Shown here: positions 1 through 64,000 of the stretch, in pieces
How the letters are laid out: each line of letters starts with the position of its first letter
Position numbering within the stretch: the first letter of the stretch is position 1
Notes under the pieces: generated by a model
The model's input: the letters and a program-made list of their open reading frames with translations, nothing else
The model's database searches: none
What the model was told of the DNA's origin: nothing
Program-made: the position numbers and the translations under genes
Assembly (NCBI RefSeq): GCF_002251795.1
Contig: NZ_NOXU01000026.1
Location: 62,001-126,000 of the forward strand
Direction of reading: 5' to 3'
DNA length: 64,000 bases
DNA from: Niveispirillum lacus
Lineage (GTDB): Bacteria > Pseudomonadota > Alphaproteobacteria > Azospirillales > Azospirillaceae

Positions 1-1197
1 TTCATTCTCCCGCTTGAACGAGAGGGGGACAGTGGGATTGATCACGACGCGGGCCAGACGCGCCGCGTCCAGCATGCCTTCTTCCAGGTCGAACTCCCAG
101 GACCGCGTCTGTTTGGCCAGAAGCCGCCGCTGCAGCCGGTTGGCCAGTTTGGAGATGACGCCCTGAAGATTCTGCAATTGCTGGTCCAGCATCAGGCGCA
201 GGCGGGTCAACTCATCCGGGTCGCACAGTTCGGCAGCGTCCACCACCTCATCAAAGGCAGTCGTAAAGGGCTTATAGGCGCCGGCGTCGGGTTCATTGCG
301 GCTGCGTTCGGGACGGGGCTGCTGACTGGGATTGCCCGGTTCCTCCGATCCATCGCCTTCGCTCAGTTCGCCTTCTGCCTTTTCACCATCTTCGCCGTCG
401 GCGGCTTCTTCGGACCGGCGCTGCTGTTGCTGCTGCTCCTGCATCTCCTGCGACTGGTCCTCGCCGGATTGCTGCTGGCCGCCCTGGCTGTCCATCTCCT
501 TGTCGCTGTCGCCGGCATCGGGGCTTTCAGGGGCATTGTCCTGCTCCCCCTCGTCGCTGTCCGGTTCGGCGCCGACATCCATGTCCATATCGGACAGCAA
601 CCGGCGGACCGCCTTGGCATAGGCGTCCTGGTCTTCCATGACCGCACCCAGCTTGCCCAGGCCTGTACCCAGTTTGTCGGCCACTTTCTGCCGCCACAGG
701 TCCACGGCTGCCCGTGCGCTTTCCGGTGGGGCGGCCCCTGTCATGGCTTCGCGGGCCAACAGGCGCAGTACGTCGGGCACCGGTACCTGTTCCGGGTCGT
801 GCAGGCGATCAAACCCCGCTTTGCGGTACTTCTCTTCCAAGCTGGCGGCCAGATTGCCGGCAACGCCGCGCATCTGGGTGGCCCCGATGGCTTCCACCCG
901 CGCCTGTTCCAGCGCTTCGTAGGACAGGCGTGCCTGTTCACTGACCGGCATGCGGTTGGCGTGGATCGCGGCGTTATGATGACGCAGACGCAAGGCGGCG
1001 GCATCGGCCGATCCGCGAACATGCGCCAGTTCGCGCGGGTTCAGGTCACGCGGTGGCAGGGGGACCCGCACCCGCGCACCGGCCACACCTGCCGGTTCGG
1101 ACGAAAAGCCCACCACCAGATCCTTGCGATCCGCCAGGGCCCGCACGGTGGCGGTGGTGGCGCGCTTGAAGATCTCAACGGGGGATTCCTGGGTCAT
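1..1197 (-). CDS. cobT: Cobaltochelatase subunit CobT, C-terminus beyond the window
   Basis: CobT works with CobS and CobN to insert cobalt into hydrogenobyrinate a,c-diamide in aerobic cobalamin synthesis. The frame is open from the ATG at 1197 to base 1 (399 codons), so the 3' end, including the family's C-terminal von Willebrand A domain, lies outside. The start reads [20 protein letters not shown], typical of CobT. After an N-terminal helical domain comes a strongly acidic, Gln- and Ser-rich linker at about residues 205-300, with a short poly-Gln run near 255, as expected for this family. The frame then re-enters conserved sequence ([20 protein letters not shown]). cobS lies upstream on the same strand, separated by two small genes and a terminator, so cobT probably has its own promoter. 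Confidence 0.93.
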
Positions 1198-1325
1198 GAT
1201 CCATCACTGTTCCAACCGCCCGGTATGATTGGGCAATAACCCAGCATACCGGATGGCGGCGGCGGCGCCCATCCGTTTTGCCAGGGTCGCCTATCGCCCC
1301 TGGTCATGCGTCCGGAAATGACATG

Positions 1326-1604
1326 CTATTTGGGTGTCTTTGTCGCCATGTCGTTACGCTGCATCTGTTCGGTTTCAGCGCGCTGTTGGCGATAGAATTC
1401 GTCCCATTCCGCCTTTGTCCGGCAGACTTTCTTGGCGGCGAGACGGCTTCCTGTCTCTTTTTCCTTCTTGCAGATCTGCTTGTCTGCTTCGGTTGCAACA
1501 CTGGCCGCTGCCGGTGTCTGACTGTCCGATGATTGGGCGACGGCGCCGGGAACGCCCCCGGCTGCAAAGCCCGCGATGAGAAACATCACTGCAAAACCGC
1601 GCAT
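1326..1604 (-). CDS. Small exported Cys-containing protein (paralogue 1)
   Basis: This encodes a 92-residue protein with a clear Sec signal peptide (hydrophobic residues 4-20, cleavage near AVA-QS). The mature part is short and charged, with two cysteines in ICKKEK and VCRTKAEWDEFYRQQ that could form a disulfide after export. The ATG at 1604 has a strong Shine-Dalgarno site, GGAGGA, six bases upstream. It is a tandem paralogue of the gene at 1833-2114, with nearly identical C-terminal halves (CRTKAEWDEFYR.QRAETEQMQRNDMA.KTPK). The spacer between them carries a 9-bp hairpin at 1690-1711. Similar small proteins occur in other alphaproteobacteria, but I know no function for them. Confidence 0.78.
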   Translation of the reverse strand: MRGFAVMFLIAGFAAGGVPGAVAQSSDSQTPAAASVATEADKQICKKEKETGSRLAAKKVCRTKAEWDEFYRQQRAETEQMQRNDMATKTPK

Positions 1605-1832
1605 GTTATTCCTCCCTGTTTCTGGGGTCGGCAGGGTACAGGATCATGCCCCTGGGACCATCAGCATTTGGTTTATCGCATGACCAAGCCCAGAACCGTA
1701 ACCGGTTCTGGCAATCACACACCAAAGATAGCCCAGGCGGGTTCTGCGGTACGCAATGGGCAATGGCGGGGGGTGTCCCGCCCGCCATTGACAAAGGGCT
1801 GCCCCATCGGCCCGCCATTGCGCCCCCGCAGT

Positions 1833-2114
1833 TCAGCCCTTGGGCGTTTTATTCGCCATGTCATTGCGCTGCATCTGTTCCGTTTCGGCCCGCTGCAAGC
1901 GATAGAATTCATCCCATTCAGCCTTGGTCCGGCACGTCTTCTTCTTAGCCAAGCGCGTGCCAGTCGGCTTTTCCGCCTTGCAGATTTCGCGTTCGGCGGC
2001 GTTGGCTGCGGCCGGTGCATCGGTGGCCGGTGCGGTCTGTGCTGCGGCAATACCGGTGGCAAATGGCTGTGCGGCCAGCAACAGTGCTACCAGCCCCAAT
2101 CCAAACTTCTTCAT
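1833..2114 (-). CDS. Small exported Cys-containing protein (paralogue 2)
   Basis: This encodes a 93-residue protein beginning MKKFGLGLVALLLAAQPFAT, a classical signal peptide cleaved near AAA-QT. It shares the two conserved cysteines (EICKAEKP and KTCRTKAEWDEF) and the QRAETEQMQRNDM tail with its neighbour at 1326-1604. I chose the ATG at 2114 rather than the longer frame because it gives a proper signal peptide and has GGAG about nine bases upstream. The intergenic region upstream (2115-2290) is AT-rich and probably holds the promoter. The periplasmic location is inferred; the function is unknown. Confidence 0.78.
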   Translation of the reverse strand: MKKFGLGLVALLLAAQPFATGIAAAQTAPATDAPAAANAAEREICKAEKPTGTRLAKKKTCRTKAEWDEFYRLQRAETEQMQRNDMANKTPKG

Positions 2115-2289
2115 TTCCGCATTCTCCAAAGTAACAAGTACAGCCCCGACGAATAGGATAGCGTAAATTTTCCAGGCGGGCAATTGCCGCACTGCAACTA
2201 TCACACAATACCAATGACAGGTTTGGTCAGCATTCGTCGCCAACAGGGTAATGAACCGCCATTCATTGCAAGTTTGCAAATAAATAGAT

Positions 2290-2328
2290 GAAAGAAAAAG
2301 GCGGTCCCGTTACCAGGCAGGACCGCCT
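2290..2328 (-). terminator. Intrinsic terminator downstream of cobS
   Basis: A 9-bp perfect stem (AGGCGGTCC at 2299-2307 pairing with GGACCGCCT at 2320-2328) is followed, on the minus strand, by TTTTTCTTT. It lies 25 bases past the cobS stop and separates cobS from the small-protein genes and cobT. Confidence 0.8.
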
Positions 2329-2352
2329 CTTACATCACAATCGTTGAATGCT

Positions 2353-3357
2353 TCAGACCAACGAGCCCTTGAAGGAACCGGTTGGCAATTCCTGGCCGAA
2401 ACAGCGCTGGTAATACTCGGCCACGGTGGCGCGCTCGACCTCATCACACTTGTTGAGGAAGGAAACGCGGAAGGCAAAGCCGACATCGCCGCCGAAAATG
2501 GCCGCATTCTGGGCCCAGGTGATGACGGTACGCGGGCTCATCACCGTGGAAATGTCGCCGGCGATGAAGCCGCTGCGGGTCATTTCGGCCAGGCGCACCA
2601 TGGACGCGACAGTGCCGCGCTTCTCGTCGGTGTCATAATCGGGCACCTTGGCCAGAATGATCCGCACCTCATCGGCATGCGGCAGGTAATTCAGGGTCGC
2701 CACGATGTTCCAGCGGTCCATCTGGCCCTGGTTGATCTGCTGCGTACCGTGATAAAGGCCCGTCGTATCGCCCAGGCCGACCGTGTTGGCGGTGGCGAAC
2801 AGACGGAAGGCCGGATGCGGGCGGATGACCTTGTTCTGATCCAGAAGGGTCAGCTTGCCCTCCAGTTCCAAGACGCGCTGGATGACAAACATCACATCGG
2901 GGCGACCCGCATCATATTCGTCGAACACCACGGCGCAGGGGTGCTGTAGCGCCCAGGGCAGAATACCTTCACGATATTCCGTCACCTGCTTGCCATCGCG
3001 CAGCACAATGGCGTCCTTGCCGATCAGGTCGATACGGCTGATATGGCTGTCCAGATTGACGCGAATGCAGGGCCAGTTCAGCCGGGCTGCGACCTGTTCG
3101 ATATGGGTCGACTTGCCGGTGCCGTGATAGCCCTGGATCATGACGCGGCGGTTGTAGGCGAAGCCGGCCAGGATGGCCATCGTCGTCTCGCGGTCAAAGC
3201 GATAGGCCTTGTCCCGCTCCGGCACATGTTCGGTAGCCATGGTGAAGGCCGGGACACGCATGTCGCTGTCGATGCCGAAAACTTCGCGCACGGACACGGT
3301 GATGTCGGGCAATTCGGGATGGGTGGCCGTGCTGTTGGAAACCATGTCGGGTGCCAT
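2353..3357 (-). CDS. cobS: Cobaltochelatase subunit CobS (AAA+ ATPase)
   Basis: CobS is the MoxR-type AAA+ motor subunit of the aerobic cobaltochelatase and pairs with CobT to drive cobalt insertion by CobN. The 334-residue protein has Walker [10 protein letters not shown] at 76-84, Walker B VVFDEYD at 143-149, and a sensor-1-like ATANTVG further on, all typical of CobS. Its length matches the family. It follows the J-domain gene by 36 bp on the same strand, so those two are probably cotranscribed. An intrinsic terminator lies just past its stop. Confidence 0.96.
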
Positions 3358-3393
3358 TCTTGCGCTGCTTCTGATCTCTGATGCCGGGGTCTG

Positions 3394-3996
3394 TCAGGCC
3401 TGGTCGGGTTGGTGCCCACCAAAGGCGGCCTTCAGGGTTGTGTAGGCTTGGTTGATGGATTTCAACCGTTCTTCCGCCTCTTTCGCCCCGCCATTGGCGT
3501 CGGGGTGATATTGTTTGGCCAGTTGACGGTAACGGGCCTTGATGGTGGCGAAATCGGCGTCGGGTGGCAGGTCCAGCGCTATCAGCGCCTCTTCCTCGGC
3601 GGTGCGCGCCTTGGGGCGCTGGGCGCTGCGGCGGGCTTCGCCTTCCTCCCCCGACCAGTCGGCGCCAAAGGCAAAACCACCGTTGAACACCCTGTCGCGC
3701 GTGCGCTTCTCACGCGTGCGCCAGTCTCCCATGGGCCAGGAGGGGCGCTGCCAGGTTGTGTCCTGGCGCACATGGCGTTCAATCTCGTCCTGCGACATGC
3801 CGGCATAGAAGTCCCAGGACTTGTTGTAGTCACGGACATGGTCCAGGCAGAACCAGAAATAATCGTTCAGCTTGTCCCGGCCCTTGGGTGCCCGATGTTC
3901 CCCCGCCTCCCGGCAGCCGGGATGATCGCACGCGCGCATGTGGGCGCGCGGCGCTTCCCGGAAATCGAAGGAAAGGTTGGGCCGGTTCTTCTGCAT
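3394..3996 (-). CDS. J-domain protein with C-terminal DnaJ domain
   Basis: This encodes a 200-residue protein with the J domain at the C-terminus (about 135-195) and the HPD tripeptide at 164-166, so it should stimulate an Hsp70 ATPase, presumably DnaK. The N-terminal half contains C23-x4-C28 and C50-x2-H53, a possible metal site, and lacks the Gly/Phe and zinc-finger regions of true DnaJ. J-domain proteins of this architecture are often found beside cobS/cobT in alphaproteobacteria. I chose the ATG at 3996 because a longer start would overlap the sugar transporter gene. Its role in cobaltochelatase assembly is inferred from position only. Confidence 0.86.
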   Translation of the reverse strand: MQKNRPNLSFDFREAPRAHMRACDHPGCREAGEHRAPKGRDKLNDYFWFCLDHVRDYNKSWDFYAGMSQDEIERHVRQDTTWQRPSWPMGDWRTREKRTRDRVFNGGFAFGADWSGEEGEARRSAQRPKARTAEEEALIALDLPPDADFATIKARYRQLAKQYHPDANGGAKEAEERLKSINQAYTTLKAAFGGHQPDQA

Positions 3997-4102
3997 AACC
4001 GGCAGAGTATGGGTGGCAAGCACGACGCTGACAAGGACGCCGATAACGGCCGGTCCCAGTTGGGCGTGGGCCTGCCATGCAGCCGGGCCGGGCTTGACTT
4101 GC

Positions 4103-5419
4103 TTACTTCCCGGTCTTGGCGCCCCACAGCGCATAAAACAGGATGTAGAGTTCGCACGCTGCGGTCAGCAGGAAGGAGAGCTGCAAGCCATAAAGGTCTG
4201 CCAGCCAGCCATGGACCACGACCAAGGCGCCACCGGCGATGGCCATGATCAGCAGGCCGGAACCCTCCTCCGTCAAGGGGCCTAACCCCCGGATGCCCAG
4301 CGTGAAGATGGTGGGGAACATGATGGAATGAAACAGGCCCACCAGGATCAGCGACCACATGGCCACCGGCCCGCTGGCAAACACAGTCACCAGCATGACA
4401 ATGAAGGCCCCGATGGAAAACCAGGCCAACACCGTTTCCGGTGCAATGGAGCGCATCAGGAAGCTGCCCACAAAACGGCCCACCATCATGCCACCCCACA
4501 GCAGGAACAGATAGTTCGACGCCTCCTGGTGTGTCAGGTTCCCGATCTCTGGCTGGGAGACAAAGTTAATAAAAAGGTTGGCGACGCCGATCTCGGCAAT
4601 CAGATAGATGAAGATGGCGGGAATGCCGAAGACCAGATTGCGGTGGTTCCACAGCGACAGGCCGGCGCGCGTTTCCTTGTCCGCGCGTGAAGTGTGTTGG
4701 CCCATGGCGGGCAGGGGAAACCGGGCAATGATGATGGCCAGCAAGATCAGAACACCGGCCACGATCAGATAAGGCAACTGCACCGATTGTGCATCCGCCA
4801 GCCGTTCGGCTTGGGTCAGGACGGTGCCGGCTTCTGCCGTGCCGGCGGTCGTGCGACCCAGGATCAGGTACCCGCCGAACAGCGGGGCCAGCGTGGTGCC
4901 TACCGAGTTGAACGCCTGCACCAGGTTTAACCGTGCCGAGGCGCTGTCCGCTGGCCCGATGACAGCGACATAGGGGTTGGCCGCGACTTGCAGCAGGGTG
5001 ATGCCCGACGCGATGACAAACAACGCCATCAAGGTCACGGTGTAGGATGGCATGCGGGCCGCCGGGATCATGCCCAACGCGCCCACGGCCATGATGCCAA
5101 GCCCGATGACCAGCGCCTTCTGATAACCCACCCGTTCGATCAGCTTGGCTGACGGGATGGAGGCAAAGAAATAGGCGATGAACCAAACCGATTCGATCAG
5201 CGTCGTCTGGGTATAATCCAGGTCGAACACGGAGCGCAGATGCGGCAACAGCGTATTGTTGATAACCGTGATGAAACCCCACATGAAGAACAGGCTGGCC
5301 AGCAGCGTCAGCGCCGGCCGGTAGGAACCTGTACCCATGGGAGCGTGTTGAGGCGAAACAGGCGACGCGCCAAGAGGTGTTGCCACAGCGTCAGATCCTT
5401 CCCGAACATTTGTGTCCAT
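4103..5419 (-). CDS. Sugar:proton symporter, FHS/FucP-type MFS transporter
   Basis: This 438-residue inner-membrane protein has about twelve hydrophobic segments and resembles the fucose/glucose-galactose H+ symporters (FucP/GluP). Support comes from the conserved SLFFMWGFITVINNTLLPHL near TM1, FASIPSAKLIERVGYQ in the following loop, and AANPYVAVIGP in TM4-5. An N-terminal cytosolic tail of about 30 residues precedes TM1. The substrate cannot be fixed from sequence. A near-palindrome at 5447-5476, 28 bases before the start, suggests control by a sugar-responsive repressor encoded elsewhere. Confidence 0.88.
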   Translation of the reverse strand: MDTNVREGSDAVATPLGASPVSPQHAPMGTGSYRPALTLLASLFFMWGFITVINNTLLPHLRSVFDLDYTQTTLIESVWFIAYFFASIPSAKLIERVGYQKALVIGLGIMAVGALGMIPAARMPSYTVTLMALFVIASGITLLQVAANPYVAVIGPADSASARLNLVQAFNSVGTTLAPLFGGYLILGRTTAGTAEAGTVLTQAERLADAQSVQLPYLIVAGVLILLAIIIARFPLPAMGQHTSRADKETRAGLSLWNHRNLVFGIPAIFIYLIAEIGVANLFINFVSQPEIGNLTHQEASNYLFLLWGGMMVGRFVGSFLMRSIAPETVLAWFSIGAFIVMLVTVFASGPVAMWSLILVGLFHSIMFPTIFTLGIRGLGPLTEEGSGLLIMAIAGGALVVVHGWLADLYGLQLSFLLTAACELYILFYALWGAKTGK

Positions 5420-5446
5420 GAAGGCTGGTTGGGTCCAGCACGATTA

Positions 5447-5476
5447 ATCATACTTATTAGCGGAAATTAGTATGAT
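5447..5476 (-). promoter_or_regulatory. 30-bp operator-like palindrome upstream of the sugar transporter
   Basis: Perfect 8-bp arms (ATCATACT at 5447-5454, AGTATGAT at 5469-5476) enclose a 14-base core that is itself partly symmetric (ATT/AAT around a central CG). The site is AT-rich against GC-rich surroundings and lies 28 bases before the transporter start. The size and symmetry fit a dimeric LacI- or GntR-type repressor; which regulator is unknown. Confidence 0.55.
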
Positions 5477-5510
5477 GAATGCCCGACCGCTGCAAGCAAC
5501 AAGGCGCCTT

Positions 5511-6443
5511 TCACCCGCGTTTTTCTGAGAGCGCTACCAAAATCAGCCCGCCGCCGATCAACCCCAGACCCACCAGATTGGTCAATGTCAGCGGCTCGTG
5601 CAGCCACAGGGCAGATGACACCAGCCCCACCACTGGCACCCCCAGAACCGACAGCGACGTGGTGATGGCGGGGAGGGCGCGGTTGACCGTAACCATGGCC
5701 CAGAAACAGAAGGCAGTGGCAATAGGGCCATTATAGATCAGCAGCACCACCAACTGTCCCGACCAGTCGATCTGCGACAGATCCTCTGTTCCCAAGGCCG
5801 CGATTGTCGCCATCAGGGCTGCCAGCATCATCTGCCAGGGGGCCAGCTGCAGCGGCGTGCCGACCCAGCGATGTCGGCGCACATGGACAATATTGAAAGC
5901 CCAGATTAAGGCCGCCAGCATCAGCAACCCGTTGCCCAGCAGCACCGGGCGCTGTGTCCAGTCAAATGCCGCCGGATTGAACAGCACCGCCACCCCGGCC
6001 AGTCCGACCAGCAGCCCGCCCGCCTTGGCCCAGCCCACCCTTTCCTTGAGAAAGATCAAGGCCAGCGGCACCACCCAGAGCGGGGTCGTATAGGCCAGGA
6101 TGCCGGCCCGGCCCGCTGGCACATATTGTACCGCGATCGTGACCAGCAGCATGAACAGGCCCATCTGCAGCACCCCCACCGACAGGATGACCGGGATGTC
6201 GGCCTTCGCCGGCAGACGCAGTTGTCGCAGGGCTGCCGTGAAGATCAGCAGCGATACAGCGCCCAGCAGCAGACGCGAGGCGACGAAGCTGATCGGGGGC
6301 ATATGGCCGACCACTTCCTTCATTACCGGCCAGTTCACACCCCAGAGCAGGATGACCAGCACCAGCAGGGTCAGAGCCAGGGGGCGCGTCACCACCTGGG
6401 CTTTCTTGTTCGCCGCCGGCATCGGCGGGCTGGTATCTGACAT
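5511..6443 (-). CDS. EamA/DMT-family inner-membrane exporter
   Basis: This encodes a 310-residue drug/metabolite transporter family protein with about ten transmembrane segments arranged as two EamA repeats (roughly residues 20-155 and 165-305). Typical signatures are LLWGVNWPVMKEV in the first helix and YTTPLWVVPLALIFLKERV at the end of repeat one. Such proteins usually export amino acids or small metabolites; the substrate here is unknown. It lies on the same strand as the sugar transporter and diverges from bolA by 60 bp. Confidence 0.88.
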   Translation of the reverse strand: MSDTSPPMPAANKKAQVVTRPLALTLLVLVILLWGVNWPVMKEVVGHMPPISFVASRLLLGAVSLLIFTAALRQLRLPAKADIPVILSVGVLQMGLFMLLVTIAVQYVPAGRAGILAYTTPLWVVPLALIFLKERVGWAKAGGLLVGLAGVAVLFNPAAFDWTQRPVLLGNGLLMLAALIWAFNIVHVRRHRWVGTPLQLAPWQMMLAALMATIAALGTEDLSQIDWSGQLVVLLIYNGPIATAFCFWAMVTVNRALPAITTSLSVLGVPVVGLVSSALWLHEPLTLTNLVGLGLIGGGLILVALSEKRG

Positions 6444-6503
6444 GATGATCTACTACCTGTTGGCCATGTCCCAACCCTGGCATCGGCCGAACAGGCCCTG
6501 GAT

Positions 6504-6797
6504 ATGACAATGGCAATCTACGCGACCCGGATGCGGGACAAGCTGACACAGGCTCTAGCCCCGCACAGCCTGACCATCAAGGATGTCTCGCACCAACATG
6601 CCGGCCATGCGGGTGCCGATCAGCCCGGTGGCGAGACCCATTTCGATGTGGTCATCGTGTCGGAGCGGTTCGAGGGGCTGGGACGCGTGGCACGTCAGCG
6701 TCTGGTGTATGGCGCAGTGTCGGCCGAACTGGCGGAGCGTGTGCATGCCCTGTCGATCCAGGCCTTGACCCCGGCAGAGGCCGCGAAGCTGACGTGA
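6504..6797 (+). CDS. bolA: BolA-family protein
   Basis: BolA proteins partner monothiol glutaredoxins to bind Fe-S clusters and can also act as transcription factors. The 97-residue protein has the BolA fold signature THFDVVIVSERFEGLGRVARQR with the conserved histidine region upstream (HQHAGHAG). There are two candidate ATGs, at 6504 and 6510, both with weak ribosome binding sites. In many alphaproteobacteria bolA sits beside the J-domain gene and cobS. Here it is a few kilobases away on the opposite strand. Confidence 0.9.
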   Translation: MTMAIYATRMRDKLTQALAPHSLTIKDVSHQHAGHAGADQPGGETHFDVVIVSERFEGLGRVARQRLVYGAVSAELAERVHALSIQALTPAEAAKLT

Positions 6798-6923
6798 GGT
6801 TGTCGCAGGCGATGACGACCGGCACCACATCCCGCCCCCACAGCGTATGTTGCATTGCAGCATGACACTCTGTACCCTGACGGGGCGGGGGTTCCTCTCC
6901 CGCCATAGATTGGGGGACGGAAA

Positions 6924-7439
6924 ATGACGCGGGAAACCTCGACACCCTTGGCAGCCCGCGGGGCCGAGGTCGCAGCCGAGTTGGCCGCCACCACCCTGGT
7001 TCTGGGCGAAACCTTGTGGGCAGCGCAGCAAACGATCGGCCTGCGGGCCGTGCGGCTGGCGGCGGCCGGTTTTGATCCGGCCCGGCTGCGTGACCCAGAA
7101 TTCACCACCATGATCTGGGAAAAGCTGGACGCGGCAGTGGAGGCGCAGAATGCGCTGGTTGCCGGGCTCTGGTCCCTGTCCGATGTATGGTTTGAATGGC
7201 TGGCCCAGCAGGGGGCGGCCATGGCCCAGGCTGGGCTGGGCATGGTCGCCCCGCCTGACCCGATCCGGTATGGCGGTGTCGCCAGCGATTATGTCGAAAC
7301 CAGCCTGAATGTGGCGGAGATTGCTTGCGGCCGCATAGCGCTGGAAGCCTCCCGTTTGGGCGGGCGCGGCCTTGCCCCCTATCATCGCGCCACCAATGAG
7401 AATGCCCGGCGCCTGTTGAGCGCTGCCGGAGAGGGCTGA
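6924..7439 (+). CDS. Uncharacterised alpha-helical protein, phasin-like
   Basis: This 171-residue, Ala-rich, almost wholly helical protein has no signal peptide, Cys cluster or recognisable enzyme motif. Aromatic residues recur in the middle (IWEKLDAAVEAQ, LWSLSDVWFEWLAQQGAAM), in a pattern reminiscent of phasins that coat polyhydroxyalkanoate granules, but I cannot assign the family firmly. The ATG follows a strong GGGGGA site. It sits between bolA and glnD with its own leader, so it may be monocistronic. Confidence 0.6.
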   Translation: MTRETSTPLAARGAEVAAELAATTLVLGETLWAAQQTIGLRAVRLAAAGFDPARLRDPEFTTMIWEKLDAAVEAQNALVAGLWSLSDVWFEWLAQQGAAMAQAGLGMVAPPDPIRYGGVASDYVETSLNVAEIACGRIALEASRLGGRGLAPYHRATNENARRLLSAAGEG

Positions 7440-7480
7440 AACCCGGCGCCAGGGTTAAAAATCATCGCGAGGAGGGCTTG

Positions 7481-10432
7481 ATGGGGCTGTTCGCCCACGG
7501 AAGGCCCAAGCCTGGGCGGATGTTTCATGCCATACTGTCGCGCAGGGACAGTCCCGGAACCCGTGCGATGCCAGATACCATTCCTCCGATCCCCCCCCAA
7601 AGCGGCAACATGGCCGCTTCGCCTGATGCCGTTTCCCCCCGCCCTGATGGCGGGCGTCATCCGCCCATCCCCGGAAGGGCCGGTATCTGCAAACGGCTGA
7701 ATGCCCTGGTCGACAGCCATGATGGCAGTATTGACCGGCTGCGTGGGCCGCTGCTTTTGCTGCTGAAAGAGATATTGGCCGAAGGCCGCACCGCCATCCG
7801 CGCCCGGTTCGAGGTGTCGCACCGTGGCGATGATTGTGTGCATCAGACGGCCAAGCTGACTGACGCCATCGTGCAGTCTCTGGCCGACTTCACCTTGGAC
7901 CATGTCTATCCAACGGCGGAACTGACCAAGGGTGAACGGCTGGCCATTGTCGCCATTGGCGGCTATGGCCGGGCCGAAATGGCCCCCTTTTCTGATGTCG
8001 ATCTGTTGTTCCTGCTGCCCTACAAGCGGACACCGCGGGTGGAGCAGGTGGTTGAATATATGCTCTACCTGCTCTGGGACCTGGGTTGGAAGGTCGGGCA
8101 TGCGGTGCGCTCGGTGGATGAATGTATCCGCCTGTCGCTGGATGACATGACCATCCGCACCAGCCTGCTGGAAGCGCGGTTCCTATGGGGTGAAAACGCC
8201 CTGTTTGGCGAGATGCGCAAACGGTTCGCCAAGGATGTGGTCGGTGCCAGCGGCAGCATCACCGCCTTCATCGAAGCCAAGATGGGCGAACGCAACGAGC
8301 GGCACCGCAAGATTGGCGACAGCCGTTACATGCTGGAACCCAATATCAAGGAAGGCAAGGGCGGGCTGCGTGACCTGCAGACCCTGTTCTGGATTGCCAA
8401 ATACGCTTATCAGGTGGATGAGGTGGAGGGGCTGGTCGCCAATGGTGTGCTGACGCCGGAAGAGGCGCAGCGCTTTGCCAAGGCCGAAACCTTCCTGTGG
8501 TCTGCCCGCTGTCAGTTGCATTACCTGACGGGCCGTCAGGAAGACCGTCTGACTTTTGACCTGCAGATGGAGATGGCGCGCCGGCTGGGCTATACCGAAC
8601 ATGCAGGCAAGAACGCGGTCGAGCGCTTCATGAAGCATTATTTCATGATCGCCAAGGATGTGGGGGATCTGACCCGCATCTTCTGTGCCGCCCTGGAGCA
8701 GGAAAGCAAACGCGCGCCCCGATTCGCCTTTCTGCGCAAACGGTTTCAGCGCGGGGCGGATTTCAACGGATTCACCTTGGATGCCGGCCGCCTGAACGTG
8801 AAATCCGATCGGCATTTCAAGGATCAACCGATTGATATGATCCGCCTGTTCCATGTGGCGCAGGAGAATGACCTGGATATCCATCCCAACGCGTTGCGGG
8901 CCATCACCCGTGCCCTGTCCAGCATTGGGCCGAAACTGCGCGAGGATGCGGAAGCCAACCGTCTGTTCCTGGAAATCCTATCATCAAAGAAAGACCCGGA
9001 GGTGGCGCTGCGCCGCATGAACGAGGCGGGCGTTCTGGGCCGATTCGTGCCGGATTTCGGTCGTATTGTCGGCATGATGCAGTTCGACATGTACCATCAC
9101 TTCACGGTGGATGAGCATACGCTGTTCGCCGTCGGTATCCTGCACCAGGTGGAAAAGGGCGCCCTGACGGATGAGGTGCCGCTGGCATCCGATGTGATCC
9201 ACAAGGTCAATTCCCGCCGCGCCCTCTATGTCGCCATGCTGGTGCATGACATCGCCAAGGGCAGAGGCGGGGACCATTCCATCCTGGGGGCCAAGGTTGC
9301 GGAAAAGCTCTGCCCGCGCCTGGGCATGACCGAGGAGGAGACGGAAACGGTCGTCTGGCTGGTGCGCTGGCATCTGGCCATGTCGGACACTGCCTTCAAG
9401 CGTGACCTGGATGATGAAAACACCATCAGCAAATTTGTCGATCTGGTTCAGTCGCCGGAACGTCTGAAGCTGCTGTTGTGCCTGACGGTGGCCGATATCC
9501 GGGCGGTGGGGCCGGGCCGCTGGAACGGCTGGAAGGCCACGCTGCTGCGCCAACTGTTCCGCCGCAGCGAAGAACGCATGTCCGGTGTGGTGGGCAGTGA
9601 AGGCCGCGACAGCCGGGTGGCCGCTGCCCAGGCCGCCCTGCGGGCCGAACTGGCTGATTGGCCGGCGGTGGAGGTCGATGCCCATCTGGCGCGTGCCTAT
9701 CCAGGCTATTGGCTGTCGCTGAACATTCCGACCCTGGCCCACCATGCCCGCCTGATCCGGGAGGCGGAACGGACCAAGGCGCCGCTGACCCTGGATACAC
9801 GGATCGACCGGGGCCGCGTGGTAACGGAGGTCACGGTCTATACTGCCGACCATCCGGGCCTGTTCTCCCGGCTGGCCGGTGCGCTGGCCCTGGCCGGGGC
9901 CGACATCATGGATGCGCGTATTTTCACCATGACCAACGGTATGGCGCTGGACGTGTTCACGGTACAGGCCGCCGGCGGCGGTTCCTTCGACAGCGGCGAC
10001 AAGCTGGCGCGCCTATCGGTGATGGTGGACAAGGTGTTGGCCGGTGAACTGCGTCTGGCCGATGAACTGGCCCGCCGCCCGCAACAGACGGCGCGTATCC
10101 GCGCGTTCAAGGTGGCGCCGCGCGTGCTGGTCGACAATACGGTCACCGGTAATCATACGGTGATCGAGGTGAATGGTCGCGACCGACCCGGTCTGCTCTA
10201 CCTGCTGACCCGCACCCTGACCCAGGCCAATTTGCAGATCGCGTCGGCCAAGATCTCCACCTATGGCAATGTCGCCATCGACGTTTTCTATGTGAAGGAT
10301 GTCTTCGGCCTGAAGGTCACACATGAACGCAAACTGGCCGAAATCCGTCATGCCCTGTTGAATGCCCTGACCGAACCGGATGGGGAACCAGAACCGGCCA
10401 AGTCGGCAAAGGTAAAGAAGAAGGCGGCCTGA
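7481..10432 (+). CDS. glnD: PII uridylyltransferase / uridylyl-removing enzyme GlnD
   Basis: GlnD senses glutamine and adds or removes UMP on PII proteins, setting nitrogen metabolism. Domains in order are: nucleotidyltransferase with GGYGRAEMAPFSDVDLLF at about 160-177; an HD hydrolase domain around 530-600 with HHFTVDEHT and VHDIAKG; and two C-terminal ACT domains starting near 780 and 890 (TADHPGLFSRLAGAL, NGRDRPGLLYLLTRTL). I chose the ATG at 7481 because a perfect AGGAGG site lies five bases upstream. This gives 983 residues with a Pro-rich N-terminal extension of about 60 residues before homology begins. An ATG at 7568 is the alternative. A strong terminator follows. Confidence 0.97.
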   Translation: MGLFAHGRPKPGRMFHAILSRRDSPGTRAMPDTIPPIPPQSGNMAASPDAVSPRPDGGRHPPIPGRAGICKRLNALVDSHDGSIDRLRGPLLLLLKEILAEGRTAIRARFEVSHRGDDCVHQTAKLTDAIVQSLADFTLDHVYPTAELTKGERLAIVAIGGYGRAEMAPFSDVDLLFLLPYKRTPRVEQVVEYMLYLLWDLGWKVGHAVRSVDECIRLSLDDMTIRTSLLEARFLWGENALFGEMRKRFAKDVVGASGSITAFIEAKMGERNERHRKIGDSRYMLEPNIKEGKGGLRDLQTLFWIAKYAYQVDEVEGLVANGVLTPEEAQRFAKAETFLWSARCQLHYLTGRQEDRLTFDLQMEMARRLGYTEHAGKNAVERFMKHYFMIAKDVGDLTRIFCAALEQESKRAPRFAFLRKRFQRGADFNGFTLDAGRLNVKSDRHFKDQPIDMIRLFHVAQENDLDIHPNALRAITRALSSIGPKLREDAEANRLFLEILSSKKDPEVALRRMNEAGVLGRFVPDFGRIVGMMQFDMYHHFTVDEHTLFAVGILHQVEKGALTDEVPLASDVIHKVNSRRALYVAMLVHDIAKGRGGDHSILGAKVAEKLCPRLGMTEEETETVVWLVRWHLAMSDTAFKRDLDDENTISKFVDLVQSPERLKLLLCLTVADIRAVGPGRWNGWKATLLRQLFRRSEERMSGVVGSEGRDSRVAAAQAALRAELADWPAVEVDAHLARAYPGYWLSLNIPTLAHHARLIREAERTKAPLTLDTRIDRGRVVTEVTVYTADHPGLFSRLAGALALAGADIMDARIFTMTNGMALDVFTVQAAGGGSFDSGDKLARLSVMVDKVLAGELRLADELARRPQQTARIRAFKVAPRVLVDNTVTGNHTVIEVNGRDRPGLLYLLTRTLTQANLQIASAKISTYGNVAIDVFYVKDVFGLKVTHERKLAEIRHALLNALTEPDGEPEPAKSAKVKKKAA

Positions 10433-10456
10433 AGACCGGGCCCGCCTGTTGAAGGG

Positions 10457-10493
10457 TCCGCCTCCCCGGCCGACGTTGGGGAGGCGGATTTTT
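10457..10493 (+). terminator. Intrinsic terminator of glnD
   Basis: A perfect 11-bp stem (TCCGCCTCCCC at 10457-10467, GGGGAGGCGGA at 10478-10488) is followed by TTTTT. It lies 25 bases after the glnD stop, between convergent glnD and trpS. Confidence 0.92.
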
Positions 10494-10550
10494 ATAATTC
10501 AAGATGTTCGTGCCGAGGACCGTCGGTATGCTGACCCTTTGGTTCCGGTA

Positions 10551-11552
10551 TTAGAACCGGACCAGACCCACCAGATCCTTGACCTCATTCACGGTCCGCG
10601 CTGCGATCTCGCCAGCACGATCGGCGCCCTTCTTCAACAACCGGTCCAGTTCGGCCTTGTCACCCAGCAATCGGTTCATCTCACCGGCGATGGGGGCCAG
10701 TTTGGCCACCGACAGGTCGGCCAGCGCCCCCTTGAAGGCGCTGAACTGCTGCCCGCCGAATTGCGCCAGCACCGAGGCACGGGTCGTGTCGGACAAAGCC
10801 GCATAGATCGTGACCAGATTGTTGGCTTCCGGCCGCTTTTCCAGATCTTCCACGGTTTCCGGCAGGGGCTCCGGGTCGGTCTTGGCCTTGCGGATCTTCA
10901 GGGCGATGGTATCGGCATCATCAGTCAGGTTGATGCGGCTATATTCGCTCTCATCCGACTTCGACATTTTTTTGGTGCCGTCCCGCAGGCTCATCACCCG
11001 CGTCGCTTCGCCCAGGATTTGTGGCTCGGGCAGGGGGAAAAAGCCATCGGCCTTGTAATAGCGATTGAAGGCGCCAGCAATGTCGCGGGCCAGTTCCAGA
11101 TGCTGCTTCTGATCCTCCCCCACCGGCACATGCGTGGCCTTATAGAGCAGGATGTCGGCGGCCATCAGAACCGGATAGGCATAGAGGCCCAGAACGGCGT
11201 TGTCCTTCTGCTTGCCGGCCTTTTCCTTGAACTGGGTCATGCGGTTCAGCCAGCCCAAGGGCGTATGGCAGGTCAGGATCCAGTTCAACTCGGCATGGCC
11301 GCTGACCGATGACTGATTGAACAGGATGTTCTTGTCGGGGTCGATGCCCGCCGCGATATAGGCGGCCGCCACCTCGCGGATATTGTTCCGCAGGGTTTCG
11401 GGGTCGTGATCAATGGTCATGGCGTGCAGATCGACAACGCAGAAGATCGCGTCCATGTCGTTTTGCAGCTTCACCCAGTTCTTCAGTGCGCCGAGATAAT
11501 TGCCGAGGTGGAGCTGGCGGGTCGGCTGCATGCCGGAAAAGATAAGGCTCAT
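10551..11552 (-). CDS. trpS: Tryptophan-tRNA ligase
   Basis: This is a class I aminoacyl-tRNA synthetase charging tRNA-Trp. The 333-residue protein has the HIGH-type motif HLGN at 15-18 and the KMSKS loop at 195-199, and begins [20 protein letters not shown], standard for TrpS. Its length is normal for the bacterial enzyme. It lies 76 bp behind murJ on the same strand, an arrangement common in alphaproteobacteria, so the two are likely cotranscribed. Confidence 0.97.
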
Positions 11553-11628
11553 CGTTTGAGGTCTCTATCGGTCGCTTGTGGAAGGCGAAATGCCGGGCTG
11601 CCTGTATGGCCCCGGCCACCGGTACCGG

Positions 11629-13200
11629 TCAAGCGGCCGGCGGCGGTGTGTTGCTGCTCCGGCGCAGCATTGCCTTGATCTCCGCCATGCGGGTCGCTCG
11701 CAGCAGAAAGCACAGGGCGAAATAAGTGAGGGATGCCCCCAGGATGACCAGCGCCAGCGCCCCGATCCGCTCCGGTGCTGTGCCGGTGAACAACCAACGG
11801 GCCAGCAGTTCGGTCAGACCAATGCTGGCGGCACCCAGGCCGATCACCGCCAACCCCATCCGCCACAACCGGCTTTTCAGACGGTCATCGAATGACAGCA
11901 GCCCACGCCGCCGCAAACCGATGGCCAGCAGCACCACATTCAGCCAGGCCGTCAGGCCCGGTGCCAGGGCCAGTCCGACATGGCCCAACGGTTCGATCAG
12001 CGCCAGCGAGACCAGAACATTGCCGATCAGCACGACGATGGCGATGCGCACCGGTCCCCTTGTATCCTGTTTGGCGAAATAGGCGGACGACAGGATCTTG
12101 GCCACGATGAAGGCCGGGATGCCGATGGCAAAAGCCTGCAATGCCGCCGCCGTGGCTGTGGCATCGGCGGCCGTGAAGGCGCCGCCCTTGAACAGCACAT
12201 GCACCAGCGGGGCCGGGATGGTCATCAATGCCACGGTGGCCGGCAGACCGAACAGGGCTGCGAATTCCAGGCCCCGTGACAGGCTGGCCTTCACCCCATC
12301 CTGATCGCCCGCCGCCATTTGTCGCGACAGAAGCGGCAACAGCGCCGTGCCGACCGCCACGCCGATCACCGACATCGGCAACTGGTTCAAGCGGTCGGCA
12401 TATTGCAGCCAGGATACCGATCCGGTGGGCAGCCAGGAGGCCAGGTTGGTGCCGACCAGCAGGTTGAACTGATAGACCCCCGCCCCCAGGATGCCCGGCG
12501 CCAGCAGGGCGAACAGCTTTTTCACCCGCGGCGTCAGGCGCGGGCGGCGTAAGCGCAGGCCCATCCCGGCACGTTTGGCGGCGATGATCATCCAGACCAT
12601 CTGCGCCAGACCGGCGATCGGTACGCCATAGGCCAGCATCCAATGGGCACCGATCCCTAGAGGGCCGGCCATCAACAGACCTGTGATCTGTACGATGTTC
12701 AGCAGGACCGGGGCCGCCGCGAACGGTCCAAACCGCCCCACGGCATTGAGGATAGACCCAAACAAGGCGGTGATGGAAATCAGCGCCAGATAGGGAAAGG
12801 TAATGTGTGAAAGTGTGACAGCCAGCGTGAATTGCGCCGGGTCATCGCGAAAGCCTGTCGCCAGAATCGACACGACCCAGGGCATGGCAAGCGCCATGAT
12901 GATTGAGAAAATCATCAAGATGGCGACCATGAAGGACAAGGCCTCCTCGGCCAGCCCCTTGGCCGCCGCCTCGCCTTCCTTTTGCAGCGTACCACTGAAC
13001 ATCGGCAGAAAAGCCGCCGTGAAAGCCCCTTCGGCGAACAGTGACCGAAACAGGTTAGGCAGACGGAAGGCCACGAAGAAGGCATCGGCCTCCATGCCAG
13101 CACCCAAGAACCGGGCGGCCAGCATATCGCGCACAAAGCCCAGCACTCGGCTGATCATGGTGATGCCGCCGACAGTGGCGATGGCGCGGGCGAAGCTCAT
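11629..13200 (-). CDS. murJ: Lipid II flippase MurJ
   Basis: MurJ moves lipid II across the inner membrane for peptidoglycan synthesis. This 523-residue polytopic protein, about fourteen hydrophobic segments, starts with the family signature TMISRVLGFVRDMLAARFLG and contains EADAFFVAFRLPNLFRSLFAEGAF as separate adjacent motifs. The order glnD, murJ, trpS is conserved in many alphaproteobacteria, but here glnD points the other way. A short REP-like hairpin lies between murJ and the end of dnaJ. Confidence 0.96.
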   Translation of the reverse strand: MSFARAIATVGGITMISRVLGFVRDMLAARFLGAGMEADAFFVAFRLPNLFRSLFAEGAFTAAFLPMFSGTLQKEGEAAAKGLAEEALSFMVAILMIFSIIMALAMPWVVSILATGFRDDPAQFTLAVTLSHITFPYLALISITALFGSILNAVGRFGPFAAAPVLLNIVQITGLLMAGPLGIGAHWMLAYGVPIAGLAQMVWMIIAAKRAGMGLRLRRPRLTPRVKKLFALLAPGILGAGVYQFNLLVGTNLASWLPTGSVSWLQYADRLNQLPMSVIGVAVGTALLPLLSRQMAAGDQDGVKASLSRGLEFAALFGLPATVALMTIPAPLVHVLFKGGAFTAADATATAAALQAFAIGIPAFIVAKILSSAYFAKQDTRGPVRIAIVVLIGNVLVSLALIEPLGHVGLALAPGLTAWLNVVLLAIGLRRRGLLSFDDRLKSRLWRMGLAVIGLGAASIGLTELLARWLFTGTAPERIGALALVILGASLTYFALCFLLRATRMAEIKAMLRRSSNTPPPAA

Positions 13201-13242
13201 GAAGGAGTCCGGGCTGGTGGGGTCTTGACGCTACCCCCATTT

Positions 13243-13268
13243 GTCATCCCCGCTTGTGCGGGGATGAC
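13243..13268. repeat. REP-like perfect palindrome between dnaJ and murJ
   Basis: Two perfect 11-bp arms (GTCATCCCCGC and GCGGGGATGAC) surround a TTGT loop. The motif matches the widespread proteobacterial palindrome class with core GTCATCCCCGC. It lies between the dnaJ stop and the murJ start, with no T-run in either direction, so it is more likely a REP-type element or a 3'-end stabiliser than a terminator. Confidence 0.75.
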
Positions 13269-13291
13269 GACAGCGCATGTTGCCCGCGCCC

Positions 13292-14437
13292 TCAATCCTT
13301 CAAATCCGCAAAGAACTCCTTCACCTTGGCGAAAAAGCCTTCCGACTCGGGATTGTGGCCATTCTCCGCCGCTTCCTTCTCGAACTCTTTCAGCAATTCC
13401 TGCTGCCGTTTCGTCAGGTTGACCGGGGTTTCGACCATGACATTGATATACATGTCCCCGCGGGCCGGGCTGCGCAGCACACTCATGCCCTTGCCCTTCA
13501 GGCGGAACTGATGGCCGGTCTGGGTGCCGGCGGGCACGTTCACCTTGGCCCGGCTGCCATCAATGGTCGGTACTTCAATGGTTCCGCCCAGGGCCGCCGT
13601 GGTCATGGGGATGGGCACCCGGCAATGCAGGTTGGCCCCGTCACGCTGGAAAAAGCGGTGGGCGGCGATCGACAGGAAGATATAGAGATCGCCCGGTGTA
13701 CCGCCGCGTAATCCTGCTTCGCCCTCGCCGGCCAACCGGATACGGGTACCATCCTCCACGCCCGCCGGGATAGAGACCTGCAGGGTCTTTTCCTTGCGTA
13801 CCCGGCCCTGGCCACCACAATGGCGGCACGGGTCCTTGATGACGCGGCCGGACCCGTTGCAGGTGGGGCAGGTGCGTTCGATGGTGAAGAAGCCCTGCTG
13901 GGCCCGCACCTTGCCTGCCCCGTTACAGGTGCCGCAGGTGGTGGGACTGCTGCCCGCCTCGGCGCCGGACCCGCCGCAGGGATCGCACATCACACTGGTG
14001 GGCACACGCACCTGGGTGGCGGAGCCTTTGAAGGCATCCTCCAGGCTGATTTCCAGATTATAGCGCAGGTCATTGCCGCGGTTATTGGTCTGGCCGCCGC
14101 GCCCGCCCCGACCCATGAACTCCCCGAACATCTCGTCAAAGATGTCGGCAAAGCCGCCGCCGAAATCGAAGCCACCAGCACCACCACCCGCGCCGGGACG
14201 TCCACCGCCTCCCTCAAAGGCGGCATGGCCGAACCGGTCATAGGCTGCGCGCTTCTGCTCGTCCTTCAGACAATCATAGGCTTCGTTGATTTCCTTGAAT
14301 TTCTGTTCAGCCGTCTTGTCACCCTGATTGCGGTCGGGGTGATATTGCATGGCCAGTTTGCGATAGGCCTTTTTCAGGTCGTCGGCGCTGGCGTTTTTCG
14401 GGGCGCCGAGAACTTCGTAATAATCGCGCTTCGACAT
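13292..14437 (-). CDS. dnaJ: Chaperone DnaJ
   Basis: DnaJ is the Hsp40 co-chaperone that delivers clients to DnaK and stimulates its ATPase. The 381-residue protein has the full type I layout: N-terminal J domain with HPD, Gly/Phe-rich region (about 75-105), and four CxxCxGxG zinc repeats ([32 protein letters not shown]). The C-terminal substrate domains follow. It lies 175 bp after dnaK on the same strand, with a strong hairpin in the gap that may lower dnaJ expression relative to dnaK. Confidence 0.98.
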
Positions 14438-14533
14438 GGTGGCCTCTGTTCCTTCGCATCCGGTCCGGCCGGCCTGTCACTGGTGCCATACCCGGATTGG
14501 AAGCCCATTCATCAACATTCCTGTCAAGCAACA

Positions 14534-14560
14534 GGCCCGCCCGGGTAAACCGGGCGGGCC
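14534..14560 (-). other. Strong hairpin in the dnaK-dnaJ intergenic region
   Basis: Eleven perfect G-C-rich base pairs (14534-14544 with 14550-14560) close a five-base loop. No U-run follows in the dnaK-to-dnaJ direction. It could act as a partial terminator, an RNA processing site or a 3' stabiliser setting the dnaK:dnaJ ratio. Confidence 0.65.
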
Positions 14561-14612
14561 AGCGCCAGACTTGGAACGGCTGTCCCGCCCCCAAAACGGG
14601 GGTCAAGCGGCG

Positions 14613-16535
14613 TCAGTTCTTCTTGCGGTCGTCCACTTCCTCGAAGTCGGCATCCACCACCTTCTCGCCGCCGGCATTGTCATCATCGCTGGTCGATGCG
14701 GACGGACCACCGGGGGCGGCACCCCCTTCCTGGCCAGCCTTGTACAGGGCTTCACCGATCTTCATGCTGGCCTGGGCCAGGGCATCTGTCTTGGCCTTGA
14801 TGGCGGCCGGGTCGTCCCCATTCATGGCCGTCTTCAGATCGGCGATGGCCGCTTCGACAGCGGACTTGTCGGCAGCGGCGATCTTGTCCTCATTCTCCTT
14901 CAAGGTCCGCTCGGTGGAGTGGATCAGACCGTCTGCATGGTTCTTGGCTTCCACCAGTTCCTTGCGCTTCTTGTCTTCGGCCGCATGTTCCTCGGCGTCC
15001 TTGACCATCTTCTGGATGTCGCTGTCCGACAGCCCGCCCGAGGCCTGGATACGGATCACCTGCTCCTTGCCGGTGGCCTTGTCCTTGGCGCCGACATTGA
15101 CGATGCCGTTGGCGTCGATGTCAAAGGTCACTTCGATCTGCGGCACGCCTCTCGGGGCGGAGGGAATGCCCATCAGGTCGAACTGGCCCAGCATCTTGTT
15201 GTCGGCCGCCATTTCGCGTTCACCCTGGAACACGCGGATGGTCACGGCAGATTGATTGTCTTCCGCCGTGGAGAACACCTGGGACTTCTTGGTCGGGATC
15301 GTCGTGTTGCGGTCGATCAGACGGGTGAACACCCCACCCAGCGTTTCGATACCCAGCGACAGCGGCGTGACGTCCAGCAGCAGCACATCCTTGACGTCGC
15401 CCTTCAGGACACCGCCCTGGATGGCCGCACCAATGGCCACCACCTCGTCGGGGTTCACGCCACGGTTCGGCTCCTTGCCGAAAATCTGCTTCACGGTCTC
15501 GATGATCTTGGGCATGCGGGTCATACCGCCGACCAGGATCACCTCATCCACTTCCGACGCCTTCAGGCCGGCATCCTTCAGGGCAGCCTGGCAGGGGCCG
15601 ACGGTGCGGCGGACCAGATCTTCGACCAGGGCTTCCAGCTTGGCGCGGGTCAGCTTGATGTTCAGATGCTTCGGGCCGGACGCATCGGCGGTGATGAAGG
15701 GCAGGTTGACTTCCGTCTGGACAGAGCTGGACAGCTCGATCTTGGCCTTTTCGGCGGCTTCCTTCAGGCGCTGCAGGGCCAGACGGTCCTTGCGCAGGTC
15801 GATCCCCTGCTCCTTCTGGAACTCCTCGGCCAGGTAATCGATGATCTTGCCGTCGAAATCTTCACCACCCAGGAACGTGTCGCCGTTGGTGGACTTCACC
15901 TCGAACACGCCATCGCCGATCTCCAGGATCGACACGTCGAACGTGCCACCACCCAGGTCATAGACGGCGATGGTGCCGGTGCCCTTCTTCTCCATGCCAT
16001 AGGCCAGGGCGGCGGCCGTCGGCTCGTTGATAATGCGCAGCACTTCCAGGCCGGCGATCTTGCCGGCATCCTTGGTGGCCTGGCGCTGGCTGTCATTGAA
16101 ATAGGCGGGAACGGTGATGACGGCCTGGGTGACCTTTTCACCCAAGTAAGCCTCGGCGGTCTCCTTCATCTTCTGCAGGATGAAAGCGCTGACCTGGCTG
16201 GGGCTGTACTTGTCGCCCTGGGCTTCGACCCAGGCATCGCCATTGCCACCCGACACAATCTTATAGGGGACGAGGTTCGCGTCCTTCTTGGTCACCGGAT
16301 CATCGAAACGGCGGCCGATCAGGCGCTTGATGGCGAACAGGGTGTTGTCGGGGTTCGTGACGGCCTGGCGCTTCGCGGGCTGCCCCGTCAGCCGTTCACC
16401 ACCTTGGGTGAAGGCGACCATGGACGGCGTGGTGCGCGCGCCTTCGGCATTCTCGATAACCTTGGCCTGTGTGCCTTCCATTACGGCCACGCAGGAATTC
16501 GTGGTGCCCAGATCGATACCGATAACCTTGCTCAT
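14613..16535 (-). CDS. dnaK: Chaperone DnaK (Hsp70)
   Basis: DnaK is the ATP-dependent Hsp70 chaperone of the cytosol. The 640-residue protein starts [20 protein letters not shown] and shows the three Hsp70 signatures (phosphate loop [20 protein letters not shown], and [13 protein letters not shown]). It ends in the acidic tail [13 protein letters not shown] typical of bacterial DnaK. I chose the ATG at 16535, which has AGAGG five bases upstream; the frame stays open further upstream but that part is non-conserved. A sigma32-type promoter lies about 100 bases before the start and dnaJ follows. Confidence 0.98.
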
Positions 16536-16633
16536 GACGACCTCTCTTGTTCGGCAGACCGCCCGCGGCCCAAAGCACCGCGATATGGTCCCCATCGTTG
16601 ATCTCCGGGACGGGTCACCGTCCTGGCGCACAG

Positions 16634-16665
16634 CAGATATAGGCAGGCCCGCTGTGCGGCGCAAC
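16634..16665 (-). promoter_or_regulatory. Candidate heat-shock (sigma32-type) promoter for dnaK
   Basis: On the minus strand the -10 element CCTATATCTG (16634-16643) matches the alphaproteobacterial RpoH consensus CYTATNTNNG at every position. GTTG (16662-16665), three of four matches to CTTG, lies 18 bases upstream. Transcription would start near 16627, giving a leader of about 90 bases. Confidence 0.6.
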
Positions 16666-17018
16666 TGTCCAGCCAGTGTCACGGCTTCGCCATTTTCGGC
16701 AAGGCTGCATTGCCCGTGCCGGCGGGCGGGACCGGAAAGGGGGAATGCCACGGATAGTCACGTGTGAAGGCTTTGCCAAATTCGATTACTGTAAACATAT
16801 TCATATTACGATTAAGTAAAGTACACAACCTATCGGACGTGAGTCATTGACATGGACTACGTTTGTTTGGTGAGTAGAAGAAACATCCCGTTTATACTTG
16901 TTAACAGTAAAAATTAATACGTTTATGTCTGTATTTGTCCACAAAAACGAATTAGCATCGACCGCACAGGACAAGAATGGCCTAACGGCTGGCAGTCATC
17001 GCCAAGGGGGCGGAACCG
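16666..17018. other. AT-rich intergenic region between dnaK and a small gene
   Basis: The part from about 16780 to 16960 is markedly AT-rich against the GC-rich genome. It contains TTGACA near 16848 but no convincing -10 partner. TTACTGT near 16785 and ACAGTAA near 16905 form a distant inverted repeat. I see no gene here. It probably holds the promoter for the gene at 17019. Confidence 0.4.
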
Positions 17019-17288
17019 ATGATGAATTGTTCACTGAATAAGCAGGACGCTGCGGGGGAAGAACCAGCGCGGGACGTGGCCATTGCAATCAAGCGGTGCC
17101 TGGAAAGCCTGGTCAAGGATGCCCGCCGCAGCCAGATGGGTGATCTGGCGGAATTTCTGGCCCTGGCGGTGCTGGCCGCCGATGATGCTGCCCGTGCGGC
17201 TGCGGGCAATCCGGCTGTGCCGGTCGGTTCAGCCACCCGTGCCCCGGCCGTCGATCTGGCCCACCGCAAGGTGGCAGGAACCTGCTGA
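17019..17288 (+). CDS. Small uncharacterised helical protein
   Basis: This 89-residue, mainly helical, Ala-rich protein has no signal peptide or membrane segment. The central part (AIAIKRCLESLVKDARRSQM, then GDLAEFLALAVLAADDAARA) looks like an amphipathic helical pair. AAGGGGG lies about eight bases before the first of two ATGs. It follows an AT-rich region likely to contain its promoter. Function unknown. Confidence 0.5.
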   Translation: MMNCSLNKQDAAGEEPARDVAIAIKRCLESLVKDARRSQMGDLAEFLALAVLAADDAARAAAGNPAVPVGSATRAPAVDLAHRKVAGTC

Positions 17289-17393
17289 TCGCTTGGGTTG
17301 GCGATTGAGTGCCGGTGATGTTTGGGTCTGGCGGAGCGCTTGTCGCTTGGGTAAGGGATGCGTCTGCATACCGTTCCGCCAGGATCTGTGACC

Positions 17394-18212
17394 ATGAACC
17401 AGCCACCGGTACCCGCTTTTGATCTTTCCGCCTATCTGGCCCGTATCGGTTATACCGGTCCTGTACAAGCCACTCTGGCCTGCCTTCGCGCCCTGCATAT
17501 TGCACATGCGGGGGCCATTCCGTTTGAAAATCTCGATATTCAGCGGGGCCTGCCCATTCGCCTGGAACCGGAAGCCATCATGGCCAAACTGGTCGGTTCC
17601 CAGCGCGGTGGTTATTGTTTTGAACAGAACAGCCTTTTCCATATGGCGTTGACCAGGATCGGTTTCGATCTGGTGCGCCGCCTGGCGCGGGTGCGGATGG
17701 GGGGGGATCCGGGAGGGCGCAGCCACCTGATGCTGTTGGTTACCATCGAGGGTGACACCCATCTGGCCGATGTCGGTTTCGGCGGGTCCTGTCTGGCCGA
17801 ACCCCTGCCGCTGCGGAAAGGGGAGTATGACAGTGCCGGTGACCGTTGGCGTCTGCGTCCTTCCGACTGGTCGCCGGGCTGGGAACTGGAGGTCTGGCGC
17901 GATGGCGACTGGTTTGGGCTCTATTGGTTTGGGGATGAGCCGGTGGTCGATCACGACCTGATTTTCGGCAATCACTATACCTCCACCCATCCGCAGTCGC
18001 GTTTTATCCAGAACCGGCTGGTGGCGCGGATAACCCTGTCCGAACGGCACAGCCTGTTGAACGGGCAGTACCGACGGCGCCTGAACGGCACCTTGGCGGA
18101 AGAGTTAGAAATCCCTGACGAGGCGAGCTTTCGGCACATCCTGCGCGAACGGTTTCTGATCGACCTGCCAGCGGATGCGGGTTTACGCCCGGTGGACGGC
18201 ATCGCCCCCTGA
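17394..18212 (+). CDS. nat: Arylamine N-acetyltransferase
   Basis: NAT transfers acetyl or related acyl groups from CoA to arylamines and hydrazines. The 272-residue protein has the catalytic triad in family context: Cys75 in RGGYCFEQN, His111 in SHLMLLV, and Asp126 in LADVGFGG. Its length is typical of bacterial NAT. I chose the ATG at 17394 (MNQPPVPAFDLSAYLARIGY) because homology starts there and AGGAT precedes it. It ends 13 bp from the convergent EAL gene. Confidence 0.94.
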   Translation: MNQPPVPAFDLSAYLARIGYTGPVQATLACLRALHIAHAGAIPFENLDIQRGLPIRLEPEAIMAKLVGSQRGGYCFEQNSLFHMALTRIGFDLVRRLARVRMGGDPGGRSHLMLLVTIEGDTHLADVGFGGSCLAEPLPLRKGEYDSAGDRWRLRPSDWSPGWELEVWRDGDWFGLYWFGDEPVVDHDLIFGNHYTSTHPQSRFIQNRLVARITLSERHSLLNGQYRRRLNGTLAEELEIPDEASFRHILRERFLIDLPADAGLRPVDGIAP

Positions 18213-18225
18213 CGGCTGCCTGCCG

Positions 18226-20949
18226 TCAGAACCAGCGCCCGGCGCGCAGACTGCGGGTTTCAGCCTTGATGGGGCCGGGCATACCGATGGCATGATGCAC
18301 CAGGGCCGTTGCCATCTCGGCCTCCAGCGGTTTGGCGAAAAGATAGCCTTGGGCCCGTTCACAGCCCAATTGGCGCAGCAACGCTTCTTGGGCTTCGGTT
18401 TCCACACCTTCGGCCACAACACCGAACTCCATGATCCCGGCAATGTGGAGGATCGCGCTGACCAGGGCTTTGCCCTTGTCGTCACGCGCCATGGCAGTGA
18501 CAAAGCTGCGGTCGATCTTGATGGTGTCGACCGGCAGGTTCTGCAAATAGGCCAATGAAGAATAGCCTGTGCCGAAATCATCAATGGCCAGTTGGATCCC
18601 CAGGTCGCGCAGGCCCTGCAGGATGGCCACGGCCTCTCCGCCCTGGCCGATCAACCCGCTCTCGGTGATTTCCAGGCGCAGCCATTCCGGCCGGCATTCG
18701 GTCATGTCCATCACCCCCGTCACCCAGCGCACAATGTCCAGCCGGGACGGGTCGAGTTGATAGGGCGATAGGTTGACAGAAATATAAAGCGGATTGTCGG
18801 CCCGGCCCCGGTTCCATCTGGCAATCTGGCGGCAGGACTGGACCAGGATATGGTTGCCCAGCGGCACGATCAGGCCCGTCTCCTCTGCCACTGCGATAAA
18901 GGTGTTGGGTGGGATCGGTCCGTGCTCAGGGTCAGTCCAGCGGGCCAGCGCCTCGAACCCGGTCAATTCGCCATCGGACAGGCGCACAATCGGCTGGAAC
19001 ACCGGGTGCACACCATTGGTGAAGTAAATGGCCTGACGCAGCCGGTCATAAATCACATGCCGTTGCGTCAGCCGGGCTCGCATGTCGGCATCAAACACCC
19101 GTCTTCCGCCGCCGCCCGCTGCCTCCGCTTCGGCGCTGGCAATCTCTGCATCGCGCAAAAGGGCAGCCGCGTCAGTGCCACCGGCGGTTCCGGGCACCAG
19201 CCCCAGGCTGGCCGTCACGAACATTTCCCGGCCCGCCACAGCCAGCGGTGCCCGCAGGGCATCGCGCACAGAATGGGCAAGATCATCGGTTCGTTCCGCC
19301 GCCTCCTCAAAGGACAGGATGGCGAATTCGCCTGTGTCGATGCGGCCAAGAAGATCGCCTGCCGGTACACATTCCCGCAACCTTTTGGCCACCGCAGCCA
19401 GCAGGGCGTCGGCTTCCGCCTCGCCCAGGGCTGCCTTTACCGCGCGAAAACGGTCCAGGCCGACGACCGTGATCGCAACCTCGGTTTCCACCCCCAGCGC
19501 CTGCTGCAACGCCTGCAGCACATGTGTCCGGTTTGGCAGACCGGTGACCCGGTCAAAATTGGCCATGACATGAAGCTGCTGCTCCGTGCGGCGGCGGTAA
19601 ATCTCCGCCTGGCGTTCGGCCAGCAGATGGTGCAGTTCCTGCGCAAGCTCCAGTTCGGCATGGCTCCAGCCGGCATCCGCTTCCCGCAGCAGAACAAGAT
19701 GCCCGTCCGGCACATCAATGCCCAGCATCCCCGGTCGCCAAGTGATTCCGTCCCGCCGTGCCGTGCTCTCGTCGATCAGCCGGTCCAGCCAGTGCGGCAA
19801 TGGGGGAAGTTCATGGGTAGCCCAATGGCTGCCTTCGATGCCGGCCACCATTGCGCTATGGGGCAGCAATTCCCCGATCACGGTCTGCGCGGCTGCCAAC
19901 CCATCGGTCAATTGCGCGCCCTGGCGCAGCAGATGTGACAGCCGGGTCAGACCCCGGGCGGCGTTGGTTCGGGCGGCGATGCTGGCCCGTTCCTCCAACG
20001 TGGCGATCTGTGCCGCCACAATTTCACCCAGCGCCTCGCACAACGCGCGGACCGACGGGGTAACGGCATGGGGTTCGGCACTTTCGCACCAAAGATAGCC
20101 CCACAGACGCCCGCCGACCAGCAGGGTTACAGCCAGCACACCGCGCACCTGCCGCCGCTGGCCATGGCGTTGGAACAGAAGGGTCGGATGGCGCAGGCTG
20201 ACCCGGCTGAGATCCAGATGGCGTCCGGTGACCGGGTTGGTCGCCGGCACCAGCGAAACCGGCTCGGCCTGCATGTCATAGACCAGCCGGGCGCGGTTCA
20301 GTTCAAGCAGGGATGTTTCCAGCGGTCGCAATGGCACGAAGCCCAGGGCCGACCCTGGCTCGCTCTGGCCTGGGGCGGCTGCGGCCGCCAGGACCTGGAT
20401 ATCTCCGCCTTCCGGCATCCGCACAAACAGCGCGCGGTCATACCCCGTCAGGCGGCGCATGTCTTGCGTTACCGCCTGTGCCAGATCGGTGACGCTGGCA
20501 ATGTGGCGGTAACGCCGGATCGCGGTCCCGAAACCGGCTGTCTGCATGCCGGCATCCCCCAGTGGCGGGGCCGCTTCCAGTTCCAAGATCAGACCGCTTT
20601 CATCCCATTGACCATGCGCGATCAGGCGCCGGCGCTGTCCGCCACGGTCCAGACGCAGCGGGATCGGTCCGATGGCATCCGCGCCGGCCTGGGCAATGGC
20701 GCGATCCAGCGCACGGGCCGCCAGGGGACCCAGAAGATCAGCAACCGGCCGGCCCAATGCCTCGTCCACGGGGCAGCCCAGCAGCAGCGGCAGATTGGTG
20801 CCCGCCTGGATCAGGCGGCGGTCCTGGGCATTCAGGACCAGTAGCCATCCATGGGGCTGGATCAGATCCAGCCTCTCACCGAACGCGTCACCGCCGGCCG
20901 CAATCAGCGACAGTGGATCAGACCATCCGTGGGCAGGGGGAACCAGCAT
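18226..20949 (-). CDS. Phytochrome-like PAS-GAF protein with degenerate GGDEF and intact EAL
   Basis: This is predicted to be a cyclic-di-GMP phosphodiesterase. From the ATG at 20949 (907 residues) the order is: PAS-like domain with the phytochrome motif DLIQPHGWLLV (about 25-100); GAF (about 145-305) with phytochrome-type sequence DLAQAVTQDMRRLTGYDRALF and GRLWGYLWCESAEP; a linker; GGDEF (about 460-620) whose active loop reads DTGEF; and EAL (about 645-895). The EAL domain keeps FEALARW, EITESG, DDFGTGYSSL, KIDRSF and EGVET. The N-terminal cysteine and the DIP and His residues that hold bilin in bacteriophytochromes are absent, so it is probably not photoactive. The start is uncertain because the frame is open to 21069. 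Confidence 0.9.
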   Translation of the reverse strand: MLVPPAHGWSDPLSLIAAGGDAFGERLDLIQPHGWLLVLNAQDRRLIQAGTNLPLLLGCPVDEALGRPVADLLGPLAARALDRAIAQAGADAIGPIPLRLDRGGQRRRLIAHGQWDESGLILELEAAPPLGDAGMQTAGFGTAIRRYRHIASVTDLAQAVTQDMRRLTGYDRALFVRMPEGGDIQVLAAAAAPGQSEPGSALGFVPLRPLETSLLELNRARLVYDMQAEPVSLVPATNPVTGRHLDLSRVSLRHPTLLFQRHGQRRQVRGVLAVTLLVGGRLWGYLWCESAEPHAVTPSVRALCEALGEIVAAQIATLEERASIAARTNAARGLTRLSHLLRQGAQLTDGLAAAQTVIGELLPHSAMVAGIEGSHWATHELPPLPHWLDRLIDESTARRDGITWRPGMLGIDVPDGHLVLLREADAGWSHAELELAQELHHLLAERQAEIYRRRTEQQLHVMANFDRVTGLPNRTHVLQALQQALGVETEVAITVVGLDRFRAVKAALGEAEADALLAAVAKRLRECVPAGDLLGRIDTGEFAILSFEEAAERTDDLAHSVRDALRAPLAVAGREMFVTASLGLVPGTAGGTDAAALLRDAEIASAEAEAAGGGGRRVFDADMRARLTQRHVIYDRLRQAIYFTNGVHPVFQPIVRLSDGELTGFEALARWTDPEHGPIPPNTFIAVAEETGLIVPLGNHILVQSCRQIARWNRGRADNPLYISVNLSPYQLDPSRLDIVRWVTGVMDMTECRPEWLRLEITESGLIGQGGEAVAILQGLRDLGIQLAIDDFGTGYSSLAYLQNLPVDTIKIDRSFVTAMARDDKGKALVSAILHIAGIMEFGVVAEGVETEAQEALLRQLGCERAQGYLFAKPLEAEMATALVHHAIGMPGPIKAETRSLRAGRWF

Positions 20950-21403
20950 CGATAAACGGACCACGCGGTTGAAAACGGGCAGGACCACCTGACAGTTAAG
21001 CGCAGGAATGCCCAACGGTCGGTGCGAGCGATCACATAGAGGCGGACGCGTTAATATTGGGTTGAACAATCCTGGTAATTGTTTTGGGTCAAATCACCCG
21101 ATACGGAAACAGCATGCCGTGTGCGTATCCAAATTGGCAACCATCTAATCCTGACGCCACTCCCCCTCTTTTCGGATTGCTTGCCTGTTTGGGGTAGGAA
21201 GCCTAGCTTGCTGATCCGTTGTGAAATTGCGTCCGCGGCATGGGACGTGATAACGATAATGGCAAAAGAATGTTCTGGTCGGAGTGTGCCCGGACCATGT
21301 CGATCGAATGTAGTGTGCCAGCCTGTGACCGGGGCGCCATCCGTGCGTTGCAGGTGACCGGTGCCTTGGTCCCGTCTCCGTTGCGGGGATGGCGGAGTAC
21401 GCG
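20950..21403. other. Divergent intergenic region
   Basis: This lies between the EAL gene and the divergent unknown gene pair. The stretch from 21060 to 21280 is less GC-rich than its surroundings and probably carries both promoters. I see no clear consensus element and no reliable gene. Confidence 0.4.
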
Positions 21404-22615
21404 ATGCTAGGCTCCCTTCTTCGTCGCCTGACCGGTCAACGCCACCCGTCAGCATCCCTGCCGGTATCGCCGCCCTTGCCGGTGGTGGAGTCCCGTACCG
21501 AGATGCCCGCCTTGTTGGAGACGGCTGCGGAAACCGATGGAACAGCCACGGGCGCAGAAGCGCCCATGGCGACGCTGGTTGGTGGTTCCGGTAAAAGCCC
21601 GGTCTTTTCGTCGCGTGCCGTGCGCGACGCGACGGTGGTAACCGGTACAATCGAGTCGCTGAACCGATTCGTGGATGGGCAGGATGTTCTGGACGACCTG
21701 ACCTGGCGTTTGGAAAGCCTGACACCGGATCAAAACAATTTCCTGCAATTGTCGGCTGAACCTGGACTGATCCAGCGTGCCCAGGCCCGCAGCGAAGTGC
21801 TGAAAGGGGCCAAGGCCGCTGCATTGCGCAAGTTGCTGGCCGATCTGGCCACCGGGGCCATTCCGGAACCGGTCAACCGGACCAACCCGTTATCCTTGCC
21901 CAAGACACCGATCGTACCGCCCTTGACCTCCTTGCAGCCACGGCTTCCAGCGGGTTCTGCCGATGGTGCGCCTGCCGCGACGGTCAGTTCGACACCGGCG
22001 CCGATATTGGGGTTGGCGAACCCGCCACCACCCGCTGCGGGTGCGCCCAGCCTGACCACCGCTCCCCCATTGGTGACACGGCCCATTCCGCCGGCGCCCG
22101 CCAAACCGGCGGCGCCGCCAACACCGCCCTTTGTTTCCCCCCCACCGCGGTTGCCGGTCACACCGCCCCGGCCCGACCCGGTGGTGGCCAAGGTGTCCGA
22201 AGTCAAGCTGACCGAACCTCCGCCCCCGGCTCAGATCTCTGCCCCGAAAATGGCGGACGCACCGACCGTGGTTGCGGACAGCCCGGCCACAAAACCGGCC
22301 GCTGCCGAACCGAACGTTGCGCAAGACACGGCGCCGCCGGAAACCAAGCTGCCACCGCCCACGCGTCCATCTGTGGCTGAGGTGGCTGACCCGGTTCCCG
22401 CGTCCGTGCCTCCCGCTGTGGCAAAGGTGCCGGAACCAGCCCCTGCCGCTGATCCGCCCCGAAAGGCGCAGACAATGCGGGCCGATCCGATGCCGCCACC
22501 CGTGGCCGCTGCACCCTCTGTACCCCGCCTGGACCGCCATGACGCGGAGGCGCGGCGCGCCCGCCTGTTGGCATCCTTGAATGACACTCTCTCCTCCAGT
22601 GAGGCCAGCCCATGA
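21404..22615 (+). CDS. Uncharacterised Pro/Ala-rich protein, first gene of a coupled pair
   Basis: This 403-residue protein has a small ordered part at about 70-165 (ATVVTGTIESLNRFVDGQDV, WRLESLTPDQNNFLQLSAEP) followed by some 200 residues of Pro/Ala-rich sequence, then a short helical C-terminus. No signal peptide is evident. The ATG at 21404 has GGAG six bases upstream and is preferred to one at 21389. Its stop overlaps the next start as ATGA, so the two are translationally coupled. The Pro-rich part may be a tether or scaffold. I do not recognise the family. Confidence 0.72.
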   Translation: MLGSLLRRLTGQRHPSASLPVSPPLPVVESRTEMPALLETAAETDGTATGAEAPMATLVGGSGKSPVFSSRAVRDATVVTGTIESLNRFVDGQDVLDDLTWRLESLTPDQNNFLQLSAEPGLIQRAQARSEVLKGAKAAALRKLLADLATGAIPEPVNRTNPLSLPKTPIVPPLTSLQPRLPAGSADGAPAATVSSTPAPILGLANPPPPAAGAPSLTTAPPLVTRPIPPAPAKPAAPPTPPFVSPPPRLPVTPPRPDPVVAKVSEVKLTEPPPPAQISAPKMADAPTVVADSPATKPAAAEPNVAQDTAPPETKLPPPTRPSVAEVADPVPASVPPAVAKVPEPAPAADPPRKAQTMRADPMPPPVAAAPSVPRLDRHDAEARRARLLASLNDTLSSSEASP

Positions 22616-24003
22616 GCATGCCGTCCAGCGACACCACCGACGCGCGCAAGCCGGTGGAGGCCGGGACAACCGGGGCGGCCCTGACCGGAGAGGTTCAGGA
22701 TTCGGTCGATCCGTTTGATTATGCGGAAACCATTGTCCGCGATCTGGCCCTGCATGTCGGGTCGCGGCTGCGCGATTTCCGCTCCGATCTGGCCGCGATG
22801 CATTCCGCCGTGGTGCAGTTGCCGGAAACCATGAAGATCAACGCCCTGGGGCAGAGCATCCAGGAACTGCGTGAAAGGCTGGCCCACCTGACGGGCGTGG
22901 TCAGCCAGCAGGTCACCCGGTATCCGGAGGAACTGGACCGGGTCTCCCGCTCCGCCGCCGAACTGTTGAACCGGGTTGCCGGCCTCGAAAGCTGGATTGC
23001 AGCCGCGCGGCAATCCATGGCGCAGGGGGGGGATGCCCCCAACCTGCCGATGCCGTCCGGTGGCTTTGTCGGCCATGACCAGTTTGAGGCCATCATTGGT
23101 CAGGTGCATGAAAGCATCCTGCGTGTGGTAGGTGCCGTTCGTGACCTGCAACTGGATGTCCGCGATATTCGCAGCGATATCCGCAAAGTGCCGCCGGGCA
23201 CCACCGACAGCAAAGCCCCGACGGAGGCCGTGGCAGCGCCTGTTGCCGATCATGGCCCGGCGCTGGCTGACCTGTCGCGCCGACTGGCCGCCCTGGAAAA
23301 TCGTCCGACACCGGCCACCGGTCAGGCTTTGGCCGATCTGGAACGCCGCCTGAAAGTGCTGGAAGAGCGGCCGGATACGGGGGCCCCCGTCGCGGCTGTG
23401 GTGCCGACGGTCCCCGCACCGTCGGTACAGCCCGATGTGGCGGCGCTGGTTTTCGGCGCCTGGCACCGCCTGTCGCTGCCGGCGGGGGATAAGGCCCTGG
23501 CCCAGACGGTGGAGGCTGTGGTGTCGACCCTGACCCGCACCTTCGACCAGACCACCCGCTCGCCGCAAGTGGCCAAAGGGTCGGGTATTGTGGCGGTAGC
23601 CACCGCCACCCGTGGCGGTACCCCGGTTACCGCCCTGCTGGCGACAGAGGATCTGTGCGGTCGGTCCTGGACGCTGGCGGCAGAGGCCGCCGAAATGGCC
23701 GCTGCCGCCGATGGCGACAAGCCGGCTGCCGTGCGGACACCCTGCTGGCGCGCGTTGCTGGCTGCCTCGGCCCTGGTCGAACAGCAGCAGCCGGGGACGA
23801 AGGTTCTGCCCATTCTGGTCTATGGTCATGGGGCAATCGACAAGCTGCCAGCGCGGGAGGATATGATCGCCCATGCCGGAAAGCTGGGGGTGGGCAGTGC
23901 CGCAGAACGGATGCTGGTGGTCGGCGCGCCGGACCAGTCGGCCCATACCGGATTTGCCCAACCCCGCGACCTGATGGCAGCGCTGACCGATCTGGGCCTT
24001 TGA
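22612..24003 (+). CDS. Uncharacterised protein with coiled-coil and unknown C-terminal domain
   Basis: This encodes a 463-residue protein. The N-terminal third is helical with heptad-like repeats (LRDFRSDLAAMHSAVVQL, ELRERLAHLTGVVSQQV, VGAVRDLQLDVRDIRSDI), then a second helical patch (DLSRRLAALENRP, DLERRLKVLEERP). A compact C-terminal domain (about 280-463) contains VLPILVYGHGAIDKLP and AERMLVVGAPDQ. That domain has an alternating beta/alpha look, but I cannot place it. There is no signal peptide or membrane segment. Translational coupling to 21404-22615 suggests that the two products form a complex. Confidence 0.72.
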   Translation: MSMPSSDTTDARKPVEAGTTGAALTGEVQDSVDPFDYAETIVRDLALHVGSRLRDFRSDLAAMHSAVVQLPETMKINALGQSIQELRERLAHLTGVVSQQVTRYPEELDRVSRSAAELLNRVAGLESWIAAARQSMAQGGDAPNLPMPSGGFVGHDQFEAIIGQVHESILRVVGAVRDLQLDVRDIRSDIRKVPPGTTDSKAPTEAVAAPVADHGPALADLSRRLAALENRPTPATGQALADLERRLKVLEERPDTGAPVAAVVPTVPAPSVQPDVAALVFGAWHRLSLPAGDKALAQTVEAVVSTLTRTFDQTTRSPQVAKGSGIVAVATATRGGTPVTALLATEDLCGRSWTLAAEAAEMAAAADGDKPAAVRTPCWRALLAASALVEQQQPGTKVLPILVYGHGAIDKLPAREDMIAHAGKLGVGSAAERMLVVGAPDQSAHTGFAQPRDLMAALTDLGL

Positions 24004-24158
24004 TCTGGCAGCCCCGGACCCGCCGTTATCTGGTCTGACCGCCCATGTTGCCCTGGCATGGGCTCTGCCTTTATGATAGGTTTGTTTTCCCAGGACTCAC
24101 CCTGATGGGGCCCGTGAAACACACCCTGTTTTTCTGATGCATGATGTTGCACAGGCGT

Positions 24159-24236
24159 CGGAGGCCGAAAGGTGGCGGCTCCGAATGCTCAGGTTCGGCG
24201 ATGCATTTGCTTCCCCCTGCCGGCGAAAGCCGGTAG
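24159..24236 (+). other. Structured leader upstream of the TSUP exporter
   Basis: Two consecutive GAAA-capped hairpins lie here. The first has CGGAG/CTCCG arms at 24159-24163 and 24179-24183 around a CC-GAAA-GG core. The second is an 8-bp stem (one G-U pair) at 24217-24224 and 24229-24236. They lie in the 282-base gap before the transporter. The second resembles REP-type palindromes; the first, followed by GCTCAGG, could be part of a riboswitch-like aptamer, but I cannot match it to a known class. Confidence 0.4.
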
Positions 24237-24285
24237 CATAATTGGACCGCCATCACCCGCCCCCGTTACGGGATTTTCCGGGACC

Positions 24286-25203
24286 ATGCAGATCTATCTT
24301 CCCATCGCCGAACTCTCGGTCAACGCCTTGTTGATCTTGATGCTGGGTGGCGGGGTGGGCTTCCTGTCCGGTCTGTTTGGCGTGGGCGGGGGCTTCTTGA
24401 TGACACCCCTGCTGATTTTCATTGGTGTCCCCCCGGCTGTCGCTGTGGGAACCCAGGCCAATCAGCTTGTGGGCGCGTCGGTCTCAGGCGTGCTGGCCCA
24501 TTGGCGGCGCAACAATGTCGATGTGAAGCTGGGTGGCGTCATGTTGGTCGGTGGCGCGCTGGGCACTGGCCTGGGTGTCTGGCTGTTCGGCTACTTGCAG
24601 AAGCTGGGCCATATCGATCTGGTGATTTCGCTTTCCTATGTGCTGTTTCTGGGCACCGTCAGTACACTGATGCTGACGGAAAGCCTGCGTGCCATTGTCA
24701 AGGGGCGGGGCGCGCCGGTGCGGTCCAAGCTGCATCACCATACCTGGTTGCATGGCCTGCCGTTCAAGATGCGGTTCCCGCGGTCGCGCCTGTACATATC
24801 CGCCCTGCTGCCGGCCCTGATCGGCTTTGTCGGTGGGGTGCTGGTGGCGATCATGGGCATCGGCGGTGGGTTCCTGCTGGTGCCCGCCATGATCTATATC
24901 CTGGGCATGCCCACCGCCCTGGTGGCCGGCACTTCCCTGTTCCAGATTATCTTCACCACCGGTCTGGCGGCATTTCTGCAGGCTGTGGGCAATCAGACTG
25001 TCGATATCGTGCTGGCCCTTTTGCTTCTGGTCGGCGGTGTCATCGGGGCGCAATTCGGTACCCGCGCCGGGGCTAAGCTGCGGGGTGAACAGGCCCGTGC
25101 CCTGCTGGCCCTGATGGTGCTGGCGGTGGCGGTCAAGCTGGCCGTGGATCTGGTCGTCCGGCCAGAGGATATTTATTCAATCACCCTGCCGGTGATGCCA
25201 TGA
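24286..25203 (+). CDS. TSUP-family (TauE/SafE) sulfite/sulfonate exporter
   Basis: This 305-residue inner-membrane protein has about eight to nine transmembrane segments in two repeats. Each repeat carries the TSUP glycine motif (FLSGLFGVGGGFLMTPLL near 23 and MGIGGGFLLVPAMIY near 190). The family exports sulfite, sulfonates or related anions. I chose the ATG at 24286 because it sits directly before the first helix. The stop overlaps the next gene by ATGA. Pairing with a TIGR02186 protein is a known alphaproteobacterial arrangement. The substrate is not determinable here. Confidence 0.9.
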   Translation: MQIYLPIAELSVNALLILMLGGGVGFLSGLFGVGGGFLMTPLLIFIGVPPAVAVGTQANQLVGASVSGVLAHWRRNNVDVKLGGVMLVGGALGTGLGVWLFGYLQKLGHIDLVISLSYVLFLGTVSTLMLTESLRAIVKGRGAPVRSKLHHHTWLHGLPFKMRFPRSRLYISALLPALIGFVGGVLVAIMGIGGGFLLVPAMIYILGMPTALVAGTSLFQIIFTTGLAAFLQAVGNQTVDIVLALLLLVGGVIGAQFGTRAGAKLRGEQARALLALMVLAVAVKLAVDLVVRPEDIYSITLPVMP

Positions 25204-25967
25204 ACCGGCGGTCCCGCTGCCTTCTGGCGCTTCCTGTCGCGCTGCTGGCAGGCTTCTGCCTGTGGCAGGCGGTACGGCCCGCCTGGGCACAGTCGCTGGT
25301 CGCTGACCTGTCCAGCCATCTCATCGCGATCACCACCGGCTTTACCGGTACGGATGTGGTGCTGTTCGGGGCTGTGGATGGCGATGGGGATGTCGCGGTC
25401 GTGGTCCAGGGACCGGAAGGGCAGGTGACCGTCCGGCGCAAGGACCGGGTGGCCGCTATCTGGATGAATGTGGAAGATGTCACCTTTGCCGGGGTTCCGG
25501 CCTATTACAATGTGGCGGTCACCGCGCCGCTTGAGGGTGTGGTTCCGCCAACGGTGCTGCAACGGCATGAGATCGGGCTGGATTATGTCCGGCTGCTCCC
25601 GGAAAAGGCCAAGCTGGCCCCGGAAAAGCTGGCCGAATTCCGCGCCGCCCTGATCCGCAACAAGCAGCGGGCCGGGCTGTACACGACAGAGGTGGGCGAG
25701 GTTTCTTTCCTGGGGCAACGCCTGTTCCGCACCCGGATTTTTTTCCCCGCCAATGTGGCGACGGGCACCTATACCGCGTCGGTCTTCCTGATCCGGGATG
25801 GTGATGTGGTCAGTGCCCAGACAACGCCGCTGCTGGTGTCCAAGATTGGCTTTTCGGCCAATGTGTTTGAATTCGCACAGCGCAATTCTGTCTTCTACGC
25901 GATCCTGGGCATCATGCTGGCCGTGACATCAGGCTGGCTGGCCGGGATCGTCTTCCGCAAATCGTAA
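25200..25967 (+). CDS. TIGR02186-family membrane-anchored protein
   Basis: This encodes a 255-residue protein with an N-terminal signal sequence (hydrophobic 8-30, cleavage near AWA-QS), a beta-rich periplasmic domain and one C-terminal transmembrane helix (about 228-250, YAILGIMLAVTSGWLAGIVF). Sequence such as LVADLSSHLIAITTGFTGTD matches the alphaproteobacterial Alph_Pro_TM/TIGR02186 family, whose function is unknown but which occurs beside TSUP transporters. Translation is coupled to the exporter by an ATGA overlap, so it may be a periplasmic partner of that exporter. Confidence 0.88.
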   Translation: MNRRSRCLLALPVALLAGFCLWQAVRPAWAQSLVADLSSHLIAITTGFTGTDVVLFGAVDGDGDVAVVVQGPEGQVTVRRKDRVAAIWMNVEDVTFAGVPAYYNVAVTAPLEGVVPPTVLQRHEIGLDYVRLLPEKAKLAPEKLAEFRAALIRNKQRAGLYTTEVGEVSFLGQRLFRTRIFFPANVATGTYTASVFLIRDGDVVSAQTTPLLVSKIGFSANVFEFAQRNSVFYAILGIMLAVTSGWLAGIVFRKS

Positions 25968-25991
25968 CGACGCCTTCGGGGGGAGGCCACC

Positions 25992-26462
25992 ATGCCCGAT
26001 AAGACCCGCATCTTCCTGGTCGTCGTAGACGAGACCGAGGAAATGACCGTCGCCCTGCATTATGCCGCCCGCCGTGCCCGTACCACGGGAGGCAAAGTAG
26101 CGCTGCTGCATGTTATCCCGCCCTCGGAGCTGCAGCATTGGGGTGCTATCGAAGAATTGATGAAGCAGGAGCAGCGGGAGGAGGCGGAGCAGTTGATGCA
26201 GCGACTGGCCAAGGAGGTGGTGGATATCGCAGGCTCCATCCCCATGCTGTATATCCGCGACGGTCAGGCCAGTGAACAACTGATGAAGCTGATCCAGGAG
26301 GAACCCAGCATCTCCATCCTTGTGCTGGCTGCCGGTACAGGCCGCGGTGGGCCGGGGCCGCTGATCAGCTATGTGGTCGGGCAGATGTCGGGCAATCTAA
26401 GGATCCCGGTTACGGTGGTGCCGGGTTACCTATCGGACGAGCAACTGGACGCTATCACCTGA
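25992..26462 (+). CDS. Universal stress protein (UspA family)
   Basis: This 156-residue single-domain Usp begins FLVVVDETEEMTVALHYAAR. Its C-terminal loop AAGTGRGGPGPLISYVVGQ resembles the ATP-binding Gly motif of the family, though it is not an exact match. GGGAGG precedes the ATG. It follows the TIGR02186 gene by 24 bp and may belong to the same operon. Its 3' end overlaps the convergent DUF2244 gene by eight bases. Confidence 0.9.
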   Translation: MPDKTRIFLVVVDETEEMTVALHYAARRARTTGGKVALLHVIPPSELQHWGAIEELMKQEQREEAEQLMQRLAKEVVDIAGSIPMLYIRDGQASEQLMKLIQEEPSISILVLAAGTGRGGPGPLISYVVGQMSGNLRIPVTVVPGYLSDEQLDAIT

Positions 26463-26952
26463 CATCGCGCCAGTTTTCCAATGCCTTGCGCAAGGCTTCG
26501 GCAAAATCCCGGCGCTCGTCGGGCGACAGGTCGCTACCCACGACAAGCTGCCGGCCATGGCTGCTCAGGGTGATCTGGCTACCGGGTTTCAGCGGCTCAT
26601 CCAGATGTACCCGCAGCCAACCCGGCGGCAGGGTCCAGACCTGCCGGCGATTGAACGGGTCCACCCGTTCAACCCGCAGAGCTTGGTCGGTCAGTTCCAC
26701 CGTTTCAAAGGCTCTACCGCTGCGATAGCTGGCCTTAAAGGCCCAGTAGAGCAGGGCGACATCGACCCCCATGAAGCCGATGACGGGCCAGGCGCCCGAG
26801 AGGAAGAACCCTAAACCCGTGATCAGGCTCAGGGCGCCTACGCACCAGATCAGTCGCCGAAACCCGGCAGGGCTCAGGCTGCGATGGGGATGGATCACGG
26901 CCCGGAACAGGACCGGGCTGCCATCCGATAATGGGCTGGCCGCATCATTCAT
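26455..26952 (-). CDS. DUF2244 membrane protein
   Basis: This 165-residue integral membrane protein has two adjacent transmembrane helices (about 37-75: LIWCVGALSLITGLGFFLSG, then FMGVDVALLYWAF). A cytosolic domain carries VELTDQALRVERVDP and the conserved WTLPPGWLRVHLDEP. This is the DUF2244 layout common in alphaproteobacteria; the function is unknown. The start is uncertain (ATG at 26952 or 26982, neither with a good Shine-Dalgarno site). It is divergent from nth. Confidence 0.84.
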   Translation of the reverse strand: MNDAASPLSDGSPVLFRAVIHPHRSLSPAGFRRLIWCVGALSLITGLGFFLSGAWPVIGFMGVDVALLYWAFKASYRSGRAFETVELTDQALRVERVDPFNRRQVWTLPPGWLRVHLDEPLKPGSQITLSSHGRQLVVGSDLSPDERRDFAEALRKALENWRDVR

Positions 26953-27038
26953 GGGCAAGACGATAGGGCGGGAGCCCGCCATGGGCAAGGTGGGGTGATT
27001 GCGACAGGCTGTCCCGCCGATTATGGTAGGGGCCCTCA

Positions 27039-27698
27039 ATGCTGCCTGTCCGGATCACGCCCTTGAAGCGCGCTGCCATCGACGAATTCTTCCGCCGCCT
27101 GTCGCAGGCCAATCCGGAGCCGAAGACTGAGCTTGAATATTCAAACCCCTACACGCTGCTGGTCGCTGTGGTCCTCTCGGCCCAGGCCACCGATGTCGGG
27201 GTGAACAAGGCAACCCGTGCCCTGTTCGCTCAGGCTGACAACCCCTCTGCCATGCTGGCGCTGGGCGAGGCGGTGGTGCGCGATCATGTAAAGACCATCG
27301 GTCTGTATAAGACCAAGGCTGCCAATGTGATCAAACTATCGGAAATCCTGGTGCAGAAGCATGGGGGCGCGGTGCCCCGACGGCGGGAGGATTTGGAGGA
27401 ATTGCCGGGTGTCGGCCGCAAGACGGCGAATGTCGTGTTGAATACGGCCTTTGGTGAACCGACCATCGCCGTCGATACCCACATCTTCCGCGTCTCCAAC
27501 CGCACGGGTCTGGCGCCTGGCAAGGATGTGGAGGCGGTGGAGCAGGCGCTGCTGAAGCGTGTGCCCAAACAATGGCGTCTGAACGCCCACCATTGGCTGA
27601 TCCTGCACGGACGCTATGTCTGCAAGGCCCGCAAACCGGATTGTCCCGCCTGTATCGTGCGGGACCTGTGCGGGTTCGAAGCGAAGGTTCTGGAATAA
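27039..27698 (+). CDS. nth: Endonuclease III
   Basis: This DNA glycosylase/AP lyase removes oxidised pyrimidines in base excision repair. The 219-residue protein has the helix-hairpin-helix ELPGVGRKTANVV with catalytic Lys128, catalytic Asp146 in VDTHIFR, and the [4Fe-4S] cluster motif C-x6-C-x2-C-x5-C near the C-terminus (CKARKPDCPACIVRDLC). Length and motifs are standard. It is divergent from the DUF2244 gene and convergent with purB. Confidence 0.97.
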   Translation: MLPVRITPLKRAAIDEFFRRLSQANPEPKTELEYSNPYTLLVAVVLSAQATDVGVNKATRALFAQADNPSAMLALGEAVVRDHVKTIGLYKTKAANVIKLSEILVQKHGGAVPRRREDLEELPGVGRKTANVVLNTAFGEPTIAVDTHIFRVSNRTGLAPGKDVEAVEQALLKRVPKQWRLNAHHWLILHGRYVCKARKPDCPACIVRDLCGFEAKVLE

Positions 27699-27727
27699 CC
27701 CCTTCCCGGCGGGTCACCGGGAAGGGG
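27699..27727. terminator. Shared hairpin between convergent nth and purB
   Basis: A perfect 11-bp stem (CCCCTTCCCGG at 27699-27709, CCGGGAAGGGG at 27717-27727) begins right after the nth stop. T-runs are weak on both sides (GGTTATT on the minus strand), so it is a moderate bidirectional terminator at best. Confidence 0.6.
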
Positions 27728-27735
27728 GGGCAAGG

Positions 27736-29031
27736 TCATTCGCCAAAAACGCGGCGGAAGATCGTGTCGACATGCTTGGTGTGATAGCCCAGGTCAAAGG
27801 CATCGTCGATGGCGGACTCTGTCAGGTGTTTCATCACATCGGCGTCGGATTTCAGCATGGTGCGGAAATCCTTGCCTTCCAGCCAGACCGGCATGGCATT
27901 GCGCTGAACGGCACGATAGGCGTCCTCGCGGCTCATCCCCGCCTGGGTCAGGGCCAGCAGAACGCGCTGCGAATTGTGCAGACCGCCCAGCATGTCCAGG
28001 TTCTTCTGCAGGTTCTCCGGATAGACCACCAGCTTCTCAATCAGCCCCGTGGCGCGGGCCAGGGCAAAATCCAGGGTCACGGTGGCATCGGGGCCGATCA
28101 TGCGTTCGACGGAGGAGTGGGAGATGTCCCGCTCGTGCCACAGAGTGACATTCTCCAGCGCCGGAGTGACATAGCCGCGGACAATGCGCGACAGGCCGGA
28201 GAGATTTTCCGACAGCACCGGGTTGCGCTTATGCGGCATGGCGCTGCTGCCCTTCTGGCCGGGCGAGAAATATTCCTCTGCTTCGCGCACTTCCGAGCGC
28301 TGCAGGTGGCGCACTTCCGTTGCCAGATTGTCCAGGCTGGCGGCGATAACGCCCAGCGTGGCGAAGAACATGGCATGGCGGTCACGTGGGATGACCTGGG
28401 TGGAATGGGGCTCTACGGTGAGGCCCAGCTTTTCCGCCACATATTCTTCCACGAACGGGTCGATATTGGCGAAGGTGCCGACCGCACCGGAGATGGCGCA
28501 GGTCGCGATCTCGGACCGGGCAGCCTCCAGGCGTTTTTTGTTGCGTGCAAACGCTGCGTAATGGCCAGCCAGTTTAACACCAAAGGTCGTCGGCTCGGCA
28601 TGGATGCCGTGGCTGCGGCCGATGGTGGCTGTGTATTTGTGCTCCAGCGCACGGCGCTTCAACGCGTCCAGCAGCTTGTCCAGGTCGGCCAGCAGCAGGT
28701 CGGCGGCCTGGGTCATCTGTACTGCCAGGCAGGTGTCCAGCACGTCGGAACTGGTCATGCCCTGATGGACGAAGCGCGCTTCCGGCCCGACATGTTCGGC
28801 CAGATTGGTCAGGAAGGCGATGACGTCATGTTTGGTCTCCCGCTCGATTTCGTCGATCCGGTCGATTTCCCAGGCGCCGCGTTCCCAAACGGCCTTGGCG
28901 GCTTCTGCCGGGATGACACCAAGTTTGGCCTGGGCATCGCAGGCATGGGCTTCAATCTCGAACCAGATGCGGAACCGGTTCTCCGGGTCCCAGATACGGG
29001 TCATTTCGGGGCGGGAGTAGCGGGGGATCAT
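27736..29031 (-). CDS. purB: Adenylosuccinate lyase
   Basis: PurB acts twice in purine synthesis, cleaving SAICAR and adenylosuccinate with release of fumarate. The 431-residue protein starts MIPRYSRPEMTRIWDPENRF. It carries TTIGRSHGIHAEP-type active-site sequence (ATIGRSHGIHAEPTTFG), the HQGMTSSDVLDTC region, and the superfamily signature SSAMPHKRNP at about 262-272. I chose the ATG at 29031 from homology; the frame continues upstream without conserved sequence. Confidence 0.97.
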   Translation of the reverse strand: MIPRYSRPEMTRIWDPENRFRIWFEIEAHACDAQAKLGVIPAEAAKAVWERGAWEIDRIDEIERETKHDVIAFLTNLAEHVGPEARFVHQGMTSSDVLDTCLAVQMTQAADLLLADLDKLLDALKRRALEHKYTATIGRSHGIHAEPTTFGVKLAGHYAAFARNKKRLEAARSEIATCAISGAVGTFANIDPFVEEYVAEKLGLTVEPHSTQVIPRDRHAMFFATLGVIAASLDNLATEVRHLQRSEVREAEEYFSPGQKGSSAMPHKRNPVLSENLSGLSRIVRGYVTPALENVTLWHERDISHSSVERMIGPDATVTLDFALARATGLIEKLVVYPENLQKNLDMLGGLHNSQRVLLALTQAGMSREDAYRAVQRNAMPVWLEGKDFRTMLKSDADVMKHLTESAIDDAFDLGYHTKHVDTIFRRVFGE

Positions 29032-29444
29032 GTCGTCAGCCCTGGCGCAAAGGTGTGGCGGAAAAGGCGGGCTGGACCATAAGGAGAAGTACCGGGTCTG
29101 ACCAGTGCCAGCCCCGACAGGGTGCCATGCCGCGTCCCTGTGGCAGCTTTGCCACGCCAACTTTGTGAACGTGCCCCCCACCCAAAGGTCGGGGTTACAG
29201 TTTTGTGACAATCCCCGCCACTGTGTGCCTGTACTGATGTGCTGGCCAATATTGATTGGGTCGACCCCATCACCGGCCTAAATCATTCGCACAGCACATT
29301 ATTGATGACCTTGCCGTGGACCTGCCCCGATTGGTGAAGTGCCAAAAGCCTTTACCCGTCCTAGGGGCAATCCGTCCAGTTTTCGTCATCCTAATGAAAT
29401 GAACGAGTGCCCCGCCACGGGGCCGCCCATGGGAGGATTTGCTG
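29032..29444. other. Divergent intergenic region between purB and the porin
   Basis: About 410 bases with no reliable gene. TTTTGTGACAAT lies near 29203. A 6-bp GC hairpin at 29409-29423 lies just before the porin ribosome binding site GGAGGA (29432-29437). Promoters for both genes are expected here, but I cannot pick elements with confidence. Confidence 0.4.
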
Positions 29445-30704
29445 ATGAGAATGTCGCACCGGATCACAGCCACCTTACTGGCTGGCGCCGCCCTTTTTGT
29501 TGTGTCCGCCGCGCCGACGCTGGCGCAGCAGGCTCCCGCCAATGAGGTTGAGGCGCTGCGTGCCCAGGTACAGGCCCTTATGGCCCGTATCGACAAGCTG
29601 GAAAAAGCGCCCAGCACCCCCGCTGGCCCGCCGGCCAGCAAGGACGCCCCGCTGGTCTCCGCCGATGTCTTCAAGGCGCCGCAGGTTACGCAGTCGGGCA
29701 ATGGCAAGATCAAGTTGATGCTTTCCGGTCAGATCGGCCGCGCCGTGCAGTATGCCGATGACGGTTTCGACAATGACACGATGTTCGTCAATAACTCTCA
29801 GGGGTCTACCCGCATCCGCGTGGCTGGCACTGCCAAGCTGGATGATAACTGGACTGCGGGCTCCGACATCGAATTTGAAACCAGTTCCGGATCGTCCCGC
29901 ACCACCGGTTTCGGCACCGACGCGGGTGCCTTCTCGGTGAATGAACGCAAAGCGGAATTCTGGGTCCAGCACAAGAGTTTCGGCCGCCTGTGGGTCGGTC
30001 AGGGCGACACGGCGACCAACGTGACCTCAGAAGTTGATCTGTCCGGTACCGCGACGCTGATCAGCCATAACGACATTGGTTCGCTGTTTGGGGGCGTGCT
30101 GTTCCGGAACAAGGCGAACCGCGCGGCCGGCCCCAACATCAATACCGTCTTCAATAATTTTGACGGTTTGAGCCGTGATGACCGTATTCGTTACGACACC
30201 CCGACCTTCGGTGGTGGTTTCATGCTGTCCACCAGCTTCATCGAAGGCGGTGCGACAGACTTTGCTGGCCGCTACACAGGCAAAATCGGTACCACGGAAG
30301 TCTCTGGTGCCATCGGCTATGTCGATAATGACAGCCGGACCGGTTTTGACACTCAGACCAACGGGTCGCTCTCGGTCAAATTTGCCAATGGCTTCAATGT
30401 GACAGCCGCTGGCGGCACCCGCGATATCGGACCGCGTGACAGCGATTTCTGGTACGGCAAGCTGGGTTACCTGGCCAATGTTACGGGCCTGGGCAATAGT
30501 TCCTTCGTGGTCGACTATCTGGTGCAGAAAGACCTCGCCATCGCTGGTGGTGATGCCAAGGCTTGGTCCGTCGGCTATGTGCAGACGGTCGATGCGTTCG
30601 CCACCGACTTTTATATCAGCTACCGCAATCATTCCTATGATACGCGGACGACCCAGTACAAGGACATTAACGGCCTGATTTCGGGCGCGCGGGTCCGCTT
30701 CTGA
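29445..30704 (+). CDS. Outer-membrane porin with N-terminal coiled coil
   Basis: This encodes a 419-residue exported protein. Its signal peptide ends near TLA-QQ and is followed by a short coiled coil (NEVEALRAQVQALMARIDKL, about 29-48), then alternating beta strands typical of a general porin. It ends in a terminal Phe (ARVRF), the usual outer-membrane beta-barrel signature. The start ATG at 29445 is set by GGAGGA seven bases upstream. The coiled coil resembles those that tie porins to the cell wall or trimerise them. The substrate is unknown. A strong terminator follows. Confidence 0.87.
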   Translation: MRMSHRITATLLAGAALFVVSAAPTLAQQAPANEVEALRAQVQALMARIDKLEKAPSTPAGPPASKDAPLVSADVFKAPQVTQSGNGKIKLMLSGQIGRAVQYADDGFDNDTMFVNNSQGSTRIRVAGTAKLDDNWTAGSDIEFETSSGSSRTTGFGTDAGAFSVNERKAEFWVQHKSFGRLWVGQGDTATNVTSEVDLSGTATLISHNDIGSLFGGVLFRNKANRAAGPNINTVFNNFDGLSRDDRIRYDTPTFGGGFMLSTSFIEGGATDFAGRYTGKIGTTEVSGAIGYVDNDSRTGFDTQTNGSLSVKFANGFNVTAAGGTRDIGPRDSDFWYGKLGYLANVTGLGNSSFVVDYLVQKDLAIAGGDAKAWSVGYVQTVDAFATDFYISYRNHSYDTRTTQYKDINGLISGARVRF

Positions 30705-30749
30705 TCGTGATCATGACCTGATTGCCGCGCTGGTTGGTCGCGGCTTCGA

Positions 30750-30790
30750 CCCGGTTTCCGCAGCAGGTGGGGCGGAAACCGGGTTTTTTT
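30750..30790 (+). terminator. Intrinsic terminator of the porin gene
   Basis: A perfect 12-bp stem (CCCGGTTTCCGC at 30750-30761, GCGGAAACCGGG at 30772-30783) is followed by seven T residues. Confidence 0.95.
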
Positions 30791-30855
30791 GTCTCTGTTC
30801 CCCCATATTGCCGGGGTGTGATTTCATGCTATGTCCCCGGTAACGGTGTGGGATC

Positions 30856-31158
30856 ATGGATCGCGCGATGGAAGCAACGGACATGGCATTGGGCGGCTGG
30901 CAGGTCGCCCTTCTAATGCATGCCTTCTTGACCCTTGCCGCCCTGTGGCCGGCGCGGCGCCTGTTGCAGCGGGCAGGTTTGCCGGTGGCGCTGATGGGTT
31001 GGCTGGTTCTGCCGCTGTTCGGCTGGGCGGTGTTTGCCAGTGTACTGGCATTTAAGCCCTGGCCCAAGCTGCCGCCCCGGCCGGAAAAGCTGCATCCCCG
31101 CGAACGGCTGAAACGCCAGCGGGCCCAGGAACGGTCGGCCAGGAACGGGGAGGGCTGA
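30856..31158 (+). CDS. Small two-helix membrane protein
   Basis: This 100-residue protein has two predicted transmembrane helices (about 14-35 and 42-66) and a strongly basic C-terminal tail (ERLKRQRAQERSARNGEG) that should face the cytosol. It is the first of three closely packed plus-strand genes ending with a glycerophosphodiesterase. I do not recognise the family. The start could be one of several nearby ATGs. Confidence 0.55.
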   Translation: MDRAMEATDMALGGWQVALLMHAFLTLAALWPARRLLQRAGLPVALMGWLVLPLFGWAVFASVLAFKPWPKLPPRPEKLHPRERLKRQRAQERSARNGEG

Positions 31159-31162
31159 GGCG

Positions 31163-31396
31163 ATGCCGCGGTATGGAGATCTTGTGGATATGCTGTCCTT
31201 CCTGCCGGGCTGGGCATCAATCCTGGTTGTGGTCCTGACCATCACTTGGACCGTGTGCGTGGCAGGGATTGCGCTCGGCAAGACAGGGCGCAACCCTTTA
31301 TGGGCATTGGTGGCTTTCCTGTTTTTCCCACTATTGACCGTGGGGCTTTGGGTCGTTGCGCTGTCCCGTTGGCCCCGGCTTGACCAGAAACCATGA
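31163..31396 (+). CDS. Small two-helix membrane protein
   Basis: This 77-residue protein has two transmembrane helices (about 17-38 and 46-67: WASILVVVLTITWTVCVAGI and LWALVAFLFFPLLTVGLWVV). A good GGGAGGG site lies upstream, four bases after the previous stop. Its stop overlaps the start of the glycerophosphodiesterase gene (ATGA), so the two are translationally coupled. Function unknown. Confidence 0.6.
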   Translation: MPRYGDLVDMLSFLPGWASILVVVLTITWTVCVAGIALGKTGRNPLWALVAFLFFPLLTVGLWVVALSRWPRLDQKP

Positions 31397-32163
31397 AGGC
31401 GGCAACCCGCCATCCTTATCTGGACCATGCCGGCCCGATCGCCTTTGCGCATCGTGGCGGCGGACTGGAAGCCCCTGAAAACAGCATGGCATCCTTTGCC
31501 CATGCCATTGGTTTGGGCTATCGCTATATCGAAACCGATGTGCAGGTGACGGCGGACGGGCGGCTGATCGTCTTTCATGATCCTGTGCTGGACGCACTGA
31601 CCGATGGATGCGGTCGGGTGGAAGACCTGCCCTGGCCAGATGTTGCCCAGGCACGGGTGGCCGGGCGCGAGCCGATCCCGCAACTGGAGGAGGTGCTGGA
31701 AACCTGGCCCGACCTACGCCTCAATATTGATCCCAAGTCGGACAAGGCGGCGGAAGCCCTGGTCGGCGTGTTACGCCGGCATGCGGCCCTTGACCGGGTC
31801 TGTGTCGGTTCCTTTTCCGGCAAACGGTTGGCTAGGCTCCGTCGCGCGTTGGGTCCGGCGCTGTGTTCATCGGCTGGCCCCTGGGACGTGGTGCGGGTCT
31901 GGGTCGCGGGTCACGGCCTGGCCCTGCCCGTCCCGCAGGGGCCACATTGCCTTCAGGTTCCTGTATCACATCGGGGCCTGACGGTCGTGACGCCGGCCAT
32001 GCTGCGCGCCGCCCATGCGCGCGGCCTGCCCGTTCATGTCTGGACCGTGGATGATGGTGCGGAGATGGAGCGGCTGTTGGATATGGGGGTGGATGGCATC
32101 ATCACTGACCGGCCAACTCTGTTGCGCGATGTGTTGCGCCGACGGGGCCAATGGCGGGGTTGA
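31393..32163 (+). CDS. Glycerophosphodiester phosphodiesterase
   Basis: This enzyme hydrolyses deacylated phospholipid headgroups to glycerol 3-phosphate and an alcohol. The 256-residue TIM-barrel protein has no signal peptide, which fits the cytosolic UgpQ type. Catalytic residues are visible: His20-Arg21 in FAHRGGG, Glu47 and Asp49 in IETDV, and His62 in VFHDP. The C-terminal HVWTVDD and DGIITDRP are also family signatures. It ends directly against the stop of the convergent histidine kinase. Confidence 0.94.
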   Translation: MKAATRHPYLDHAGPIAFAHRGGGLEAPENSMASFAHAIGLGYRYIETDVQVTADGRLIVFHDPVLDALTDGCGRVEDLPWPDVAQARVAGREPIPQLEEVLETWPDLRLNIDPKSDKAAEALVGVLRRHAALDRVCVGSFSGKRLARLRRALGPALCSSAGPWDVVRVWVAGHGLALPVPQGPHCLQVPVSHRGLTVVTPAMLRAAHARGLPVHVWTVDDGAEMERLLDMGVDGIITDRPTLLRDVLRRRGQWRG

Positions 32164-33174
32164 TCAGACACTGAAGCACAGCCGTGCCTCAGCACCGGCC
32201 CCGGTATCGGTCATTGTGAAATTCCCTCCCAATTGCTGGGTGAGCAACCAGACCAGGCGCAGGCCCAGACTGGAAACCTGGCCGGCATCGAAACCGGCGG
32301 GCAGACCGGTGCCATTGTCACTGACGGAAAGTTCGACGCGGTTGCCCGCTTCCATCCGGGCCTTTACCCGGATGATACCGTCAGTTCGCCCGATAAAAGC
32401 ATGTTCCAGACAGTTGCTGACCAGTTCGGCAACAACCAAGGCGGCCGGAATGACCTTTTCTGTCGGCAGTGGCAGGGGGGGTGTATCCACGGCCACCTTG
32501 ATTCCAGCCGGGGCGGATGCCTGCACCACATCTTCCACCAACTCCGACAGGAAGTCGGCGAAATTGCCTTTTGCATTCTCCGGATCATGCAGGCGTCGCT
32601 GAATTCTGCCGATGGTGGCCAGCCGGTTCGACGCCTCCGTCAAGGCGCGCCGCGCTGTTTCATCCGTGACGTCGGCCTTTTGCAGGGCCAGTAAGGCTGA
32701 GACGATCTGAATGTTGTTGGAAACACGATGCTGCAACTCGGCAAACAGGATGGCGCGATGGGCTGCCAGATCGCTGGCTTCCTGTTCTGCCTTGCGGGCG
32801 CGGGCCTGTTCCTGGCGCACGCGCGACAGCGCGTTGTTCATCACATGAATGATGGCAATATCGATGGCAACAATCAGAATGAAGAAGCTCAGTGCCAGCG
32901 CACTGGGACCGTCAAGAACAAACCCCTTCGGCGGAATGAAAAAATACCAGGCCGCCAAGACTGACAGGGTGGCGGTCAGAATTCCCGGCCACAGACCCGC
33001 AAAGAAGGTGGTCAGGATCACAGCCGGAAAAAAAGTAAGGAAGGGAAAGCCCAGTGGCAGCGCGTGATCTGTGGCCCATCGCACGATCAGCGCCAACAGG
33101 AATGCCCCCAGGGCAAAACCATAGGCAAATACCGGAGACCGTCTGCCGGTTTCAATCGCCAGAATCAGCGCCAT
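32164..33174 (-). CDS. Membrane histidine kinase, HisKA_2/HWE type
   Basis: This encodes a 336-residue sensor kinase. An N-terminal membrane domain of about four helices (residues 13-112) resembles the DUF4118 module of KdpD ([26 protein letters not shown]). A short coiled coil leads to the HisKA_2 box with phosphoacceptor His149 in [17 protein letters not shown], then a HATPase_c domain ([22 protein letters not shown]). HisKA_2 kinases often feed general stress response or single-domain regulators. No response regulator gene is adjacent, so it is an orphan here. Confidence 0.92.
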
Positions 33175-33286
33175 CAGGACCGGCCTTCACACGAGATTGC
33201 TTGCGTGGCTCAACCATAACAAACCCGGCCGGTTCCGTCGTAGTGGGAATCCTTCACAGTCAGCGGGCGCGCGGGCGCACATCGCA

Positions 33287-33565
33287 TCAATGGTGCTCCT
33301 GGTCGGGAGGCAACCGGCGCGTAGCCTCCTCATGCACGGCCTGGTCATGGCCGCTGCGGTTGGAAAAGAAGACCAGCGCCATCAATCCGCCACCCACCAC
33401 CAGGGAACCCAGAACCCCCAGGCCCAATGCGATAAATCCATGCAGGCTGATGGCCTGGTTCGGCCCGCCGCCGCCCATGGCGTTCCATGCCATCACGCCG
33501 CCGACTGCCGCCGCCAGCAGCATGGCCAGCAGACAGGTGATCATCAAAACCCCACCGCGGCTCAT
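33287..33565 (-). CDS. Small two-helix membrane protein
   Basis: This 92-residue protein starts at an ATG preceded by AAGGGGGG. It has two hydrophobic helices (about 7-25, [20 protein letters not shown], and 36-62, [20 protein letters not shown]) and a charged, His-containing tail ([20 protein letters not shown]). It is divergent from argG. No function can be given. Confidence 0.6.
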
Positions 33566-33730
33566 CTTCCCCCCTTGCCTTTTGTCACAACTCACCGCGC
33601 TTCGATATGGGGATTGCCCTTGGTGCCGGCCAGCCCCCTTGCGGATGCGGGCCACATGGTCTGGACAGGTGCCGTCGCCCCCGATAACTTCCGTGCCCGG
33701 TTCAACCAGTTACCGCAACGGATATTACCC

Positions 33731-34948
33731 ATGAAGAGCGGCGTGAAGAAAGTCGTGCTGGCCTATTCCGGCGGCCTCGACACCTCGGTGATCCTGAAAT
33801 GGCTGCAGGAAACCTATGCTTGCGAGGTCGTGACCTTCACCGCCGATCTCGGCCAGGGTGAGGAGTTGGAGCCTGCCCGCAAGAAGGCAGAATTGCTGGG
33901 CGTGAAGCCGGAAAACATCTTCATCGACGATCTGCGTGAAGAGTTCGTGCGCGACTTTGTGTTCCCGATGTTCCGCGCCAATACGCTCTATGAGGGCACC
34001 TATCTGCTGGGCACCTCCATCGCCCGGCCGCTGATCGCCAAGCGCCAGATCGAGATCGCCAAACAGGTTGGGGCCGATGCCGTGGCCCATGGCGCCACCG
34101 GTAAGGGCAATGACCAAGTCCGTTTTGAACTGGGCTATTACGCCCTGAAGCCGGACGTGACGGTCATCGCCCCCTGGCGCGAATGGGACCTGAACAGCCG
34201 CACCCAGTTGCTGGAATTCGCTGAAAAGCATCAGATCCCCATCGCCAAAGACAAGCGTGGCGAGGCCCCGTACAGCACGGATGCCAACCTGCTGCACATC
34301 TCCTATGAAGGTAAGGCCCTGGAAGACCCGTGGGTGGAACCGGATGAGGATATGTATACCCGTTCTGTTGCCCCCGAAAAGGCACCGGACGAGGCCGAAT
34401 ATGTCGAGATCGAGTATGAGAAGGGTGATGCGGTCGCGGTCAATGGCGTACGTCTGACGCCAGCCGCATTGCTGACGGAACTGAATCGATTGGCCGGCAA
34501 GCATGGCATTGGCCGCCTGGACCTGGTGGAAAACCGTTTCGTTGGTATGAAGAGCCGCGGCGTGTACGAGACACCGGGCGGCACGCTGCTATCGGTCGCC
34601 CATCGTGGTATCGAGAGCATCACGCTGGACCGTGAGGCACTGCACCTCAAAGACGAGTTGATGCCGCGTTATGCCAAGCTGATCTATAACGGTTTCTGGT
34701 TCTCACCGGAGCGTGAGGCCCTGCAGGCCTTGATTGACAGCACCCAGCAACGGGTGAACGGCGTGGTCCGGCTGAAACTGTTCAAGGGTTCGGCCCGCGT
34801 GGTTGGTCGCAAGAGCCCCAACAGTCTCTATCGCCTAGACTATGTGACGTTCGAGGCCGACAGCGTCTATAACCAGAAGGACGCCGAAGGCTTCATCAAG
34901 CTGAACGCCTTGCGTTTGCGCCTGAACAGCATCGCCAAGGGTCTTTAA
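33731..34948 (+). CDS. argG: Argininosuccinate synthase
   Basis: ArgG condenses citrulline and aspartate with ATP in arginine synthesis. The 405-residue protein has the PP-loop AYSGGLDTS at 11-19 and the family motifs [16 protein letters not shown] and [15 protein letters not shown] chose the ATG at 33731 ([15 protein letters not shown]). The frame is open upstream but carries no homology. A strong terminator follows. Confidence 0.98.
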
Positions 34949-34969
34949 CCGTCCATTGCTGGTCATTAA

Positions 34970-35009
34970 CCGCCCGCGTTCCGTCTGGAACGTGGGCGGG
35001 TTTGTTTTT
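34970..35009 (+). terminator. Intrinsic terminator of argG
   Basis: A 13-bp stem with one G-U pair (34970-34982 with 34987-34999) and a GTCT loop is followed by TTTGTTTTTG. Confidence 0.9.
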
Positions 35010-35101
35010 GTCGGATCGCGAACGTGCGCTGGATCAAATCAGCGCAGCAATCATCGGCACCGGTGTAAAACTGGCGGTTCCCATGCTACATAGGGACCAC
35101 C

Positions 35102-35824
35102 ATGCATCGTTTTGCCAATCCCGCCCGTTTCCTGCGTCTGGCCGCCCTGGTTCTGCCCTGGGTTTCGGTCCTGTCCGCGATCTTGTTCACCGTTGGCCTG
35201 TATCTGGCATTGTTGGCCAGCCCGGAGGATTACCAGCAAGGCGACACGGTGCGGATTATGTATGTCCATGTGCCTGCCGCCTGGATGGCCATGTTCACTT
35301 ACAGTTCCATGGCTGTTGCGGCTGCCTGTGCCCTGGTGTGGCGGCATCCATTGGCAGAGGTCTATTCCAAGGCGGCGGCTCCGCTGGGTGCGGGCTTCAC
35401 CCTGCTGTGCCTGGTCACGGGCAGCCTTTGGGGGGAGCCAATGTGGGGCACTTGGTGGGTGTGGGATGCGCGCCTGACCTCTGTCCTGATCCTGTTCTTC
35501 CTCTATCTGGGCTACATGGCCCTGGTTGATGCGTTCGATGATCCGCAGCGCGGCCACCGCGCCGGGGCCATCCTGCTGCTGGTGGGTGCCATCAATGTGC
35601 CCATTATCAAATTTTCCGTCGATTGGTGGAACACGCTGCATCAGCCGGCATCGGTGCTGCGCCTGGACGGGCCGGCGATCCATGGTGACATGCTGTGGCC
35701 ACTGCTGATCCTGGCCCTGGCCTTCAAGACCTATTTCGCGGCGACCGTGATCCTGCGCATGCGGGCGGAACTGGCGGAACGCAAGATCCAGACCCTGCGT
35801 CTGACCCAGGCCGGGGGGGTGTGA
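35102..35824 (+). CDS. ccmC: Heme exporter protein CcmC
   Basis: CcmC binds heme in the inner membrane and loads it on CcmE for cytochrome c maturation. The 240-residue protein has six transmembrane helices and the tryptophan-rich WWD motif MWGTWWVWDARLTSVLILF. Conserved histidines lie in MYVHVPAAWM and in WWNTLHQPAS. It is the first gene of a compact ccmC-I cluster; ccmA and ccmB are not next to it, since argG lies upstream. Confidence 0.97.
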   Translation: MHRFANPARFLRLAALVLPWVSVLSAILFTVGLYLALLASPEDYQQGDTVRIMYVHVPAAWMAMFTYSSMAVAAACALVWRHPLAEVYSKAAAPLGAGFTLLCLVTGSLWGEPMWGTWWVWDARLTSVLILFFLYLGYMALVDAFDDPQRGHRAGAILLLVGAINVPIIKFSVDWWNTLHQPASVLRLDGPAIHGDMLWPLLILALAFKTYFAATVILRMRAELAERKIQTLRLTQAGGV

Positions 35825-35828
35825 CAGG

Positions 35829-36134
35829 ATGGCCGACTTTTTCCACATGGGCGGATACGCCATCTATGTCTGGTCCAGTTATGGCGTTGCGCTGGTGGTC
35901 CTGGCAGGTTTGCTGATGGCGAGCCTGTCCGGTCTGCGGCGCAAGGAACGGATGCTGGCGACCTTGGAACAGACATTGCCACGCCGCCGCCGTCGGTCAG
36001 CGGCTGCGCCCTCCGGTGATGAGGCAGGCTCTACCCTGCATCACGGTACAACCGGCAAGGATAAGCGCGCTGATGACGCCACAAAGGGTGGCGACGATGC
36101 AGATGGCGGCAGCGATGGAGGAGGCGGAGAATGA
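35829..36134 (+). CDS. ccmD: Heme exporter accessory protein CcmD, unusually long tail
   Basis: CcmD helps release holo-CcmE from the CcmABC complex. The N-terminus (MADFFHMGGYAIYVWSSYG, then one helix at about 18-38 and RRKERM) is typical. At 101 residues it is much longer than the usual 40-70, because of a hydrophilic Asp/Gly/Lys-rich tail (KDKRADDATKGGDDADGG). It is four bp behind ccmC and overlaps ccmE by ATGA. Confidence 0.9.
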   Translation: MADFFHMGGYAIYVWSSYGVALVVLAGLLMASLSGLRRKERMLATLEQTLPRRRRRSAAAPSGDEAGSTLHHGTTGKDKRADDATKGGDDADGGSDGGGGE

Positions 36135-36601
36135 TGACGCGTAAGAAGCGCCGTCTGTACATGCTGCTGCTGGCGCTGGCCGGTCTTGGCACGGCTACGG
36201 CCCTGACTTTGACGGCCTTCGAAGAGAATGTGGCCTTTTTCTTCTCACCCTCCGATCTGACGGTAAAGCCGCCTGGCGATAAGTTGGTACGCGTTGGCGG
36301 CCTGGTGGCCGGCGGCTCGGTGGTGAAAGAAAATGACGGCGTGACGACCCGCTTCACCATTACCGATACGGCCCATACCGTCGATGTCACCACCAACCGC
36401 CCCTTGCCCGACCTCTTTCGTGAGGGGCAGGGTGTGCTGGTGGAGGGCCGTCTGCGCCCCGACGGTCTGTTCGTGGCATCCGAAGTGCTGGCCCGTCATG
36501 ACGAAAATTACATGCCCAAGGAAGTGGCTGACGCCCTGAAGGCTTCTGGCCAGTTCCGTCCGGAAGTGCCGGGAAGGCCCGTTTTCGAAGCGGGGAGGTA
36601 A
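36131..36601 (+). CDS. ccmE: Heme chaperone CcmE
   Basis: CcmE is the periplasmic heme chaperone that covalently binds heme and hands it to CcmF. The 156-residue protein has an N-terminal membrane anchor (about 9-30), an OB-fold domain, and the heme-binding motif with His123 and Tyr127 in RHDENYMPKEV. Two adjacent ATGs (36131, 36134) are possible. A gap of 250 bp without a clear gene separates it from ccmF. Confidence 0.97.
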   Translation: MMTRKKRRLYMLLLALAGLGTATALTLTAFEENVAFFFSPSDLTVKPPGDKLVRVGGLVAGGSVVKENDGVTTRFTITDTAHTVDVTTNRPLPDLFREGQGVLVEGRLRPDGLFVASEVLARHDENYMPKEVADALKASGQFRPEVPGRPVFEAGR

Positions 36602-36851
36602 GGGTGGCCAGAATGGATGTGCGCCATTTCCTTGGGGCGATCCCTGGTGCCGGACTGGATTTCGCGGTTATCATTGATGCGGCGGCGGCAGAGCGTTAAC
36701 GGACTGGCTCTGTCGCCATCTGCAGCTTACGGGCTGTTAAGGATGCGCTTGACGAAGAATGATGTCTGGCGTGATCGGACTTCGCCGGTTTTCGGCGGGT
36801 CGATGATAAAATCAACACCGGCAAACCCGGAACAGGAGCAGCGAGACGGAC
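36602..36851 (+). other. Gap inside the ccm cluster
   Basis: This is 250 bases between ccmE and ccmF in an otherwise tightly packed cluster. Only a 28-codon frame (36613-36699) and a weak 81-codon frame can be read, neither convincing. A small hairpin (CGCCGGTTTTCGGCG) lies near 36785. It may hold a second promoter or the remains of a lost gene. Confidence 0.4.
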
Positions 36852-38840
36852 ATGATCCCTGAGATCGGACATTACGCCCTGGTTCTGGCCTTACTGCTGG
36901 CGGTTGCGCAGTCGGTGATGCCGTTGGTGGGAGCTGCCCGGCGCGATGTGGCCTGGATGGAGACGGGGCGGATGGCGGCCTTTGCGCAACTGGCCGCCAT
37001 TACCATTTCATTCGCGGCATTGATGCAAGCGCATGTCGTTTCCGACTTTTCCGTCCTTAATGTCGTGAACAACAGCCACAGTGCCAAGCCCATGCTTTAC
37101 AAAGTGTCGGGCGTGTGGGGGAACCATGAGGGTTCCATGCTGCTCTGGGTGTTCATGCTGGCCCTGTTCGGGGCGGCGGTCGCAGGTTTCGGGCGAAATA
37201 TTCCGCCGACGCTGAAGGCCCGCGTCCTGGGCGTGCAGGGATTGATCGGCGTTGGCTTCCTGCTGTTCATCCTGGTCACCAGCAACCCGTTCGCCCGTAT
37301 CTACCCCGCCCCGATCGATGGCAATGACCTGAACCCGCTGTTGCAGGACCCGGGTCTGGCCTTCCATCCGCCCTTCCTTTACCTGGGTTATGTCGGGTTC
37401 TCTGTCGCCTTCAGTTTTGCTGTTGGTGCTTTGATTGAGGGGCGGGTTGATCCGGCCTGGGGACGCTGGGTGCGACCCTGGACTCTGGTGGCTTGGGCCT
37501 CGCTCACCATGGGCATCGCCATGGGGTCCTGGTGGGCCTATTACGAGTTGGGCTGGGGCGGCTGGTGGTTCTGGGATCCGGTGGAAAACGCTTCCCTGAT
37601 GCCTTGGTTGGCCGGCACCGCCTTGCTGCATTCGGCCATTGTCGTGGAAAAGCGCGATGCGCTGAAGACCTGGACCATCCTGCTGGCCATCCTGACCTTC
37701 TCCCTGTCGCTGCTGGGCACCTTCCTGGTCCGCTCCGGCGTGCTGACCTCGGTCCATGCCTTTGCCGTCGATCCGCAGCGCGGGGTGGCGGTGCTGGGCT
37801 TGCTGATCCTGGCCACCGGCGGTGGCTTGCTGCTGTTTGCGCTGCGGGCACATGTTCTGAAAATCGGCGGGCTGTTCTCCCCGGTCAGTCGTGAAGGGGC
37901 CCTTGTCCTCAACAATCTGCTGCTGTCCGTTTCGGCAGCGGTGGTGCTGATTGGCACGCTGATGCCGCTGCTGCTGGATGCGTTCGGGCACAAGATTTCG
38001 GTAGGTGCCCCCTATTTCAACTTCATCACGCCGTTCCTGACCATCCCGCTGGTCATGGTCATGGCGCTGGGTCCGTTCATGCCGTGGAAACGCGCGGACC
38101 TCGGCGGTATCCTGTCACGCCTATGGGGCGTGGCACTGCTGACCCTGGTGTCGGTGATGCTGGCGTTGTGGCTGGCGGGTGTGAAGCCGGTGATGGCTTT
38201 GGTTGGTATTGCCATGGCGGGATGGGCTGGGTTCGGCGCCGTTTGGGAGGTGGCGGACCGTGTAAAGCTGTTCCGGGTACCACTGGCCGACAGCCTTTCC
38301 CGGGCCCGGGGTTTGCCCCTGGGCGCCTGGGGTACGGCGGTTGCCCATGGCGGTATGGGCATCGCCATTGCCGGCATGGTCGGCACCACCTTCTGGCTGG
38401 CTGAGGATGTGCGAGTCATGAAGCTGGGAGACAAGGCCCTGATCGCCGGCTACGAGGTCACACTGGATAAGGTGGAAGACCTGCGGGTCGCGAATTATCA
38501 GACGGAAATGGGCCATTTCAGCGTTCGGCGCGATGGTGACCTGATCAGCACCCTGACCGCTGAGCGCCGCTGGTATCCCGTCGCCAAGATGCAGACAACG
38601 GAAGCCGCCATCCACACCACCTTCTATTCCGACCTCTACCTGGTGCTTGGTGAAGAAAACCCGGGTGGCGGTGGTTGGGTGGTGCGCCTGTATCATCATC
38701 CGCTGGTGCCCTGGATCTGGATCGGGTCGCTGGTCATGGTACTGGGCGGCTGCCTCAGCCTGTCCGATCGGCGATTGCGGGTCGGCGTACCGGCCCGCCG
38801 TGCGGCCCCGGTTTCCCCCGCCCTGCAACCCGCGGAGTGA
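36852..38840 (+). CDS. ccmF: Cytochrome c heme lyase subunit CcmF
   Basis: CcmF ligates heme to apocytochrome c together with CcmH and CcmI. The 662-residue protein has about 15 transmembrane helices and the WWD heme motif GWGGWWFWDPVENASLMPW. Conserved HSAIVVEKRD and periplasmic histidines flank it, and the family's conserved stretch LRSGVLTSVHAFA appears here as LVRSGVLTSVHAFAVDP. An AGGAG site lies upstream. ccmG follows after ten bases. Confidence 0.97.
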   Translation: MIPEIGHYALVLALLLAVAQSVMPLVGAARRDVAWMETGRMAAFAQLAAITISFAALMQAHVVSDFSVLNVVNNSHSAKPMLYKVSGVWGNHEGSMLLWVFMLALFGAAVAGFGRNIPPTLKARVLGVQGLIGVGFLLFILVTSNPFARIYPAPIDGNDLNPLLQDPGLAFHPPFLYLGYVGFSVAFSFAVGALIEGRVDPAWGRWVRPWTLVAWASLTMGIAMGSWWAYYELGWGGWWFWDPVENASLMPWLAGTALLHSAIVVEKRDALKTWTILLAILTFSLSLLGTFLVRSGVLTSVHAFAVDPQRGVAVLGLLILATGGGLLLFALRAHVLKIGGLFSPVSREGALVLNNLLLSVSAAVVLIGTLMPLLLDAFGHKISVGAPYFNFITPFLTIPLVMVMALGPFMPWKRADLGGILSRLWGVALLTLVSVMLALWLAGVKPVMALVGIAMAGWAGFGAVWEVADRVKLFRVPLADSLSRARGLPLGAWGTAVAHGGMGIAIAGMVGTTFWLAEDVRVMKLGDKALIAGYEVTLDKVEDLRVANYQTEMGHFSVRRDGDLISTLTAERRWYPVAKMQTTEAAIHTTFYSDLYLVLGEENPGGGGWVVRLYHHPLVPWIWIGSLVMVLGGCLSLSDRRLRVGVPARRAAPVSPALQPAE

Positions 38841-38850
38841 GAGCAACAGC

Positions 38851-39396
38851 ATGAGCGCCGTTACCCGTCACCGTCTGCTGCTGTTGCTGCCGCTGGCTGT
38901 TTTTCTCATTCTTGGCGGCTATTTTGCGTTGGGTTTGACCAAGGACCCGTCCAAGCTGCCCTCCATGCTGATCGACAAACCGGCGCCGACCTTTGCCCTG
39001 CCCGGCCTGTCGGAGGGGGAGAAGGGGCTATCCAATGCCGATCTGACGGGCAAGGTGCAGTTGGTCAATGTGTTTGCCAGCTGGTGCGCCCCCTGCCGCG
39101 TGGAACATCCGCTGCTGATGCGGTTGGCCAAGGAAGATGGCGTGACCATCCACGCCATCAACTATAAGGATAAGCCGGAGGCGGCCAAGGCCTTCCTGGA
39201 CCAGATGGGCAATCCCTTCACAGCCATCGGCGCCGACAAGGATGGCCGTGTGGCCATTGATTTCGGCGTCTATGGCGTGCCGGAAACCTACGTGATCGAT
39301 CGACAGGGCCGGGTGCGTTACCGGCATGTCGGGCCATTGATGCCGTTCGATGTGGACGAAACGATCCTGCCCATGATCAGGGAACTGTCGAAATGA
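38851..39396 (+). CDS. ccmG: Thiol:disulfide oxidoreductase CcmG/DsbE
   Basis: CcmG reduces apocytochrome thiols before heme attachment. The 181-residue membrane-anchored thioredoxin-fold protein has one N-terminal helix (about 9-29), the active site WCAPC at 78-82, and the cis-Pro loop [10 protein letters not shown] chose the ATG at 38851 because it gives the membrane anchor and follows the ccmF stop by ten bases. Its stop overlaps the ccmH start. Confidence 0.96.
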
Positions 39397-39926
39397 CGGC
39401 GTTTATGCCTTCCTTCAGTCATCGGGCAGGCACATCCGCGCCCTTGTCCTGGATCGCTGCCGCGCTCGTCGCCGCTTTCCTGTGTGTTCCTGCCTTGGCG
39501 GTCATGCCAAATGAAAAGCTGGCCGATCCCGCGATGGAGGCCCGCGCGCGGGAGATTTCTAAGGAACTGCGCTGTCTGGTCTGTCAGAACCAGTCCATTG
39601 ATGACAGTAATGCCGATCTGGCCCGCGATCTGCGGGTGCTGGTGCGTGAACGGCTGGTGGCAGGCGACAGTAATGAACAGGTCCTGGCTTATGTCCATGA
39701 CCGTTATGGCGATTTCGTGCTGCTCCGCCCGCCGGTGACCGGATACACGGCCCTATTGTGGGGGGGACCGTTTGCCCTGCTGCTGCTGGCGGGCCTGGGC
39801 ACAGCACTCTACATGCGCCAACGTCGCCGCGACGTGGAAACCATGCCGGTTCCGACCCTGACGGCGGAAGAAGAAGCACGGCTTATGGTCCTTTTGAATG
39901 AAGACAAGTCGGGGGATGGGCGATGA
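39393..39926 (+). CDS. ccmH: Cytochrome c maturation protein CcmH
   Basis: CcmH is the small thioredoxin-like subunit of the heme lyase that reduces the apocytochrome CxxCH site. The 177-residue protein has a signal sequence, the conserved redox motif [10 protein letters not shown] (Cys61 and Cys64), and a C-terminal transmembrane helix (about 117-140). It overlaps both neighbours by ATGA, which indicates tight coupling with ccmG and ccmI. Confidence 0.96.
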
Positions 39927-41332
39927 TCGGTTTCTGGCTGGTCGCAGCCGCCCTGACGGCGCTGGCCCTGCTGCCTCTGCTGCGCACCCTGTTGCGTCCG
40001 TCCCCGCCGCTGGAAGGGGCCGCAGAGTTCGCCCGCGGCGTTTATGCCGCCCAAGTGACGGAAATCGATCGCGACCTGAAACGCGGCATCCTGTCGGTCG
40101 ATCAGGCCAGGGCGGCGCGGGCGGAGGTCGGCCGCCGGCTGCTCTCTGTCGCGGATGAGGCGGCGGCAACCAAGGTGACCAGCAACGGCAAGCCGGCGCA
40201 GCGCACGGCTATGGTCGTGACCCTGCTGCTCCCCCTGGCTGCCCTTGGTATCTATCTGCCGCTGGGGCACCCCAATCTGCCAGCGGTACCCTTTGCCACA
40301 CGCCCCAAGGAAGCGCCCGTTCCGCCACAGGTGATTGAGGCCGTGGCCAAGCTGGAAGAGGCGTTGAAGGCCAATCCCGATGATGCCGGTGGATGGGCCT
40401 TGCTGGCGCAGAGTTATGGCGCCATGAGCCGGCCCAATGATGCCGTCAATGCTTGGCGACAGGTGCTACGCCTGACGCCGGCCGATGCCAGCGTGAAGGG
40501 GGCTTTGGCTGAGGCGTTGACCGTGTCCGCCGATGGGGTGGTCGGGGAAGAGGCGGTTCGTCTGTTCACCGAAGCGGTGGCCGCCAATGCCATGGATGCG
40601 CGTGCTCGGTATTACCTTGGCATGGCGCGGTTACAGGCGGGTGATATCAGGGGCGCGTTGGACCGTTGGACGGCGCTGGTGGCCGACAGTCCTGCTGATG
40701 CGCCCTGGCTGCCCACGGTGCGGGAGCGTATCCATGATGCCGCCACGCAGGTCGGTCTCGACCCCTTTGCCATCACCCCGCAGCCCCGGCCCGCCAGCGC
40801 GCCGCCGCCCGCCATGGGCCAGGCCGGCGGACAAGGGGGGGCTGCCCCGGCCCTGTCGCCCGAACAGATGCAGGCCATGGCCGGGATGAGCAAGGAGGAT
40901 CAGCAGGCCACCATCAACAGCATGGTCGATGGGCTGGAAGCCAAGCTGAAAGACAATCCCGGTGATGCCGATGGTTGGATGCGTCTGGCCCGCGCGCGCG
41001 AAGTGCAGGGCAATCTGGACGCCGCCCGCGCGGCCCTGCGTGGGGCGGTGAAGGCTGATCCCAAGCGCTTGCAGGCCTGGCTGGACCTGTCGCGCCTGAC
41101 CGCCCCGGATGATGAACAGACCCAGGGCAGCCCGGAATTCCTGGCGGCCATGGGTACGGTGCTGAACCTCGCACCCGACAATCCGCAGGCGCTTTATTAT
41201 CTGGGGCAGCAGGCAGCGAACGAGGGCAAGATCGATCGGGCACGGGAGCTGTGGGGGCGGCTGCTGAAACAACTTCCCGCCGACGCGCCGCAGCGCCCGG
41301 AACTGCAAAGGCGGATGGACAACCTGAAATAG
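39923..41332 (+). CDS. ccmI: Cytochrome c maturation TPR protein CcmI
   Basis: CcmI is the apocytochrome chaperone of the heme lyase. The 469-residue protein has two transmembrane helices (about 2-22 and 93-112) and a large periplasmic TPR domain ([59 protein letters not shown]). A Pro/Ala/Gly-rich linker sits near 290-310. This is the last ccm gene; a 73-bp gap follows. Confidence 0.94.
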
Positions 41333-41405
41333 GCGTTGTTCTCTTATTGTTCTTGGTCGGCTTCTCGGGCATCCTGCGGCATCATCCCGATCCGCAGGAC
41401 CTCTG

Positions 41406-42545
41406 ATGACTGTCGTGACGCTGCCGCAGGCGCTTTCCTTCCGGCTTAACCGTCAGCACCTGACCAAACCGGCGGCGGACGCCCTCATCGCGGCACGGAC
41501 CCTGATCGGAGCGCAGGCCCAGGTCCATTCCGCCGCCATCTTGCAATTGCGGGCGCGCAGCGAGGCGGGGGCGGCGGATGGGGATATCGACCGCGCCCTC
41601 TATCAGGACCGCACCCTGGTAAAGCTCTGGGCGCAGCGTTCCACCCTGCACCTGATGCAAGCCGACGATCTGCCCATGATCCTGGGCCTGCGCCGTGAGC
41701 ATGTGCAGGGATACCATAATTGGTATGCCAAGGAAGGGCTGAGCGCGGATCAGGTTGAAACGCTGGTGACGGCGGTGGTCCAGGCCTTGGAACAGGGTGC
41801 GCATAGCCGCATGGATCTGTCGCGCCGCTTGGTGCCGATCCTGGGTGAATGGGCGCGGCCCATGCTGGAACATAGCTGGGGCGGGATCATCAAACTGGCT
41901 TGCGCGCTGGGCCATGTCTGCCACGGGCCGGCGGAAAAGGCATGCGGGGAGGGCGCACGGGAAGCCTTGTTCGTGCATCTGGGCCAATGGCTGGGTCACA
42001 GTTTGACTGTACCGGATGGGCGGACCGCCATGGCCGATCTGGCCCGCCGTTATCTGGCCGTCTATGGCCCCGCAACGCCGGCGGATTTCAAGAAATTCGT
42101 GGGCTTCTATGCCGGTCCGGCACAGCAGGCCTTTGCCGATCTGGGCAAAGAGATTGTGCCAGTGACGCTGTCAGGCAAGAAAGCCTTTGTGCTGGAACAT
42201 GATCTACCTGCCCTGCTGGCTGCGGAGCCGGTCGAGGGGCAAATCAATGTCCTGGGCCTGTTCGATCCTTACCTGCTGGCCCATGCCGATACCGGCCAGT
42301 ATCTGGAGGATCGGTTTCGGCCTGCCATCTATCGTGTCGCGGGCTGGATCAGCCCCGTGATCCTCCGCCAGGGCCGGGTGGTTGCCACCTGGACACACAG
42401 CCGTGTGGCCGGACCGAACGGCACGGGCGCCTGGGCGGTGCAGGTCACGCCACTGGAACGTGTCTACAAGAAGGAACTGCCCGCCATCACGCGCGGGCTG
42501 AAGCGTCTGTCGGGCGGGCTGCCCGTCAGCGTGACGGGGGTGTAG
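41406..42545 (+). CDS. Winged-helix DNA glycosylase-like protein (AlkZ/HTH_42 family)
   Basis: This 379-residue protein belongs to the winged-helix HTH_42 family that includes AlkZ and YcaQ, glycosylases that excise bulky or crosslinked bases. The catalytic motif QxQ of AlkZ is present as Gln37-Ala-Gln39 in RTLIGAQAQVHSA. Further family features are LVKLWAQRSTLHLM and the C-terminal VLGLFDPYLLAHAD. YcaQ carries QxD instead, so I favour an AlkZ-like activity. No neighbour informs its role. A terminator on the opposite strand follows. Confidence 0.82.
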   Translation: MTVVTLPQALSFRLNRQHLTKPAADALIAARTLIGAQAQVHSAAILQLRARSEAGAADGDIDRALYQDRTLVKLWAQRSTLHLMQADDLPMILGLRREHVQGYHNWYAKEGLSADQVETLVTAVVQALEQGAHSRMDLSRRLVPILGEWARPMLEHSWGGIIKLACALGHVCHGPAEKACGEGAREALFVHLGQWLGHSLTVPDGRTAMADLARRYLAVYGPATPADFKKFVGFYAGPAQQAFADLGKEIVPVTLSGKKAFVLEHDLPALLAAEPVEGQINVLGLFDPYLLAHADTGQYLEDRFRPAIYRVAGWISPVILRQGRVVATWTHSRVAGPNGTGAWAVQVTPLERVYKKELPAITRGLKRLSGGLPVSVTGV

Positions 42546-42552
42546 CAGACGC

Positions 42553-42582
42553 AAAAAAGGCCGGGGGATTGCGCCCCCGGCC
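42553..42582 (-). terminator. Intrinsic terminator of pckA
   Basis: A 9-bp GC stem (GGCCGGGGG at 42559-42567, CCCCCGGCC at 42574-42582) is followed by TTTTTT when read on the minus strand. It ends pckA transcription and may also stop plus-strand transcripts from the glycosylase gene. Confidence 0.88.
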
Positions 42583-42627
42583 TTGATCGCCCCGCCCCGG
42601 TCATCGGCGGGAGGATGGACGGCCTGT

Positions 42628-44232
42628 TTACGCGGCGGTACGGATACCGGCGCGCACGACCTTTTCGTCCACCTGGTCGGCGAACTGGGTGAAATTGGCT
42701 TCGAACCGGCGCGCCACTTCATGCGCGGTGGCGTCGAAGGCCGACTTGTCAGCCCAGGCGTTGCGTGGCAGCAGCACATCCGCCGGCACCCCGTCACACC
42801 CTTCCGGCACGGCCAGACCGAAATTCGGTTCCGGCTTGTGGCTGACTGTGGCCAGTTTGCCCGACAAGGCGGCGTTTACCAGAGCACGGGTATGGCCGAT
42901 CTTCATGCGGCTGCCCGTTCCATAGGAACCGCCTGTCCAGCCGGTATTGACCAGCCAGCAGTTAGCGCCATCCGCTTTGATCTTTTCGCCCAGCAACTTG
43001 GCATAGACGGTGGGATGGCGCGGCATGAAGGGGGCGCCGAAGCAGGTGCTGAACGTTGCCTGTGGCTCCGTCACACCCTTTTCCGTGCCGGCAACGCGCG
43101 CCGTGTAACCGGACAGGAAATGGTACATGGCCTGTTCGGAGGACAGTTTGGAAATGGGCGGCAGTACGCCGAAGGCGTCGGCGGTCAGCATGATGATGTT
43201 CAGCGGCTGGCCACCCAGGCCCGTCTCCGACGCATTTGGGATAAAGTCGATCGGATAGGAGGCGCGGGTGTTTTCGGTCAGGCTGGCATCATCCAGGTCC
43301 AGCGCGCGGCTTTGCGGGTCCATGACGACATTTTCTAGGACCGTGCCGAAGCGGCGCGTGGTCTCGAAAATCTCCGGCTCGGCTTCTGCCGACAGGCGGA
43401 TGACCTTCGCATAGCAGCCGCCTTCGAAGTTGAAGACACCACGGTCGGACCAGCCATGTTCATCATCACCGATCAGGGTGCGGGAACTATCGGCGGACAA
43501 GGTGGTCTTGCCGGTGCCTGACAGGCCGAAGAAGATGGCGGTATCGCCACCCGCCCCGATATTGGCCGAGCAATGCATGGGCAAAACGCCCTGCGCCGGC
43601 AGCAGGAAATTCAGGATGGAGAAGATCGACTTCTTGATCTCTCCGGCATAGGAGGTACCGCCGATCAGGACCAGCCGGCGCTTGAAATTGATCACCACAA
43701 ACACGTCCGACCGGGTGCCGTCGCGCTCGGGCACGGCACGGAAGTCAGGGGCCTGCAACACGGTGAAGGCCGGCTCGAATGCTGCACGGTCCTTCAGGGC
43801 CGGGCGGATGAACATGTTCTGGGCAAACAGGTTGTGCCAGGCATGCTGGGTCACGATGCGGACCGGCAGGCGGTAGGCGGCGTCGGCCCCAGCGTAGAGA
43901 TCTTGCACAAAGACCTCACGATCCTGGAGGAAAGCCGTAACGCGGGCATGCAGGCGGTCAAACGCATCCTCGGTGAAGGGCTTGTTCGGGCCCCACCAGA
44001 TGTCGTGGGCGGTGGTCTCTTCTTTGACCGTGAACTTGTCGTTGGGAGACCGGCCTGTGTGCTGGCCTGTGATGGCGACCAGGGCGCCGTCCTTGGACAG
44101 CTTGGCCTCCCCACGCCGCAGGGCCTGTTCGTATAGCGCACCGACGCTCAGGTTCCAATGGGCGGCCTTCAGATTGGTCAAGCCCAGATAATCCAGACCG
44201 AAGCTGCTGATGACGGGACCGGTATGTTCCAC
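42628..44232 (-). CDS. pckA: Phosphoenolpyruvate carboxykinase (ATP)
   Basis: PckA converts oxaloacetate to PEP with ATP, the entry to gluconeogenesis. The 534-residue enzyme has the kinase P-loop [11 protein letters not shown] at about 235-245, metal and substrate motifs [20 protein letters not shown] (two adjacent stretches), and the early TGRSPNDKF. Homology starts at a GTG codon at 44232, preceded by AGGGAG at a suitable distance. No ATG is available nearby, so GTG is probably the real start. Confidence 0.96.
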
Positions 44233-44416
44233 GTTGGGTTTCTCCCTCTCCAGTGACTAGGGCCGTCCCCGTTCTGTCCGGGTCCTGCGCACTGTGTAGT
44301 ACCCGCAAAAGGCGCTACAAGGCTTTTTATGTAACGGCTTTTGTACACTTACCGTTCCTATGTCGGGCTGGCAACCCCCACAGGTGTGGGCAGCACTATG
44401 GCGACCGGCATGCCTG

Positions 44417-45820
44417 TTAGCCGGCGGTCACATAGACCCGCATCGTGACGGCATGAGGCAGGGCTACAGCGGTGAGGATGCCAGTGAAGGACAGCAGGAC
44501 CAGCGTCAACGTCGCAAACCGTGGGTGAAGTCGCGCGGGCAGACGGTCGCCGAGGGCCGGAACAAGCAGGCCCAGGAGCAAGGCCAGCGGTGCGAAGTAA
44601 CGGCCCTGCACGCCATCCACCTGTCCGGCACCGACGGCGCTAAATGTCAGATACTGCAACAGAAAAATAGCAAGAACGGTCCCGACCAGCCCCAGGGCCA
44701 TGCCCGTCTTGACCCGCCACCCCGGCTGGTTGCCGGGCGTTACCGCCGAGAAGGCTAAAACCAGGCCGAAAACCCAGAGATAGAAGGGGTAAAGGGCGTC
44801 CGGCAGGATAATGTTGACCTGGCTCCAACCGATCCAGCCCAGCATCCCGATTGTAAACGGCCACCCCCACTGGAACAGTGTATCAACCAGAGCCGCCGGG
44901 AAGGCCAGCGGGTGGGACAGCAAGTGCAACACCTGTGCGCCAAGATCGGGCACCACATCGCCATGCACCTGCATCACTTGTACGAACAACACGGCATGCA
45001 GCGCCCAGGCCACTGGCATCAGGAGCGCTGGCAGCAGCATGGCCCATCCCGGCACGCGACCGAGCCGCCCCGGCATGACCATCAGCAATGGCAAAAGCAA
45101 GGCCAGATTGGCTGGTCGTGACATGGACAGCAGCAGGCTGACAAGGGCAAGCCCGATGAATTCCGCGGCGGTGGACCGCCCCTGCCGCGCGATGGCCCGG
45201 GTCATCAATGCGGCGTAAACCGCTGACAGGGCGATCAAAAGCCCATCCTGGCCACAGGCGGCATATTGGGCCAGACAAAGCGGCCAAAGGGCCACCGCCA
45301 CAAGCGGGCCATGCCCAAACGCCGCGAGACGCAAAGCCGTTACAAATAAGAGCAGGCAAGCCGCAATATTGGCGAAGCGGGCAAGCCGGATGCTGTCGGC
45401 CACGCCGAAATCCAGGACTTTGCCAATCCACAGCCCGGCCATGGTCGGCAGGTAGAGAGTGGGGGGATAGATGGCGGTATTGGGGATATGGACGAACCGC
45501 GTCCTCCCGCTCCACGGTACCGTCTCGCCGTCAGCCATGGTTGCCGCCGACATCACCCTTCCGGGTTCCGATAGCGTGCTCCAGTAATGCGACAGCAGCT
45601 CAAGCAGGCCCTCGTCGATAAACCCTCCCGATGAGCCGTCAGGCTCGCGGGAACCGAAGACATGACCCCGCAGAACCGTTTCGGCCCGCATCACGTGGTT
45701 GCTTTCATCCACGTTGAAATAGGGTGGCATGGCCCACGCCATGAAGCCGGATACCGGCAGGGCCAGCAGAAGAAACAGCAAGATCGCGATATTCTTCGGC
45801 ATTGGTCCGGGTCCCGACAT
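44417..45820 (-). CDS. DUF2142 polytopic membrane protein
   Basis: This 467-residue inner-membrane protein has about eleven to twelve hydrophobic segments. The N-terminal loop after TM1 (MPPYFNVDESNHVMRAE) contains an acidic pair like that of C-type, polyprenyl-phosphate-using glycosyltransferases. This and the overall layout match DUF2142 proteins, often linked to surface polysaccharide assembly. No polysaccharide genes are adjacent. Two starts are possible: 45820, preceded by AAGAAGG, and 45802. Confidence 0.82.
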   Translation of the reverse strand: MSGPGPMPKNIAILLFLLLALPVSGFMAWAMPPYFNVDESNHVMRAETVLRGHVFGSREPDGSSGGFIDEGLLELLSHYWSTLSEPGRVMSAATMADGETVPWSGRTRFVHIPNTAIYPPTLYLPTMAGLWIGKVLDFGVADSIRLARFANIAACLLLFVTALRLAAFGHGPLVAVALWPLCLAQYAACGQDGLLIALSAVYAALMTRAIARQGRSTAAEFIGLALVSLLLSMSRPANLALLLPLLMVMPGRLGRVPGWAMLLPALLMPVAWALHAVLFVQVMQVHGDVVPDLGAQVLHLLSHPLAFPAALVDTLFQWGWPFTIGMLGWIGWSQVNIILPDALYPFYLWVFGLVLAFSAVTPGNQPGWRVKTGMALGLVGTVLAIFLLQYLTFSAVGAGQVDGVQGRYFAPLALLLGLLVPALGDRLPARLHPRFATLTLVLLSFTGILTAVALPHAVTMRVYVTAG

Positions 45821-45966
45821 CGGCCGGGCCTTCTTACCTTATCTAAGTCAGCCAGGACAAATGGCACCATCGGGATTGTGCTGTGACAGTTCATGGACCT
45901 TCTGTGCTCGCGACCGAACCAGGGTGACGCAAGATCTCCCCGCCACCCTGCCGCCAGGCGCCGTCG

Positions 45967-47028
45967 CTATGGTTTTGCTGTGGCTGGGGTCGGTCGGGCG
46001 CCGGCGCGCGAGGCCATTTCCAGCGCCATATTCAGCGCATCATCGGCATGGGTGACAATATCCGGGGCGACACCCTGGCCTTCCCAACCCCAACCATCAT
46101 CGGGATCATAGGATCGGCCCACAGGGATGAAGGCTGCGAACCGGCCACTGATCTCTTCCACCCCGCCAAAATGGCCGGCGCCGTAAGTCTTTTCCCCAAT
46201 GATCGTGGCGCGCTTGGTGCGCTTGAAGGCCATAGCCAGATGTTCGGCAGCAGACGCGGTTCGTCGGGAGGTCAGGTAATAGACCGGAACTGATTGCAGC
46301 CGGGTAACCGTCTTGTCCGGGGTCACCATATGGTCCTGGCGAATGACGCCGTCGGGTGCGTCCTGCCGGACCAGTGATCGATAGGCCGGCATGCCACGGG
46401 CAAAGGCAGAAGCACGGGTGTCCATACGCACCAATGTGGTCGATTGCGCAAAAAGTAGCGGCAGGATCGCATCCATCTCATCCAGGCCGCCGCCGCGATG
46501 GGGGCGGGCATCGATAATCACGGCACGGGCTGTCGCCGCCTGTTCAACAAGGAAGTTGCGCACTGCTGCTATCACCTTCGTTTCACCAAAAAAGCCATTG
46601 AAACGCAGATAAGCGACATCGCCGATCATTGAGGCGTCTTCCAGCCCTTGGGGCCCATTGGGTTTAGCACTGGCCGGCATGTCGGGTTGTTGCGGGCGCG
46701 GCGCGCGGTTTTGGAAAACGCTGACTGGTGCCAACCGAAGATGGCCGTCGCGGTTGATTGCCTGCAGATCGGCTGTGACACGTTCGCCAAAGGCAGTCGG
46801 ATCGGTCAGGTCTGCATAGGCATCCTTGTCCGCCTTTTCGCGCAGCATCCCCGCATAACGAGCGCCGACCTCCGGAAAGACAAAGTTAGCGGCCAGACGG
46901 TCCGCCAATGTTCGCAGCACCTCAGCACGCTCCGCTTTACCCATCGGCCCCGTTGCCGGAACCTGGGCCAATACAGGGGCAGCCAGGGTGGTCAGGGCCA
47001 GGGTCAGAAAATGGCGACGCTTCAACAT
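45967..47028 (-). CDS. Exported S41-family (C-terminal processing) peptidase
   Basis: This 353-residue protein begins MLKRRHFLTLALTTLAAPVL, a twin-arginine-like signal (RRHFLTL) ending near LAQ. The S41 core is present: GDVAYLRFNGFFGE, IIDARPHRGGG (variant of the family's DxRxNxGG), and the catalytic Ser259 in TSRRTASAAEHLA. The later KRATIIGEKTYGAGHFGG and RSYDPDDGWGWEGQGVAPD complete the domain. No PDZ domain is evident, so it resembles the compact IRBP/TSPc type. The substrate is unknown. Confidence 0.88.
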   Translation of the reverse strand: MLKRRHFLTLALTTLAAPVLAQVPATGPMGKAERAEVLRTLADRLAANFVFPEVGARYAGMLREKADKDAYADLTDPTAFGERVTADLQAINRDGHLRLAPVSVFQNRAPRPQQPDMPASAKPNGPQGLEDASMIGDVAYLRFNGFFGETKVIAAVRNFLVEQAATARAVIIDARPHRGGGLDEMDAILPLLFAQSTTLVRMDTRASAFARGMPAYRSLVRQDAPDGVIRQDHMVTPDKTVTRLQSVPVYYLTSRRTASAAEHLAMAFKRTKRATIIGEKTYGAGHFGGVEEISGRFAAFIPVGRSYDPDDGWGWEGQGVAPDIVTHADDALNMALEMASRAGARPTPATAKP

Positions 47029-47180
47029 AAAGTGCTCTCCGCTCGCTTAGCCGGTCAGTGACCACTGGCAAAGCACTCGCCATGCCACACCGGAAAAGGA
47101 CGGAAAATCGGGTTTTCCTGCTTGGCGCTTGTGTCCGCTGGTGAACAGTCTGTCCGGTTACGGACAGCGCGCTGTTCGTC

Positions 47181-47924
47181 TTAAGGGGAAACTGTTCGCG
47201 CCAAGGTCGCCAGCCGCATCATTTCTGTATGGGCCTGCCCCACATCATAGACTGGCGCGGTGAAGGCAAGGCGAGCCGTATCGGCATCGGTGCGTAGATC
47301 CAGGCCGTCCGGGTCAAGGCCGGTCATGCACCAGCGACCGTGACCCTTGCCCAACAACGCTGTGGCATACAGGGCCAGGGCATCGGCATGGTCCTGGTTC
47401 ATGTGGGCGACGAGTTCGGCTTCCGCCCGTGCGAGATATTCGCATGCAGTGGCGGGGAGGCACAGATCATCAGTCGACAGCGTATGGATGCGCCCGAAAC
47501 CGGCCACCAGATGCCCGTCCGTGATGACAACCCGCCACAAACCAAAATCGCCGAAGCCGGCATAGGTTACGGCGGTTGGCTGCCGGGTCAGGAAACGGCG
47601 CAGGAGGGCGGGGTCCTGGGTCGGTTCCGCTTGTCCACGTACGGACAGCCGCGGACCGGTCAGCCGGTCGATATGGCCGGCAGTGCCGTCGAACAGCAAG
47701 CCGCAGCGTGGGTCGACCAGCAGGTTGCGTGTATGTTCGGCCAGACCGGAAATCAGCAGTAAGGGGCATCCGTCCGTTGCAAATCCGATCAGGGCAAGGG
47801 AGGGGCTGGGCCAGCCCGCACGATCGCCGCCCGGACGGGTCAGCGTTGCCAAGGTTGCCTGGGTACAGCCCCGCATCAGGTTCCGCGCACCTGTTGCATG
47901 ACTTTTCTGATCGTTATCCGCCAT
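47181..47924 (-). CDS. HugZ-like FMN-binding split-barrel protein with DUF2470 domain
   Basis: This 247-residue cytosolic protein has an N-terminal pyridoxamine-phosphate-oxidase-like barrel (about 10-145) and a C-terminal DUF2470 domain with the signature VAHMNQDHADALALYA. The same layout occurs in HugZ/HutZ proteins involved in heme degradation, but many members bind FMN or have unknown roles. It lies 74 bp behind the GNAT gene on the same strand, so it may belong to the amine-oxidation array or be separate. Confidence 0.8.
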   Translation of the reverse strand: MADNDQKSHATGARNLMRGCTQATLATLTRPGGDRAGWPSPSLALIGFATDGCPLLLISGLAEHTRNLLVDPRCGLLFDGTAGHIDRLTGPRLSVRGQAEPTQDPALLRRFLTRQPTAVTYAGFGDFGLWRVVITDGHLVAGFGRIHTLSTDDLCLPATACEYLARAEAELVAHMNQDHADALALYATALLGKGHGRWCMTGLDPDGLDLRTDADTARLAFTAPVYDVGQAHTEMMRLATLARTVSP

Positions 47925-47998
47925 GATCTTTTGCCATCCCCTGTCATTTGCCAGAGGGTGGGCGAAACCGGAAAGGTTGGGAAGGGGGCTGCTTGCCG

Positions 47999-48541
47999 CT
48001 ACCCGATTGATTTGCGCATGGGTACAAATGGGATGACGTGACCGTCGGGCAGATGCTCGGTATGTGTGCCTGTCGCGATGAAACCCAGGGCGAGGTAAAG
48101 CGATACGCCGGGTAACGTTGCCATCAACTCAAGGCTTTTGAACCCTTCCGACAGTGCTGCCTGTTCAGCAGCACGCATCATCCGACTAGCGAGACCGCGC
48201 CGTGCAAAGGCAGGGTCAACGAAAAAGGCCCGGATTTTGGCTGCGTCAGTGACAGGGTTCAGTAGCTCAGCCGAACGCCCTGCCGCCTGATCCCCGCCGA
48301 ACAGTGTCCGGCGCCGACTCCACCCGCCACAGGCGGCATAACATTCGCCGACCAGGACGGTGAAGTAGGTGCCATCGGCAATCAACGTGCCGTCAATGCC
48401 GAAGATCGCCTTCAGTGACGCATCGATCTGGTCGGTGCTGTAATGGTCCCGGCTGAGATCGCGCACGGACCGTTCCACCAGCCTCTCCAGCGCCGGTCGA
48501 TCTGCGGGCGTGGCAAGACGCAGAACGGGTTCATTCGCCAT
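47999..48541 (-). CDS. GNAT-family N-acetyltransferase
   Basis: This 180-residue acetyltransferase contains the acetyl-CoA motif A region (IRAFFVDPAFARRGLASRMM) followed by AAEQAALSEGFKSLELMATL and a C-terminal LYLALGFIATG, the typical GNAT pattern. It starts two bp after the cytochrome c stop, so cotranscription with the amine oxidase genes is very likely. It may acetylate an amine substrate or product in the cytosol, but this is inference from position. Confidence 0.9.
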   Translation of the reverse strand: MANEPVLRLATPADRPALERLVERSVRDLSRDHYSTDQIDASLKAIFGIDGTLIADGTYFTVLVGECYAACGGWSRRRTLFGGDQAAGRSAELLNPVTDAAKIRAFFVDPAFARRGLASRMMRAAEQAALSEGFKSLELMATLPGVSLYLALGFIATGTHTEHLPDGHVIPFVPMRKSIG

Positions 48542-48543
48542 GG

Positions 48544-48957
48544 TTACTGCCGCATCCCCTTCACATCCTCGGGCGTTACGACATCCTTATAGCCGTTGCC
48601 GAAATGTGTGCGGACATAATTGACGACAGCGGCCACCTGTTCATCCGACAGATAGGCGAAGGCCGGCATCGCCTTCTGCCCATTGACGACCAGATGCACG
48701 GGATAGGTCCCGGCCTCCAGGTTGGTGTTGGCGGCAAGGGCCGGATAGGCCCCGGCCCCGGTCGCCCCTTTGCCGTCGGGCATGTGACAGCCCTGACAGA
48801 TCGCGTGATAGAGCTGCTCGCCGTTTTGATAGGCGAAACGGCGGGCATCGGCAAAGTCGCTGCTCTGCGCATCCGTGCTCTGGGCACCGGCAGGACCAGA
48901 GGCCGCCAGAGCGGCCAGGAACAGGGCAGCGATTGACAGTGGCTTGACCATGCGCAT
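48544..48957 (-). CDS. Periplasmic class I cytochrome c
   Basis: This 137-residue protein has a signal peptide (residues 1-25, cleavage near AGA-QS) and a single heme site CQGCH at 54-58. The likely distal ligand is Met97 in KAMPAF. AGGGAG precedes the ATG. It lies 17 bp downstream of the flavin amine oxidase gene. For related exported flavin amine oxidases such as NicA2, a neighbouring cytochrome c is the physiological electron acceptor, so the same role is inferred here. Confidence 0.94.
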   Translation of the reverse strand: MRMVKPLSIAALFLAALAASGPAGAQSTDAQSSDFADARRFAYQNGEQLYHAICQGCHMPDGKGATGAGAYPALAANTNLEAGTYPVHLVVNGQKAMPAFAYLSDEQVAAVVNYVRTHFGNGYKDVVTPEDVKGMRQ

Positions 48958-48974
48958 GGTCTTTCTCCCTCTCA

Positions 48975-50585
48975 TCATTTCGCAACAACGCGCTGGTGAA
49001 GTCGACCAATGGCGTCCAGTGCGGACAGAACCGCCCCCTCCTGCCAAGCCGGCAGATAGGAAACATGTTCACCGGCCAGCAGGATGCGCCCGTCGATCTG
49101 GCACATATTCTTGTAATGCTCGGCCCGCTTGGCCGCCGTCCAGGACCCGAAACAGCCCAGAGTCCAGGGCACGCGGTGCCAAGCGACCGCCACACCATTA
49201 TCGAATTCTTGTCGATATTGAGGGTGGATCTGCGCGCCGAACTCAACGCATTTCTTCACCCTTTCCTCCGGCGCCATGGCGGCGAATTCATAGGCGAATG
49301 GACCCCAGGGATAGGCCCCCAGCAGTACGCCCTTGCCCGGCTGGGCAAAACGGCTATTGGGGTAGGCGATCAGAGAGATGGGCAGGTCGGTATAGGTGAT
49401 ACCGCCATAGATCTCCTCATCCTCTTCCCAGAAGCGGCGCTTGAACTGCAAGCCCACCTTGAACGCCGCCTCATAGGGCAGGGCGTTGATGGCGGCGTCC
49501 ATGTCGGACGATACGTTCTTCTTGATCTGCGACAGGATGGAGGCGGGAATGGTGCACAGGCACCAGTCGGCCTTGGCCGTCTTAACGGCGCCGCCAGCCT
49601 TGGTATCGGTGTAGGTAACCGTGACGCCCCCCGAATCCTGCTGAATCTCGGTAACCTTGGCGTTATAGGTGATCTTGTCCTTCACCTTCGCGGCCAGGGC
49701 CAGGGGGCCGGCATCCATGCCGCCTTCCGGCTGGAACAAGGCTGTCTGGAATTCGTACCCCGAACCTGTTCCGATGGCCCGCCAAAGGCCGGATTGCAGA
49801 AGTTGCGAGAACTCGATGGGTTTGGAGAAGACGGGTTCGCCCGACAGACCGCCGCCGGGGTCCTTCTCAAAGCCGCGTCGGTTGGAGGTCTCGGCATTGG
49901 CCTTATAGGCATAGTTGTCATCCAGGGCGCCCCAGTCCTGCATGGCCTCCAGCAGCTTTTCCTGGTCTTCCTTGGTAACAAAGCCGTCCAGCCCGCCCTT
50001 GTGCCCCAGCTTGGACAAAAGCTCGGCCACATGGCCGTTGAAATCGGCCAGCACATGGCGATAGCGCTGCGGCTTGCCGTCAAAGGCATTCTTGGAATGA
50101 ACATAGGCGTTGTAATTGACCTGGAAAAACGGCTCCAGCTTTACGCCCAGCTCACGGTAATAGTGCATGACAGCGCGATGATGGTATGGCACGCGCCAGG
50201 GTCCAGGATTTAGGTAATGCCCCTTGTCGAACCCCACTTTCTGTGTGAAGCCGCCCAACTCGGTATAGGTGTCGCCGCCGCGCAGCGTCCAGGCGCGACC
50301 ACCGGCCTTTTCCCGGTATTCTAGCACCTGCACCTTGTACCCAGCCTTGCCCAGTTCGTAGGCTGCCACCAGCCCGGCCCAACCGGCACCCAGGATCAGT
50401 ACCGAGGCACCCTTGGGCGCACCGGATAGGCTGGGCGGCCCTGCAAACGGGCTTTCTGCCGCATAACCCAGCGACGTCGCCGCCTGATACATGACGGAGC
50501 TGCCCGCGGCCGTACCGATCATGGCCAGCAACTCGCGCCGCGTCATGCGGGCACGAGGGGGCATATTGTTCATTGCAACCATCAT
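48975..50585 (-). CDS. Tat-exported FAD-dependent amine oxidase/dehydrogenase
   Basis: This 536-residue flavoprotein of the monoamine oxidase superfamily oxidises an amine or amino acid to an imine. The N-terminus has a twin-arginine signal (MTRRELLAMIG, Arg16-Arg17). The FAD Rossmann motif VLILGAGWAGLVAAYELGKA with Glu89, then GGRAW (95-99), and the C-terminal FAD motif RILLAGEHVSYLPAWQEGAV are all intact. Adjacent ATGs at 50585, 50582 and 50573 are possible; GAGG favours 50582. The cytochrome c gene follows at 17 bp and the TonB receptor precedes it. The substrate is unknown. Confidence 0.92.
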   Translation of the reverse strand: MMVAMNNMPPRARMTRRELLAMIGTAAGSSVMYQAATSLGYAAESPFAGPPSLSGAPKGASVLILGAGWAGLVAAYELGKAGYKVQVLEYREKAGGRAWTLRGGDTYTELGGFTQKVGFDKGHYLNPGPWRVPYHHRAVMHYYRELGVKLEPFFQVNYNAYVHSKNAFDGKPQRYRHVLADFNGHVAELLSKLGHKGGLDGFVTKEDQEKLLEAMQDWGALDDNYAYKANAETSNRRGFEKDPGGGLSGEPVFSKPIEFSQLLQSGLWRAIGTGSGYEFQTALFQPEGGMDAGPLALAAKVKDKITYNAKVTEIQQDSGGVTVTYTDTKAGGAVKTAKADWCLCTIPASILSQIKKNVSSDMDAAINALPYEAAFKVGLQFKRRFWEEDEEIYGGITYTDLPISLIAYPNSRFAQPGKGVLLGAYPWGPFAYEFAAMAPEERVKKCVEFGAQIHPQYRQEFDNGVAVAWHRVPWTLGCFGSWTAAKRAEHYKNMCQIDGRILLAGEHVSYLPAWQEGAVLSALDAIGRLHQRVVAK

Positions 50586-50620
50586 CGCCTCAATGGGAAA
50601 TCGGGACGCAATCCCTCAAG

Positions 50621-50650
50621 CACCGCCCCCGGATCGAACCGGGGGCGGTG
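50621..50650 (-). other. Strong hairpin between the TonB receptor and flavin oxidase genes
   Basis: A perfect 12-bp stem (CACCGCCCCCGG at 50621-50632, CCGGGGGCGGTG at 50639-50650) with a 6-base loop and no U-run. Without a U-tract it is more likely a 3' stabiliser or partial attenuator that lets the receptor and the enzyme be made in different amounts from one transcript. Confidence 0.65.
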
Positions 50651-50730
50651 AAGGTCGAGATGACAGGGATCACTTGAAAATCCGGGGACGGACAGGGATG
50701 GGCCCGCCGCCCCCGTTACGCACCGCAGGA

Positions 50731-53175
50731 TCAGAACTTGACGGTCACACGGGCATAATACATGCCACCGTTGTACCCCATGGGTGAGGTGTCGGGATAA
50801 ACCTGACCCACGGCATAACCACCACCAGCCAGGGCATCGACCTTGTCCGGGTAATTGTCGAACATGTTCTGCACGCCGATGGCGAAGTTGATGTCCTCAT
50901 AGACATCATAGGAAACTTCGGTGTCGAACAGCCATTCGGACCCGAAGGTCTTGGCATAGTTGGCCGTGTCGGTGAACTTGCTATAGTAGCTTGCACGGCC
51001 AAGGATGGAGAAGGCGCCCAGCGTATATTGGGCGGAGAAATTGCCGCGGAATTTCGGCAACTGCTTCTCCAGGTCGGCCTTGCGCGTATCATCGATCACG
51101 GCGGTGTTACGCTTGGTCACCTTGGTCTTGTTGTAGTTAAGGGCTGCTGTCAGATCGACCTTGCCCTCACCCGCCGGGACCGAGGTGTTGGCCACAAAGT
51201 CGACGCCCTGGGTGCGGGTATCGAAGGAATTGGTAAAGTAGTTGACTGCACCCAGCGTGTTGGCACCCGGAACGCCCAGGGCCGCCAGCCGGATCTTGTC
51301 AGCATCTGTCGGGTTGAAGTCACCCGACAGGGCGATACGGTCTTCAACCTTGATGTTATAATAGTCGATGGTGACGTTGATATCGGCCAGATCGGCGACG
51401 ATACCGCCGGCGAAATTGGTGCTCTTTTCTTCAGACAGCGGCTGCGCACCGAAATACTGCGCCACCAGGCTGGCGGCCGGATAGGTGCCACGCGCCACCG
51501 GGCTGGAACTGCCGGCCGGGAAGAAGGTTTGTACTGACGATGTCTGTGACTGGCCGGGTGTGGGCGCACGGAAACCGGTATTGACCGAACCACGGACGGC
51601 AAAGCTGTCGGTGATGTCGTAACGGCTGCTGAGCTTCCAGTTGAAGGTGGAGCCGAAAAAGTCGAAATCCTCATACCGGGCGGCGACGCCAACCGTGAAG
51701 CTGTCGGTGACGTCACCTTCCATGTCGGCATAGAAGGCGATGTTGTCGCGCTTGAACTCGCCCGAATCCTCTGGACGGAAGCCGGGATAGCCGTTGGACC
51801 CGATGGGCAGGGCCGCGGGCAGCCGGGTGCGGAAATCGATGAACGAAGCGTAGGGGCCGACCGTGTAGGAGGCCGGGTCGCCAGGGCCGATTTCATACAG
51901 TTCGCGGCGGAACTCCGTACCCACTGCGATGTTCAGCGGGGTGGCCCAGCCGATTTCCACCGGATAGGACAGATCGACGTTGAAGTTCTCTTCTTCCTGA
52001 ACCAGCCGCCCGACATAGAATTCACGCGGACTTGCCGGACCCAGCGACGGGTTGACGGTATTCTTCAGTTCGTAATCAATCTGACTGCGCCCGAACGACC
52101 CGGACATGCTGTACACCAGACCGCTTTCCAATTCATGCTTGAAACCACCGACGATGGAGGCGTCCTTCACGTCGCCGTAGAAGCGCGGCGTGAAGCCCAG
52201 CGGAAACCATTCGGTGAAGCGGAAACCATCCGGATCACCCGCCACGGGAAGGGTCGGGCCATTCACAGCGTGTGTCAGGCTCGGCGGGCGATAGTAGAAG
52301 GACCCATTAGACTTCGACGCACCATAATTACCGAACAGGAAGATTGAGGTGCTTTCAGTCAGCTCGATGCCGGAATTAACGAAAACGCGCGTCGCCTCCG
52401 CATCCGGGTCACCCCAGTTCATGGCAAGATCGGTCTTGGCAGCCGGCGCGCGCGGGTCCTGGACGCCGCGGTTGGTGGGGTCGCCCTGGCTGTATTCAGC
52501 CGACAGGTTGAAGAAACCATTGGGGCCCAGCGGCAGACCGACATTGGCCGCAAATTTGGCATTGTCGCCGTCACCTTCATAGGTGGAGCCATATTGGATC
52601 GTGGCTGAACCCCCTTCCGATGCGTCTTTGAGCTGGAAATTCATCACGCCGGCAATGGCGTCCGAGCCGTACTGGGCGGCGGCGCCGTCACGCAGCACCT
52701 CTACCTGTTTAATGGCAATGGCCGGGATCTGTGACAGGTCGGACGCCTGGGCACCCGCTGCCAGCGCGCCACCGGACAATTGCACCAGGGCCGACCGGTG
52801 ACGTCGCTTGCCATTCACCAGGATCAGGGTCTGGTCCGGCGGTAGACCGCGCAGGGTCGGCGGACGCACGAAGGTAGAGCCATCGGAGATACCGTTGCGG
52901 CTGACATTAAAGGAAGGAACCAGGCTGCGCAGGATATCATTGGTATCGCTAAAAGCCTGCTTTTCCAGATCACCCGCCCCCAGAACATCGATGGGCGCGA
53001 GGCTTTCGGTCGCGGTGCGGTTGGCCACGCGCGTACCGGTCACAATGATTTCCTCAATACCGTCGACCGGCTGGGCCATGGCCGACATGGGCAGCAGGCT
53101 GGTCGTGCACAGGATGCCGAATGCGACCTTCCGCACGGATGCGCGCTTGGCCGGCTTGCTGTTATTTACCTTCAT
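50731..53175 (-). CDS. TonB-dependent outer-membrane receptor 1
   Basis: This 814-residue receptor has a signal peptide ending near AMA-QP, then a TonB-box-like EEIIVTGTR, a plug domain (about 55-170, with FVRPPTLRGLPPDQTLILVN and QVEVLRDGAAAQYGSDAIAG) and a 22-strand type barrel ending in Phe (ARVTVKF). The start ATG at 53175 has AGGGGA upstream. It is paralogous to the receptor at 55797-58340. Position between ridA and the flavin amine oxidase suggests that it imports the amine substrate. Confidence 0.95.
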   Translation of the reverse strand: MKVNNSKPAKRASVRKVAFGILCTTSLLPMSAMAQPVDGIEEIIVTGTRVANRTATESLAPIDVLGAGDLEKQAFSDTNDILRSLVPSFNVSRNGISDGSTFVRPPTLRGLPPDQTLILVNGKRRHRSALVQLSGGALAAGAQASDLSQIPAIAIKQVEVLRDGAAAQYGSDAIAGVMNFQLKDASEGGSATIQYGSTYEGDGDNAKFAANVGLPLGPNGFFNLSAEYSQGDPTNRGVQDPRAPAAKTDLAMNWGDPDAEATRVFVNSGIELTESTSIFLFGNYGASKSNGSFYYRPPSLTHAVNGPTLPVAGDPDGFRFTEWFPLGFTPRFYGDVKDASIVGGFKHELESGLVYSMSGSFGRSQIDYELKNTVNPSLGPASPREFYVGRLVQEEENFNVDLSYPVEIGWATPLNIAVGTEFRRELYEIGPGDPASYTVGPYASFIDFRTRLPAALPIGSNGYPGFRPEDSGEFKRDNIAFYADMEGDVTDSFTVGVAARYEDFDFFGSTFNWKLSSRYDITDSFAVRGSVNTGFRAPTPGQSQTSSVQTFFPAGSSSPVARGTYPAASLVAQYFGAQPLSEEKSTNFAGGIVADLADINVTIDYYNIKVEDRIALSGDFNPTDADKIRLAALGVPGANTLGAVNYFTNSFDTRTQGVDFVANTSVPAGEGKVDLTAALNYNKTKVTKRNTAVIDDTRKADLEKQLPKFRGNFSAQYTLGAFSILGRASYYSKFTDTANYAKTFGSEWLFDTEVSYDVYEDINFAIGVQNMFDNYPDKVDALAGGGYAVGQVYPDTSPMGYNGGMYYARVTVKF

Positions 53176-53369
53176 GAGAGGTCCCCTGTTCAACTCGGTT
53201 GTTTGGTTCCTTCCTCCTCGGTTGCGCTTCTTCCCATTGATGGTCCCTTTTGCGGGACACTTTGCCGGGGCCCGGTCCCCGCCGCCGGTCTTCCGGTCAT
53301 GCGAGCCCCCCGTCCCCGTCCCCCACCGGCCCCTACCCGTGGGGACGGCAGCGGTTCGTTGAGAACCGA

Positions 53370-53410
53370 AAGGGCTGTTCGGGGGCTTTCCCATTCCCCC
53401 ACCAGCCCTT
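53370..53410 (-). other. Stem-loop between ridA and the TonB receptor gene
   Basis: AAGGGCTG (53370-53377) pairs with CAGCCCTT (53403-53410), with an inner GGGGG/CCCCC pairing. On the minus strand it is followed by TTTCGG and a second small hairpin (CGGTTC/GAACCG, about 53352-53368). It may act as a leaky terminator six bases past the ridA stop. The rest of 53176-53369 holds no gene. Confidence 0.5.
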
Positions 53411-53415
53411 GCCGG

Positions 53416-53916
53416 TTATTGCTTAGCCTTGGCAGCCAGAACTTCGATTTCCACCAGCATGCCGGGAGAGACCAAGCCGGCGATCTGTACCGTGGACCGG
53501 GCCGGCTTGTTGGGCTGCTCCGGCGTGCCGAAGAACTTGGTATAACCGGCCATCATGCCGGCGAAATCCATTTTGCCTTCCTTGGCCGGGTCACCGACCA
53601 GATAGACATGCATCAGCACCACGTCGCCCATGGTCAAGCCCTGGGCCTTCAGGGTTTCCTGGATACGTGTCAGAACATTGACAGTCTGTGTTTCGGTATT
53701 GCCGAAGGATTCGATGCTGCCCGCGGGCGCATCCTTGTTCGCCACGGGCGGCACGGTGCCGGACAGGAAAAACAGGTCAGACCCGGCAGGCACCTGCACT
53801 GCCGCGGCAATGGGGAAGTTCGGCACATCTGTGCGCTTGATCTCGCGGGCCTCTTCCTTGTTGCAGGCTGTCAGCGCTGCCGCAAGGACCAGGAGACTAC
53901 CCAACCGCTTCAACAT
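53416..53916 (-). CDS. RidA-family imine deaminase as a lipoprotein
   Basis: RidA proteins hydrolyse reactive enamines/imines to keto products and ammonia. This 166-residue member is exported: residues 1-18 form a lipoprotein signal with lipobox LTAC (Cys18), followed by Asn, so outer-membrane sorting is expected. The RidA fold shows FFLSGTVP, the key Arg140 in PARSTVQIAGL, and Glu156/Glu158 in VEIEVLAA. GGAGG lies before the ATG. Cytosolic RidA is the norm, so a periplasmic version next to an exported amine oxidase is notable. Confidence 0.92.
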   Translation of the reverse strand: MLKRLGSLLVLAAALTACNKEEAREIKRTDVPNFPIAAAVQVPAGSDLFFLSGTVPPVANKDAPAGSIESFGNTETQTVNVLTRIQETLKAQGLTMGDVVLMHVYLVGDPAKEGKMDFAGMMAGYTKFFGTPEQPNKPARSTVQIAGLVSPGMLVEIEVLAAKAKQ

Positions 53917-53949
53917 TCTTCCTCCGCTATGGATGGGCCGGTGGCTGTG

Positions 53950-54165
53950 TCAGCCACGCACCGGCAAGGACAGGGGATGGACCAACCAGACCTTGCGGCC
54001 TTCATCCCAGGAGACACCGGAGAGAAGTTCCGGCGTGTTGACATTACCGGCCGGCGGCCGGGCCTGACGATCAGCAACCCGTGCTTTGGCAGCAACAAGA
54101 GCCTGTGGGGCCGCAATCACCCTCACGACATTTCTGACGGCGACCCGTACGGCATGTTTGGCCAT
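53950..54165 (-). CDS. Possible small unknown protein upstream of ridA
   Basis: A 71-codon frame begins MAKHAVRVAVRNVVRVIAAP and ends WLVHPLSLPVRG, 33 bases before ridA on the same strand. Third-position GC is only partly biased and there is no clear ribosome binding site. It is either a small conserved-context gene or non-coding leader. Confidence 0.25.
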   Translation of the reverse strand: MAKHAVRVAVRNVVRVIAAPQALVAAKARVADRQARPPAGNVNTPELLSGVSWDEGRKVWLVHPLSLPVRG

Positions 54166-54532
54166 GTCCACCTTCGTGTCTGTCGGCGGGGGATGAGCCG
54201 GCCCATTCTGGCCACTGCGTCGCCGCGAACCGCATCCCCCTGATAGGAAACAGCGTTTCAGCAACAACCGTGCCACGGCTGTGCGTGTGCGAAATCAAGG
54301 ATGCCGGTCCGGAAATCGATTGGACGAATGCTCAACAAAGCAGCAGGCTGCTATCAAAGAAGAAGTTCTGATGGATTTTAAGGCAAGGATGAATTTGAAA
54401 AAAGCAGAATGGTTAATTTGCTCTGAATGGCAGCACGTTTGGTGCCAATTTTTGGGGCAACGGCGATTAACCCCCGACATTCGTCGAGGGTAGGTAGGTC
54501 TGCGTGGCCTCTCTGTCAAGCCGTCCACGCTG
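54166..54532. other. Intergenic region, partly AT-rich
   Basis: From about 54340 to 54440 the sequence is AT-rich. It contains a 70-codon frame on the plus strand that I do not believe. A promoter for the minus-strand ridA array is expected here or just downstream, but I see no clear consensus. Confidence 0.35.
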
Positions 54533-55378
54533 TCAATTTCTCTCCCGTTCGGCAACCATCAGGGCGGGCTGGCTGACGGCGCGCTGCCAGTGCCGACGGC
54601 CCGGCACTTCCTGTGCAATAAACACATAACCTTCGGCCGCCAGTTGTTCTGGGCGCATGGGGAGATGATGCCGGTCATCCAGAAAGATTTCTTCCACCCC
54701 TGAGCCGCCTTGGCGCCGAACAGACAGGATCAGGTGGTAACCGCCATTGGCGGGCAGACGCACGATGGTAGCGCGTAAGGCCGCACGTGGGTACCCGCGG
54801 CGCAGCAGGCGTGCAATGGTGGTCATCACCACGTCGTCGCAATCGCCCGCCATGCCACGACCGGGTGTACCCAGGACTTCCCATCGGTCTTCCCTGTCCG
54901 CACGATACACAAGGTCATCGACCACTTGGCGGTGAACCATTAATGCCATCCCTAATGTGGCCTGGCCCGCATCCACCCTGTCGATACCGATTGACCTGAC
55001 GGCCTTTCCGCCCAGACTGGTGGCGCAACCGGGATCGCGGTCGCCGTAGGTCTGACAATAGGTACGGTACTGTGCCAGCGGTTCCATGTCGCCATTCCAG
55101 GCCAGGGCAAAGGCAGGCGCGTTGGCCATCAGCGCGGCACTGGCCAACAGCAAAAGCGCCAGAAATGGCGACCGGCGCCGTACCTTTTTGATCGCAAGAG
55201 ACAGATCTGGAGATAAAAAATCCTTGTGCAGAATAAATATTAATATCTTTGTAACCAATATCGAGAAAAAGAGATAATGAAAAGTCTCCCTTTGAAGAGG
55301 TTTTTGGCCAATTGATGTGGCTTCCGCTGCACCGCAACATAATCTATGTTGTGTTGCACATAAAAGATAGTGGTTCAT
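54533..55378 (-). CDS. LapG-like (BTLCP) transglutaminase-fold cysteine protease
   Basis: This is an exported cysteine protease of the bacterial transglutaminase-like family (PF06035/DUF920). The catalytic triad context is visible: AGDCDDVVMTTIARLLRRGYP (cysteine, split around the motif), GGYHLILSV (histidine) and FLDDRHHLP (aspartate). The signal peptide is KKVRRRSPFLALLLLASAAL, cleaved near AFA-LA. The start is unclear: the only ATG giving the full signal sequence is 55378, 65 codons earlier in AT-rich DNA. A TTG near 55265 is possible, and the ATG at 55129 would cut the signal. LapG members cleave surface adhesins under c-di-GMP control; the target here is unknown. Confidence 0.75.
   Translation of the reverse strand: MNHYLLCATQHRLCCGAAEATSIGQKPLQRETFHYLFFSILVTKILIFILHKDFLSPDLSLAIKKVRRRSPFLALLLLASAALMANAPAFALAWNGDMEPLAQYRTYCQTYGDRDPGCATSLGGKAVRSIGIDRVDAGQATLGMALMVHRQVVDDLVYRADREDRWEVLGTPGRGMAGDCDDVVMTTIARLLRRGYPRAALRATIVRLPANGGYHLILSVRRQGGSGVEEIFLDDRHHLPMRPEQLAAEGYVFIAQEVPGRRHWQRAVSQPALMVAERERN
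55335..55351. promoter_or_regulatory. Short perfect dyad near the protease gene
   Basis: CAACATA and TATGTTG, perfect 7-bp arms, are separated by ATC. The dyad lies in AT-rich DNA upstream of the protease signal sequence and could be an operator for the protease gene or the divergent receptor gene. Confidence 0.35.
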
Positions 55379-55796
55379 ATTGTTCGATGTTGATGTCTCT
55401 GCTGAACATATAACTTATTGTAGTCATCTTTATTCGCCACCCGAAAATTGCCATGGCGACAAGAAATTGCGCCTGTCCGACCGATGGCAGGGCGGATACA
55501 GGGCATTCAAAGGGTTGAATTCTTGGGTTGGAAGGAGGGAGCCGTCGACATCGCCATGCGCCTATTGACGTTCCTGCCCGTGCAGGGACGTCAATGGGCG
55601 TGGGGGCATGGTCGGCGTGTTATTAACCAATTTTTAGCGATTTATGCCGAGGCACGACAGTAGTACGCAACTTTATTCAAGCCCCCAGAGTTACGCTTTT
55701 GAAGTGCCAGTTCTCAGAAAAAGGTGGGTTCGTCTCAACAATAGAGATGTCCGCATGGAACTGGAAATACAATCAAGATAACAGGGGACAACGGGA
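55379..55796 (+). other. AT-rich leader of TonB receptor 2 with a 19-bp hairpin
   Basis: These 418 bases are AT-richer than the genome, and I see no credible gene in them. The main element is a long inverted repeat: 55559-55577 pairs with 55582-55600 around a CCGT loop, 19 pairs of which two are G-U. No U-run follows, so it is not a simple terminator. It lies about 200 bases before the receptor start. Confidence 0.6.
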
Positions 55797-58340
55797 ATGA
55801 AAAAGCGGCTCCAGTACGTTCTTTTTTCCTCGGCATGCGCCATCGCAATGACAAGTTCAATAAGTTATGCAGCAGAAAGCCAAACGAGTTCTGAAAAATC
55901 GGGGGCGTCAACCGAAAGCATTCTGTTGGAACCGGTCGTTGTTACCGGTACTCGCCGTTATAACCGCACGGTGACACAGTCCGTTACGCCGATTGATGTA
56001 TTCACGTCGCAGGACCTGCTGCGCCAAGGCTCATCTGATACCAACTCATTGTTTCAGAATGTCATCCCGTCTTTCAGCGTACCACAGGCGGCCATTTCCA
56101 CGGGTTCGTCTTTCATCCGTCCTCCCAACCTGCGCGGCCTGCCGCCTGACCAGACGCTGGTCCTGATCAACAGCAAGCGCCGGCACCGGTCGGCGCTGGT
56201 CAATGTTGATGTGAGCGCTCTGTCCTTGCTCAGCCAAGCGGTGGATCTGTCCCAGATTCCGGCGATCGCGATCGACCGTGTGGAGGTTCTGCGCGATGGT
56301 GCGTCTGCCCAATATGGTTCCGACGCCATCGCGGGCGTGATCAACATTGCCCTCAAGAAGGCGAATTCAGGTTTCTCCGGACAGGCCCGTTATGGCCAGT
56401 TCTATGAAGGCGACGGTCGGGACTACCAGGTAGCACTCAATAACGGCTTTGCCCTGGGCGACAATGGTTTCCTGAATGTAAGCGCCGAATATGCCGAAAA
56501 TGGCGCCACCAGCCGTGGCACGCAGCGGCCCGGCGCCCTGCAACTGAGCCAGCAGCGCCCGGCGCTCAACATCCCTGATCCTGTCCAGAAATGGGGCAAG
56601 ACGGCGATGGAGGCAAAGCGCCTTTTCGCCAATGGCGAAATCGATCTGGACGGGTCGACGCTGTACTTTTTCGGGAATTATGGCCGCAGCGACGGGGAGC
56701 AGAATTTCAACTATCGTCAGCCCTTTGATACGACCAATTTTGCCCGCACGGCCCTGTTTGGGGTGACCTATTATCTCGACCAACTGCCGAACGGCAACCG
56801 CAACGCGGCTGGTGCGACCTTTGATTTCACCAAGATGTTTCCGGCAGGCTTCACGCCGATCTTCTCGGGGAAAATTGAGGATTTGTCGGAGACCGTCGGC
56901 TATCGCGGCACGGCGGGTGAACTGACATATGACGTTTCGGCCAGCTATGGCCAGAATCAGCTGCAATATTATCTGGATAATACCGTCAACCCGTCTTACG
57001 GACCGCAGAGCCCGACCAGCTTTTATCTGGGCAAGCTGCGCCAAAGCGAGGTGACCTTGAACGCGGATGCCAGCTATCCGGTCGAGGTCGGTTTTGCCAG
57101 TCCGCTGAACATTGCCCTAGGGGCAGAGTATCGGCGCGATACCTATGAAGTGGGCCTTGGCGATCGTGCGTCCTGGAATGCCGGTCCCTTTGTGCGGCAG
57201 GTGGTGCAGCGGCCTGACAGTTCGACCTTTACGGTCATCAGTTCTGTCGGTTCCAACGGCAGCGTCGGCTTCGGCCCCGATAATGCCGGGTCAAGTTCCC
57301 GCCGCAGCTATGCCGGCTATGTTGATCTTGAAACCGACGTGACGGACACGCTGACGATTGGTGCCGCAGCCCGGTATGAGGATTTCAACACCTTTGGCTC
57401 CACTGCCAACGTCAAGGGTTCAGCGCGGTATGAAGTGTCTCCGGATGTCGCAATCCGAGGCGCTGCCAGCACGGGCTTCCATGCCCCCACGCCCGGCCAG
57501 ACCAACGTCAACAATGTCCTCTTGAGCTTCATTGCCGGGAGCACGACCCCGGTGCAGACTGGTACTTTTGCCGTGAATCACCCGGCCGCCGTCTATTTTG
57601 GGGCTGTGCCCGTGAAACCGGAGAAATCGGTCAACTTGACAGGCGGTGTTGTGGTGACGCCCGGCGGGGGATTTAACCTGACGATGGACTATTACAATAT
57701 CGTCATCCGTGATCGGCTGGGCCTGTCTCAGGCTTTTGTTGTCACGGACCGAGATCGGGCGGCGCTGACGGCACTGGGCGTCTCCAACGCCTTTGAACTT
57801 AACCGCCTGCAATATCTGACCAACGCCTTCAAGACGCGCACCCAGGGCATCGATGCTGTGTTGACGCACAGCTTTCACACCGACAATGCCGGTACGTTCA
57901 ATAGCTCTTTGAGCGTGAACTACAACAAGACAGATGTCCTGAAGCGCAATCCGGCGATTATCAGCAATGACCGGGTGGCCAATCTGGAAAAGACTTTGCC
58001 AAGAACCCGTGTGAACTTCACGGAAACCTGGGAGAATGGCCCGCTGTCGGTCCTTGCGCGGGTGAACTACTACGACAAATTCACTGTTACCTCGTCCAAT
58101 AACGCCGCACAGACTTTTGGGTCAGAAGTCATTGTTGACGTCGAAGCAACCTACGACGTGACCGAGCAGTTCAGCCTGTCGCTCGGCGTTCAGAATCTGT
58201 TCGACAACTATCCGGACAAGGATCTCAGATCAATCGACCGGTTCACCGGCCTGCCCGGGAATGGCAACCAGTATATTGACGCCTCTCCCTTCGGGTATAA
58301 TGGCGGCTTCTGGTATGTGAGGGCTGGTTGGAGTTTCTGA
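55797..58340 (+). CDS. TonB-dependent outer-membrane receptor 2
   Basis: This 847-residue receptor has a signal peptide ending near SYA-AE, TonB-box-like EPVVVTGTRR, a plug with FIRPPNLRGLPPDQTLVLIN and RVEVLRDGASAQYGSDAIAG, and a barrel ending in aromatic Phe (VRAGWSF). It is clearly paralogous to the receptor at 50731-53175. The first codons are AT-richer than the neighbours, hinting at a different history or weak expression. GGGGACAACGGGA precedes the start. The substrate is unknown; shared plug sequence suggests a related ligand class. Confidence 0.95.
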   Translation: MKKRLQYVLFSSACAIAMTSSISYAAESQTSSEKSGASTESILLEPVVVTGTRRYNRTVTQSVTPIDVFTSQDLLRQGSSDTNSLFQNVIPSFSVPQAAISTGSSFIRPPNLRGLPPDQTLVLINSKRRHRSALVNVDVSALSLLSQAVDLSQIPAIAIDRVEVLRDGASAQYGSDAIAGVINIALKKANSGFSGQARYGQFYEGDGRDYQVALNNGFALGDNGFLNVSAEYAENGATSRGTQRPGALQLSQQRPALNIPDPVQKWGKTAMEAKRLFANGEIDLDGSTLYFFGNYGRSDGEQNFNYRQPFDTTNFARTALFGVTYYLDQLPNGNRNAAGATFDFTKMFPAGFTPIFSGKIEDLSETVGYRGTAGELTYDVSASYGQNQLQYYLDNTVNPSYGPQSPTSFYLGKLRQSEVTLNADASYPVEVGFASPLNIALGAEYRRDTYEVGLGDRASWNAGPFVRQVVQRPDSSTFTVISSVGSNGSVGFGPDNAGSSSRRSYAGYVDLETDVTDTLTIGAAARYEDFNTFGSTANVKGSARYEVSPDVAIRGAASTGFHAPTPGQTNVNNVLLSFIAGSTTPVQTGTFAVNHPAAVYFGAVPVKPEKSVNLTGGVVVTPGGGFNLTMDYYNIVIRDRLGLSQAFVVTDRDRAALTALGVSNAFELNRLQYLTNAFKTRTQGIDAVLTHSFHTDNAGTFNSSLSVNYNKTDVLKRNPAIISNDRVANLEKTLPRTRVNFTETWENGPLSVLARVNYYDKFTVTSSNNAAQTFGSEVIVDVEATYDVTEQFSLSLGVQNLFDNYPDKDLRSIDRFTGLPGNGNQYIDASPFGYNGGFWYVRAGWSF

Positions 58341-58410
58341 CGTCTGATCCCAACTCCCGGTGATCGCAACTGGTCACCGGGCCCCGGTCGCCCACGTGGC
58401 CAGCACGAGA

Positions 58411-58464
58411 AAAGACGCGCCTTTCCGTTCCCGGCAGCAGGGGCGACCGGGTGGAAGGCGCGTC
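58411..58464 (-). terminator. Terminator of the psp operon
   Basis: GACGCGCCTT-TCC at 58414-58426 pairs with GGAAGGCGCGTC at 58453-58464 (one bulged base). On the minus strand the stem is followed by TTTTCT. It lies about 100 bases past the last psp-operon gene. Confidence 0.7.
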
Positions 58465-58561
58465 AAGTGGGTAGGTATGGGTGTGAGATGACAGGGGCAG
58501 GTCGGGTCGGACTATCCCTTGCTGCCCCCCGCAAGACCGGCGGCGGACATCCGCCGGGTAC

Positions 58562-58783
58562 TCAGGCGCGGCTGCGCCAGCCTGGCGCTTCCGCGTCCAG
58601 GATCCTTTCAAGCTGAAGCACACGGTCCTCCAGCCGGGCGGCCCGCTCCGACAGTTCGGCGGCCGCTCCCTCTGACAGACCTCCAACACGCATGGCGCGC
58701 ATCTGGGTCAGATGTTTCATGACAATGGCCACGATGGGGATCATCAGAGCCATGACGGGGATGATGTAGGGTGAGTTGAACAT
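58562..58783 (-). CDS. PspB-like small membrane protein with duplicated PspB tail
   Basis: This 73-residue protein has one N-terminal transmembrane helix (about 4-22, PYIIPVMALMIPIVAIVMKH), then a coiled coil ending LERILDAEAPGWRSRA. PspB from this operon ends LEKILDAEAPGWRAKA, so the C-terminal half is a PspB copy. It is the last gene of the operon. A role in sensing or tuning envelope stress is inferred from the operon. Confidence 0.82.
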   Translation of the reverse strand: MFNSPYIIPVMALMIPIVAIVMKHLTQMRAMRVGGLSEGAAAELSERAARLEDRVLQLERILDAEAPGWRSRA

Positions 58784-58814
58784 CTTCTTCGCCTCGGGCG
58801 CCGATGGATCAGGT

Positions 58815-59051
58815 TTAGGGGCGTTCCAGGTCGCGGAACTGCCGGTTCAGGCCAAATTCGGGACTGGTGACATATCGTTCGATACTGGCGACACGCCGGT
58901 CAATCTCATCCAGGGCCCGGAACCGGCGGCGCAGGTCAACCTCACTCTGCGCCACCTCGATATCGATCTGGTGCCACCGCCTCACCCCGCGCGCTATCAG
59001 CGCCACGATGGGGATGGTCAGGGCCAGGACGGGAATCAGATAGGGGCTCAT
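58815..59051 (-). CDS. Small membrane protein with PspC-like tail
   Basis: This 78-residue protein has one N-terminal transmembrane helix (about 3-21, PYLIPVLALTIPIVALIAR), a charged coiled coil, and a C-terminus YVTSPEFGLNRQFRDLERP. The corresponding end of PspC reads FVASREYDLHRQFRDLEKK. The helix resembles that of the 73-aa neighbour, so it looks like a mosaic of a PspB-type anchor with a PspC-type tail. It lies 44 bp behind pspC. Confidence 0.82.
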   Translation of the reverse strand: MSPYLIPVLALTIPIVALIARGVRRWHQIDIEVAQSEVDLRRRFRALDEIDRRVASIERYVTSPEFGLNRQFRDLERP

Positions 59052-59095
59052 ACGTCACCTGATACTGACGGGGAAGAAGGGGCGATCACGGCGCC

Positions 59096-59767
59096 TCACT
59101 TCTTCTCCAGGTCGCGGAACTGCCGGTGCAGGTCATATTCGCGGGAGGCCACGAACCCTTCCAGTTTGGCGAGGTCGCGGTCCAGGTCACGAAATTTGGT
59201 CCGCAGACCGGACAGGGTCTGGTCGGGTTTGGTGGCGACGGACCGCATGAATACTTCTTCTTCGCGCGTCTCATAGAGGCCTGACGGCCGTTCTTTCAAA
59301 ATCCACCACAGGATCGGATAGCCGAACAGGAAGACAGGTGGAAAGAAGAAGAAACCGGCGACAAAACCCAGACGGACGATCCAGGCATCGATATTGGCAT
59401 ATTCGGCAATACCGCCGCAGACGCCGGCAATCTTGCTGTCGGTGCGGCTGCGCCACAGTCGATACGGTCGGGAAGGATGATGGTCGCCCATGCCGCCCCC
59501 CGCATACTGTCCGTAATAGGCTTGGCCCCTGTCAGCATCGGACGACGGGGCCGGGCCCCAATCGTCACGCTGCCGCTTTTTCCGCTTGGACCCGCCGAAC
59601 GTGTCGGACCCCAGCCCGAAATAGTCCGCCCAGCTCTGGTCCGGGCGCTTGCCAAAATATTCTTGCTCCCAGTTCCGTTGATGGCCGGAACCGCGTCCCG
59701 AACGTGACCGGTAATGATCACGTCCAGGAAATGGCGGCGGGGTGCCGGGATCGTGGCGGTCGCTCAT
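59096..59767 (-). CDS. pspC: Phage shock protein C
   Basis: PspC is the membrane partner that, with PspB, senses envelope damage and draws PspA away from PspF. This 223-residue protein is longer than enterobacterial PspC (about 119). It has a hydrophilic Arg/Gly-rich N-terminus (1-105), the PspC domain SRTDSKIAGVCGGIAEYANI with two membrane segments (about 130-165), and a charged tail repeating RDL motifs. The start overlaps the pspB stop by ATGA. Confidence 0.94.
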   Translation of the reverse strand: MSDRHDPGTPPPFPGRDHYRSRSGRGSGHQRNWEQEYFGKRPDQSWADYFGLGSDTFGGSKRKKRQRDDWGPAPSSDADRGQAYYGQYAGGGMGDHHPSRPYRLWRSRTDSKIAGVCGGIAEYANIDAWIVRLGFVAGFFFFPPVFLFGYPILWWILKERPSGLYETREEEVFMRSVATKPDQTLSGLRTKFRDLDRDLAKLEGFVASREYDLHRQFRDLEKK

Positions 59768-59991
59768 GCTTTCGCCCTCCAACCCGGCGCCTCGGCATCC
59801 AGGATTTTCTCCAGTTGCCGGATCCGGTCTTCCATCTTGTTGGCGGAATGCCACAGTTCAGACAGCATCTGCTCATCATCCGCTGACAGGGTCTTGGCAA
59901 TGCGCCAGCGGGTCACATAGTGAAAGATGATCCAGACGGGTGCCACGATCACCATAAAGATGATGGCGACGGCAAATACTCCATCAGGCAT
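59764..59991 (-). CDS. pspB: Phage shock protein B
   Basis: This 75-residue PspB has one N-terminal transmembrane helix (about 5-27, VFAVAIIFMVIVAPVWIIFH), a coiled coil with heptad leucines, and the family end MEDRIRQLEKILDAEAPGWR. It starts 81 bp after the pspA stop and overlaps pspC by ATGA, so PspB and PspC are translationally coupled. Length matches E. coli PspB (74). Confidence 0.95.
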   Translation of the reverse strand: MPDGVFAVAIIFMVIVAPVWIIFHYVTRWRIAKTLSADDEQMLSELWHSANKMEDRIRQLEKILDAEAPGWRAKA

Positions 59992-60072
59992 TGTTGCCCC
60001 CCTTATCCCAAGGCCAAGCCCAGTACGGGTGGCCCCCCTGCATTCCCAATGCGAGGGGCGCCCCGGTCGGGG

Positions 60073-60750
60073 TTACCCCTGCTGATCCTTGGCTGCGAGC
60101 CTGGCCTTGAGTGCCGCCAGTTCCGACTCCACCTTAGATTCGGCTTCCAGTTCGGCAATCTCGTCCTCCAGGCTCCGCGCGCCACGGCCCATGCCCAGCA
60201 CTTCAGAGCGACCTTCCAACACATCGAGGTTCCGTTCAACCTGCTCGAAGCGGGAGAAGGCATCAGTGATGCGGTCGTCATAGAGCTGGGTACGGACCTT
60301 GAGCCGGTTGGTGGCGGTTTTATGCCGCGCGATCAAGGCCTTTTCGCGGGTCTTGGCATCGGCCAGCTTCTGCTGCAAGGCGCCGATATCCTCGTTGGTC
60401 TTGGCCAGCGCGCTGTCCAGACGGCTCAGTTCGTTGGCCATCTGCTCGGCGGCTTCGGCAAGCTTGGCCTTGGCAACCAGCGCGCCCTTGGCCAAGTCCT
60501 CGCGGTCCTTGGACAGGGCAAATTCGGCCTTGCGCTGCCAATCCTCCGACTCGCGGCGGATTTCGCTGAGGCGGCGCTCGATCTCTTTCTTCTCTGCGAC
60601 CGTCTTGACGGCAGAGGAGCGGACCTCGACCAGCGTGTCTTCCATTTCCTGGATGATCAGACGGACCAGCTTTTCCGGGTCCTCAGCGCGATCCAGGATG
60701 GCGTTGATGTTCGAATTGACGATGTCGCCGAGGCGGGAAAAAATGCCCAT
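60073..60750 (-). CDS. pspA: Phage shock protein A
   Basis: PspA is the ESCRT-III-like membrane-repair effector and, when free, the inhibitor of PspF. The 225-residue, almost fully helical protein begins MGIFSRLGDIVNSNINAILD with the N-terminal amphipathic helix and continues AEDPEKLVRLIIQEMEDTL, standard for PspA. AAGGAG lies nine bases before the ATG at 60750. It follows the 66-aa gene by 13 bp. Confidence 0.97.
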   Translation of the reverse strand: MGIFSRLGDIVNSNINAILDRAEDPEKLVRLIIQEMEDTLVEVRSSAVKTVAEKKEIERRLSEIRRESEDWQRKAEFALSKDREDLAKGALVAKAKLAEAAEQMANELSRLDSALAKTNEDIGALQQKLADAKTREKALIARHKTATNRLKVRTQLYDDRITDAFSRFEQVERNLDVLEGRSEVLGMGRGARSLEDEIAELEAESKVESELAALKARLAAKDQQG

Positions 60751-60763
60751 GTCGGGGTCTCCT

Positions 60764-60964
60764 TCAGGCAAGGGCAATGAAAAGGTTGCTCAAACCGGTG
60801 GCCACCGCAAGGATGATCCAGGCTTCCACCGGCACGGCCCGGAAATCCTCATAGAGGTCCCGGAACATGCCGCCCGCGGGCCGGGCAAAGAACCCGTCGG
60901 CGGACTTGGTATAGCCGGTTGCCGGCTGATCGGACATCCCATTGTCAAAGGTGAAGTCGGTCAT
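60764..60964 (-). CDS. Small membrane protein leading the psp operon
   Basis: This 66-residue protein has a soluble Asp/Gly-rich N-terminus (TDFTFDNGMSDQPATGY), a central FFARPAGGMFRDLYEDFRA, and one C-terminal transmembrane helix (about 46-65, VEAWIILAVATGLSNLFIAL). It is the first gene after the sigma54 promoter and 13 bp ahead of pspA. It is not PspD by sequence. Its position suggests an added component of the phage shock response. Confidence 0.75.
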   Translation of the reverse strand: MTDFTFDNGMSDQPATGYTKSADGFFARPAGGMFRDLYEDFRAVPVEAWIILAVATGLSNLFIALA

Positions 60965-61015
60965 GGCTGGCTTCCTTGCGATCTTGTTGTTTCCCCGGTG
61001 TCTGGAACATTATCA

Positions 61016-61030
61016 GCAAAGGGTGTGCCA
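61016..61030 (-). promoter_or_regulatory. Sigma54 (-24/-12) promoter of the psp operon
   Basis: On the minus strand TGGCACACCCTTTGC matches the consensus TGGCACG-N4-TTGC at 14 of 15 positions, with GG and GC exactly spaced. Transcription should start near 61004, giving a leader of about 40 bases. Its dependence on PspF is supported by the divergent pspF gene. Confidence 0.9.
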
Positions 61031-61120
61031 ACTTTAGGAAAGGGCGATACTTTCTTTTAATATCAATTGCTTAGTGATCTTTCTGGTCGTGAGCCAAAGA
61101 TCGCCATGTGGTCAGGGGCT

Positions 61121-61160
61121 CACTCGTTGGCCATTTTCACCACTCGCTCGCCATTTCGCC
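61121..61160. promoter_or_regulatory. Tandem 20-bp repeat, candidate PspF enhancer sites
   Basis: Two adjacent 20-bp units (61121-61140 and 61141-61160) start CACTCG and share CGCCATTT or GGCCATTT, 15 of 20 bases in all. They lie about 117-156 bases upstream of the predicted sigma54 start, the usual distance for activator binding sites, and just before pspF. Confidence 0.55.
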
Positions 61161-61214
61161 TACTCTTCGCTAAGATGCTGATATTGGCAGTCAAAAAAGA
61201 GTGGCACCGGCCTC

Positions 61215-62345
61215 ATGTCCCCCGCCATTTCCCCCCCCTCGCTGATCGGTCAGGCCCCATCGTTCCTGGGGCTTATGGAACATGTCTCGCAGGCGGCTCC
61301 CCTCAACCGCCCCACACTGGTGATCGGGGAACGGGGTACGGGCAAAGAACTGGTAGCAGCCCGCCTCCACTACCTGTCACCCCGATGGGACAAACCATTC
61401 GTGAAGCTGAACTGCGCGGCCTTGTCCGACACTCTGTTGGAAACTGAACTGTTCGGGCATGAGGCCGGGTCGTTCACGGGGGCGGCCAAGCGCCATGTCG
61501 GCCGGTTTGAACTGGCCGATGGCGGCACCCTGTTTCTGGACGAGATCGCGACCGCCACCCTGCGCGTGCAGGAGAAGATCCTGCGTGTCATCGAATATGG
61601 AGAGTTCGAGCGGGTGGGTGGCAATACCACCATTCAGATCGATGTGCGGGTGGTGGGGGCGACCAACGCCGACCTGCCGCGCCTGGCCGATCAGGGCAAG
61701 TTCCGCGCCGACCTTCTGGACCGTTTGTCCTTCGATGTTGTCACCATCCCGCCCATGCGCGCCCGGCCAGAGGATATTCCGATCCTGGCCGAACATTTCG
61801 GCGTGGCCATGGCCCGCGAACTGGGCCGGCCTTTTTTTGGCGGTTTTGCCCCTGATGCCATGCAACAGATGTTGGCCTATGACTGGCCTGGCAATGTACG
61901 TGAATTGAAAAATGTGGTGGAGCGGGCTGTCTATCGCGCCGCCGACCCGGAAAGCCCCATCACCGATATCCATTTTGATCCGTTCCAGTCGCCCTGGCGG
62001 CCCAAACAGATGTCAATTTATGAGGATGCGGCCCCGACTCCGATTGTGGTTGCTGTCCCTCCCCCCCTCCCCACGCCGGGCGCCCCCGTTGCGCCGGTCC
62101 CGGCGGTCAATCTCGGTCCCAGCGTGCCCGAGGGGCCGTGCGACTTCCTGGGCCTTATCGCCGACTATGAAAAGGTCCTGCTGCGCAACGCGCTGGAACG
62201 CAATCAGTTTCACCAGAAACGGGCCGCCGCTGATCTTGGCCTGAATTATCACCAGTTCCGGGGTTATCTGCGCAAATACGGCTTGCTGGAACGCCGCCAT
62301 GGCCCGCGCGAAGCTGATGATGGGGATGAAACGGATGAGGGCTGA
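61215..62345 (+). CDS. pspF: Sigma54 enhancer-binding activator PspF
   Basis: PspF is the AAA+ activator of psp genes; it lacks a regulatory N-terminal domain, as here. The 376-residue protein has Walker A GERGTGKE at 38-45, Walker B GGTLFLDE at 103-110, and a C-terminal helix-turn-helix (QKRAAADLGLNYHQFRGYLR). The loop that contacts sigma54 reads GSFTGA (85-90) instead of GAFTGA. The AAA+ and DNA-binding domains are joined by a Pro-rich linker (about 275-305). It diverges from the psp operon. Confidence 0.96.
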   Translation: MSPAISPPSLIGQAPSFLGLMEHVSQAAPLNRPTLVIGERGTGKELVAARLHYLSPRWDKPFVKLNCAALSDTLLETELFGHEAGSFTGAAKRHVGRFELADGGTLFLDEIATATLRVQEKILRVIEYGEFERVGGNTTIQIDVRVVGATNADLPRLADQGKFRADLLDRLSFDVVTIPPMRARPEDIPILAEHFGVAMARELGRPFFGGFAPDAMQQMLAYDWPGNVRELKNVVERAVYRAADPESPITDIHFDPFQSPWRPKQMSIYEDAAPTPIVVAVPPPLPTPGAPVAPVPAVNLGPSVPEGPCDFLGLIADYEKVLLRNALERNQFHQKRAAADLGLNYHQFRGYLRKYGLLERRHGPREADDGDETDEG

Positions 62346-62561
62346 TCATGGCCCCGCGCGGGGCCACGCGTCCCAGCCATGTGTGCCCCCGGCGTGATTA
62401 AGCTTGTGGTCCCATCAATTAGGGCCCATCCTCCGCCCGTCGACTTTGCTACTGGGCTATCTTCCGGCTACCGCTGGTTCTTCCCTGTCGTGACTTTGAT
62501 GCCCGTGCCGCACTCTCGCGCCGGGCAGCTCCGAACGGGAACGATCCCAGGAGGCTTTATT

Positions 62562-62771
62562 ATGACTACCGGTACCGTCAAGTGGTTCAATGGCACCAAG
62601 GGCTTTGGCTTCATCCAGCCCGAAGATGGCTCGTCTGACGTGTTCGTCCACATCTCCGCCGTTGAGCGCGCTGGTCTGTCCAGCCTAAACGAAGGTCAGA
62701 AGGTCACCTTCGACGCCGTTCGCGATCCGCGCAAGGGCAAGACGGCGGCTGAAAACCTGCGCGTGGCCTAA
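62562..62771 (+). CDS. cspA: Cold shock protein, CspA family
   Basis: This 69-residue single-domain nucleic-acid chaperone has RNP1 KGFGFIQ and RNP2 DVFVHIS, begins [16 protein letters not shown], and matches the family length. AGGAGG lies seven bases before the ATG. The 216-base region upstream shows no gene and may form a long cold-shock leader, as in other csp genes. A strong terminator follows. Confidence 0.95.
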
Positions 62772-62798
62772 ATCCACGTTCAGTAAACGGCTTTGGAG

Positions 62799-62837
62799 GG
62801 GCGGCGGCATGGTTTCATGCCGCCGCCCTTTCTGTTT
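62799..62837 (+). terminator. Terminator-like hairpin between cspA and infA
   Basis: A perfect 13-bp stem (62799-62811 with 62816-62828), GTTT loop, is followed by TTTCTGTTT. It ends just before the infA ribosome binding site (GGGAG), so infA must depend on read-through or on a promoter inside this short region. Confidence 0.85.
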
Positions 62838-62849
62838 CGGGAGTACAGC

Positions 62850-63128
62850 ATGACCAAAGAAGAATTTATCGAATTTGAAGGTATCATCGCCGAGGCGCTG
62901 CCCGACGGGCGCTTTCGGGTGAAGCTGGAAAACGGGCACGAGATCATCGCTTATACCGCCGGCCGTATGCGCAAAAGCCGCATCCGTTCGCTGGCTGGTG
63001 ACCGCGTTACAGTGGAAATGACGCCCTATGATCTCAGCAAGGGCCGCATTACCTACCGCCACAAAGATGAGCGTCCCGCTGGTGCCGGTGGCCCGCCGCG
63101 CCGTCCGGGAGGCCCGTTCAGGCGCTGA
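62850..63128 (+). CDS. infA: Translation initiation factor IF-1 with basic tail
   Basis: IF-1 helps set up the 30S initiation complex. Residues 1-72 are a complete IF-1 S1-like OB fold ([20 protein letters not shown], then [16 protein letters not shown] and [11 protein letters not shown]). About 20 extra residues rich in Pro, Gly and Arg follow ([19 protein letters not shown]), giving 92 residues against the usual 72. The ATG at 62850 has GGGAG upstream. A second infA may exist elsewhere. Confidence 0.93.
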
Positions 63129-63147
63129 CAGGCTGTCACAATGTCAC

Positions 63148-63182
63148 AAGGGGGGGCGGGCGCTAACCCGCTCCCCCTTTAT
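63148..63182 (+). terminator. Terminator between infA and scoB
   Basis: A 13-bp stem with one G-U pair (63148-63160 with 63167-63179) and CGCTAA loop is followed by TTTATT. It lies 20 bases past the infA stop and may work weakly for the convergent scoB. Confidence 0.88.
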
Positions 63183-63194
63183 TCTGCGAATTGA

Positions 63195-63866
63195 TTACGA
63201 GACCACCGCTTCGGCCACCTCAAACTCCGCTTCTGTCTTCGATTTGATCTCCTCTAGCGTGACGCCGGGGGCCAGTTCGATCAGGGTCAGCGGACCGTTG
63301 CCATGCTTGTCCACCTGGAACACGCCCAGATCGGTGACCACCAGGTCCACGACGCGCGTCCCGGTCAGCGGCAGGGTGCAGGCCTTCAAGAGTTTGGGGT
63401 CGATGGCGCCCGTCTTCTTGTCGACGGCGCAATGTTCCATCACCACCACGACTTTCTTGACGCCAGCCACCAGATCCATGGCCCCGCCCATGCCCTTGAC
63501 CATCTTGCCGGGGATCATCCAGTTGGCGAGATCGCCATTGGCGGCCACCTGCATGGCACCCAGCACCGACAGGTCGATATGCCCGCCACGGATCATGGCG
63601 AAGCTGTCGGCGCTGCTGAAATAGGAGGAGGTGGGAAGTTCGGTGATGGTCTGTTTGCCAGCATTGATCAGGTCGGCATCCTCTTCCCCTTCAAACGGGA
63701 AAGGGCCCATACCCAGCATGCCATTCTCTGATTGCAAAGTGACATGCATCCCGTCCGGGATGAAGTTCGCCACCAGGGTCGGGATGCCGATGCCCAGGTT
63801 CACATAAAAACCGTCGCGCAACTCTTTGGCGGCGCGGGCGGCCATTTCCTCACGGGTCCAAGCCAT
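63195..63866 (-). CDS. scoB: 3-oxoacid CoA-transferase subunit B
   Basis: This is the beta subunit of a two-subunit CoA transferase that moves CoA from succinyl-CoA to acetoacetate or similar acids. The 223-residue protein has [15 protein letters not shown] near the N-terminus, the catalytic glutamate in [11 protein letters not shown], and [19 protein letters not shown]. Length is typical. The alpha subunit is expected upstream on the minus strand, but the 134 bases left in the window show no clear ScoA C-terminus. Confidence 0.93.
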
Positions 63867-63908
63867 TTTTGTTCCCCTCGAATTGAACTACCCCCTCAAG
63901 CGCCGGGC

Positions 63909-63991
63909 GTCGCCATCCAGCGACTTGGCTTGCGGCACCATGGGGTGCCGGGCCGCCGGTCGGCGGCCTACCCGCCACTCGCCGGGGCGAG
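63909..63991. repeat. Run of four short hairpins at the window edge
   Basis: Four consecutive inverted repeats: GTCGC/GCGAC (63909-63924), GGCACC/GGTGCC (63934-63949), GGCCGCCG/CGGCGGCC (63951-63968) and CTCGCC/GGCGAG (63978-63991). The block is GC-rich and looks like a palindromic interspersed repeat or a structured RNA between scoB and the gene upstream of it. Confidence 0.5.
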
Positions 63992-64000
63992 CGTCGGATT

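Follow-up and report, generated by a model that had tools for sequence, protein, structure and literature searches.

A predicted periplasmic L-amino acid dehydrogenase locus of Niveispirillum lacus with a cytochrome c and an exported Rid protein

Introduction

Previously, the lao, cccA and ridA genes of Gluconacetobacter diazotrophicus PAL5 (GDI2456-2454) were reported in 2016 as a cluster that encodes a Tat-signal L-amino acid oxidase (LAAO), a cytochrome c and RidA, and cooperation of the three products was proposed (PMC5053998). As cited there from Lee 2004, IAA is lost and indolic products fall by as much as 95% in two Tn5 insertion mutants of lao, and mutants in cytochrome c maturation retain 5% of IAA. 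The available sections of PMC5053998 make no mention of RidA export.

Dehydrogenases of the NicA2/Pnao type likewise combine a Tat flavin amine oxidoreductase with an adjacent Sec cytochrome c (PMC12224317, PMC9396064). In a kinetic study, a Tat oxidase in tandem with an operonic Sec cytochrome c predicted cytochrome-c-using dehydrogenases, and where no cytochrome was encoded nearby, the Tat oxidoreductases mostly proved to be oxidases (PMC12224317). The Rid3 proteins PSPTO_3006 and PFL_1385 are imine deaminases in vitro (PMC5619798, PMC4433059) and act on imines produced by an L-amino acid oxidase (PMC5619798); according to a 2015 survey, what Rid1 to Rid3 act on in vivo was entirely unknown (PMC4433059). 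A periplasmic LAAO with a RidA-family partner, LAO1 with LAO2/RIDA, is known in Chlamydomonas (PMC10805672, PMC5053998), and other Rid partners are described in papers on chitin oxidation and nicotine (PMC9537276, PMC7688666).

Here we describe a related locus in a 64,000-nucleotide stretch of the Niveispirillum lacus genome (the window; contig NZ_NOXU01000026.1, positions 62,001 to 126,000). The trio of oxidase, cytochrome and RidA is already in print, and this locus varies a known kind. It differs from the PAL5 cluster in that Rid comes first, a TonB-dependent receptor lies between Rid and LAAO, a GNAT gene follows, and Rid carries a lipobox.

Results

Four minus-strand genes were found at 48544-53916, at the positions given by a sequence-only reading of this DNA, together with a GNAT gene that it had not listed:

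53416-53916, minus strand: Rid3-like imine deaminase homologue with a lipoprotein signal (LTAC, Cys18); 166 aa; Pfam PF01042 Ribonuc_L-PSP, 3.6e-17
53364-53417, minus strand: G+C-rich hairpin (minimum-free-energy fold) that begins within the Rid stop codon; candidate terminator or attenuator
50731-53175, minus strand: TonB-dependent receptor with signal peptide; Pfam Plug 6.8e-20, barrel 1.2e-33
50684-50714 and 50621-50650, minus strand: two G+C-rich hairpins (fold) in the receptor-LAAO gap; no T tract behind the second
48975-50585, minus strand: LAAO-like flavin amine oxidoreductase with Tat signal, likely an L-amino acid dehydrogenase; Amino_oxidase 1.2e-56; 2jae 5.8e-92
48544-48957, minus strand: mono-heme cytochrome c with Sec-type signal, likely electron acceptor; 137 aa; one CxxCH; Cytochrome_CBB3 8.9e-14; 17 bp after the flavoprotein stop codon, as first read
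47999-48541, minus strand: GNAT-family acetyltransferase, starting 2 bp behind the cytochrome; Pfam Acetyltransf_10 1e-9
47181-47924: heme-utilisation-like gene with HugZ/HutZ-like and PNPOx domains
55797-58340, plus strand: another receptor of the subfamily to which 50731-53175 belongs, probably with an accessory role; 532 bits to a profile built on receptors linked to LAAO in other orders

The flavoprotein carries a Tat-type motif (TRRELLAMIG), and its closest solved structure is 2jae, an L-amino acid oxidase, matched over residues 4-486. In an alignment of 17 relatives, R131 was invariant and Y425 nearly invariant; these residues align with the Arg and Tyr of 2jae, which we take to be carboxylate binders. 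Full-length similarity together with this Arg/Tyr pair places the protein in the L-amino acid oxidase family, and therefore amino acids are its likely substrate. The same evidence led us to reject a general amine, the substrate first proposed.

The published lao, cccA and ridA primers encode short peptides that, compared by eye, fit the present family, and it is from these alone that homology to GDI2456-2454 was judged. The two lao primer sites lie 45 residues apart, exactly as in the window LAAO. Judged by the ridA primer position, 23 more residues precede the core of the G. diazotrophicus protein than in leaderless Rids, as expected if a signal is present.

With a Tat signal on the flavoprotein and a Sec cytochrome c adjacent to it, the window pair matches the signature known from NicA2/Pnao-type enzymes, from which the locus differs in having an enzyme closest to L-amino acid oxidases and in the added Rid and receptor. 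Of the named loci, taken as the best 80 of 585 confirmed, 79 had a cytochrome directly behind LAAO. This frequency argues against the flavoprotein being an ordinary oxygen-using periplasmic LAAO that scavenges ammonium or produces peroxide, with the cytochrome serving as a peroxide sink or being a neighbour for some other reason. LAAOs characterised in other organisms reduce oxygen, which speaks for that alternative, as do the lack of a detected cytochrome behind LAAO in 18 of 93 exported Rid-LAAO pairs and the predominance of oxidases among Tat oxidoreductases that lack a cytochrome neighbour (PMC12224317). Across all 105 linked pairs the number was 30, of which 12 were the leaderless pairs. 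On the other side, c-type cytochromes are needed in G. diazotrophicus (PMC5053998), and we consider the oxygen-using alternative unlikely; the cytochrome probably accepts electrons from the flavoprotein. It weighs against the cytochrome c reading that the enzymes tested so far are relatives of NicA2, from which the LAAO group is distant.

The Rid N-terminus (MLKRLGSLLVLAAALTAC/NKEE) contains the lipobox LTAC at residues 15-18, as first noted. Because this lipobox follows a short hydrophobic stretch, the protein classifies as a bacterial lipoprotein by our own pattern, as distinct from a trained predictor, and it may reside in the outer membrane. Among solved proteins it is closest to PSPTO3006 (9.7e-44) and PFL1385 (7.3e-40), and its catalytic Arg140 is kept without exception in the 21 relatives aligned. 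By nearest match plus this Arg, it was assigned to Rid3 as the subfamily is defined in PMC4433059 and PMC5619798. Unlike the window Rid with its lipoprotein signal, PSPTO_3006-like proteins are leaderless and PFL_1385-like proteins have a Sec-like N-terminus.

After deduplication, 105 distinct LAAO-linked Rids remained, and 93 of them carried an export signal. The other 12 were exactly those paired with an LAAO whose Tat core is charged and which lacks a cytochrome. Export status thus agreed in 105 of 105 pairs, an agreement that depends on a single change on the tree and on a Tat-core charge rule that was changed four times and settled after inspection; a stricter earlier rule gave 10 discordant pairs, and two rules before that misread others. 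When the relation between Tat core and Rid export was tested on independent pairs, 1 pair was informative (p 1). Comparison supports export of Rid together with its oxidase.

What is conserved is export, and not the outer-membrane lipidation first proposed for this Rid. We rejected lipid anchoring as the defining novelty, since the lipobox pattern flagged only 14 of 105 linked Rids, of which one (L176) is plainly false and two (L154 and L160) are doubtful by eye, and the lipobox is missing from some congeneric Rids. A narrower pattern retained 12 linked Rids, with 8 changes on the tree. Lipid anchoring, as predicted by these patterns, is a minor, repeated variation. Export is also not unique to linked Rids: 10 of 67 other Rid places in the genus (80 PF01042 matches minus 11 linked and two fragments) passed the rule, 8 of them convincingly by eye, compared with 9 of 9 linked Rids whose N-termini were inspected.

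Among 398 genomes of the phylum, Rid was found in 25, LAAO in 27 and both in 24 (Fisher p 3.7e-34), and 25 of 26 Rid places lay within 4.1 kb of an LAAO; the genome searches scored only some first-look candidates, and those with profile A2 (21 Rids, 19 of them LAAO-linked) favour linked Rids. When the single window Rid was used for searching 289 genomes, LAAO was also present in 8 of the 9 that bear Rid. Clustering of the four genes, whose absence would have spoken against the sequence-only reading, was found in related genomes, and genome co-occurrence, tight linkage and matched export of Rid and LAAO are new here. Rid is not indispensable, since it was absent within 5 kb of 26 of the 66 named LAAO loci with full flanks (named loci being the best 80 of 585 confirmed).

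Among the congeneric loci, all 8 that were mapped whole have the receptor between Rid and LAAO, and the same order is conserved in two further genera. Receptors of this subfamily, counted only where similar to the window's receptor, adjoin LAAO in several lineages and in differing arrangements, and a GNAT homologue was near LAAO in 15 of 136 regions from at least four lineages. Both genes are thus recurrent beside LAAO yet optional. Only three genes in the genome exceed 114 bits to the LAAO-linked receptor profile; around the third (C14:288582), no LAAO or Rid was found in the surrounding 16 kb.

Alternatively, the two window receptors and the heme-utilisation-like gene might together serve uptake of iron or heme, as a separate locus that happens to adjoin the trio of LAAO, cytochrome and Rid. 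Iron compounds are the cargo of most TonB receptors, cytochrome c requires heme, the 47181-47924 gene has HugZ/HutZ-like and PNPOx domains, and hairpins separate receptor from LAAO. However, the varied arrangements in which same-subfamily receptors adjoin LAAO, and the presence of a HugZ-like gene in only 1 of 136 regions (L087), make this explanation about as improbable as the oxygen-using one.

The hairpins in the Rid/receptor and receptor/flavoprotein gaps had been missed in the sequence-only reading. Hairpins comparable to 53364-53417 followed Rid in each of 8 further loci that were folded, with a T tract behind one (L086). A terminator scan of the window picked none of the hairpins in these two gaps. 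The promoter and terminator scan gave 1 promoter-like site (1.8 expected) and 5 terminator-like sites (6.2 expected), none in the two long gaps, and called no minus-strand promoter in 47900-54600. Because the predicted hairpins separate Rid, receptor and LAAO-cytochrome, transcription of the four genes as one operon is doubtful, although they are clustered on the same strand as first described.

Discussion

Gene content, signals, conservation, co-occurrence and the Rid catalytic Arg lead us to propose, with a probability of roughly 0.6, that the locus encodes a periplasmic L-amino acid dehydrogenase module with a cytochrome acceptor and an exported Rid. The Tat-exported LAAO-type flavoprotein would convert an L-amino acid to a 2-imino acid, and electrons would pass to the mono-heme cytochrome c and on to the respiratory chain instead of to oxygen. 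The exported, here probably lipid-anchored, Rid3-type protein would then hydrolyse the 2-imino acid to 2-oxo acid and ammonium at the site of production. We infer that the TonB-dependent receptor probably imports the substrate or its carrier (a peptide, or an amino acid that is bulky or in a complex), and the GNAT protein may act on substrate or product in the cytosol.

The Chlamydomonas LAO1 system is eukaryotic and peroxide-forming, and to our knowledge includes no cytochrome c and no TonB receptor. From the initial picture of an exported amine dehydrogenase with cytochrome and imine detoxification, the clustering, the Rid export and the Tat/Sec tandem are supported; the likely substrate becomes an L-amino acid, lipidation is not the conserved trait of Rid, and a single operon is doubtful.

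That the module instead makes auxin, converting tryptophan to indole-3-pyruvate in the periplasm rather than serving energy or nitrogen, is suggested by the loss of IAA in G. diazotrophicus lao mutants (PMC5053998) and likewise by Chlamydomonas LAO1 (PMC10805672), but is the least probable of the alternatives, since tryptophan would in any case be among the substrates of a broad enzyme, the neighbourhood contains no decarboxylase, and the genome's best TIGR03394 match (269 bits) falls below the family cut-off and on another contig.

More tentatively than for the dehydrogenase module itself, this Rid3 lineage may serve an L-amino acid:cytochrome c dehydrogenase across Proteobacteria as its dedicated imine hydrolase in the periplasm. 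Niveispirillum and some other lineages would have gained their own TonB receptor subfamily and GNAT, giving a receptor-fed periplasmic deamination line with Rid fixed to a membrane beside it. Compared with the known core trio, the exported Rid and its linked receptor have been explored less.

The Rid3-LAAO linkage and export pattern points to a candidate source of Rid3 substrate, namely the 2-imino acids that a neighbouring LAAO would form beyond the inner membrane; if true, a role as dedicated hydrolase would supply the in vivo substrate that the Rid3 subfamily has lacked. Our results also suggest that cytochrome-c-using dehydrogenases include L-amino acid oxidases, beyond the nicotine-type enzymes, and such LAAO-type dehydrogenases would be relevant to how bacteria make auxin, release nitrogen and respire amino acids.

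Identity and organization of the locus

The genes under study form one run, followed here by two neighbors:

53916 down to 47999, minus strand: Rid, TonB-dependent receptor, L-amino-acid-oxidase-like (LAAO-type) flavoprotein, cytochrome c, GNAT
54533-55378, minus strand: Peptidase_C93 transglutaminase-like cysteine protease gene, beyond the Rid
47181-47924, minus strand: HugZ/HutZ-like PNPOx and DUF2470 protein

The closest solved relative of the flavoprotein was 2jae (E 5.8e-92), which is the L-amino acid oxidase of Rhodococcus opacus, and those of the Rid, in which Arg140 was invariant across 21/21 aligned relatives, were PSPTO3006 and PFL1385. These two are classed in the Rid3 subfamily (PMC5619798). 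The locus is predicted to encode an L-amino-acid dehydrogenase of the LAAO type whose Rid3 partner is exported, a sharper identity than the periplasmic amine-oxidation module of the sequence-only reading.

The LAAO, cytochrome and GNAT genes are tightly spaced (17 bp and 2 bp), and longer gaps separate Rid from receptor (240 bp) and receptor from LAAO (145 bp). Because strong hairpins occupy both long gaps, in the window and in relatives, three transcripts, or attenuation, appear more likely than one transcript; a promoter and terminator consensus scan neither supported nor excluded split transcripts.

The Peptidase_C93 gene also lies beyond the Rid in several congeners, and at locus L090 it lies on the opposite side of the cluster. 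A homologue of the HugZ-like gene was present in 1 of 136 regions (L087), and this gene is therefore probably unrelated to the cluster.

Conservation and co-occurrence

The module seen in the sequence-only reading is real and conserved. In the phylum set (398 genomes), Rid was found in 25 genomes and LAAO in 27, with 24 genomes having both (Fisher p 3.7e-34, overstated because the genomes are not independent), using E<=1e-25 for the Rid profile A2, which favors LAAO-linked Rids, and E<=1e-100 for the LAAO profile A1. The exceptions were a Rid fragment without LAAO (G652) and three genomes with LAAO and no Rid (G429, G487, G662). Rid places lay <=4.1 kb from an LAAO in 25 of 26 cases, 24 of these 25 on the LAAO strand. 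When the window's own sequences were the queries, Rid was found in 9, LAAO in 15 and both in 8 of the 289 genomes of the class set. In the family set (82 genomes) all 22 genomes with LAAO were contained in the 28 with Rid.

Within the genus, the Rid-receptor-LAAO-cytochrome-GNAT order was intact in 9 of 11 genomes, own included, the locus being split over contigs in the remaining two. Two further genera (G341, G362) kept the first four genes without GNAT. In the Nitrospirillum amazonense group (G348), the LAAO nearest to the window's was accompanied by cytochrome alone (six regions read), a second LAAO stood in Rid-LAAO-cytochrome-receptor order (six regions), and a third had Rid and receptor without cytochrome (three regions).

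Among the best 80 of 585 loci, which are named and span Xanthomonas, Dyella, Mesorhizobium, Bradyrhizobium, Alteromonas, Pseudomonas, Variovorax and others, a cytochrome followed the LAAO in 79, a Rid lay within 5 kb in 44 (40/66 where flanks were full), and a window-like receptor occurred in 14.

Other oxidase loci were also observed. At L187, from Novosphingobium sediminicola, two LAAO-cytochrome neighbors stand in tandem, with a cytochrome ahead of the first LAAO. A nearby reading frame with two CxxCH motifs at the divergent LAAO loci L259, L260 and L265 suggests di-heme cytochrome partners. On contig C13 of the own genome, outside the window, L324:49-3195 holds a 444-aa reading frame resembling a flavin amine oxidase and, behind it, a thiamine-diphosphate decarboxylase whose TIGR03394 score of 269 bits falls short of the family cut-off, a predicted second pair of amine oxidase and keto acid decarboxylase.

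Export signals of the Rid

Reading of N-termini together with a simple hydrophobic-stretch rule indicated an export signal in 93 of the 105 distinct LAAO-linked Rids, 104 of which share the LAAO strand. The 12 without a signal, each starting MS.., all belong to the genus of G629, which appears Pseudomonas-like as judged from its PSPTO_3006-type Rid. Their partner LAAOs keep RRE, carry charged residues mid Tat core and have no cytochrome behind; where the Tat core is intact, relatives in that genus have Rids with an export signal, the cytochrome being likewise absent. Since Tat-core state and Rid signal each change once on the LAAO tree, this is a single natural experiment, not many, and the Tat-core rule was fixed post hoc, with the sequences already seen, a stricter version giving 10 mismatches.

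A lipobox was found in a minority of LAAO-linked Rids, and in Niveispirillum members L086, L088, L089, L092 and L093 the Rid is Sec-like without one. Unlinked Rid places in the genus passed the export rule in 10 of 67 cases, eight of them convincing; thus export is much enriched in the LAAO partner and not restricted to it. Six family Rids (L125-L130), from genomes in which no LAAO was detected, had no recognizable signal at the N-terminus. Two more Rid kinds with Sec-like signals, distinct from the LAAO-linked Rid, were seen in the Niveispirillum group (L371-L374, L393, L397-L399).

Receptor and GNAT

A profile of five LAAO-linked receptors of gammaproteobacteria, searched against the window's genome, matched three genes (709, 579 and 532 bits), with nothing else >114. 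The 579- and 532-bit matches are both receptors inside the window; the top match lies on another contig, with no LAAO in the 16 kb examined there. A same-subfamily receptor stood immediately upstream on the LAAO strand in 8 of the best 80 of 585 loci, in the Niveispirillum, Nevskiales, Rhodanobacteraceae and Novosphingobium lineages. Because of these 8/80 loci and the three own-genome matches, the best one away from LAAO, the receptor-LAAO association is judged real yet optional, and the subfamily serves more than the LAAO system alone. Of 136 regions, 15 had a window-like GNAT close to the LAAO (Niveispirillum, genomes G012 with G686, G688, and Novosphingobium).

Relation to published systems

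The lao-cccA-ridA trio of Gluconacetobacter diazotrophicus was described in 2016; that paper reports its conservation in Caulobacter and Xanthomonas from a database and the abolition of IAA by lao insertions, predicts a periplasmic LAAO, and proposes that the Lao, CccA and RidA proteins cooperate (PMC5053998). By-eye comparison showed that its lao primers encode YPSHGYF and QVIHPNY, which fit the window LAAO at equal spacing, and that the primer peptides NYVRSH (cytochrome) and ASTIYL and KLGKID (Rid) match the window families; the RidA core begins 23 residues later than in leaderless Rids, which fits the presence of a signal. Elsewhere, Rid3 near FAD amine oxidases was remarked on in 2015 (PMC4433059), and Tat plus cytochrome c was shown in 2025 to mark dehydrogenases among NicA2 relatives (PMC12224317).

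Because the core trio is published, the novelty is smaller than the sequence-only reading had claimed, and what stands is a real, conserved module. Among openly licensed papers, we found none that describes a cluster of this kind with an exported Rid in bacteria, and none on a receptor together with LAAO and cytochrome. The receptor, the GNAT and the lipid anchor are predicted to be lineage-specific additions to an LAAO/Rid3 module.
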